Shown: positions 1 to 31,371 of the stretch, in pieces
Layout of the letters: the number at the start of each line of letters is the position of its first letter
Position numbering within the stretch: position 1 is the stretch's first letter
DNA from: a virus
Strand: one strand, 5' to 3'
DNA length: 31,371 nucleotides
IMG/VR virus record: IMGVR_UViG_3300009128_000087
Span: 1 to 31,371 of that record
Notes under the pieces: model-generated
The model's database searches: none
Told to the model about the DNA's origin: nothing
What the model saw: only the letters and a program-made list of their open reading frames with translations
Made by a program: the position numbers and the translations under genes

Positions 1-1482
1 CTGGGGACCATCCTGTCCGACACTCAGTCCTACTTCCAGGTGTTCAACGCTTGGAAGTCCCTGAACGACACTCTGACCGATCTGGTCCTGAGTGGCCAAG
101 GGTACGAAGGCACCACTGTCACTCTTACCATTACCGGCCAGGACTACACGGTAGCTCTTCCCATCGCCCTTAATGCCCTCCAGCATTACCGGTTTGACTT
201 CACGGTCCAAGGCTCCGGCGAGAACACTATCGACTTTGATGTTCAGCCCGTCGTAGCATCTGCTCGCGAGTTCCCCTCGTTCAACGTTATCGGATCCCGC
301 TCTCTCATATTCCCGTTCATCCCGCAGCAGCCGGTGTCCGAGACTATTGAGTTCCTGACCGGCGTAATGATGTCCAAGGACGGCACTGAGTCCCGAATGT
401 CCGAGCGCACGAACGCTCGCCAGGGCTACGGTATGACCTACTTGATTGACAACACCGAGACCGAGATGATGCAGAACGCCCAGGCTCTTGTCCTGGGGAA
501 CTCTGGCGTCCCCATGGGCGTCGGCATGTGGCATCAGACTCGGCAGCTCGACGCAGACGCCGCCCCTGGAGACCTAGACATCCTGGTTGATACCTCCGAC
601 CTCGACTTCCGCGAAGGGGGCTACGCCCTCCTGTGGAACGACTGGAACGACACTGAGGTGGTCAATATTGACTCTGTTCTGGCTGACCGGATCGTATCCG
701 TATCCCAGTTGGAGAAGACCTGGACCACACAGACCTACATTGTGCCGGTTCAGCTGTGTGTTGCAGCAGATATGCCCAAGCTGTCCCGCACCATGAACAA
801 CACGTCCTCCTTGAACATCACCTGGGAATCCCAGGACAACGCGGACATCGCCGACTCCTCCCTGTACTCCACCGAATACCTCGGAATGCCCGTCTTCGAC
901 GACGCGCACCTCATGAGTGGGGGCAAGCTTAATGAGCAGTGGCAGTCCGACATGTTCACCCACGACAACAAGATCGGGGACCGCGCGTACCTCCTTAACC
1001 GACCCACCCGCCAGAACACCAATAAGTTCTGGGATGTGGACCACATGTCCGATGTTATGGCCCTACGCAAGTTCTTCTATTGGACTCGTGGGCAGCAGAA
1101 GTCCTTCTGGATGCCCACCAACCGCGCAGACCTAACCATCAAGCCGGGTGTGGCTATCGGCGCTGGGGACGCAGACGTTGAGTTCATCGACACGGGCTTC
1201 GTCAGGAACATGGGCGTAGCTGAGCCGTGGAACCACGTACGGGTCACCTTGAACGATGGAACCATCTTCTACCGCGAGATCATGTCCGGAGCCAATGACA
1301 CAGTTACTGGCATAGACACCCTCACCATTAGTCCCTCTTTCGGAGTTGCTTTCAGCTCAGACGACGTGGCCGAGGTGTCCTTCTTGGCTCTCTGCCGCAT
1401 GGGCAAGGACGACATGACGCTCAAACACACTGGCCAAGGCCGGGCGTCCACCACCATGGCGCTCACAGGAGTTAAACAATGA
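1..1482 (+). CDS. Minor tail protein (5' end outside window)
   Basis: The reading frame is open from base 1 and ends at TGA 1480-1482, so this is the C-terminal part (about 493 residues) of a longer gene; the real start lies to the left. I do not recognise a named domain with confidence. The position directly before a BR0599-type tail gene and a large tail-tip gene matches the minor-tail slot of GTA-like and Chi/Enc34-like siphophages. The sequence is rich in beta-prone and aromatic residues and lacks membrane segments, as expected for a virion component. The stop overlaps the next start (ATGA), so the two genes are translationally coupled. The tail role rests on context. Confidence 0.7.
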   Translation: MGTILSDTQSYFQVFNAWKSLNDTLTDLVLSGQGYEGTTVTLTITGQDYTVALPIALNALQHYRFDFTVQGSGENTIDFDVQPVVASAREFPSFNVIGSRSLIFPFIPQQPVSETIEFLTGVMMSKDGTESRMSERTNARQGYGMTYLIDNTETEMMQNAQALVLGNSGVPMGVGMWHQTRQLDADAAPGDLDILVDTSDLDFREGGYALLWNDWNDTEVVNIDSVLADRIVSVSQLEKTWTTQTYIVPVQLCVAADMPKLSRTMNNTSSLNITWESQDNADIADSSLYSTEYLGMPVFDDAHLMSGGKLNEQWQSDMFTHDNKIGDRAYLLNRPTRQNTNKFWDVDHMSDVMALRKFFYWTRGQQKSFWMPTNRADLTIKPGVAIGAGDADVEFIDTGFVRNMGVAEPWNHVRVTLNDGTIFYREIMSGANDTVTGIDTLTISPSFGVAFSSDDVAEVSFLALCRMGKDDMTLKHTGQGRASTTMALTGVKQ

Positions 1483-2360
1483 GCTACGCATCCCAGGAGA
1501 CATCTACCCAGGACGGCCAGCCTCTTGAGCTGTACCACTTCTCTCAGGTCTCTGGGACGGAGAAGTTCACGTTCACTTCTGGCCAGATCAATGTGGAACA
1601 TGATGGGGACATCTACACTCCCGCCCCTATCGCTCGCTCCTCACCGAAGATCGGCGTGAACACCTCCTCGGGCAACATCACCCTCACGTTCCCTCGGGAC
1701 CACGAGTACGTGCAGCGGTACATCCAGGGCCAGCCTCCGCTCCCGGATACCTGCACCATCTACCGAGGACACAGTACTGATGGTGCCACCCCGGAGATGA
1801 TCACGTTCTTCTCCGGCGACGTCAACGGCGTGGTGTTCGAAGGCAACGAGGCCAAGGTTACCCTGGCCACTGTATCCGCCCGGATGCAGCGGGAAGTCCC
1901 GAAGCGGTCTTTCTCCTGGTCCTGCAATCACGTTCTGTATGATGGGCTCTGCCAGATCGGCAAGGAGTCTTACCGCTCCGACGTTCGCGTCGTGTCCATC
2001 TCCACTGATGGCCTCACTGTATTCATTGAGCATGACCCGGCCTGGGGCGGAACCTCCGCCGCGGACCGCGTGGCAGGCGACGCAACCTACTTCGCTGGAG
2101 GGCTCGTTAAGTTCTCCAGCCCCATCGGTACGTACTCCCGCACCATCATGGCGTACGACTCGGGCACTGGGTCCATCACGTTGAGCCTACCCCTGGAGAC
2201 CCTTACGGTGTCCGGGATTATGTCCCTGTACGCAGGCTGCAACCATGCGGCCCAGACCTGCCGGGACAAGTTCAACAACATCCGGAACTACGGAGGATTC
2301 CCCTTCGTCCCCACCAGCAACCCGTTCTCTGACGGCATTGTCAACGACTACAAAGAATAA
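1479..2360 (+). CDS. Tail protein of the BR0599 / DUF2163 family
   Basis: A 293-residue protein. Two cysteine motifs mark the family: CNHVLYDGLC near residues 148-157, and a C-terminal block with GC-H---TC followed by a kF-N--N-GGFPFVP--NPF pattern near residues 252-285. Such proteins sit next to the tail-tip/hub protein in gene transfer agents and in many siphophages, and are thought to be part of the distal tail complex that contacts the host surface; the paired cysteines may form disulfides or bind metal. The start overlaps the previous stop (ATGA), and the tip gene follows 15 bases after the stop. Confidence 0.85.
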   Translation: MSYASQETSTQDGQPLELYHFSQVSGTEKFTFTSGQINVEHDGDIYTPAPIARSSPKIGVNTSSGNITLTFPRDHEYVQRYIQGQPPLPDTCTIYRGHSTDGATPEMITFFSGDVNGVVFEGNEAKVTLATVSARMQREVPKRSFSWSCNHVLYDGLCQIGKESYRSDVRVVSISTDGLTVFIEHDPAWGGTSAADRVAGDATYFAGGLVKFSSPIGTYSRTIMAYDSGTGSITLSLPLETLTVSGIMSLYAGCNHAAQTCRDKFNNIRNYGGFPFVPTSNPFSDGIVNDYKE

Positions 2361-2375
2361 AGGAGCTTAACCCCC

Positions 2376-5249
2376 ATGGGCCTCGTTGAATATCTTCTAG
2401 TATCAGCTGTTCTGATGGTACTGTCCATGCTCCTCATGCCGTCCCCTAACGTAGAGGACGCCAAGAAGGGCAACCTGGACGAGTTCGGATTCCCCACCAA
2501 CATGGAGAACCGGAACATCCCCCTGGCTTTCGGCACTAACCGACTGACCGGGCCCAACATCATCTGGTATGGCAATCTTAGGACTAGGCCGATCAAGGAA
2601 GACCTTGGTGGCCCCTTCAGTACTGACTGGGTGATCCTCGGATGGAAGTACTACGTGGGATTCGACCTCGCGCTCTGCGCAGGCCCCGTGGACTCCATCT
2701 CTCAGATCCGCATCAACGACAAGATCGTCTTGGAAGCTGGCCAGAACGGTGTTCCCGTCACGGGACTCACCGACGGCGGCGGCGCAGACGGCGAAGACTA
2801 CTTCATCGACCTGCCCGAACTGGAAGGCGGCCACAAGAAGGGCGGCGGCGTCCAGGGCAACCTGAAGTTCTACAACGGCAACTACGACACCAACATCAAC
2901 CAGTACCTGATCGACAAATCCGGCTCCAACTCTACCCTCGTCCCGGGCTACCCGGGGCTCTCCCGCATCGTGTGGGAAGGCGGATACGTTGGCGAGCGGG
3001 CCACTATCGGTGACTGGGATGTGGTCATTCACAACTACCCTAACCCGCTGGCATTGACCGGCGGAAAAGAGCGCATCAACACTGTCTCCCCCTCCGGCCA
3101 CGGCGACGCCAATCCCCTAAACATCCTGTACACGATCCTCAATAACGAGGACTACGGCCTGGGGATTTCCGAGGATCTGCTTGACATCTCGTCCTTCCAG
3201 GCAGCTGCGGACGTGTGCTTCGACGAGGGCCTTGGGTTCTCCTACCTGATCCAGTCCGGCCAGAAGGCCTCTGCAGCAGTCAAGGAGATCCTTGAGCATA
3301 TCAACGGGTTCTTGTTCCAGGACTTCAACGGCAAGTTCACCATCACCCTGACCCGGGACGACTACACTCCCGCGTCCTTGCCCCTCTTCGACCCCACCAA
3401 CATCACCAAGATCAAGTCTGTAACCAAGTCCGCTTGGAGCAAGACGCAGAACTCGGCCATGTGTGAATACGTGGACTGGGTCGACAACTTCAAGGCCACC
3501 AATGCCGTGGCGCACGATCTCGGGAACATTGAGATGCAGCGCGGGCAGCATAACTTGGTCAAAAAGAAGTTCCCCGGGTGTCGCAATGCGACCACCGCGG
3601 CCTTCCTGGCCCAGCGTACGCTGTCTGAACACGCAATCCCGCTGGTAGCCGTAACCCTGGAGACCAACCGGGACGGCGCTCTCTTGAACCCCGGCGACGT
3701 GGTCCGCGTTACGGACCCGGACTTCGGGCTCAGTGAGAAGGTCATCCGCGTGGCAGAGATCAGTCGTGGGAACGCGACTACTCCCTCCACCGTCATCAAG
3801 GGCATGGAGGACATATTCTCGACCCCGCAGAACATCGTGTTCACCGGCGGCTCCTCCAGCCTCCACGAGAACGTCTCGGCAATCGCGGAACCCGCGGCCC
3901 TGATTGAGATGAGCGGCCTTACCGCCTGGGAGTACACCATCCACGGCGGCAACAGCGACGAGTCTGTTCGCGTGCGCCACGATCTCGTCCCGGCCAACGC
4001 CAACAACGGGGCTTTCGAGCTGATGCTCCAGAACCCGCAGTCCGGCGAATACATCAAGGACAGTGGCACCATTTCCATGACCTCCTCCCTTCTCTCTGAG
4101 GAGCCGAGCAACGGCACCTGGAGACTCACGGAAGTGTCCGACCACTACGTGGCCGATGGCTCCTCCGATACCTGGACGGGGTCTACGGCCTACGCGCTTG
4201 GCGACCGGGCCCAGAACGGCACTGAGAACTGGGAGGTTACCTCCGCAGGGACCAGTGCAGCATCTGGTGGTCCGACTGGCGGCTTCGTGGCCTCTCCGTT
4301 CACGGACGGTTCGGTAACCTGGACCTACCTGGGCAACGCGGGTCTCGACGTCCCCGTCATCCAGTTCGGTGACTTCGACGTCACCGCGGCCTTCCGCACC
4401 CAGTCCCTGGCCGACATTCAGGCCTACGGGTACGGGCTCATTCGCGTCGGCGACGAGTTCATGGCATACACCACGGTCGACTCCGTATCCACTTCGGACC
4501 CGGCATGGCAGGTGGACCCCAACCAGACGGATGGCGAGCAGGACCTTAACGGCGTGAGCCTCTCAACCGGCTCCAGGGTCACCGGCATCTCGGGCATCTA
4601 CCGAGGCCTCCTGGACACGGACATCGTGGACCACTCTCCGGGCGAGCGCGTGTGGTTCTACGCGGTCAGCGATCTCCCGATCAACCAATCAAACCTTGGG
4701 TTTGAGCAGCAGACATTCAAGCACATCACGTCTTCGCCCACGGGCAAGATCAGTTTGGACGCCGCTGCTCCCAAGAACATATCCGAGGGCAGTATCCGGC
4801 GGTTCGAAAAGCCGCTGCGGCCTTCCAACATCACCATGAACGGAAACACTGGCGCGGCCTCCCGTAACATTAATATCGGGACGGGGTCCATGACCACCGG
4901 GTGGACAAACCAGGGCACTCAGCCCAACGAGTCCAAGCTTCTGATCCAGACGGACCAGTCGATCTCCGGGTCCTACGCGGACCTGCAGGTCCAGTGGCGA
5001 ATTGAGACCTCCCCGGGCTCTGGGTCCTTCCAGACTATCCGTACAGACACCATCGGATCTACCACCACCACGCAGAACACGATCCTGACCCGCCCTGAGC
5101 TGGAAGCATACAAAGCTTGGAGCGACGTCGGGGCACCTAACACGTACGAAGCCCAGGTCCGGATCTGGAGAACGGATCTCACTAATGACTCCACCTCCCG
5201 AGATTCGCATGTTACCTGCGAGCGTACGTTCTTCGTGCAAGGCGACTAA
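2376..5249 (+). CDS. Large tail-tip / host-attachment protein
   Basis: A 957-residue protein with a hydrophobic N-terminus (residues about 4-22). Next comes a segment typical of GTA gp15-like and J-like tip proteins, ending in an LNPGDVVRVTDPDFGLSEKV block around residues 430-449. The rest is long, beta-rich and Gly/Ser/Thr-rich, probably fibronectin- or carbohydrate-binding-like and likely to determine receptor specificity. It is the last gene of the tail operon: a strong hairpin follows the stop by 7 bases. The start follows AGGAG with suitable spacing. The family assignment is by resemblance of the central region; the C-terminal third is probably phage-specific. Confidence 0.8.
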   Translation: MGLVEYLLVSAVLMVLSMLLMPSPNVEDAKKGNLDEFGFPTNMENRNIPLAFGTNRLTGPNIIWYGNLRTRPIKEDLGGPFSTDWVILGWKYYVGFDLALCAGPVDSISQIRINDKIVLEAGQNGVPVTGLTDGGGADGEDYFIDLPELEGGHKKGGGVQGNLKFYNGNYDTNINQYLIDKSGSNSTLVPGYPGLSRIVWEGGYVGERATIGDWDVVIHNYPNPLALTGGKERINTVSPSGHGDANPLNILYTILNNEDYGLGISEDLLDISSFQAAADVCFDEGLGFSYLIQSGQKASAAVKEILEHINGFLFQDFNGKFTITLTRDDYTPASLPLFDPTNITKIKSVTKSAWSKTQNSAMCEYVDWVDNFKATNAVAHDLGNIEMQRGQHNLVKKKFPGCRNATTAAFLAQRTLSEHAIPLVAVTLETNRDGALLNPGDVVRVTDPDFGLSEKVIRVAEISRGNATTPSTVIKGMEDIFSTPQNIVFTGGSSSLHENVSAIAEPAALIEMSGLTAWEYTIHGGNSDESVRVRHDLVPANANNGAFELMLQNPQSGEYIKDSGTISMTSSLLSEEPSNGTWRLTEVSDHYVADGSSDTWTGSTAYALGDRAQNGTENWEVTSAGTSAASGGPTGGFVASPFTDGSVTWTYLGNAGLDVPVIQFGDFDVTAAFRTQSLADIQAYGYGLIRVGDEFMAYTTVDSVSTSDPAWQVDPNQTDGEQDLNGVSLSTGSRVTGISGIYRGLLDTDIVDHSPGERVWFYAVSDLPINQSNLGFEQQTFKHITSSPTGKISLDAAAPKNISEGSIRRFEKPLRPSNITMNGNTGAASRNINIGTGSMTTGWTNQGTQPNESKLLIQTDQSISGSYADLQVQWRIETSPGSGSFQTIRTDTIGSTTTTQNTILTRPELEAYKAWSDVGAPNTYEAQVRIWRTDLTNDSTSRDSHVTCERTFFVQGD

Positions 5250-5256
5250 CGAACTT

Positions 5257-5278
5257 CCAGGGGCCTTCGGGCCCCTGG
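5257..5278 (+). terminator. UUCG hairpin after the tail operon
   Basis: A perfect 9-bp stem (CCAGGGGCC / GGCCCCTGG) with a TTCG tetraloop begins 7 bases after the tail-tip stop. Only a weak T-rich tail follows (TTGTGAAG). It could terminate or attenuate transcription between structural and lysis genes, or stabilise the upstream mRNA. Confidence 0.65.
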
Positions 5279-5334
5279 TTGTGAAGTCCTCCCTACCCCC
5301 CAGGTACTTATTCTAGGAAGGAGGTCCTGTCGCT

Positions 5335-5577
5335 ATGGTTGACAAGACAAAGCTAACAGAGAGGGAAGTGGGGGAGATCGTGACTCAGATCGCGGATCTC
5401 CGCCACAGCCTACGCAATGCAAAGCAGGGCCAGTACATGCTGGCCGATAAAGTCGCCGAGCAGCAGCTCGCTCTAGCTACTCTCAAAACAAGGCTGAACA
5501 CCACTATTGCGGTGGGGTTCGCGCTCCTTAACATCATGGGCCTCGCGCTCAACTGGATAAGGACTATGGCCGCATAG
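5335..5577 (+). CDS. Coiled-coil plus one-TM lysis-cassette protein (XhlA/holin-like)
   Basis: An 80-residue protein. Residues about 8-55 are charged and heptad-like, suggesting a coiled coil; residues about 57-75 form one hydrophobic segment with a short tail. This layout resembles XhlA-type hemolysin/holin-accessory proteins. It lies directly upstream of the endolysin and holin, so a role as holin partner or antiholin is likely. The start is chosen by a very strong site, AAGGAGGT, 10 bases upstream. It is the first gene after the UUCG hairpin. Function is inferred from size, topology and position. Confidence 0.6.
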   Translation: MVDKTKLTEREVGEIVTQIADLRHSLRNAKQGQYMLADKVAEQQLALATLKTRLNTTIAVGFALLNIMGLALNWIRTMAA

Positions 5578-5590
5578 GCAGGAGATCTCA

Positions 5591-5989
5591 ATGGCATCAT
5601 TCGGACGGACATCAAAGGCAAGGCTCGCGGGCTGTGATCCGCGGCTCCAGGAAGTCCTACACCGAGCCATTGAGATCGTAGACTTCACGATCACATGCGG
5701 GCACCGCGGTCAGGTAGAACAAGACCGCGCGTTTGCCCTGAAACACAGCAAGGCCCGTTGGGGCCAAAGTAAACACAATTCGACCCCTAGTCAGGCAGTG
5801 GACATAGCTCCCTGGCCTATCGACTGGGACGATACGGAAGCGTTCGTCTATCTGGCCGGAATCATCCGGGCAGTGTCGCACGATCTCGGCTACGGTGACA
5901 TCATCCGCTGGGGCGGTGACTGGGACCAAGACGAGAGAATGCGGGACGAGCGCTTCCGTGACTACCCTCACTTTGAAATCAAGGAGTAA
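5591..5989 (+). CDS. Endolysin, M15-type L,D/D,D-peptidase
   Basis: A 132-residue cytoplasmic enzyme predicted to cleave peptide cross-links of peptidoglycan at lysis. The zinc-binding pattern of the VanY/phage-T5-lysin group is visible: SKHNSTPSQAVD supplies H62 and D71, and DYPHFE near the C-terminus supplies H127 with a likely catalytic acid nearby. No signal peptide is present, so export depends on the holin. The length matches single-domain phage M15 endolysins (about 130-140 residues). The Shine-Dalgarno site GGAGATCTCA precedes ATG. It sits between the coiled-coil/TM protein and the 3TM holin. Confidence 0.88.
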   Translation: MASFGRTSKARLAGCDPRLQEVLHRAIEIVDFTITCGHRGQVEQDRAFALKHSKARWGQSKHNSTPSQAVDIAPWPIDWDDTEAFVYLAGIIRAVSHDLGYGDIIRWGGDWDQDERMRDERFRDYPHFEIKE

Positions 5990-5992
5990 CCT

Positions 5993-6379
5993 ATGATCCC
6001 CCTAGCCATCGCAGGCGCAGTCCCCGCAGTCGAGGTCATCGGGAACGTGATCGACAAGCTCTTCACCTCTGACGAGGAGCGACTGGACAAGAAGGCCGTA
6101 CTGGCCCAGCTGGCCCTGAATCCCGGGCTCGCGCAGATTGAACTGAACAAGGCTGAAGCCACCCACAAATCCACGTTCGTCGCTGGATGGCGTCCCGCTA
6201 TTGGCTGGACCTGTGGAGCAGGGCTCGCCCTCGCATTCGTTATCAACCCGATCTTCCAATGGTGGACCGGCACCCCTGGCCCGCAGCTCCCGATTGACTC
6301 CATGTCCTCCCTGGTCATGGCAATGCTGGGACTCGGCGGAATGCGCACCTTCGAAAAGCTCGTTGGACGGACCAAGTAA
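5993..6379 (+). CDS. Holin of the 3TM type
   Basis: A 128-residue membrane protein. The N-terminus has a hydrophobic stretch followed by a charged region (residues about 28-55), then the family-typical GWRPAIGW segment leading into a transmembrane helix (about 66-87), and another hydrophobic helix at about 103-116. This matches the 3TM holin family found next to endolysins and in gene transfer agents; it would form inner-membrane holes that release the endolysin. The gene starts 3 bases after the endolysin stop with the site AAGGAG. It is the last plus-strand gene before the convergent boundary. Confidence 0.85.
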   Translation: MIPLAIAGAVPAVEVIGNVIDKLFTSDEERLDKKAVLAQLALNPGLAQIELNKAEATHKSTFVAGWRPAIGWTCGAGLALAFVINPIFQWWTGTPGPQLPIDSMSSLVMAMLGLGGMRTFEKLVGRTK

Positions 6380-6388
6380 TTTGGACGG

Positions 6389-6418
6389 CTTGAGTTGATT
6401 CGGGGGTTTCGACTCAAG
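6389..6418. other. Hairpin 1 of the convergent boundary
   Basis: CTTGAGTTGA pairs with TCGACTCAAG (10 bp including one G-T pair), with a 10-base loop containing GGGGG. It starts 9 bases after the holin stop. There is no T-run directly after it, so it may protect the mRNA 3' end rather than terminate. Confidence 0.6.
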
Positions 6419-6424
6419 AACCGT

Positions 6425-6453
6425 GGGCCTGGAGGCAAGTAGCTTCCAGGCCC
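6425..6453. other. Hairpin 2 of the convergent boundary
   Basis: GGGCCTGGA pairs perfectly with TCCAGGCCC (9 bp, 11-base loop). It lies between hairpin 1 and the bidirectional terminator; no T-run follows. Confidence 0.6.
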
Positions 6454-6462
6454 TAACATACG

Positions 6463-6502
6463 AAAAGGCCCACTCGCTTAACAGCGGGTGGGCCTTTTTT
6501 TT
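6463..6502. terminator. Bidirectional intrinsic terminator between the two arms
   Basis: The stem GGCCCAC-CGC / GCG-GTGGGCC has one mismatch and a six-base loop. It is flanked by AAAA on the left and eight T on the right, so it works as a rho-independent terminator for rightward lysis transcription and for leftward transcription of the early arm. It sits between the convergent holin gene and the gene ending at 6523. Confidence 0.92.
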
Positions 6503-6522
6503 GTGCCTGGAGAACGATTTGC

Positions 6523-6756
6523 CTACTTGAACGGATTTCCTTCCGGGGGCGGAACGTAGAACCTCAGCGCGTCGAACGCGGCGTCCGCGTGCTTCCGGGT
6601 CCATTGGCGAATGCTGCTCACCATGGGCTCCAGTTCCTGCGTGGGCATGTTCGGGGACCAGTGGATAATGTGGCGGTCATCGGGCACCACGTAGCAGGTG
6701 CGGCACGGTCCGGCCTCGCCGTTCTCGTCGCAGTCACTTGAATACTCGTGGTCCAT
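6523..6756 (-). CDS. Hypothetical protein, 77 aa
   Basis: Not recognised. The chosen ATG (6754-6756) has a strong site, GGAGGACAAC, directly upstream; the frame stays open further upstream, but that part overlaps a terminator and another gene and is not credible. The protein has three Cys in the N-terminal third (C9, C18, C21), including a C-x2-C pair, is soluble, and ends in a proline-rich tail. It is the last gene of the leftward arm and lies downstream of an intrinsic terminator at 6793-6820, so it is probably expressed at a reduced level by read-through. Confidence 0.6.
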   Translation of the reverse strand: MDHEYSSDCDENGEAGPCRTCYVVPDDRHIIHWSPNMPTQELEPMVSSIRQWTRKHADAAFDALRFYVPPPEGNPFK

Positions 6757-6792
6757 GTTGTCCTCCAAGTTCCCAGTGAGTACTGGGTCGGA

Positions 6793-6820
6793 TAAAAAAA
6801 GATCGCCCCTCACAGGGGCT
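6793..6820 (-). terminator. Intrinsic terminator inside the leftward arm
   Basis: On the minus strand GCCCCT-GTG-AGGGGC is followed by GATC and seven T. It lies 11 bases after the stop of the 58-aa membrane protein and 37 bases before the start of the last leftward gene, so it would end most transcripts here. Confidence 0.85.
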
Positions 6821-6830
6821 CTCAGGAAGC

Positions 6831-7007
6831 CTATTTTGCTCCCATGGTCAGGAAAGAGTACACCATGCCCATATTGGCCATTGCGTACGCTAGGAGCGTG
6901 ACGGACATGCCGCCGTCCCCCTTGGCCGCATACCCATATGCCTGAGCCACGTAGAGACAAGCGGCGATCACCAGAGGAGCCGGGGATTGTAGGAATTGCA
7001 TGAACAT
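6831..7007 (-). CDS. Small membrane protein, 58 aa
   Basis: A short ORF that fits the gene chain exactly: its ATG (7005-7007) overlaps the TGA of the preceding gene (TGATG), a site reading AGAGGAAA lies upstream, and an intrinsic terminator follows the stop. The sequence has two hydrophobic stretches (residues about 3-24 and 34-54) with a short charged link (KGDGG), so a two-TM hairpin protein is predicted. Function unknown; holin-like or membrane-modifying roles are possible but not shown. Confidence 0.65.
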   Translation of the reverse strand: MFMQFLQSPAPLVIAACLYVAQAYGYAAKGDGGMSVTLLAYAMANMGMVYSFLTMGAK

Positions 7008-7207
7008 CAGAATTTCCTCTGGATCGTGATGGATACGTCGGTGCCTTCAACGGGGAAATAGTCCTCGTCGAGGTCTAGCGGGACGGGGTTACCGCCCCCA
7101 ATGCAAAGCTCATAGCCGGTGGACGTCTCATAGACGCACTCGTCCGTCGTGTCGGCCCCCAAGATCTGGCCGATCACCCAGACCAGCAGGTCCAGGACAG
7201 GGTTCAC
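7007..7207 (-). CDS. Hypothetical small protein with N-terminal hydrophobic segment, 66 aa
   Basis: Starts at GTG, overlapping the stop of the previous gene as GTGA, and ends overlapping the next start as TGATG. Residues about 4-17 are hydrophobic (possible membrane anchor); the rest is acidic and beta-prone with two Cys. Not recognised. The coupled overlaps on both sides support it as a real gene. Confidence 0.55.
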   Translation of the reverse strand: MNPVLDLLVWVIGQILGADTTDECVYETSTGYELCIGGGNPVPLDLDEDYFPVEGTDVSITIQRKF

Positions 7208-7392
7208 CGGAGGTTCCGGCGGACACCGAGGCCCACGACGCGGTCCACGGCCTTGGCGGTACGATTGGCCGCACGGATGCCCCGGAATGCCAGTTCAACG
7301 ACATTGATTCCCGTGGCGTCGTACAGGCCCCGGATACCCTTCGCGCCCAGGAGCATAAGCTCATAGGACATTGACGGTCGCCGAGCGCCCAT
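7204..7392 (-). CDS. Hypothetical basic small protein, 62 aa
   Basis: The ATG at 7390-7392 overlaps the TGA of the preceding gene (TGATG); an upstream TTG is possible but less likely. The protein is Arg-rich, especially at the C-terminus, with an amphipathic helix pattern in the middle (AFRGIRAANRTAKAVDRVVG). No known domain recognised. The overlap chain with its neighbours supports translation. Confidence 0.5.
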   Translation of the reverse strand: MGARRPSMSYELMLLGAKGIRGLYDATGINVVELAFRGIRAANRTAKAVDRVVGLGVRRNLR

Positions 7393-7580
7393 CACTTGGT
7401 CCAACTCAGTAGCACGAGGGCGTGAATGCGCCTCTCCAGCCCGTCGTACTCCCGCTGGAGGATCAGGCTGCGGTCGGAGTGCTTGCCCGTGAGGGCGACG
7501 GAGGCCGTGTGCTTGGCCTTGATCTCGGACAGGTAGGTCTCCAGATCGGTGATCTTCGCTTTGAGGGCTTTATTGTCCAT
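7392..7580 (-). CDS. Hypothetical coiled-coil protein, 62 aa
   Basis: The sequence is helical with heptad-like Leu/Ile spacing over residues about 5-24, followed by a charged region and a hydrophobic C-terminus (HALVLLSW). The ATG follows CAGGAG, which lies in the end of the dNMP kinase gene. Function unknown. Confidence 0.55.
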   Translation of the reverse strand: MDNKALKAKITDLETYLSEIKAKHTASVALTGKHSDRSLILQREYDGLERRIHALVLLSWTK

Positions 7581-7581
7581 G

Positions 7582-8196
7582 TCAGATCTCCTGCCAGTCG
7601 CGTACGATCTGGACTACTTGAGAGTTAAGTGCAGCAACGTCACCCGCGGGGACGGTCACAGTGTGGTCGACGGGCATCTCCAGAGCTTGTCGCTCCGAGA
7701 TGTGGGCAGAGGCAGCGGTGCCGCCCTCGCCTTCCCGCTCTACTCGGATCACCAGGACGCTGAAAAAGCTGTCCTCTATGAACCGAAGCTCGTTGTGGAA
7801 GCGGCAGTCGGTCGCGATGAAGACGTCCGTTGCCCCGCAGGCCTCGGCCTCGACCATGGCGGCTTGTAGCCACACATTGTCGTTGACCTGATTCCGCATC
7901 ACGTCGGTCCCCAGGCGCTGGAGGATCTGGCGTCGGGTCTGGGGCTCACCGGCAACTTCCATGCAGGCGGAGCCGTCGGGATAGAACGCGACGGCCTCCT
8001 TGTACTCCAGATCCACGTCCAGCCTGTGGCGGTCCCAGCCGAAGAGCAGAGTACACATGTCCTTCAGGGGCGCGGCAAACTTGAGGTTCGTGAATTGGGT
8101 GCCCCGTCCGCCCAGTTCGGCGATGACCGCGGCGGCTGCGGTGTCTTTCCCCGCACCTGCGGCTCCCAGGATTACTAGGCAATCAGCATCAATCAT
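7582..8196 (-). CDS. Deoxynucleoside monophosphate kinase
   Basis: A 204-residue P-loop kinase expected to convert dNMPs to dNDPs for phage DNA synthesis in the cytoplasm. The Walker A motif GAAGAGKDT spans residues 11-19; a block with TRRQILQRLGTDVMRNQ and a later DCRFHNEL segment match phage dNMP kinases of the T4 gp1/T5 type. I chose the ATG at 8194-8196 because AAGGA lies at the right distance, rather than the upstream TTG; it overlaps the metallopeptidase gene by 8 bases. A sigma70-like promoter inside that upstream gene (8235-8263) may give it separate expression. Confidence 0.85.
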   Translation of the reverse strand: MIDADCLVILGAAGAGKDTAAAAVIAELGGRGTQFTNLKFAAPLKDMCTLLFGWDRHRLDVDLEYKEAVAFYPDGSACMEVAGEPQTRRQILQRLGTDVMRNQVNDNVWLQAAMVEAEACGATDVFIATDCRFHNELRFIEDSFFSVLVIRVEREGEGGTAASAHISERQALEMPVDHTVTVPAGDVAALNSQVVQIVRDWQEI

Positions 8197-8701
8197 CGTC
8201 CATGTCCTTTTCAATGGCTTGCGTCAGTTGTGCTACTATAGCCTCTTTGCGCTCCGGTGTCAAGCCCACAATGGCCTCGGCCTCAGAAAGGGGCATATTA
8301 TCATTGGTCATGATCGTGGTGTACACCTCGGCCATCTTCAGGCCCCACTCGGCGTCATGCTCCACGTCGCGCTCTTTGTACTCCCCGTCCTCGTCCGTCT
8401 GAAGCTCCCACATGCGCAGTTGCAAGGCGTGGGCCAGCTCGTGGATCAGGATGTGAGTGGTGAGCATCTCGACCAGCTCGTCCTTCTTGAGCTTGGAGAA
8501 GTCGGCGATGTGGATAAACCCCTTGAGGCTCCGATTCATCCCCTTGTCTTCGATCCACTCGGGATGAAATGTCCCCTGGCAGTCCTCGTCCACGTCGCCG
8601 ATCTTCACCTCGACGGGGAACGAGTTATTGAGGACCCGGATCACCGCGTCGGCGCTGGCCTGGGAGGACTTCTGCAGCTCGAAAAGCTTCTTCTTGGTCA
8701 T
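8189..8701 (-). CDS. Putative zinc metallopeptidase (HExxH, SprT-like)
   Basis: A 170-residue protein with the zinc-protease motif HELAH at residues 87-91 and a downstream H-D-A-E-W-G (about 115-120) that may provide the third ligand, as in SprT/Spartan-like peptidases. The C-terminus is acidic. It is translationally coupled to the SNF2 helicase gene (ATGA overlap), so it probably acts with replication or repair proteins, for instance removing DNA-bound proteins; the substrate is unknown. SprT-like membership is a likeness, not proven. Confidence 0.7.
   Translation of the reverse strand: MTKKKLFELQKSSQASADAVIRVLNNSFPVEVKIGDVDEDCQGTFHPEWIEDKGMNRSLKGFIHIADFSKLKKDELVEMLTTHILIHELAHALQLRMWELQTDEDGEYKERDVEHDAEWGLKMAEVYTTIMTNDNMPLSEAEAIVGLTPERKEAIVAQLTQAIEKDMDDD
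8235..8263 (-). promoter_or_regulatory. Sigma70-type promoter inside the metallopeptidase gene
   Basis: TTGACA (8258-8263), a 17-base spacer and TATAGT (8235-8240) on the minus strand. It lies wholly in coding sequence, about 40 bases before the dNMP kinase start, and would drive that gene and the small genes behind it. Confidence 0.6.
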
Positions 8702-10155
8702 CGGTATTCCTTAAGGTAGGTTAGCAGCTTCAGCTGCGTTTTGTTCTTGTTTTCGATGGCCCTGAAGATCACCTCGTCGATGGTCTTCTCGGCGACAAGG
8801 TGGTGGACGAAGACGCCCTCTTCCTGGCCCTGTCTCCAGAGTCGGCCGTTCAGCTGGATGTAATGCTCCAGATTCCAAGTGATCGAGTACCAGCAGAGGT
8901 GGTGGCCTCCGGTCTGGAGGTTCAGGCCATGTGCCGCGCTCTGGGGATTCACCAGAAGCATCGGAAGCTCGCCCGCATTCCACTGCTCAATCGACGCCTG
9001 GACCTCTTCGGTCGGTACGCCTCCCCCGATGTACCGGGGCTCAAACTTGAACTGGTCCTTCATGTAGTGCTTGATGGTCGTGAGGTCGTGCTTGTACTCG
9101 TAAGCCACGAGGAGGGGCTTGCGTCCCAATTCCTCCCAGAGGCTGCCCAGCTCCGCAGCCTTGGCTGCGTGCAGGTACTCGACCTTCCGGGTCTCTTCGG
9201 TCGCAGCCGCTCCATCAGGGGACAAGTATATCGCACCGTTGGCGACTTGTCTACACTTGGCGGAGAGAACTCCGGGATTAACTGCCATGATCTCCCCCTC
9301 GTCCACCTCGGCGAACATGTCCTCTTCCAGGGACTTGTAGACCTTCCGGGCGGCGGGCGGCAACTTGACGATTCGCTTGGTGATCACGAGGTCGGGCATA
9401 TTCAAGTGGTCGCTAGCGTCCAGCCGGATCGAGTGGGGCGCAATGGCCTCAGAGATCAGGTCGGCGGATTCCTTGCTGGGTTCCCAGATGGTTCCCCAGG
9501 GGGCGTTGCGGCTGTTGAACTTGAAGTCCCTCCGGAACGCGGAGAGCGTCCGGCCTAGAATGTCGGGGTCCATGGCTCCGAACTGTCCATACAGGTCCGC
9601 CACGCCGTTGGGCGCAGGGGTGCCTGTGAGGATGAAGCGGTAGGAGATGCCGCCGCGGAGCTTGTGGATGACCTTGTATAGGTTCTTCGAACGCTTGGAG
9701 CTGGCGGTCTTGAACATCGTGGACTCGTCAACGTACACCACATCCCACCAGCTCTTGAAGTGCTTGGCGTTCTTCACGAGCCACTCCAGACCCTCGGGAT
9801 TGATCACGCAGATATCCGCGGCGTCGGCTCTTTCAACCTTCTTGCCCACGCCGTGGAGGACCTGTACGGACATGTGGGCGAACTGCTTCCACTTCTTGAC
9901 CTCCAGAGGCCAGACGCCCTGGCAGGTCTTCAGGGGCGCAACCACGAGGGCGCGCTTGGCGTCCATGAAGTCGAGGCGGCGGCGGAAGTCTTCCAGGCAG
10001 ATGGAGGTCTTGCCCATCCCGGGATCCAGGAGGAGAGCGAGCTTGCCCGTATCGTCCATCGCGTCCAGTACTTTGGACTGATAGTCGTGGGGCTTCCAGA
10101 TCTTCTTGGGGGTCGGCTTGGCCTTGCGGGGCCGCCCAGCTCTAACTCTAGCCAT
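8698..10155 (-). CDS. SNF2-family DNA helicase/translocase
   Basis: A 485-residue superfamily 2 ATPase. Motif I LDPGMGKTS (residues about 43-51), motif Ia VVAPLKT, motif II VDEST in place of DEAH, motif III LTGTPAPNG (about 178-186) and motif VI QLNGRLWRQGQ near residue 440 are all visible. The N-terminus is basic. Phage SNF2 proteins of this size usually sit beside a VRR-NUC nuclease, as here (8-base overlap with the upstream gene), and are thought to serve replication or recombination. The stop overlaps the metallopeptidase start (ATGA). Confidence 0.92.
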   Translation of the reverse strand: MARVRAGRPRKAKPTPKKIWKPHDYQSKVLDAMDDTGKLALLLDPGMGKTSICLEDFRRRLDFMDAKRALVVAPLKTCQGVWPLEVKKWKQFAHMSVQVLHGVGKKVERADAADICVINPEGLEWLVKNAKHFKSWWDVVYVDESTMFKTASSKRSKNLYKVIHKLRGGISYRFILTGTPAPNGVADLYGQFGAMDPDILGRTLSAFRRDFKFNSRNAPWGTIWEPSKESADLISEAIAPHSIRLDASDHLNMPDLVITKRIVKLPPAARKVYKSLEEDMFAEVDEGEIMAVNPGVLSAKCRQVANGAIYLSPDGAAATEETRKVEYLHAAKAAELGSLWEELGRKPLLVAYEYKHDLTTIKHYMKDQFKFEPRYIGGGVPTEEVQASIEQWNAGELPMLLVNPQSAAHGLNLQTGGHHLCWYSITWNLEHYIQLNGRLWRQGQEEGVFVHHLVAEKTIDEVIFRAIENKNKTQLKLLTYLKEYR

Positions 10156-10417
10156 GGAATATCCTGTCTACTTTTTCTTTGGAGTCTACGATGTGAACTT
10201 CGAAGCCGTACTGTCCCAGCTTCCGATGGATCGCTTTCTGTCCCGGCTGGAACTTCCCACCCGGCCTTTTGTACTCTATGAAGATCACTCTACCATTTAG
10301 GAAGATCGTGTGATCCGGCCAACCTCGGCCTCCGAGCATTGCAAGCTTGATCACCCAGGCCCCTTGGGCCTCGGCCACCTTCTTGCCGTAGGTCTCAATG
10401 CTCTTCTCAGAGATCAT
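10148..10417 (-). CDS. VRR-NUC domain nuclease
   Basis: An 89-residue stand-alone PD-(D/E)XK nuclease. The core is clear: G-W-P-D with D35, I-E-Y-K with E48 and K50, and a downstream Gln (FQPGQ). Such nucleases cut DNA, possibly branched structures, and in phages pair with SNF2 helicases. The ATG at 10415-10417 overlaps the upstream stop (ATGA); the longer upstream frame is not needed. The end overlaps the SNF2 start by 8 bases, which supports a joint function. Confidence 0.88.
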   Translation of the reverse strand: MISEKSIETYGKKVAEAQGAWVIKLAMLGGRGWPDHTIFLNGRVIFIEYKRPGGKFQPGQKAIHRKLGQYGFEVHIVDSKEKVDRIFHG

Positions 10418-10821
10418 TTGTTCGCGTACTTCATGCGCAGGGACATGAACTCGTCGCAGGCCTGAGCGGCGAGGCGAGTGTTGAACGGCAGGATGCACTC
10501 TACACGGACGCGAGATACGGCAGCTTGGCCGTCCAGTCCCACCACGTTCGCGTGATAGACCGCGTTGCTCTGTCCGTCCATGAAGTACCGTCGTGCTTCT
10601 CGGTACCTGTCCAAGGTCTTGCGGAACATCTTGACTACTCGGGCAGCGTCCTCGTCGGCGTAGTCCGCCGCAAAGGTGCCGTCGAGGAGAGCCTCTGCAA
10701 TGTCCTGGGCAACCCGGGTCTCCAGTTCGCGCTTGGCGAACCGAAGGTCCTCCAGGGCTCCCATGAAGACGGTCATGGCGAGGTTGATGGCAGCATCGGT
10801 GTTGTCGATTTCGATATCCAC
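10414..10821 (-). CDS. Hypothetical protein, 135 aa
   Basis: Not recognised. Mostly helical, with charged heptad-like patterns in residues about 20-80 and a more beta-like stretch with R-V-E-C-I-L near 105-112. Starts at GTG with AAAGGA upstream, and its stop overlaps the VRR-NUC start (ATGA). Being between polymerase-linked membrane proteins and the nuclease/helicase pair, it may belong to replication, but nothing in the sequence shows this. Confidence 0.65.
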   Translation of the reverse strand: MDIEIDNTDAAINLAMTVFMGALEDLRFAKRELETRVAQDIAEALLDGTFAADYADEDAARVVKMFRKTLDRYREARRYFMDGQSNAVYHANVVGLDGQAAVSRVRVECILPFNTRLAAQACDEFMSLRMKYANK

Positions 10822-10834
10822 GGATCCAGTTCCT

Positions 10835-11167
10835 TTAGTTGTGGGCCTGCTTGATGCAGAGCCCAGAGAGTGTCATCATGGTGACCCCGGCCAACAGCCA
10901 GAGGAAGTCCAGATCTTCCCGCAGGATCAACGTCGAGTTGATCAGGCGGCTCGCAGACATTGCGATTGTGAACGTAATCCAGGCGGCCATGAGAGTGGCA
11001 CCACTGGAAAAGATGTAGTAAAGGCAGTACTGGGACACGATGACCAGCGGGGCCGACTTGAAAAGGGCCTCGGTCACAGTGTCGGTCGTGCGCGACACAT
11101 ACTCAATCCCCGAAATGGAGACCACGGCCACTGCTATGTATAGGGCCAAGCTAAGATACGCGATCAT
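10835..11167 (-). CDS. Membrane protein, 110 aa
   Basis: Three or four hydrophobic segments (about 3-19, 36-52, 56-72, 85-103). Starts with ATGA overlap on the preceding gene and a site AAAGGA. No family recognised. It follows a secreted or anchored protein, so the two may act together at the inner membrane. Confidence 0.6.
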   Translation of the reverse strand: MIAYLSLALYIAVAVVSISGIEYVSRTTDTVTEALFKSAPLVIVSQYCLYYIFSSGATLMAAWITFTIAMSASRLINSTLILREDLDFLWLLAGVTMMTLSGLCIKQAHN

Positions 11168-11562
11168 ATGGAGTTCCTTTCATCGTACGGGAGGAGCCTG
11201 AAGCAATCCAATCCAGCAGGCAGGTTCGGGTCGGCGCAGGACGCCATCTCCGCCGGAACTGAATCCGTACGAAGCAAAAGGGCCTTGTCGCCCTCGCATC
11301 CAATGGTGAGGTAGTGAGCGCCCCATATAGTCCCATTGTCGAAGATCCGGGTGACAGTGCAGTCCACGCCGGAGTTCTTCAGGAGCTGAGACAGGAAGGG
11401 GGCCCGGTTCCAGTCGGGCATGTTGTCCAAGTGATACCCAACGTTCCCCCGCACATCCGCCTCGGCCTCTGTGTTGAAGAGGGACAAGGCGACGACCGCG
11501 AACGCGATGACGAGCAGGAGGTGCAGGAGCGTATTGAGAATGAAACGGATTAAGTCGCGCAT
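11164..11562 (-). CDS. Putative secreted or membrane-anchored protein, 132 aa
   Basis: Residues about 5-29 form a strongly hydrophobic segment after a short basic start (MRDLIR), followed by an AEA site that could be cut by signal peptidase; otherwise it is a signal anchor. The remaining domain (about 100 residues) has four Cys that could form disulfides outside the cytoplasm. The ATG at 11560-11562 overlaps the polymerase stop (TAATG), which favours it over upstream starts. Function unknown; an envelope-acting early protein such as an exclusion factor is possible. Confidence 0.6.
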   Translation of the reverse strand: MRDLIRFILNTLLHLLLVIAFAVVALSLFNTEAEADVRGNVGYHLDNMPDWNRAPFLSQLLKNSGVDCTVTRIFDNGTIWGAHYLTIGCEGDKALLLRTDSVPAEMASCADPNLPAGLDCFRLLPYDERNSI

Positions 11563-13688
11563 TACTTTCGGTACCTCTTGCCTCGCCAGCCTTCGGCGTC
11601 TAGGGGGAAACCTGCAGCCCAACTCGGGACTGCGGCGATGATGTTCTCGAAATCCTCAACACTGCCGACCCCCTCGGGGATCTCTGCAACCACTTCATCG
11701 TGGACAGTCAGGAGAGGAACATAGGGAGTGTCATGCTCCAACCGGAGCATGGCCTCTGCCATGATGTCCCGGGAAATCGCCTGGACGATGTTCTCAACCA
11801 GCTTGCCTCCGTACGTGTCGAGCCGAGAGTACTTCCGGGTCATCGAATTGACGCCCATGAAGGTGATCTTGATCTCGTTACGTTCGAAGCGCGGGTTGTA
11901 CATGTCCTTCAATCGGGGCTTATAGTAGCACAAGGGGCGACCGCTGGGAAGGATAATCTGGAGAAAATCTTCCTTGGTATGCACAATCTGGATCTTGTTG
12001 TTCGCGAGACTCACCGGGGCACCGCCTCGTCCGCGCTCCAGGGCCTCGAAACATGCGGCCTGCGCCTGATACCAGAACGACTTTACAGCGTGGTGGGAAT
12101 TGCGGTACGTGTCCACAACGGTCTGAGCGAGGTCCATGCTCACATCCATGCCGTACCCCAGGCAGGTGTCCTGAAACTTCTCGGCACCCATCTGGTAGCC
12201 GAGGCCGAGGATCGCCTGCTTGCCCATCTGCCGCTGGTCGCCCGTGATGTGATCGTAGGGCGTGCCGTAAATCTCGGCAGCCATGACCTTGTAGATGTCC
12301 CGGCCTGCCTTGATGTCCTTAAGGGCTGCCGTGTCCCCCACGATCCAGAAGAGGCACCGGGCCTCAATGGCGGAGTAGTCCGCGCAGATCAGGTCGTGGC
12401 CTTCGGATGCCACCAGCGCTCCCCGCAGGGATGAGCTGATCACTTCCATGGCGTCGCCGTAGATCAGATCCAGGTCGGCCTTGTTGCTGCCAGTCACCGC
12501 ATCACAGAGGGCATCGATCCCTTCCTTCACGGTTCCCCGGGGGAAGTTCTGGGGCTGCACAATCCGGCCCGCCCAGCGACCCGTATCCGCGCCGTGGTAA
12601 GCCAGCAGGCCCCGGACGCGGGAGTCGTTGCAGACAGCCTTCGCCATCGTCTCATACTTCTTGGTCGAAGTCTTTGAGACGCTCTGACGCAGCTTGAGAG
12701 CGACGAACGCATCCTTGCTCCACAGGGACGGGTTGTCCACTGCATCGGCAATGGTGGCCTTCTGGGCGTTGTCAAGGTGCCCTTCTCCCGGCTGGGCGTT
12801 CACCCAGTCGAGGAACTTCTGGCGCTGACCGATAGAGGTCACTGCACCTTCGGTCTTCTCGGAGATCCAGGCGTCAGCCTGCTCTTTGCACTGTTGGGCG
12901 ATGCCGATTGCAGAGTCCACGAGGTCCATGTCCACGGTGATCCCGCGACGGTTCATGTTCTGGTCGGTCTGCCACACCTTCAGCTCCTTGTCGGAGAGCC
13001 CCGAGGGGAGTGCTTCGGAGATGGCCCGCTCCACGAGCGTATCCTGGGCGCAGTACTTGAAGAGGATCTCAAGCTCCGCTTCCTTCTCGTGCCACGGATT
13101 CATGGCCTCGGTGAGGTCGGAATGCTGGGGGTACTTCTCCCGGAGAGCGAAGACGGTCTTCACGCCGTTCAGCTCCTTCCACTCCACGCCTTCACGCAGA
13201 GCGATGGGCTCAAGGTCGGCCTTCAGGGTGGCCCTGGGCTTGCAGACCTTCATCATGACCTTGTGTCCGGCCATGTCCTTGTTCTCCTGCCCTTCCAAGA
13301 GGGCCTTGGAGGCACCATCCAGGGAGCGAGGGATAGAGAAGGACGCGGCGGCGGCTGCGGAGCAGCGCCACTGGTGGGTAAGAATGGCAGGCCAGTTGAG
13401 GCGGGCCACGCAGACATTCTCCCAGATGGCGGACTCAAAGCCCACGTTGTGGGCCTCCACGAGATCACCATTGGCAATGCCAGCGAAGAGGGCGTCGAGG
13501 TATTGCTCGCCGGACTCTTCGATACCGAGAGACGGGTAAGCAGGGTGCCAGAGTCCAACGGTGTTGGAGTCCGGGGGCAGGATCGCGAGGCACATGACCT
13601 CGGTCCGCGGGTCCTCGGAGTACCGAAACGATCCAAGTCGGATGTCGGTGGGGCTCCGGGTTTCAAAATCGATAGTCCAATGGGACAT
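11562..13688 (-). CDS. DNA polymerase, family A, with 3'-5' exonuclease
   Basis: A 708-residue replicative polymerase. The exonuclease domain shows DFET (D7, E9), the second motif AHNVGFES and the third YCAQD. The polymerase domain has motif A CADYSAIEAR (D437), motif B RQMGKQAILGLGY and motif C LTVHDEV (D664). There is no 5'-3' exonuclease domain, as in T7-like and Chi/Enc34-like phage enzymes. The start ATG follows AAGGAGTAAC, about 40 bases downstream of a consensus promoter. It heads an operon running towards the VRR-NUC and SNF2 genes. Confidence 0.96.
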   Translation of the reverse strand: MSHWTIDFETRSPTDIRLGSFRYSEDPRTEVMCLAILPPDSNTVGLWHPAYPSLGIEESGEQYLDALFAGIANGDLVEAHNVGFESAIWENVCVARLNWPAILTHQWRCSAAAAASFSIPRSLDGASKALLEGQENKDMAGHKVMMKVCKPRATLKADLEPIALREGVEWKELNGVKTVFALREKYPQHSDLTEAMNPWHEKEAELEILFKYCAQDTLVERAISEALPSGLSDKELKVWQTDQNMNRRGITVDMDLVDSAIGIAQQCKEQADAWISEKTEGAVTSIGQRQKFLDWVNAQPGEGHLDNAQKATIADAVDNPSLWSKDAFVALKLRQSVSKTSTKKYETMAKAVCNDSRVRGLLAYHGADTGRWAGRIVQPQNFPRGTVKEGIDALCDAVTGSNKADLDLIYGDAMEVISSSLRGALVASEGHDLICADYSAIEARCLFWIVGDTAALKDIKAGRDIYKVMAAEIYGTPYDHITGDQRQMGKQAILGLGYQMGAEKFQDTCLGYGMDVSMDLAQTVVDTYRNSHHAVKSFWYQAQAACFEALERGRGGAPVSLANNKIQIVHTKEDFLQIILPSGRPLCYYKPRLKDMYNPRFERNEIKITFMGVNSMTRKYSRLDTYGGKLVENIVQAISRDIMAEAMLRLEHDTPYVPLLTVHDEVVAEIPEGVGSVEDFENIIAAVPSWAAGFPLDAEGWRGKRYRK

Positions 13689-13736
13689 TGTTACTCCTTT
13701 GTCGGCGTCCGTCGAGACTGCGCCTGATGAGTGGGT

Positions 13737-13764
13737 ATTATAGCAGCCAAGGGCTGTATGTCAA
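13737..13764 (-). promoter_or_regulatory. Sigma70 promoter for the polymerase operon
   Basis: TTGACA (13759-13764), 16-base spacer, TATAAT (13737-13742). Both hexamers are perfect consensus. The TGA stop of the upstream 58-aa ORF lies inside the -35 box. Transcription would start near 13730, leaving a leader of about 40 bases. Confidence 0.85.
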
Positions 13765-13937
13765 GGATTAATATCCTCAGCGTAAAGGGGGCTCTGGTAG
13801 GTCCGGGAGGGAATAAAAGGCCGGGAGATCGCATCCAGGAGCGCAGTTGTTGCGCAGCTTACGATCAGGATGACCATGCCTAGGGTGAAAGCCCCAAGGC
13901 CTACTACGATTTCGGCGTACTGCAGGAAGCGTCTCAT
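13761..13937 (-). CDS. Small membrane protein, 58 aa
   Basis: A short ORF: ATG at 13935-13937 preceded by GGAG at 8 bases, and overlapping the stop of a 30-aa ORF (ATGA). One clear transmembrane segment spans residues about 10-34; the C-terminal part is polar. Its stop codon is part of the -35 box of the polymerase promoter. Not recognised; the coupled arrangement is the main support. Confidence 0.55.
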   Translation of the reverse strand: MRRFLQYAEIVVGLGAFTLGMVILIVSCATTALLDAISRPFIPSRTYQSPLYAEDINP

Positions 13938-14026
13938 CGCCTATGCTCCATGGCAAACAATGCGCAAGCTGCGGGCGTGAAGGCGCAGAGCAGCAGGGCG
14001 GCGTGTAGTAGGATTGCTTCTATCAT
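13934..14026 (-). CDS. Tiny hydrophobic peptide, 30 aa
   Basis: The ATG (14024-14026) overlaps the previous stop (ATGA), and its stop overlaps the next start (ATGA). It is almost wholly hydrophobic up to a charged end (MEHRR), like a single-span microprotein or signal-type peptide. Translation is suggested only by the double overlap; it may instead serve as a coupling ORF. Confidence 0.4.
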   Translation of the reverse strand: MIEAILLHAALLLCAFTPAACALFAMEHRR

Positions 14027-14268
14027 CCGTTCATTAGCTCCAGGATGTAGGACAGGTACTTTGCCTCAATGTCCCCAACGATATCCAGGTCGATAGCCTC
14101 AGCGGCAATCTCGGCGGTCAGGCGGCTGGTCTCGTTGGCGAGGAGCGCGTCAAAAGCCGCTTGCCCTTCCCAGTGCAGAGTCTCCAGTAGCGTAGCGCGG
14201 CACTCCAGGGCCTCGGCCCGCCGGGCGTCGAAGGCTGCCAGGATGGCGTCGTCGTCATGGCTAGGCAT
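14023..14268 (-). CDS. Hypothetical acidic helical protein, 81 aa
   Basis: A helical, acidic sequence rich in Ala, Glu and Leu; probable three-helix or coiled-coil protein. The start overlaps the stop of a 31-aa ORF (TAATG) and the end overlaps the next start (ATGA). No domain recognised. Confidence 0.55.
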   Translation of the reverse strand: MPSHDDDAILAAFDARRAEALECRATLLETLHWEGQAAFDALLANETSRLTAEIAAEAIDLDIVGDIEAKYLSYILELMNG

Positions 14269-14363
14269 TATTTCCGCCCCTCTTGCTGGATGCGCACCGC
14301 GGTCACGGCCAGTAGCGCTGCCCAGAGGATCAGGGAGCCGAACATCAGGACTGTTTCGCTCAT
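14268..14363 (-). CDS. Tiny membrane peptide, 31 aa
   Basis: The ATG (14361-14363) follows GAGGAGAACGAC, a good ribosome site, 16 bases downstream of tRNA-Asp. Residues about 4-23 form one hydrophobic helix with a charged C-terminus (RIQQEGRK). Its TAA overlaps the next ATG. Likely the first gene in the chain 14363 to 13761; function unknown. Confidence 0.5.
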   Translation of the reverse strand: MSETVLMFGSLILWAALLAVTAVRIQQEGRK

Positions 14364-14379
14364 GTCGTTCTCCTCAGAC

Positions 14380-14457
14380 TGGCGGGACGGACGGGATTCG
14401 AACCCGCAATCGCCGCCGTGACAGGGCGGTGCCTTAACCAGATTGGGCCACCGCCCC
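14380..14457 (-). tRNA. tRNA-Asp (GTC)
   Basis: Cloverleaf by eye: acceptor GGGGCGG/CCGTCCC, anticodon stem CCGCC/GGCGG around loop CTGTCAC (anticodon GTC), T arm GCGGG-TTCGAAT-CCCGT, discriminator G and an encoded CCA. Last of the cluster on the minus strand. Confidence 0.93.
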
Positions 14458-14470
14458 GTTCAGTCTGTAG

Positions 14471-14557
14471 TGGTGCATGGGGAAGGATTCGAACCTTCGA
14501 AGGTATAATACCAGCAGATTTACAGTCTGCTCTCGTTGGCCACTTGAGTACCCATAC
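14471..14557 (-). tRNA. tRNA-Tyr (GTA)
   Basis: Acceptor GTATGGG/CCCATGC, anticodon stem GCAGA/TCTGC around CTGTAAA (anticodon GTA), a long variable arm with stem GGTA/TACC typical of class II bacterial tRNA-Tyr, T arm GAAGG/CCTTC, discriminator A and encoded CCA. Confidence 0.93.
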
Positions 14558-14565
14558 AGTAGAAT

Positions 14566-14640
14566 TGGCTCCCCGGGTAGGACTTGAACCTACAACCTTT
14601 CGATTAACAGTCGAACGCACTGCCATTGTGCTACCGAGGA
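14566..14640 (-). tRNA. tRNA-Asn (GTT)
   Basis: Acceptor TCCTCGG/CCGGGGA, anticodon stem TTCGA/TCGAA around CTGTTAA (anticodon GTT), T arm with TTCAAGT loop, discriminator G and encoded CCA. It lies 8 bases upstream of tRNA-Tyr and 6 bases downstream of tRNA-Ala. Confidence 0.93.
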
Positions 14641-14646
14641 ATAAAA

Positions 14647-14723
14647 TGGTGGAGCTGGTCGGGTTCGAACCGACGACCTTCTCGGTGCAAGCGAGACGCT
14701 CATCCCAACTGAGCTACAGCCCC
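14647..14723 (-). tRNA. tRNA-Ala (TGC), overlapped by the HNH gene
   Basis: Acceptor GGGGCTG/CAGCTCC contains the G3-U70 wobble pair that marks alanine tRNAs; anticodon stem TCTCG/CGAGA around CTTGCAC (anticodon TGC); discriminator A and encoded CCA. The first ten bases are also the last codons and stop of the upstream HNH gene. Confidence 0.95.
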
Positions 14724-15106
14724 ATTTTAACTATGTACGAGACGGCTTGATGTGTGATTCCGTACCGACTCGCTATGTCTTTTAGTTTCTCACCGCTGGC
14801 CCGAAGGTAGCGTATCTCTTCCTTCTGCGCAAGCGTTGTTTTACCTGCGGTCCGTCCTCGGGTTCTGGCGTCCTCATTGTTGTCCGCGATTGTGCCAATC
14901 TCCAGATGCTCCGGGTTTAGGCAGGCGCGGTTATCACATTTGTGCCGGACCACGAGGCCCTCGGGGATGGGTCGGCCATTGGCTCGCTCCCATTCAACCC
15001 GGTGCCACAGAAGCTGTTTCCGGCTTCCCGGTATCCTACGGGACCCTACCCTGCGGATAGGATACCCGTTACCATTCAGGCCTGTTGCTTCTTGGCAAGG
15101 GCTCAT
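14714..15106 (-). CDS. HNH homing-type endonuclease
   Basis: A 130-residue protein. The HNH motif of the CDNRACLNPEHL type spans residues 57-68, with the preceding H55 and an earlier H35; the C-terminus (about 96-127) looks like a helix-turn-helix (LKDIASRYGITHQAVSYIVK) that would read the target DNA. Such free-standing enzymes nick or cut DNA and spread their own gene between phages. The ATG at 15104-15106 follows AGAGGATCAC; an upstream extension runs into tRNA-Ser and is discarded. It lies between tRNA-Ser and tRNA-Ala, and its TAG is bases 8-10 of tRNA-Ala. Confidence 0.88.
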   Translation of the reverse strand: MSPCQEATGLNGNGYPIRRVGSRRIPGSRKQLLWHRVEWERANGRPIPEGLVVRHKCDNRACLNPEHLEIGTIADNNEDARTRGRTAGKTTLAQKEEIRYLRASGEKLKDIASRYGITHQAVSYIVKMGL

Positions 15107-15131
15107 GTGATCCTCTAAAGGTAAAGGCCCT

Positions 15132-15160
15132 ATTGTAGCCCAGGCCAGGGAGTCTGTCAA
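15132..15160 (-). promoter_or_regulatory. Sigma70 promoter for HNH and tRNA cluster
   Basis: TTGACA (15155-15160), 17-base spacer, TACAAT (15132-15137). It lies just after tRNA-Ser and 26 bases before the HNH start, and would drive HNH plus the four following tRNAs. Confidence 0.85.
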
Positions 15161-15170
15161 GAGGTGCGGG

Positions 15171-15258
15171 TGGCGGAAGGTGGGAGATTCGAACTCCCAA
15201 AGAGTTTCCTCATACTCGCTTTCCAAGCGAGGCCGTTACCAGTTCCGGTCAACCTTCC
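15171..15258 (-). tRNA. tRNA-Ser (GGA)
   Basis: Acceptor GGAAGGT/ACCTTCC, anticodon stem CTCGC/GCGAG around TTGGAAA (anticodon GGA), class II variable arm with stem GAG/CTC, T arm GGGAG-TTCGAAT-CTCCC, discriminator G and encoded CCA. Separated from the other four tRNAs by the HNH gene. Confidence 0.93.
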
Positions 15259-15273
15259 ATTACCCACTTAGAC

Positions 15274-15293
15274 ACCTTATCGGTCGATAGGGT
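15274..15293. repeat. Palindromic copy of the CYTATCGGTCS element
   Basis: ACCTTATCG-GT-CGATAGGGT is a 20-base near-perfect dyad (one G-T position), between the 57-aa gene and tRNA-Ser. It contains one of five copies of an 11-base element (here 15276-15286), the only one in dyad form. Such a shape suits a dimeric DNA-binding protein; its two-base centre is too short for a good RNA loop. Confidence 0.5.
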
Positions 15294-15296
15294 TCC

Positions 15297-15470
15297 CTAC
15301 TTGACCGAAAAACTCTGAGTCACAGGTACGACAATTCCTACCTGGACCGTGGGGTCCGCGCCGACATAGATTCTGGCGGTCTTCGCTCCCACGTGGATCT
15401 CTTGGATGGTAGTCCAGTCGCTGTCTTCCGACTTGATCTCCATCCCTACTTCTAGGTCCTGGGCCTGCAT
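15297..15470 (-). CDS. Hypothetical beta-rich protein, 57 aa
   Basis: The ATG at 15468-15470 overlaps the upstream stop (TAATG). The sequence is a small beta-prone domain with alternating hydrophobics (TARIYVGADPTVQVGIVVPV) and could be SH3-like. Not recognised. It is the last gene of the operon that begins at the ssDNA-binding protein promoter. Confidence 0.55.
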   Translation of the reverse strand: MQAQDLEVGMEIKSEDSDWTTIQEIHVGAKTARIYVGADPTVQVGIVVPVTQSFSVK

Positions 15471-15679
15471 TAGTTGGCCCTCTGGCCGCACTTCACGCCG
15501 GTCTGGCGGAGTTCGGTTTCCACGTCGTTGCCATCTTTGTCGCGCCAGACCATCACGCCACCAGACTTCACGGCGATAGCCAGCTCGTCGGTGCCCGCGA
15601 TGTAATACGCGCGGTGAATCCCCTCTTTGGGGGTGGGGTACTTGCGGTCCTTACGGGGCTTTCCACGGGTCTTGGCCAT
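15470..15679 (-). CDS. Hypothetical basic N-terminus protein, 69 aa
   Basis: The first 18 residues are rich in Lys and Arg (AKTRGKPRKDRKYP), followed by a compact beta-prone region; possibly nucleic-acid binding. The ATG follows AAGGAGATCCCCC. A strong GC hairpin separates it from the ssDNA-binding protein gene upstream. Not recognised. Confidence 0.6.
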   Translation of the reverse strand: MAKTRGKPRKDRKYPTPKEGIHRAYYIAGTDELAIAVKSGGVMVWRDKDGNDVETELRQTGVKCGQRAN

Positions 15680-15702
15680 GGGGGATCTCCTTGAAGTGCG
15701 CT

Positions 15703-15728
15703 CCCCCGGGCCCGCATAGGCCCGGGGG
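15703..15728 (-). other. Ten-base GC hairpin between ssDNA-binding gene and downstream gene
   Basis: CCCCCGGGCC pairs perfectly with GGCCCGGGGG across a 6-base loop. No T-run follows in the minus direction, so it looks more like an attenuator, processing site or stabiliser of the abundant upstream message than a full terminator. Confidence 0.6.
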
Positions 15729-15747
15729 TGCGTCTTGGGGGTTTGAC

Positions 15748-16281
15748 CTACAGGAGGTCCTCGGTTGCCACTGCGTCGAACGCAGAAGCAGCGTCTGCCT
15801 TACCACTCGTCGTGGGGGCATCGCCCATCTTCTGGACGTTGTCGAGACCGAAGCCAACACCGGCAGTCGCATTGTCGTATGCGAAGGCGTGGAGCTGAAC
15901 GCGGGCCTTGACGCCGGAATAGATCTCCGACTCATCCAGGATCGGCTGGAGGTTGTTGTCCACGATTCCGGGCTGGAACTTGGACGCGACCTTGATCATC
16001 TTGCCGCCCGAAGCGAAGGGCTCGCCGTGCTTGGCCTTGTCGGCCGCGTCACGGATCGGGTTGTAGAGTCCCGCGGGAACATTGTTGCCGAACTTGGCTT
16101 CGATAGCCTCGGCAACGATTGCTTCCAGGGCCGAAATGTCCTCGTCCTTTTCGAACACGAGGAGAGTTTCGAACTTCGCCGGAGCATTCGGGTTCATCTT
16201 GTTCACCGATGCGGTGAAAAGACTCTGGAATGCGAGGCGACCCGTGGGGGAGATGATGCGCTGACTTGAGTTTTTACCCAT
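15748..16281 (-). CDS. Single-stranded DNA-binding protein (DUF2815 / Enc34 type)
   Basis: A 177-residue protein matching the DUF2815 phage ssDNA-binding family in its pattern: a short basic start, ISPTGRLAFQSLF, a KFETLLVFEKDEDI strand region, a middle GLYNPIRDAADK segment, and a Gly/Ala-rich linker ending in an acidic hydrophobic tail (VATEDLL), as used by SSBs to dock partners. It coats ssDNA during replication. The ATG at 16279-16281 follows AAAGGATACAAA; an upstream in-frame ATG lacks a site. It is the first gene after the promoter at 16356-16384. Confidence 0.85.
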   Translation of the reverse strand: MGKNSSQRIISPTGRLAFQSLFTASVNKMNPNAPAKFETLLVFEKDEDISALEAIVAEAIEAKFGNNVPAGLYNPIRDAADKAKHGEPFASGGKMIKVASKFQPGIVDNNLQPILDESEIYSGVKARVQLHAFAYDNATAGVGFGLDNVQKMGDAPTTSGKADAASAFDAVATEDLL

Positions 16282-16331
16282 TTTGTATCCTTTTCTGGTC
16301 CTTGTTGGTCCGTTTAGTTTTGTTACATCCA

Positions 16332-16345
16332 GGGACACATGTCCC
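16332..16345. promoter_or_regulatory. Inverted repeat just downstream of the ssDNA-binding promoter
   Basis: GGGACA-CA-TGTCCC, a perfect 6-base dyad lying 11-24 bases past the -10 box of the 16356-16384 promoter, in the untranslated leader. It could be an operator; the centre is too short for an RNA hairpin unless end pairs open. Confidence 0.4.
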
Positions 16346-16355
16346 GAGAAAACGC

Positions 16356-16384
16356 ATTGTAGCTCACAGGCAGGTGCCTGTCAA
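16356..16384 (-). promoter_or_regulatory. Sigma70 promoter for the ssDNA-binding protein operon
   Basis: TTGACA (16379-16384), 17-base spacer, TACAAT (16356-16361). It lies 75 bases upstream of the ssDNA-binding protein start and 8 bases after the stop of a 32-aa ORF. Confidence 0.87.
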
Positions 16385-16392
16385 GGGTTTAG

Positions 16393-16491
16393 TTAGCGAC
16401 GCGGGCGCTTTTGCCGCTCCCGGTGGATGGCCATCAGAGAGCCGATGGACATGATCACATACGCAACTGCTAGAACTCCTGAATCAATCAT
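16393..16491 (-). CDS. Small membrane peptide, 32 aa
   Basis: The ATG (16489-16491) overlaps the end of the nuclease gene by 8 bases. Residues about 5-22 are hydrophobic and the C-terminus is strongly basic (HRERQKRPRR), giving a single-span protein with a positive tail. The ribosome site is weak. Function unknown. Confidence 0.5.
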   Translation of the reverse strand: MIDSGVLAVAYVIMSIGSLMAIHRERQKRPRR

Positions 16492-17899
16492 TTTTCTTTG
16501 CCCACCATTCCTTGTCCCCGAGGGGCGCAGTGTCAGCGAACGCGGAGATCGCGGTCGAGGCTTCCTTCCGGGGATCCGTATCGGGGACCAGGGTAAGTCC
16601 GCCTTCGGGCTTCTCCGTGAGAGCGTCAATCGTGTCCTTATCGAATCCAGCCTTCTCCATCTGGGTCGGGCTCTTCATCTTCCGGACGAACGCTCTGGCC
16701 TGCTCTTCAGGGTCTCCCCCGCATACAGACCGAATCATCTTCATGGTCTCCTCTTCGTTGATCCAGCGGCGATTCGTCCGCTTGCGGACCATCTTAAACC
16801 CGGGGATCTGGCCGCCGACTCGCTGACGGCTGTCCGCCATCTCGCGAACCTTCTTGGTCCAGTTCTCCAGTACGGCCGCGATCTTCAGGGCCTCAGAGAG
16901 AGCCGGGTCGTCGTCACCGTTGGGCAGGATCAATTCGACGGTACCAGCATCGGCGTACGGAAGCTCCACGAGGTCGTCGGCGAATGCTTCCTGGGCGGTC
17001 TCAAGGGCCTGCGCCTGCAGAAGCGGACAGAGGGCTGCGGCAGGACACCACTTGCAGTAAGACCCCGCCTTGTACTCTTTGCGGTCCTCGTCCCGGGAGG
17101 CGTCCACAGCGACCTGCAGGTCCACGCGGCTCCATTCGAGGATCTCGGAAGCGGTCGTGGTCCAGTGACTGATGCTCGTGCCGTCCGCGAACTCTACGCG
17201 GGGCTGCACAATGACCACGTGGACGCGATCATCGGCGTTCCAGGCGTGGTCCTGAGACTCAAGCTCCAAGGCACCCGCGGCGTAGAACATCGCCTGGGTG
17301 TTGTGGGGAGCAGTGACCTTGACGCCCTTGCCATACTTGAAGTCGATCACCCAGACCTCACCGCCAACCTTGTCGGTCACGATGGCGTCCGCGGTCCCGA
17401 AGACACTGTCTCCGTGCCCGGGCAGCGGGCGGACCATGCTCTCAACACGGAGCGACGGGTCCACCGCGGCGTTCAGGAAGCCTTCAATCGTAGTGATATA
17501 CAGAAAGACAGCCTCTTCCATCTCCTCGGTCACCCTGAAGTTGTTCGTCGGGTGAGCGTGACTGATGGGGTCAATGTCTACCTCACCAAAGGGCCCAGCG
17601 CCGTAGAACGCGTAATCGTCCTCGTCGTTCCACTGGTCCGGAAGGTCCGGGTCTGCGGGCTTCGCGATCAGTAGGCCCTTCCAGTCCACCTGAAGCGGAT
17701 GGGTGGACTCGCCGTGCCACCGATGGGCGGCCAACTGGCGAAGCATTGTCTCTGCAAGGAAGTGCGCAGCGCTGCCCTCTTCAGCGAAGATGCTGGACTG
17801 CTGGTTGAAGTGGTCCGGGAGGCCATCGATAAGCGACGGGCTCGCGGTACAATTCATCCATCGGTTCGTAGAGGATGCGCCTAGGTTTGCATGAATCAT
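16484..17899 (-). CDS. PD-(D/E)XK nuclease of DUF2800 type with predicted Fe-S cluster
   Basis: A 471-residue RecB-family nuclease. Residues 8-20 (ASSTNRWMNCTAS) match the family start; E41-G-x3-H46, GTAD (168-171) and VIDFKYGKG (D186, K188) form the nuclease core, with Q202 after it. C17 together with C282-x2-C285-x5-C291 repeats the four-cysteine pattern of Cas4 and AddB, which hold a 4Fe-4S cluster. It probably processes DNA ends in replication or recombination. The ATG at 17897-17899 follows AAGGAAACACCG; the longer upstream frame is proline-rich noncoding-like sequence. Confidence 0.85.
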   Translation of the reverse strand: MIHANLGASSTNRWMNCTASPSLIDGLPDHFNQQSSIFAEEGSAAHFLAETMLRQLAAHRWHGESTHPLQVDWKGLLIAKPADPDLPDQWNDEDDYAFYGAGPFGEVDIDPISHAHPTNNFRVTEEMEEAVFLYITTIEGFLNAAVDPSLRVESMVRPLPGHGDSVFGTADAIVTDKVGGEVWVIDFKYGKGVKVTAPHNTQAMFYAAGALELESQDHAWNADDRVHVVIVQPRVEFADGTSISHWTTTASEILEWSRVDLQVAVDASRDEDRKEYKAGSYCKWCPAAALCPLLQAQALETAQEAFADDLVELPYADAGTVELILPNGDDDPALSEALKIAAVLENWTKKVREMADSRQRVGGQIPGFKMVRKRTNRRWINEEETMKMIRSVCGGDPEEQARAFVRKMKSPTQMEKAGFDKDTIDALTEKPEGGLTLVPDTDPRKEASTAISAFADTAPLGDKEWWAKKND

Positions 17900-17974
17900 C
17901 GGTGTTTCCTTAGGTAAGAGTAAAGGGAGGGGCGGGGCCGCAGCTGGAGGGTACTGGACCCCACCCATGCTCAC

Positions 17975-18409
17975 CTATTGGTTATCGTCAAGCCAAGACA
18001 CCATCGCGTTGCCCGCGGCGGGATACTTGTCCTCGTCCAGGGAGGAGAGGCTTTCGGCTTCGTTCTCGGTGAGGATTGCAATCAGGGCGTCACGCGCACC
18101 TGCCTTGCCACTACCGATCATCGCCTTGCCAAACTCTCGGAGTTCCCCGAGGGAATAAGCTGCGTCGATCTTGCCGATGTGGACCGTGGGGTCCTCTTCC
18201 TCGACGGTCGGCGCAACCAGGGGGACGTCCTTCGTTACGGGGATCTCTTCGTTGGCCTTACCCAGCTGCTCCAGAACCCGCCCAGTCACCTCAGTGGCGA
18301 TCTGGTCGATCAGGACCTGCATCAGGGTGGCGGCGGAGAGCGCGCCCGTCTTGGTCTCCAGGGACACTCGACCCTGCTCGTCTTGCTTCATGGTGATTTG
18401 ATTGCTCAT
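17975..18409 (-). CDS. Hypothetical acidic protein, 144 aa
   Basis: Starts at the ATG 18407-18409 with AAGGAGAAAAC upstream, about 20 bases after a consensus promoter's -10 box, so it heads its transcription unit. The protein is acidic; a helical N-terminal half (TLMQVLIDQIATEVTGRVLEQLGK) is followed by an EEED-containing linker. Position directly before the DUF2800-type nuclease suggests a replication or recombination helper, but no domain is recognised. Confidence 0.65.
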   Translation of the reverse strand: MSNQITMKQDEQGRVSLETKTGALSAATLMQVLIDQIATEVTGRVLEQLGKANEEIPVTKDVPLVAPTVEEEDPTVHIGKIDAAYSLGELREFGKAMIGSGKAGARDALIAILTENEAESLSSLDEDKYPAAGNAMVSWLDDNQ

Positions 18410-18427
18410 GTTTTCTCCTTGGACCGC

Positions 18428-18456
18428 ATTATAGCAGGTCCACATGTGGGTGTCAA
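18428..18456 (-). promoter_or_regulatory. Sigma70 promoter with palindrome in the spacer
   Basis: TTGACA (18451-18456), 17-base spacer, TATAAT (18428-18433), both boxes perfect. The spacer holds the 10-base palindrome CCACATGTGG (18440-18449), a possible operator. The TGA of the upstream zinc-ribbon gene is part of the -35 box. Confidence 0.88.
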
Positions 18457-18977
18457 ACGCGAATGCCGATTCGGCGGCAACAATCGGACCAGATCTCCCG
18501 GCCCTGTGTGACGAGCTTTCGGACTCCGTACACTGTATCGGGTGCGGCTTCGCCCCAGATCTCCGGTGCAGCCTCGACCAGCCCCCGTAGGGACGTTCCA
18601 TCGACATTGGCAACGTAGTACCAGACTTCCAACTCCGTGTCCTTATCGGCAATCATGCGCTCAAACTGTATACCCAGGTCCAAGAACTTTCCAGCTTTCT
18701 CGTGGGCAGTCAGCTTGGAGGCGGCCACTCGGACCTCCCCGATGAATCGGTACTCTTCGCGCATTTCCCAAGGGGTCTTGCAGTTGAGGCAAAGCGCCCC
18801 TGTGGGGGACTTCACTTCGTACATCGCGTCGGAGGCTTTTTCCTTGCCGCCGCATTCGACGCACCACTCAACGTACACCATTCCTTTCGCTTCGATAGGG
18901 TCCTGGGCTTTGAGGCCCACCGGATTCCGGCGGTAAGTCAGGTACTGGAGCATAACACCATCGGCCCTGAATCTCAT
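18453..18977 (-). CDS. Hypothetical protein with CxxC zinc ribbon, 174 aa
   Basis: Two pairs of cysteines, C-V-E-C (about residues 39-42) and C-L-N-C (about 63-66), look like a zinc ribbon; a further helical domain follows. The ATG at 18975-18977 overlaps the primase-helicase stop (ATGA), and the upstream extension is discarded. Its link to the primase gene suggests a replication role. No family recognised. Confidence 0.65.
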   Translation of the reverse strand: MRFRADGVMLQYLTYRRNPVGLKAQDPIEAKGMVYVEWCVECGGKEKASDAMYEVKSPTGALCLNCKTPWEMREEYRFIGEVRVAASKLTAHEKAGKFLDLGIQFERMIADKDTELEVWYYVANVDGTSLRGLVEAAPEIWGEAAPDTVYGVRKLVTQGREIWSDCCRRIGIRV

Positions 18978-21172
18978 ACCGCCCTCCTCTCGTACCCGCG
19001 GATCCTCTTGCTCCCAGACCCGCGTCGAGCCCCCTGCCATTCCGGGATTGTCTTGAATGCCCGATTGATGCGGCGGGTGTCCTTCATCTCAGCGTCGGAG
19101 CTTGCTTTGTGAAGCACTCCCCAGAGAAGCTCGGGGATGGTTACGAAGTCGGTGTCGGGCTCCAAGCCATTCAGGAACTCGCGCACCTTGAACTCTACCG
19201 GATCCTGAACTCGTCGATCCTCCTGCTGCTCTGCGGCATCGCCCCAGAGAGACTCGGGCATCTGCAAGCTCTTGTCGGTCGGGTTTGCATTCCAGAGAAC
19301 AACGGCCTCGGCCCAGAGCTGGTCACGGATAACCTTCACGCCAGCGAGGTCGATCACGCCAACCTCCACCGGGAGAAAGCGCCTGTTACCAGTCGAGTCC
19401 AGAAGGTACTCGTCGTCGTTAGTCGTGCCTACGAAGACGCACTGTCGATGGTAGGTCTTGGCTTCCTTCGCATAGGCGAAGCGAGCCTTGTCTGTCTGGC
19501 GGGTGATGAATGCTTTGAGGGAGTCAACGTCCGACTTCCGCATCACTGCAAGCTCCTCCACCTCAACCATCCAGTAGCCCTGGATCGCCTGAATAACATC
19601 CTTGTGGTTCAGGTCCTGCTTGTTCGGGAGGCCCTCAAGGGTCCACTCGCCGCCCAGTACCTTGACCAGGGTAGACTTGCCGCACCCCTGGACGCCTTCC
19701 AGGATCACCATCGTGTCGAACTTGGTTCCCGGCTTCATCGCCCGGCCCACTGCTGCCTTCAGGAGGATCTCGCCTACCTTGCTGACGTAGGGGTTGTTCG
19801 GGGCACCACAGTACTCGGCCAGGAAGCTTCCGATGCGGGGAGTACCATCCCAGGTGAGGGAGTTGAGGTAGTCACGTACCGGGTGATACTGGGAGCGAAG
19901 TGCCATCGCGAGCAATGCTTCATGGACCTGAGTGGTCGTGGGTTCGAAGTCGTAGGTGTAGATGATGCAGTTCCGGACGCCGTGGATCATGGAGTCGTCG
20001 AACGTGCCATCGGCCATCGGGTAGAACTTCTGCAGCTCGGAGAGGTCGCCTTCGATGTGGATCTCGTCCTTCAGCGCGTTACGCGTCGGGTGGAGGCCCA
20101 TCTGCTCAATTGCGGCCATCGTGTTACGGGCGTTCTTCAGGATCTGCCCTTCACGGTTCCGCATGAAGAGACCTTCGTCGTCCACGCCATTCTCGGCACC
20201 ATGGCCATACATTTCAACGGGTCGGTCGATCACTTCCTGATCCCTCTCAGAGATCCCAGCTGCTTCGAAGCCCTTGGACGGGTCCTCACGCAGGAGGTCG
20301 CCGCGACCAGCGTCGGTCACGTACTTGAAGAGAGTGGCTGCCGTCACGCCCTCGCCGCCTTCCAGCGACTGCCAGCGCATACGCACCATTTCCTCGTCGT
20401 TGGAGTAGTTCGGGTCGCTCATGCTCCAGTCAACGAAGACCTGCTCCCCAGTCCCCTGGGTGGCGTGGTAGCATGACATGGCCAGCTGGATCCACTTGTC
20501 GTTATCCGCAAACTCCTGAACGTCCAGGGACTGCAGCATGACTTCCAGTTGCGCGGGAGTAATGTCGGTCGGCGCATCCTGGACCTGCTCGCGCTTCACC
20601 TTGGTGATGGCATCCAAGAGGCCTTCGGAGGCGAATGCTACCAGATCGAGACCCTTGCCTTCGGCAAAGAGGTAGAACTTGCCGCTAGGGTGCTTGGAGC
20701 CTGCGGCCACAACCTGCTTGCCGTGGGCCTTGAACTCAACACCGGGCAGCTCTGCCAGCTCGTTGCGAAACTTCTCGCCAACGCGCGCTGCAGGCACCCG
20801 GAGGTAAATGTGCAGGCCACCACCGCCAGTGATGACCCGCGGGGCGTTGTGGAGGTCAACGCCGAAATTAGATTCCAAGAAGTCGATAGCGTCTTCCAGG
20901 GACACCTGCATGTTGCGCGGGTCCATATCGACTACCAGATCCTCGGAGGACAAGCGGAACCCAACGTTGAACTCGTCGCGCACTGCGCCACGGAGATCTT
21001 CCAACGAGTAGTTGGCGTCACGCCACCGGGCATCCCGGGGGGACTTGCCGCGTTCCGTTCCTCGCGCATCGACGAAATCCCACTTGTGCAGCGGGATCAG
21101 TTTCGCCTGGTAACCGTTGGAGACATACTGCTCCAGGATTTCTGCGCGTTCCGATGTGTTCAAATCGCTCAT
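18974..21172 (-). CDS. PrimPol-type primase fused to VapE-type helicase
   Basis: A 732-residue replication protein. N-terminal primase-polymerase domain: VDMD supplies D82 and D84, and G-G-L-H-I-Y-L has H121. A PriCT-2-like block lies at about 213-270 (DKWIQLAMSCYHAT...FVDWS). The helicase domain of the virulence-associated E family has Walker A GVQGCGKST (493-501), Walker B MVEVEEL (about 535-541) and VGTTN (581-585). It would prime and unwind DNA at the fork for the family A polymerase. The ATG follows GGAGGAGCGAAG. It is driven by the promoter at 21197-21225. Confidence 0.93.
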   Translation of the reverse strand: MSDLNTSERAEILEQYVSNGYQAKLIPLHKWDFVDARGTERGKSPRDARWRDANYSLEDLRGAVRDEFNVGFRLSSEDLVVDMDPRNMQVSLEDAIDFLESNFGVDLHNAPRVITGGGGLHIYLRVPAARVGEKFRNELAELPGVEFKAHGKQVVAAGSKHPSGKFYLFAEGKGLDLVAFASEGLLDAITKVKREQVQDAPTDITPAQLEVMLQSLDVQEFADNDKWIQLAMSCYHATQGTGEQVFVDWSMSDPNYSNDEEMVRMRWQSLEGGEGVTAATLFKYVTDAGRGDLLREDPSKGFEAAGISERDQEVIDRPVEMYGHGAENGVDDEGLFMRNREGQILKNARNTMAAIEQMGLHPTRNALKDEIHIEGDLSELQKFYPMADGTFDDSMIHGVRNCIIYTYDFEPTTTQVHEALLAMALRSQYHPVRDYLNSLTWDGTPRIGSFLAEYCGAPNNPYVSKVGEILLKAAVGRAMKPGTKFDTMVILEGVQGCGKSTLVKVLGGEWTLEGLPNKQDLNHKDVIQAIQGYWMVEVEELAVMRKSDVDSLKAFITRQTDKARFAYAKEAKTYHRQCVFVGTTNDDEYLLDSTGNRRFLPVEVGVIDLAGVKVIRDQLWAEAVVLWNANPTDKSLQMPESLWGDAAEQQEDRRVQDPVEFKVREFLNGLEPDTDFVTIPELLWGVLHKASSDAEMKDTRRINRAFKTIPEWQGARRGSGSKRIRGYERRAV

Positions 21173-21196
21173 CTTCGCTCCTCCATTTGAAGCTCT

Positions 21197-21225
21197 AATA
21201 TACTACAGGACTGGCGGCCTGTCAA
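21197..21225 (-). promoter_or_regulatory. Sigma70 promoter for the primase-helicase operon
   Basis: TTGACA (21220-21225), 17-base spacer, TATATT (21197-21202), 25 bases before the primase start. The stop codon of the upstream 116-aa gene is embedded in the -35 box. Confidence 0.85.
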
Positions 21226-21572
21226 GGTTTGTAGTTGCTGATATCAATCGCCTGCTGCAAAAGATCGTCCTTGCTCTGGGTTTCCTTCAGCTCGGTCGGT
21301 CCGCCGATGGATTCCCGGTACTGATCGATATCGAAGTCGAACGTCTGAATGTCCTGCTCAATGATGCCGGAGTGTATGCGGCCCCATCTAGCTTCGAAGT
21401 CCTGAATGGACCGGATCAGACTTTCGATCCGGTCCAAGGAGGAGAGCGCGTTCGCAACGATGTGCCCCGCCGTTCGGTGGTGGTTATGCGGTCCGTCCAC
21501 GTCGGGGTTGATTCTTCCATGGTCACAGAGGGAGGCTATGGCCCTCCGTACCTTCTCGATTTCTTCGATCAT
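21222..21572 (-). CDS. Hypothetical helical protein, 116 aa
   Basis: The ATG (21570-21572) overlaps the metallophosphoesterase stop (ATGA) with GAGGAAAGC upstream. The sequence has a His-rich patch (GPHNHHRTAGH, residues about 27-37) that could bind metal, then helical acidic segments. Not recognised. It shares the transcript of the metallophosphoesterase. Confidence 0.6.
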   Translation of the reverse strand: MIEEIEKVRRAIASLCDHGRINPDVDGPHNHHRTAGHIVANALSSLDRIESLIRSIQDFEARWGRIHSGIIEQDIQTFDFDIDQYRESIGGPTELKETQSKDDLLQQAIDISNYKP

Positions 21573-23254
21573 GCTTTCCTCGCCGGACGCCACTGCCCGT
21601 CGATGATCGGTATCAGTTGGCGTTTTCCGTTGGGGTGGATTACGCAATGGCAGTGGAGCCAGCTGCTCGGACCCGAAGCGTACTCCAGGTTCAGGCGACT
21701 TGACGTGCCCACCTGATGAACGCCCCGGAAGATGTTGGGGCTATGGCTATGGCCGATCACGCTCTTCATGCCGATGTTTGCGAGGTTCCGCGCGCTGCCT
21801 CGGGCCCCATTGGGTCCGCGATGGCCGTGCATGGACACGTCAATGTCTTTGATCATGTAGGGGCTGTTTGCTCCCAGGAACTCGCAGTTGCCTTTGATCT
21901 TGCCATCGGCGTAGGATTCGAAGGGGTTGACGAAGGCGGTACCAGTGTCGGTACGTTTCGCCGTCTCCAAGACCCCCACCATCAGGCGGTGGTACATCAA
22001 GGCGTTCTCCGGCGTAACCGCCTTCTCGCCCTTCGCCAGCCATTGGGTCAGGTGGTCGTTGTGGTTCGAAGAGACGATCAGGTTCAGCGCGCCCTTGGGC
22101 GTGGTCTTGTTCAAGAAGTCGATGGTGTTGTCCAGCTCCTCCTCCAAGTTGCCCCAGCCGCTATTGGACTTGTTCGTCATGGTGATGTTGTCACCCAGGT
22201 GGTGATGCGAGACGGAGTAGGCGTCGAGAAGGTCGTGGCGCACGATCACGTGCGGTCGGCCCTTCTTGGCCATGCTGTCCCGATTGGTGTAAGTGGCCGC
22301 CATTACAGTCGGATCCACAAACGCCGCGTGTTCGTCACCGGGGATGAGTGCTTCCCAGCGCTGGTTCCGATAGACGGTACCTTCGCAGGAGTAGTACTCG
22401 GTGAGGTCGGCGATGCCCTGCCCGTCGAAGGAGAGGGCGCGCATGAAACAGTTGCCCGTCTTGGGGCACACCTGGACCACTACCGCGCTGTTGTTGTGGT
22501 GGAACTCAGCGAGGTTGCCGGACTTGGTAGTCGAGTAATTGGCCAAGGTAACCGCACCCGTCGAGTAGAGGATCTTCGGGAGGCGGGCCTGCGGGGTCGG
22601 AATAGTACGCATCATCAGCTGCGTGGCAGCATAGACGGCGTGCTTCTCGCCAGACCGCGCGTCGAGACCAGACAGGGGATTGCCAGACGTCGCGGGGATC
22701 CGGACGTCAGGGGCCACCCAGTCGGCGAACTCATACGGCTCGTCGGACAGGTAAGCTTCGACTTCGTCGGCCCACCACATCCCCTCGGGGTATCCGGCCT
22801 CCGGCGTAAGCGGGTTAATGGGGTTCCGATAGCGGATCGGTCGGACAATCAGGGCTGCCTTGTTCTTGCTGCAGTACAGCTCCAGAGCGTCGAGGAAGTC
22901 GTGGTTGACTTCGGTGTTGTTCTGGGCGGCAGTGATCACCCAGGTGCGGGCGTCACGGATCTTCTTTGCCTGATCCTTGCCAGCTACGAAGAAATGATCC
23001 TTCTCCACGGACTGCGTGGTCGGGGCGAGCTTAGGCTGGACCGCGGTAAGGCCCATGGCCTTGAGATGCCGCACGAGCGAAGGCTCGCTGGTGAAAGGGA
23101 AGCCCCGCTCATCGATCAAGTAGGTAAGCAGAGCCATCACAGGCTCGTCATGCCCAGCTTCACGGCGTAGGATTACAAACTCCTCGCAGGCCGCTTGTGC
23201 CTTGGGGTTGGCTTCGAACCATGCTTTCATGCTAGTGCCTCGTCCACCGGACAT
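21569..23254 (-). CDS. Metallophosphoesterase, possibly like phage T5 A1
   Basis: A 561-residue protein. A helical N-terminal domain (about 1-100) precedes a calcineurin-type phosphoesterase core: GDEH (306-309), a block with D341 and H350-H352, SSNHNDHL (395-402), MHGH (475-478) and GHSH (501-504), which together give the two-metal ligands. The enzyme should cut phosphoesters, most likely DNA or nucleotides. Size and motif layout recall T5 A1, a phage protein needed for host DNA breakdown and DNA transfer; that link is a suggestion only. The start at 23252-23254 follows AAAGGAATACCCT. Confidence 0.75.
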   Translation of the reverse strand: MSGGRGTSMKAWFEANPKAQAACEEFVILRREAGHDEPVMALLTYLIDERGFPFTSEPSLVRHLKAMGLTAVQPKLAPTTQSVEKDHFFVAGKDQAKKIRDARTWVITAAQNNTEVNHDFLDALELYCSKNKAALIVRPIRYRNPINPLTPEAGYPEGMWWADEVEAYLSDEPYEFADWVAPDVRIPATSGNPLSGLDARSGEKHAVYAATQLMMRTIPTPQARLPKILYSTGAVTLANYSTTKSGNLAEFHHNNSAVVVQVCPKTGNCFMRALSFDGQGIADLTEYYSCEGTVYRNQRWEALIPGDEHAAFVDPTVMAATYTNRDSMAKKGRPHVIVRHDLLDAYSVSHHHLGDNITMTNKSNSGWGNLEEELDNTIDFLNKTTPKGALNLIVSSNHNDHLTQWLAKGEKAVTPENALMYHRLMVGVLETAKRTDTGTAFVNPFESYADGKIKGNCEFLGANSPYMIKDIDVSMHGHRGPNGARGSARNLANIGMKSVIGHSHSPNIFRGVHQVGTSSRLNLEYASGPSSWLHCHCVIHPNGKRQLIPIIDGQWRPARKA

Positions 23255-23283
23255 AGGGTATTCCTTTCAGTTGGTATAAGCGC

Positions 23284-23312
23284 ATTGTACCACAGGTGAG
23301 GATCTCATGCAA
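23284..23312 (-). promoter_or_regulatory. Sigma70-like promoter for the metallophosphoesterase
   Basis: TTGCAT (23307-23312), 17-base spacer, TACAAT (23284-23289), 30 bases before the start codon. The -35 box overlaps the last codons of the pentapeptide-repeat gene. Confidence 0.7.
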
Positions 23313-24162
23313 GGGTGTTGCGGGATCTTTCATCCAGGTACGCGTCAGTGGGGAGGCCTTGTTCAAAGCCTTCGCTCCCCTCGGGGAGAATGTTGGTTAG
23401 GTCGCAGTCCGAGAAGGTCGAGTCCATGAAGAACCCGCCGGACAATCGCTGCCCCGAAAGGTCGCAACTCTGGAATGTGGTTCGGACTGCCGCCAGTCCC
23501 CAGAGGGACGTTCGGGTGAAGTCCACGCCGATCACGTGGCTGCCGTTGACCTGCGCGCCTTCCAGGTTACACCCATCGATGATGGAGGCATCTAGGCAGA
23601 CACGGGTAAGGTCGGCGTTGGCCAGGGAGCAGTGGTGGAACTTGGTTCCACTGAGATCCACGAGCGCCATTTCGACGCTGTTTAGGTCGCAGAACTTGAA
23701 GCAGCTGTTGAGTACCGTAGCGCCGTAGAACGTGGCGAAGTGGCCCATCACGCTGAACTCGCAGAAGGTGAAGGCACTGCCACGCCACTCGGCGGACATG
23801 TTCGCGCCGGACAGGTCACACTTTTCGAAGGACGTGTACTTCCCGATAGCCTCGCTGAGGCTCGCTCGGGTAAGCGTGCAGCCTTCGAAGGACGCGTCGG
23901 TCAGGTCGCAGTTACTGAGATCCGTGCCGCTCAGGTCGCAGTTGACGAAGGTGCAGTCCTGAAGGTAGGACTGCGCCAGGACCGCTCCGCTGAAGTAGCA
24001 GTTGGTGAAGGTGCAGCCGTCGAACGTCGAGTTGGACAGATCACCGGTAAGCGTGAGATCTTCCATGGTCCGGGAGCTGAAACGCAAGTTGCCCTCATTG
24101 GCTGCCCTAGTGGCCAGGGCAAGGTCCAGCTCTTCAGGTCGCACGTCAAGGATGCTTCTCAT
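23305..24162 (-). CDS. Pentapeptide-repeat protein
   Basis: A 285-residue protein made of tandem A(D/N)LXX-like five-residue repeats from about residue 30 to 255 (for example LSNSTF-DGCTF-TNCYF, CDLSG-TDLSN), which fold into a right-handed square beta-helix. Some family members imitate B-form DNA and protect or inhibit gyrase; others have no known target. This copy is unusually rich in Cys at repeat edges. The ATG overlaps the upstream stop (ATGA), with AAGGACAACAAA before it. It is in the accessory region beside unknown genes, so gyrase control or anti-defence are both conceivable. Confidence 0.85.
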   Translation of the reverse strand: MRSILDVRPEELDLALATRAANEGNLRFSSRTMEDLTLTGDLSNSTFDGCTFTNCYFSGAVLAQSYLQDCTFVNCDLSGTDLSNCDLTDASFEGCTLTRASLSEAIGKYTSFEKCDLSGANMSAEWRGSAFTFCEFSVMGHFATFYGATVLNSCFKFCDLNSVEMALVDLSGTKFHHCSLANADLTRVCLDASIIDGCNLEGAQVNGSHVIGVDFTRTSLWGLAAVRTTFQSCDLSGQRLSGGFFMDSTFSDCDLTNILPEGSEGFEQGLPTDAYLDERSRNTLA

Positions 24163-24701
24163 TTTGTTGTCCTTCTCTTCCTTTTGGGAGGACCTAGATA
24201 GTAGCGCCCAGTAGCCGTTCGCGCAAGGGCATTCCGTGCCTTGCTGTCAAACTCTTTGCGGCCGATCCCACCTTTATCTTTAGGTCTATTTCGACCAGAG
24301 GTAGTAATGGTTCTCATTAGTTCCCCCGGGGATTGGTCCCCGCGGGCAAAGTGGAATGCCTCGTCGAAGGCGGAAGGTGCGGTCGGGTGCGCGGGGTCTT
24401 GGATCAGGATCATGAGCATTCGAACTGCCTGATTCTGAGCGCCCTTTGCGGTAGTCACTGGATAGTAGTCGTGATTCTCCTTCGGGAGTACCGGGATGGC
24501 GAACCCATTCCGGTGTAAGGCCTTGCGCCAGCGATGGCGGAAGTGGGCCCCGCCCCAGCGGTGAGGCTTGACTATGGCGCGCATCTCCATCCGGCCCAGG
24601 GCCTCGGCCTGCCACGCGGTCCGATTGACCCCACTGTAGACGGAGTTGTCCTCTACAGTTTCGAAGGTCTCGCGGGCGTAGTGGCGTCGGGGATTCTTCA
24701 T
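24159..24701 (-). CDS. Hypothetical basic protein, 180 aa
   Basis: Strongly basic, with an RHRWRKALHR stretch near residue 55 and a C-terminal PPKRKRRTTK tail, so nucleic-acid binding is plausible. It is coupled at both ends (TGATG at the start, ATGA at the end). No domain recognised. Confidence 0.6.
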   Translation of the reverse strand: MKNPRRHYARETFETVEDNSVYSGVNRTAWQAEALGRMEMRAIVKPHRWGGAHFRHRWRKALHRNGFAIPVLPKENHDYYPVTTAKGAQNQAVRMLMILIQDPAHPTAPSAFDEAFHFARGDQSPGELMRTITTSGRNRPKDKGGIGRKEFDSKARNALARTATGRYYLGPPKRKRRTTK

Positions 24702-24997
24702 CAGTGGAGGAACTCCGTCTTGGGGGAGAGTAGGCGGCTAGATGCTTTCATTTCCGCACGTACAAGGTTCATCGCTTCCAGGGCGAGGATGACTCGGGCT
24801 TCGTCCGCGTCGTAGTTGTCGATCTCCGCGGAGGCCAATACCTTCTGCCCAGCGGCTGCCAGAGTGAAGGCATCTTCGATAAGCTCTTGGAGCGTAGTAC
24901 TGCCGGTCATGTTGGCCGTACCCAGAAGATCTTCTGCTTGTCGTGCGTCGGCCATAGCCATGTCAATCAGGGCCTGTACCGCTTCTCGGGAAGTCAT
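24701..24997 (-). CDS. Hypothetical helical protein, 98 aa
   Basis: All-helical, acidic, Ala/Leu-rich sequence with no Cys; soluble. The ATG follows GAGGAGTAAGAC, lying in the end of the upstream membrane-protein gene. Not recognised. Confidence 0.6.
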   Translation of the reverse strand: MTSREAVQALIDMAMADARQAEDLLGTANMTGSTTLQELIEDAFTLAAAGQKVLASAEIDNYDADEARVILALEAMNLVRAEMKASSRLLSPKTEFLH

Positions 24998-25000
24998 GTC

Positions 25001-25474
25001 TTACTCCTCTTCCGATGTGGCCAAGAGGCCAATCGCTACGTAAAGTATGGAGGCCAACACCAGGGTAGAGACCCCAATGGTCGCTACGGCGTCGGGCGTT
25101 GAGAAGGCAGGGGCCATAATGGTGACTACCACTGTGGACGTTGCCAGGGACACTGCAAGGGCTGAACTTACCAGTCCAAACTCAGCGGCGATCATGGAGA
25201 AGGTGCCCAAGAAAACTACCGGGACAACGCTAGCCAGACCAGCCAGGACCGCGATGACGAGGCCAACAAGGTTCCGTACAGTGCCGCGTACCAGGACGCA
25301 TCCGGTAGCCGCCAGCTCTCGGTCACGGCTAACCGCGCATCGAAGAGCCAGGAGCAGATGGACCGGCGTGATACAGAGGTACTTCACCAGGGCCCACGTA
25401 TCCATGAAGGGGCGGGCAATCGCAATAGCGATGATGGTCATGCGCACTTTCTGTGTCGAGATTTCTTCGGTCAT
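25001..25474 (-). CDS. Multi-spanning membrane protein, 157 aa
   Basis: At least three, perhaps four, hydrophobic helices (about 10-20 and 30-44 weaker; 68-92, 93-120 and 132-152 strong). The ATG overlaps the upstream stop (ATGA). No family recognised. A membrane-modifying or exclusion role is possible but unsupported. Confidence 0.6.
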   Translation of the reverse strand: MTEEISTQKVRMTIIAIAIARPFMDTWALVKYLCITPVHLLLALRCAVSRDRELAATGCVLVRGTVRNLVGLVIAVLAGLASVVPVVFLGTFSMIAAEFGLVSSALAVSLATSTVVVTIMAPAFSTPDAVATIGVSTLVLASILYVAIGLLATSEEE

Positions 25475-25923
25475 TTACGTTTCACCTTCCGCTTCTTGCG
25501 TGCGGCTTTCTTCTTGGCGTTTGCCACGCCGGGGGACAGTTTGGGAGCGTTCTTTGCCTCGCGCTCCTTCTTGCGGATCTCTTTCAGCTTCTCGGCCCGC
25601 TTGGCGTGAACGGCGGACTCCTTCTCAGCCTTAGTGCGCCCGGCCTGCCGTCTGGCAAGCTCCGGGTAGATCACTGCCAAGCCGCCCTTCGGCTGGTCAA
25701 TTACGATGATAGCACACTCGTGCTTCTCGCTCCAGAGGATCTCCGCAACTCGGCCGCGGATGGAGGGCTTTTTGATCTCCTCCCCATCCGAAGTGAAGCA
25801 GGGGGACGTCACGCACACATCGCCTTTGCCGCCGTAAGAGCGCGGCGGGATGTACACGCGGTCGCCGATGTGCAGCGGCTGGCCCTTGAAGTCATTGGCT
25901 ACGATCTCTTTGGGGGCGGTCAT
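25471..25923 (-). CDS. Hypothetical protein with very basic C-terminal tail, 150 aa
   Basis: An N-terminal beta-rich domain (residues about 12-80, starting HIGDRVYIPPRS, SH3/KOW-like in appearance, with two Cys) is followed by a charged helix (about 90-125) and a Lys/Arg-rich end. The tail suggests binding to RNA, DNA or ribosomes. Coupled to neighbours by ATGA on both sides. Confidence 0.6.
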   Translation of the reverse strand: MTAPKEIVANDFKGQPLHIGDRVYIPPRSYGGKGDVCVTSPCFTSDGEEIKKPSIRGRVAEILWSEKHECAIIVIDQPKGGLAVIYPELARRQAGRTKAEKESAVHAKRAEKLKEIRKKEREAKNAPKLSPGVANAKKKAARKKRKVKRK

Positions 25924-26177
25924 GAGATCTTGCCTCCCAAGAGGATGATGCGACGCTGGAGGTCCAGCTCCTCGGCTCGGTACGAAGCGTAGATCTTCAT
26001 GGACCGGATGAGTGCCCGGTCACAGGAGTCAGCTACCTCCAGCTCCTCGTCCTCAATAGCCAGCTCCATGTCTAGGCGGGCGGTAAGGACGTCCTGCTGA
26101 ATGTCCCGAAGAATATGCTCGGTTCGGTCCAGTTCGGCCTTCAGGGCCTCGATCTTGTTTTTGTTTGAATCGGTCAT
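25920..26177 (-). CDS. Hypothetical coiled-coil protein, 85 aa
   Basis: Start chosen at the ATG 26175-26177, six bases after GGAGGA, rather than an ATG 12 bases upstream that would overlap this site. The whole protein is a charged helix with heptads. It is the first gene after an extended -10 candidate promoter (26200-26221). Function unknown. Confidence 0.6.
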   Translation of the reverse strand: MTDSNKNKIEALKAELDRTEHILRDIQQDVLTARLDMELAIEDEELEVADSCDRALIRSMKIYASYRAEELDLQRRIILLGGKIS

Positions 26178-26199
26178 GTGGTCCTCCATTTCGCTAGTG

Positions 26200-26221
26200 A
26201 ATATACCATACCTATCGGTCC
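26200..26221 (-). promoter_or_regulatory. Candidate extended -10 promoter with CYTATCGGTCS element
   Basis: On the minus strand GACCGATAGGTATG is followed after one base by TATATT (26200-26205). No usual -35 is visible. The same 14 bases, with the same spacing to TATTAT, occur at 28177-28197. It lies 23 bases before the start of the 85-aa gene. Confidence 0.45.
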
Positions 26222-26243
26222 TTCGCCAGCGAACTGTAGTGCT

Positions 26244-26486
26244 TTATGGAACTATTGTGATAACTAGGCCATCTTTCGTCAAACGGATGTGGACGATTTC
26301 ACCTAGGGTGAAATGTGACGAAACTTCGGAGCCATTCTTAAGCGCCCAGGTATTGGCGTCCCACACATTGACAAGCACCCCGCCAACCGCGGAAGCTCGC
26401 CCCTTTCTCTTGAGAGAGGCGAACTTCCCTTTACGGTCGTTCAGTATCCCGGAATACGCCTGCTTATTGAACTGATCCGGGTTCAT
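26244..26486 (-). CDS. Hypothetical protein, 80 aa
   Basis: A basic N-terminal half (NDRKGKFASLKRKGRAS) and a beta-prone C-terminal half. The ATG overlaps the upstream stop (ATGA). Not recognised. Confidence 0.55.
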   Translation of the reverse strand: MNPDQFNKQAYSGILNDRKGKFASLKRKGRASAVGGVLVNVWDANTWALKNGSEVSSHFTLGEIVHIRLTKDGLVITIVP

Positions 26487-26740
26487 GCCTCTACTCCGGC
26501 CAGGGACCAGCGGAAGCAGTCACCGGGCAGGAAGAACCCGCAGTAGCCGCGGACCAGAAGGCCGAGAGCAAGCTCGCCAGCTGCGATGACAGGGTTCGGG
26601 AGGCCCAGCCGCCAGAACTCGTCCATCTGTCCCGCGGGGACGCACTGGGCTGCCATGGTGAAGGCTCCACCGATCCCAACCACCACCGCCAGGACGATAC
26701 AGATAATTGCGTAGATCATAAAGTGTCTATCATTGTCCAT
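26483..26740 (-). CDS. Small membrane protein, 85 aa
   Basis: Two hydrophobic segments (about 8-31 and 50-72) with three Cys. The ATG (26738-26740) follows AAGGAAATCTGCA and overlaps the upstream gene by 11 bases. No family recognised. Confidence 0.55.
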   Translation of the reverse strand: MDNDRHFMIYAIICIVLAVVVGIGGAFTMAAQCVPAGQMDEFWRLGLPNPVIAAGELALGLLVRGYCGFFLPGDCFRWSLAGVEA

Positions 26741-27308
26741 TGCAGATTTCCTTCAATTCGTCGATCATATGCTGCGCCACCGGGGTATTTCCCACGGGGC
26801 TACCATCTTTCCAGGTAACGAGGCCACTCAGCTTCGGCACCATAAGCCCTTCGTCGGGCGTGATAGTTCGGGTAGTGTGGTCTACGTAGACTCGCTCCCA
26901 TCCTCCTCGGGACTCGTGTTCTCCCTGAAGGTCACGGATTACGTGGGTAAGCTCTGCCATTCGGGCCTGATCAGAGGCCGGGGGCGGGTTTACCGAATCC
27001 GACATGCGCTCCTGCTGGATGTACACGGACATGGAGTTGGCCGCGTTCATGAGGGCCCTGTCGATCTTTGCAGGGGTAAGCTCCTCCAGGGCCGCATCGG
27101 TAAGCTTCACCATCCAGTGCCCAGGGTGGATCTCCAAGACTCCGCCCATCTTCTGGATCTCGACCAGCGCCCTACGTGCGGGCTTGCGGCCCGGGGCGTC
27201 GCCAAGGTGACAGAAGTCGGAGGTTACGTAGAACTCCCCGTGGGTGGAAGCCAAGAGCCTGTCCTGGATCCGGTCGATTGTTTGTCTATGCTCGGTTTTG
27301 TTTGCCAT
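26730..27308 (-). CDS. Hypothetical protein, 192 aa, possible winged helix
   Basis: Residues about 10-70 (RIQDRLLAST...ALVEIQKMGGVLEIHPGHWMVKL) have the helix-helix-strand spacing of a winged helix, but this is a weak resemblance. The rest is helical then beta-prone. The leader resembles that of the 56-aa gene at 28008-28178: both read CTAT-ATGGCAAACAA around the start. Confidence 0.6.
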   Translation of the reverse strand: MANKTEHRQTIDRIQDRLLASTHGEFYVTSDFCHLGDAPGRKPARRALVEIQKMGGVLEIHPGHWMVKLTDAALEELTPAKIDRALMNAANSMSVYIQQERMSDSVNPPPASDQARMAELTHVIRDLQGEHESRGGWERVYVDHTTRTITPDEGLMVPKLSGLVTWKDGSPVGNTPVAQHMIDELKEICNGQ

Positions 27309-27339
27309 GATAGTCTTATCGTCCTTTTGGTGAGGATCT

Positions 27340-27795
27340 TTAGCTTTTGTTTCGAAGCAGGCGTATTCCGTAGCGGGCTGCCCAGATGCCGAAGGTCGCG
27401 ACGCCGATCAGTACGACCAGGATCGTTTTGTCCCCTCGGGACGAGGCTACCACTTCCGGGGCTTCCGGGACGTGAGGAAGGGTGCAGATGGTGGGCGTGC
27501 AGGTATCTTCCACAATTTGGCCCTCTGTATCGTCCTCTGCGGGGATATCTTTAATGTCCCGCTCCCGGAAGTAGGGCAATACTTCGACCGGATCCTCCGT
27601 GGGCTCCGGCAGGTCCGGTCCAACTTCACGGACGGGCTGCTCCAGGGCGGCCACTTCCTCGGCTGCGTTTGCCAGCGGGAGGGGCTCCTCGGTAGGCCAC
27701 TCGGGGGCCATAGCAGTTGCACATCCGTAGATGACAGAGAACAGAACTGTGAAGGCTCCGGCGGTCAGGGCCGCGGATATGGTCAAGGGTCTCAT
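27340..27795 (-). CDS. Envelope protein; candidate unimolecular spanin
   Basis: A 151-residue protein. The N-terminus (MRPLTISAALTAGAF then hydrophobic to S-V-I-Y-G-C25) looks like a lipoprotein signal with an imperfect lipobox. Residues about 26-120 are acidic and Pro/Glu-rich, and residues about 124-144 form a transmembrane helix with a basic end (RLLRNKS). A lipid-anchored N-terminus plus C-terminal inner-membrane helix is the layout of unimolecular spanins (T1 gp11 type) that fuse the two membranes in lysis. It is far from the lysis cassette, so this is a hypothesis. Start follows AGGAGGAAAACG. Confidence 0.6.
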   Translation of the reverse strand: MRPLTISAALTAGAFTVLFSVIYGCATAMAPEWPTEEPLPLANAAEEVAALEQPVREVGPDLPEPTEDPVEVLPYFRERDIKDIPAEDDTEGQIVEDTCTPTICTLPHVPEAPEVVASSRGDKTILVVLIGVATFGIWAARYGIRLLRNKS

Positions 27796-27857
27796 CGTTT
27801 TCCTCCTGCTATGGCGAGGCCGATCAGGCCCACGAGGGCCAGGATAATGGGGCTCAT
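27792..27857 (-). CDS. Tiny hydrophobic peptide, 21 aa
   Basis: The start overlaps the upstream stop (ATGA) and its stop overlaps the next start (ATGA). The sequence MSPIILALVGLIGLAIAGGKR is one hydrophobic helix with a basic end. It may be translated as a microprotein or only couple its neighbours. Confidence 0.4.
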   Translation of the reverse strand: MSPIILALVGLIGLAIAGGKR

Positions 27858-28018
27858 CGGATAGGCCCCCCAGGTGCGGAGAGTACAGTGGACGCGTTCA
27901 GGTCCACGGTATGCTCCGCAACGGTAAGCGGGGTAAGCGTGATGTTCTCGACGTCCTCGGGGATCCCAAGGATCGATTCGGTAAGCAGGTAGAGCGCGAA
28001 TATTGCTTCAAGCATCAT
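27854..28018 (-). CDS. Hypothetical small protein, 54 aa
   Basis: The ATG (28016-28018) follows GGGGGAAAG and overlaps the end of the 56-aa gene by 11 bases. The first 18 residues are hydrophobic, the rest acidic. All three Leu-Thr pairs are encoded CTTACC, giving three GGTAAGC heptamers on the plus strand. Not recognised. Confidence 0.5.
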   Translation of the reverse strand: MMLEAIFALYLLTESILGIPEDVENITLTPLTVAEHTVDLNASTVLSAPGGPIR

Positions 28019-28178
28019 CGTACTTTCCCCCATTGTGTTTGTTCTTGCGACTGTAGCCCTTCTTGCCCTTCTTGGTCCCCTGGGGGCCGCCGGGCTTCAT
28101 GCCCTTGTGCAGCTCCCGGGACGCCTTGCGGAGCAAGGTGGCTATGTCTACAGAGTTTTTCGATTTGTTGTTTGCCAT
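28008..28178 (-). CDS. Hypothetical basic small protein, 56 aa
   Basis: Starts MANNKSKNSVDI and has a Lys/Gly-rich middle (KPGGPQGTKKGKKGYSRKNK), so a flexible nucleic-acid-binding peptide is likely. Ribosome site weak (AGG at 9 bases). The start codon overlaps the TATTAT of a possible promoter. Not recognised. Confidence 0.5.
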   Translation of the reverse strand: MANNKSKNSVDIATLLRKASRELHKGMKPGGPQGTKKGKKGYSRKNKHNGGKYDDA

Positions 28179-28198
28179 AATAGCATACCTATCGGTCG
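28177..28198 (-). promoter_or_regulatory. Second candidate extended -10 promoter with CYTATCGGTCS element
   Basis: On the minus strand GACCGATAGGTATG-C-TATTAT, sharing 14 bases and the spacing with 26200-26221. TTGCGC lies 18 bases upstream of TATTAT as a partial -35. The -10 overlaps the ATG of the 56-aa gene, so a transcript from here would serve the genes after it. Confidence 0.4.
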
Positions 28199-28211
28199 CT
28201 GCGCAAGGACC

Positions 28212-28523
28212 TTAACACCTTTTTACCCAATCTTGGCAGAAGTCTCCGGGGGCCGGAGTGTCTGCCCAGGGCTTGCCTATCCGAAGGTCGTGTTCGAAGC
28301 TCCCCTCGGGGCGCTCCTGGGGGACGGGCCCGCCGGACTCCGCGATGAAGGCGACGGTTCCCAGGCCCTCGGCGAACTCCACAAGGGATTCACCCGTGGG
28401 GAAGTGTCGGCTGGGGCTCTTCGGGATCCACATGTCGTGGGACTCCATCCAGACCCACACCAATACAGTGGTGTCGGACTCCTTGTCTCCGAACTGTCGG
28501 CCTCCGCCTCGGTGGAACTTCAT
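28212..28523 (-). CDS. Hypothetical protein, 103 aa
   Basis: The ATG follows GGAGGTAGAC, a strong site. The sequence is mixed and soluble, with a Trp-rich segment (VLVWVWMESHDMW, residues about 20-32). Not recognised. Confidence 0.6.
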   Translation of the reverse strand: MKFHRGGGRQFGDKESDTTVLVWVWMESHDMWIPKSPSRHFPTGESLVEFAEGLGTVAFIAESGGPVPQERPEGSFEHDLRIGKPWADTPAPGDFCQDWVKRC

Positions 28524-28525
28524 GT

Positions 28526-28759
28526 CTACCTCCAGCCGTTGGTTCCCTGCGTTTGGATGCGCAGGCCCTCGGCGTTATCTAGTGCCAACCACTCAGCGTC
28601 CTTCTTCGAAGGCCCTACCTTGGCCCGCACCTGGGCTTTGCCGAACTTGAGCGCCCATACGAGGTGCCAGTGGCCTGCCGCCAGGATCGAGTCGTTGTCA
28701 TGCTCGGACAGGATCCGGAATCGGCAGCCTTCGGTCAGTAGTTTTGAGTTAGCGATCAT
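28526..28759 (-). CDS. Hypothetical protein, 77 aa
   Basis: Overlaps the upstream stop by ATGA. A compact alpha/beta sequence with conserved-looking HWHLVWALKFGKAQV core; soluble. Not recognised. Confidence 0.55.
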   Translation of the reverse strand: MIANSKLLTEGCRFRILSEHDNDSILAAGHWHLVWALKFGKAQVRAKVGPSKKDAEWLALDNAEGLRIQTQGTNGWR

Positions 28760-29040
28760 CCGAACGTGCCCCCTTTTCGCAGGAGAGACCGGTAGGTCTG
28801 GAGGGATTCCAGACGAGAGTCCAGGCGGATTTCCCGGACATGAGAGCCCGGTACGCGGCTCGCGCGGGACAGATCCACGGCAGTAACGGCGGCGTGTTCT
28901 GTAAGAACCTGGGGCACGTCATCGCCATGCTGGACTGCGGACATTGCTATCTGGGCAGCCTCAATCGCGCCCTGCGCGTGGGCGATATCCCGATTCAGCA
29001 TGTCCATTTGCAGGACTCTCTTCTCATTCTGATCAGACAT
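28756..29040 (-). CDS. Hypothetical helical protein, 94 aa
   Basis: Overlaps the end of the GGDEF gene by 8 bases, so it is translated from the same message. Helical with Ala/Gln-rich middle; no membrane segment. It could be a partner of the diguanylate cyclase by location only. Confidence 0.55.
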   Translation of the reverse strand: MSDQNEKRVLQMDMLNRDIAHAQGAIEAAQIAMSAVQHGDDVPQVLTEHAAVTAVDLSRASRVPGSHVREIRLDSRLESLQTYRSLLRKGGTFG

Positions 29041-29620
29041 TCACGATCTCCTCGCCCGTGAGGGCGTCTGCTATCACGCTCGTCTTGCGCAGCGTCTTGT
29101 CTTCATACATTCCCTTGTCGGCATTGTCGATAGCATTCTTTAGGGAAACCCCGTGGGTGGTGAAAGAATACCCAACGGAAGCATTTACGCCAGCCACTGT
29201 GAGGGCGTTGCGCACCCGCTCCCGGATCAGGGCACCGAGGGTCTCGGGCTCCTGGGGGTAGCCATCGGTCTTGCAGACGATTAGAAATTCGTCCCCGCCC
29301 CAACGGATCACGTAGTCGTTCGGGCGTCCCACAGCGCCAGTCAGGGCCGCTGCGGTACGCTGCAGGAGGTCGTCCCCTGCATCGTGGCCCAGGGTGTCAT
29401 TCACTGACTTGAGGCCGTCGAGGTCAACGAAGACCACTGCAAAATCCACATCCACATCTTCGGGAAGGGACTCGTACGTGGCCCGCGAAAGCTCTCGCTC
29501 CATGCGGTCCACTACGTTCTGGCCCGCGGTGCGGGTCATTACGCCAGTGGGGTCCGTAGACAGCTCGGCTACAAGTTGAGCCAGTCGGGCAATCTCGACG
29601 TCTTTGTCGGCACTATTCAT
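29033..29620 (-). CDS. Diguanylate cyclase, single GGDEF domain
   Basis: A 195-residue protein predicted to make cyclic-di-GMP from two GTP in the cytoplasm. It is nearly all one GGDEF domain: degenerate DPTGVMTR start (23-30), metal-binding VDLDGLKSVND (D66, D68, N74, D75), GHDAGDDLL (79-86), the signature WGGDEF (107-112), ASVGYS (147-152) and ADKGMYEDK (167-175). The inhibitory site R99-x-x-D102 sits exactly five residues before GGDEF, so product feedback is expected. No sensory or membrane domain is present, but the start is coupled (ATGA) to a 46-aa membrane peptide. All catalytic residues I can check are intact. Confidence 0.93.
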   Translation of the reverse strand: MNSADKDVEIARLAQLVAELSTDPTGVMTRTAGQNVVDRMERELSRATYESLPEDVDVDFAVVFVDLDGLKSVNDTLGHDAGDDLLQRTAAALTGAVGRPNDYVIRWGGDEFLIVCKTDGYPQEPETLGALIRERVRNALTVAGVNASVGYSFTTHGVSLKNAIDNADKGMYEDKTLRKTSVIADALTGEEIVNV

Positions 29621-29757
29621 CGGTTCAGTCCCGTAGGCCAGTCCGCGCCGAAGCTCAGGGCGTGGGCGAATCCCGCGGGGATCTCGAAACCCAGGGGCTC
29701 GTTGAAAAGAACGAGGGTAACCACGATGGCTCCAACTACGGTAAGCAAGTTGCGCAT
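29617..29757 (-). CDS. Membrane peptide coupled to the diguanylate cyclase, 46 aa
   Basis: The ATG (29755-29757) has a strong site AAGGAGAAAGAC. Residues about 3-19 are a hydrophobic helix (LLTVVGAIVVTLVLF) and the remainder is polar with aromatic residues. Its stop overlaps the GGDEF start (ATGA), so equal production is likely; it may tether or regulate the cyclase at the membrane. Interaction is inferred only from gene order. Confidence 0.6.
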   Translation of the reverse strand: MRNLLTVVGAIVVTLVLFNEPLGFEIPAGFAHALSFGADWPTGLNR

Positions 29758-29780
29758 GTCTTTCTCCTTGTTTGGATCCA

Positions 29781-29850
29781 CTCCGGGGCCTTTATTGCAA
29801 GGCCTCTGGAATTATGTATTTTACCGGGCGGAACATTTCCGGCCCCGGAG
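29781..29850 (-). other. Structured leader ahead of the membrane peptide and GGDEF genes
   Basis: The noncoding 29758-29856 stretch contains perfect 10-base inverted arms, CTCCGGGGCC and GGCCCCGGAG, at 29841-29850 and 29781-29790, enclosing 50 bases with smaller hairpins (GGAA-ATG-TTCC and GGCCTT/AAGGCC). It ends about 20 bases before the ribosome site. It may be a regulatory RNA element or a processing signal; it does not match the c-di-GMP riboswitch consensus that I know. Confidence 0.5.
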
Positions 29851-29855
29851 CAGAA

Positions 29856-29866
29856 CTTATCGGTCC
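29856..29866 (-). repeat. CYTATCGGTCS element at a gene end
   Basis: CTTATCGGTCC on the plus strand. On the minus strand it supplies the last codons and stop (GAC CGA TAA) of the 80-aa gene, directly upstream of the structured GGDEF leader. One of five copies of this element. Confidence 0.5.
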
Positions 29867-30099
29867 CTGCTGATGAACCCAGGGCCCTTAATCATGTCGA
29901 AATTGTAGTAAGCGACGAAATTACCAGTCGCGATTGAATATGATGCCACTATAGCATAGGTCCCCGAAGAATGCACCTCATACCGGTAGATACTTGAGCC
30001 TTTCGCGTTCAGGTCCTTCACCATCTTCTTGGCGAAATCCCTGGGCAGTCGGATCGGGGTGCCGAACTTCAATGTGAACTTCTCCTCAGGTACACCCAT
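29857..30099 (-). CDS. Hypothetical protein, 80 aa
   Basis: A basic, mixed alpha/beta sequence with a Tyr-rich C-terminal half (YRYEV, TYAIVASY, AYYNFD). Starts one base after the upstream stop region, with AAGGGG about 10 bases ahead of ATG. It ends SRDR with the repeat element at the stop. Not recognised. Confidence 0.55.
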   Translation of the reverse strand: MGVPEEKFTLKFGTPIRLPRDFAKKMVKDLNAKGSSIYRYEVHSSGTYAIVASYSIATGNFVAYYNFDMIKGPGFISRDR

Positions 30100-30110
30100 C
30101 TTATCGGTCC
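30100..30110 (-). repeat. CYTATCGGTCS element at a gene end and start
   Basis: CTTATCGGTCC on the plus strand. On the minus strand GGACCGATAAG carries the last two codons and TAA of the zinc-ribbon gene and touches the ATG of the 80-aa gene, lying between that gene's ribosome site and start. Confidence 0.5.
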
Positions 30111-30901
30111 CCTTCCTCGTTCACTTGATGCCATAGTTCGATTATCTTTTGCTCGTCCTCCTCGGAGATACCAGCGCGTCGTACGCCGGTACCGTCAGGA
30201 GCAGTTACATACATGCCGCCCTGAGCGAGGTAGGCGTGTTCGCAGGACCCGGGGGTCAGTCTGGAAAAAGACCAGCCTCGCGCGGTCCCAGGTTTGTCAC
30301 GCTTGATTCCGCCATGGAGGGCGACGAGGTTCGCATAAGCGGACGTCATCCCTGTGGGCTCGCCGCAGACCATGCAGTCCGGTCCAGGCTCCCCGGGCTC
30401 CAGGTTGAATCGCTTGGCGTAGGATCGTCTCGCTTCGTAACCCTGCGTCCTTTCAGCGTTTTTCGCTCTCTTACGTTCTTCATGGGCTTCCTTGCAGGGA
30501 GGCTTCTCGCAAGCGAGGCCGCGCCCCGTCCAGCGGTCGCCACAGTAGCAGCATTCCTTCCGGGCCTTTGCCGGGTGGGTGACATTGATGCCCTTTGTGC
30601 GGTAGTCTTGCTTCGGCATCGCCCTGCGGGCGCGCTCCAGTAGAACTTCGGCCTCGCAGGTGACACACCGGGCGTGCAGCATCCCCCCGTGGGGGCGGAT
30701 GTCGAAGACGGGGACCATGCTCTGGCCACAGCCGTCGCAGTCTTCGATGGCGTAGACTCCGGTAAGCATCTCGCCAGCGTAGTACGCTTGGGCGGCGGGC
30801 ACGCGAGAGAGGCCACGGCGCGTATCCCTAGGGAGTGCGCGATAGCCTTCCGGGCGCGTGAACAGCGTCCGCTTCCATGCGGGTACGTTGTACCTCTCCA
30901 T
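30101..30901 (-). CDS. Zinc-binding protein with multiple CxxC motifs, 266 aa
   Basis: Several cysteine pairs: CDGC (about 55-58) with CVTC (about 79-82); CCYC (about 116-119) with CEKPPC (about 130-135); and CMVC (about 175-178) with a later Cys near 218. This suggests three zinc ribbons or one complex zinc-binding fold. Basic linkers between them point to nucleic-acid binding. The ATG follows GAGGACTAAGC. No known family recognised; an HNH-related or transcription-modulating protein are alternatives I cannot support further. Confidence 0.65.
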   Translation of the reverse strand: MERYNVPAWKRTLFTRPEGYRALPRDTRRGLSRVPAAQAYYAGEMLTGVYAIEDCDGCGQSMVPVFDIRPHGGMLHARCVTCEAEVLLERARRAMPKQDYRTKGINVTHPAKARKECCYCGDRWTGRGLACEKPPCKEAHEERKRAKNAERTQGYEARRSYAKRFNLEPGEPGPDCMVCGEPTGMTSAYANLVALHGGIKRDKPGTARGWSFSRLTPGSCEHAYLAQGGMYVTAPDGTGVRRAGISEEDEQKIIELWHQVNEEGDR

Positions 30902-30903
30902 GC

Positions 30904-31098
30904 TTAGTCCTCAGTCTTCCAGTCGGGGAAGCCGCACTTGATCTCACCCGTCTCCAGGTTGCCAAGCCACCAGATGTGGTTGATGCGCAGGCGAAATAGG
31001 TTGTGCCGCATCTCGAAATCTTCGATGTCCCCGAAGGGGGAGCAGCGCCGGATCTTGATCATCAGCTCTTCTTCGGTGTAGTATTCGGGGTAGTCCAT
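30904..31098 (-). CDS. Hypothetical acidic small protein, 64 aa
   Basis: Start at the ATG 31096-31098 after GGAGACAATC; an upstream ATG lacks a site. Acidic N-terminus (DYPEYYTEEEL), aromatic C-terminus (INHIWWLGNLETG). The -10 box of an upstream promoter is only 11 bases from the ATG, so a transcript from it would be almost leaderless. Not recognised. Confidence 0.6.
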   Translation of the reverse strand: MDYPEYYTEEELMIKIRRCSPFGDIEDFEMRHNLFRLRINHIWWLGNLETGEIKCGFPDWKTED

Positions 31099-31108
31099 GA
31101 TTGTCTCC

Positions 31109-31137
31109 AATGTACCAAATTTAGGTAAGCAGGTCAA
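31109..31137 (-). promoter_or_regulatory. Sigma70-like promoter flanked by GGTAAGC heptamers
   Basis: TTGACC (31132-31137), 17-base spacer, TACATT (31109-31114). GGTAAGC heptamers lie in the spacer (31124-31130) and just upstream of the -35 (31142-31148), positions where a bound regulator could act. Confidence 0.65.
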
Positions 31138-31284
31138 GTGGGGTAAGCGGATCAGTCCCCAAGAATTTCAGGTAAGCAGGGTAGCTCGCAGGGGTAAGCG
31201 GCAGGGGCCGAGAGCCGCTGGGGCCTCACCCGTCGCCGCTCCACCCCCGTGGGGGCTCCTGTGTCCTTGTCCAGAAGGGTAAGC
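31124..31284. repeat. Cluster of five GGTAAGC heptamers
   Basis: Same-strand copies at 31124, 31142, 31171, 31193 and 31278, with spacings 18, 29, 22 and 85 bases. Unlike the copies inside genes, only the 31278 copy encodes Leu-Thr; the others are intergenic or in other frames. Confidence 0.7.
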
Positions 31285-31371
31285 GTGACTGTTTTCACGT
31301 GCTTAACCTTGATCCTTGCCTGCACCTTGCCGTCCAGAGTGCAGCGGTCGCCTTCGGTCCAGAGGCCCAGC
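31152..31371 (-). CDS. C-terminal part of an unknown protein (start outside window)
   Basis: A frame open from the window edge to TGA 31152-31154, 72 residues. The first 50 residues look like real coding sequence (EGDRCTLDGKVQARIKVK, beta-prone and basic); the last 20 are Pro/Cys-rich. The frame continues beyond the window. Not recognised. Confidence 0.55.
   Translation of the reverse strand, partial: LGLWTEGDRCTLDGKVQARIKVKHVKTVTLTLLDKDTGAPTGVERRRVRPQRLSAPAAYPCELPCLPEILGD

Follow-up and report, generated by a model that had tools for sequence, protein, structure and literature searches.

A 31,371-base virus record (the whole stretch of DNA that we analysed, hereafter the window) carries a complete, stand-alone gene for a GGDEF-domain protein in which the active and feedback sites are both intact. 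We favor, with a probability of roughly 0.6, the view that this gene encodes an accessory, bacterial-type diguanylate cyclase, located in the leftward operon of a virulent-looking siphovirus, and that the protein is dimeric and product-inhibited and moderately raises c-di-GMP toward a sessile state that benefits the phage.

The GGDEF gene and its predicted product

The open reading frame runs from ATG to stop at 29033–29620 on the minus strand and encodes 195 amino acids; no alternative start was found upstream of its ATG. The gene and its immediate surroundings contain the following features.

28756..29040 (−): 94-aa ORF with no assigned function; 8-bp overlap between its start and the 3′ end of the GGDEF gene
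29033..29620 (−): stand-alone GGDEF gene; 195 aa, with helix 3–20 and a GGDEF domain at ~22–180
29285..29299 (−): active-site (A-site) motif G108-G109-D110-E111-F112, from motif reading and alignment
29315..29326 (−): inhibitory site (I-site) R99-P-N-D102, from motif reading and alignment
29372..29374 (−): codon of D83, the guanine-specificity aspartate, which is Ser in Hypr/cGAMP synthases (alignment; PMC6456294)
29396..29425 (−): D66-L-D68-G-L-K71-S-V-N74-D75 motif, with metal, phosphate, and guanine contacts
29617..29757 (−): 46-aa ORF, inferred to be coding, with one hydrophobic segment (MRNLLTVVGAIVVTLVLF...; hydropathy 2.1 over 17 residues)
29761..29769 (−): strong ribosome-binding site AAGGAGAAA, read from the sequence, for the pair of 46-aa ORF and GGDEF gene

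The first-pass annotation of this DNA had proposed a complete GGDEF reading frame with catalytic and inhibitory sites, and profile searches bear this out. The protein matched Pfam PF00990 with E=3.2e-23 (82.7 bits against a gathering cut-off of 23.8), TIGR00254 with 82.2 bits (cut-off 37.4), and 47 distinct PDB sequences at E<=1e-5, the top match being an Idiomarina phytochrome-cyclase; the match to the GGDEF family is far beyond chance. The RPND sequence at residues 99–102 is followed by exactly five residues (YVIRW) and then by GGDEF at 108–112, which is the spacing of product-inhibited cyclases. In comparison with 77 aligned GGDEF domains, most of them bacterial, no invariant position has lost its family residue in the protein (T25, D66, D68, K71, N74, D75, G78, H79, G82, D83, R106, G109, E111, F112, D168, Y172, and K175), and the A-site and substrate/metal residues D66, K71, N74, D83, G109, E111, F112, and K175 are intact. 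Departures from the consensus are found at N29, which is T, at F70, which is L, and in the DxLTGLxNR motif, which reads DP-TGVMTR and lacks one Leu.

Individual residue roles had been assigned to D66 and D68 as metal ligands and to N74 and D75 in substrate binding, and half of these assignments stand. By alignment, D66 corresponds to the metal ligand D327 of PleD, and N74 corresponds to the guanine contact N335. The second guanine contact, judged by known cyclase structures, is D83 (PleD D344) rather than D75, and the catalytic acids besides D66 are D110/E111 in the GGDEF loop rather than D68. K71 and K175, equivalent to PleD K332 and K442, are both kept.

An AlphaFold model computed with the 77-domain alignment as input had a pLDDT of 90.7 and a pTM of 0.84. 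Comparison by Foldseek and VIA-align grouped the predicted fold with solved cyclases and GGDEF relatives, including WspR, PleD, DgcB, SiaD, and ImDGC, with Z values of 17–18.6, and the model has the adenylyl-cyclase-like GGDEF fold. Its N-terminal helix (residues 3–20) lines up with the stalk helices through which cyclase domains pair in solved structures, an alignment that makes dimerisation possible in the model. There is no sensory or dimerisation domain beyond these ~20 residues, and thus the isolated GGDEF protein may be a weak monomer.

The phage, its relatives, and the gene's neighborhood

The window is linear and incomplete. Rightward genes at 40–6379 encode tail tip, endolysin, and holin proteins, and the leftward genes, a long series between 31137 and 6523, encode DNA polymerase A, an Enc34-type single-strand binding protein, a DUF2800 nuclease, a VapE-type primase-helicase, a VRR-NUC protein, and a helicase. 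No integrase was found in the window or in three relatives, all of which may be fragments, and the phage looks like a fragment of a virulent siphovirus. That the GGDEF gene is phage-borne, as had been proposed, is supported by the virus record, by the continuous leftward operon, and by uniform composition, with a GC content of 0.597 for the gene and 0.592 for the window and a third-position GC within the range of its neighbors.

The window has other features of note. A 285-aa pentapeptide-repeat protein at 23305–24162 (−) matched PF00805 with E=2e-31 and is distantly Qnr/HetL-like, scoring far under the cut-offs of those models. A 561-aa protein at 21569–23254 (−) matched the 'DNA transfer protein' family phrog_1745 with E=1.5e-119, is conserved in both near relatives, and falls in no Pfam family. 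Five tRNA genes (Asp, Tyr, Asn, Ala, Ser) lie at 14380–15258 (−) around an HNH endonuclease gene (14714–15226).

The closest relatives are IMG/VR contigs: G001 (27–68% per protein), G002, and a 14.6-kb sister contig, L226 (polymerase 89%). The earlier suggestion of a Chi-like phage with a flagellar receptor was not supported, as the DNA polymerase was 43% identical to that of Pamexvirus phiH2 and 27% identical to that of Chi. Only six window genes matched the first 50 kb of Chi at all, at 27–33%, which is short of the close genome-wide kinship that would mark a Chi-like (Casjensviridae, flagellotropic) phage; among isolates, by these sequence comparisons, the phage is closer to Pamexvirus than to Chi.

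The GGDEF domain was absent from all eight related records searched, which may be incomplete; L226 stops before the locus and is therefore uninformative about conservation of the gene. Because the gene is absent from the best relatives, we consider it accessory. IMG/VR and INPHARED, searched by profile and by protein sequence, yielded no orthologue in near relatives and just 24–57% local matches. Orthologues with destroyed motifs in related phages, which would have spoken against a functional cyclase according to the first-pass annotation, did not appear: there were no orthologues among the matches, and the (S/A)GDEF phage family belongs, on the best tree, to another clade than the window protein. 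A search for a close bacterial donor covering 84,980 species by pattern-seeded scan and 398 sampled genomes of one phylum found none, the best matches being 34–47% identical over part or all of the domain and coming from several phyla.

Immediately around the gene, the TGA stop of the 46-aa ORF, which the first-pass annotation does not mention, overlaps the GGDEF ATG as ATGA, and the ORF probably encodes a co-translated membrane peptide; it had no detected homologues in the phages compared. The neighboring gene at 28756–29040 had no family and no relatives, the one at 30101–30901 had no relatives, and the GGDEF gene lies among ORFan genes that are probably takeover genes. A scan for promoters and terminators near the gene gave nothing above chance.

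Proposed role and alternatives

Sequence, structure model, and the specificity residue D83 agree in supporting well the proposal, also made on first reading, that the protein synthesizes c-di-GMP, as the chemistry of its family would predict. From this intact chemistry we infer that the protein is most likely an active cyclase that is inhibited by its product and raises c-di-GMP in the host during infection. The gene would be expressed from the leftward operon, which is probably an early one, and its product would consist of one GGDEF domain preceded by a short helix that might form a coiled coil by pairing. The protein would dimerise and condense two GTP molecules into c-di-GMP, and binding of c-di-GMP at the RPND I-site would limit synthesis. 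The resulting moderate rise in c-di-GMP could move the infected cell toward a sessile state, with less flagellar or pilus activity and an altered surface, and this shift would benefit the phage.

Effects on motility, biofilm, and superinfection may be expected on this model, and the block to superinfection or reprogramming of the host that had been suggested is purely conjectural. The only phage data that we found, which offer a precedent, concern lysogens of Bordetella phage LK3, which has a phage GGDEF gene; they formed 2–4-fold more biofilm, a correlation in which the gene itself was untested (PMC8471281). Flagellar motility rose in one LK3 lysogen strain (PMC8471281), which counts against the simple expectation for c-di-GMP.

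One alternative is that the protein senses or binds c-di-GMP instead of making it productively: the I-site would read host c-di-GMP, and the protein would act through contacts with other proteins, for example the 46-aa membrane peptide. The kept I-site, the lack of an activating domain, the overlapping small membrane ORF, and the precedent of degenerate GGDEF proteins that serve as receptors (PMC3974145) are consistent with this idea, but all catalytic positions are intact and sensors usually lose such positions, making it unlikely in our view. The same ORF invites a bolder proposal, in which the peptide and the GGDEF protein would form one unit, a split, phage-made membrane cyclase that begins making c-di-GMP at the membrane at an early stage of infection and alters the host surface or excludes competing phages. 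The peptide could conceivably be a membrane partner of the GGDEF protein, and we regard the full proposal as a long shot.

Interference with nucleotide-based host immunity, in which production of c-di-GMP or use of GTP would perturb cyclic-nucleotide defence, has been proposed for the phage GGDEF domains of polyvalent proteins (Iyer et al., 2017; PMC5512222) and would suit a gene located among ORFan, probably takeover, genes. PADLOC gave no defence-related match, however, which disfavors a defence cyclase, and c-di-GMP is not known as the usual second messenger of such defences; we give this alternative little weight. We hold it similarly doubtful that the gene is a passenger captured from bacteria with no selected role in the phage. 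The gene is accessory and absent from every relative whose record was searched, but its composition is phage-like, the ORF is intact and overlaps both neighbors, and the identity to the bacterial proteins seen is just 34–47%, a level that suggests long residence more than recent capture.

Synthesis of a different cyclic dinucleotide, cGAMP, by a Hypr-type enzyme is very improbable, for although Hypr enzymes also belong to the GGDEF proteins, with GGDE[F/Y] as their motif, they have Ser/Thr at the guanine-specificity position, where Asp confers GTP specificity, also with GGDEF (PMC6456294), and the window protein has D83; D83 together with GGDEF therefore makes c-di-GMP, rather than cGAMP, the expected product.

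If the favored reading is correct and the protein is active, it would join a small number of phage cyclases that have no host sensory domain and in which the active and feedback sites are both intact, here in a phage with no detectable integrase. It would also allow a direct test of whether c-di-GMP is raised by virulent phages and of how they profit from it, a question for which the papers found give just a correlation in lysogens.

Comparison with other GGDEF proteins

Phage GGDEF genes were already known. The annotation of YuA gp44 names a diguanylate cyclase domain and a 'putative role in host cell conversion', and we found genes of this type in ~47 Mesyanzhinovviridae records at >=60% identity (Pseudomonas and Bordetella phages). 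Bacillus phages G and SP-15 have stand-alone copies, and diguanylate cyclases have been reported in Cariaco Mu-like, glacier, and Sargassum viruses. GGDEF domains in polyvalent proteins were described as 'not very widespread', with interference with host nucleotide signalling suggested (Iyer et al., 2017; PMC5512222). Our profile scan of IMG/VR gave 86 GGDEF matches, of which 80 were kept; 70 of the 80 are parts of long ORFs (mostly >1,000 aa), the other 10 stand alone, and the motif begins with S in 62. Thus, the claim that such a gene is unusual in a lytic phage survives insofar as the gene is absent from the phage's relatives, but Mesyanzhinovviridae carry stand-alone GGDEF genes as a rule, phages G and SP-15 have them too, and GGDEF domains are common in phage polyvalent proteins.

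Several observations concern these viral sequences in their own right. A phage-specific GGDEF-like clade (L113–L192 of IMG/VR, L110, L111, and L112) has the pattern DxDSLKWVND...(S/A)GDEF, mostly as one domain of very long polyvalent proteins and sometimes stand-alone, and the survey suggests that it is more widely spread than the literature we found implies. Altered motifs can be active, as in AGDEF VCA0965 and SGDEF ECA3270 (PMC3974145). The SP-15 cyclase (L223, 378–3208) is surrounded by clustered genes for sugar and teichoic-acid transferases, so that a link to surface polymers may be suspected. Another viral contig (L203, 221–1227) has a stand-alone, intact 148-aa GGDEF gene that overlaps the end of a pentapeptide-repeat gene. 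Looking for terminase genes in other viral contigs with GGDEF domains yielded nothing and is uninformative about them. Diguanylate cyclase matches in the INPHARED records AFYI01000007, AGRM01000005, and the CAKLQF/CAKLQH series come from what look like bacterial chromosome contigs, and naive counts of phage cyclases are therefore inflated.

In the best tree, whose bacterial rows were gathered by similarity to the window protein, the phage family is split from bacterial GGDEFs with 100/99 support, and the window protein is on the bacterial side, adjoining the split, with the viral protein of L203 nearby. Shared DGLK and DKxxRK letters had given rise to the idea that the window protein belongs to the (S/A)GDEF clade, and L70 agrees with that clade; the KxxRK letters are found in a bacterial protein (L050) as well. 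The best tree places the window protein elsewhere, and an AU test with the protein constrained into the phage clade did not reject that placement (p=0.47). Judged by its motif, I-site, and full-length C-terminal half, the window protein is bacterial-type.

The large phage clade mostly has altered motifs, and against it the window protein is atypical. YuA gp44 and the Mesyanzhinovviridae 'GGDEF domain protein' family (phrog_5594) resemble it as small, stand-alone phage genes, with 36–38% identity over the aligned part; they differ in having (S/A)GDEF, no RxxD, a shortened C-terminal half (~156 aa), and a place in a separate clade, whereas the window protein has a full-length domain and GGDEF. 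The polyvalent-protein domains (Iyer et al., 2017) are likewise phage-encoded and share the DxD(G/S)LK motif, but they are embedded in very long proteins and are mostly SGDEF, whereas the window protein is free and intact. The SP-15 diguanylate cyclase and phage G gp350 are also stand-alone, with bacterial-looking, intact GGDEF/GGEEF motifs; these two, from different and large phages, are just 24–29% identical to the window protein and have N-terminal membrane-like segments. What sets the window copy apart, as far as can be read from the DNA, is that both the active and feedback sites are kept in a gene missing from the known relatives. With the bacterial cyclases WspR, PleD, DgcB, and ImDGC, the window protein shares the (predicted) fold, the A-site, the I-site, and the guanine and metal residues; it differs from bacterial cyclases of PF00990/TIGR00254 in being phage-encoded, in having no sensory domain, and in its F70L substitution and one-residue deletion in DxLTGLxNR.
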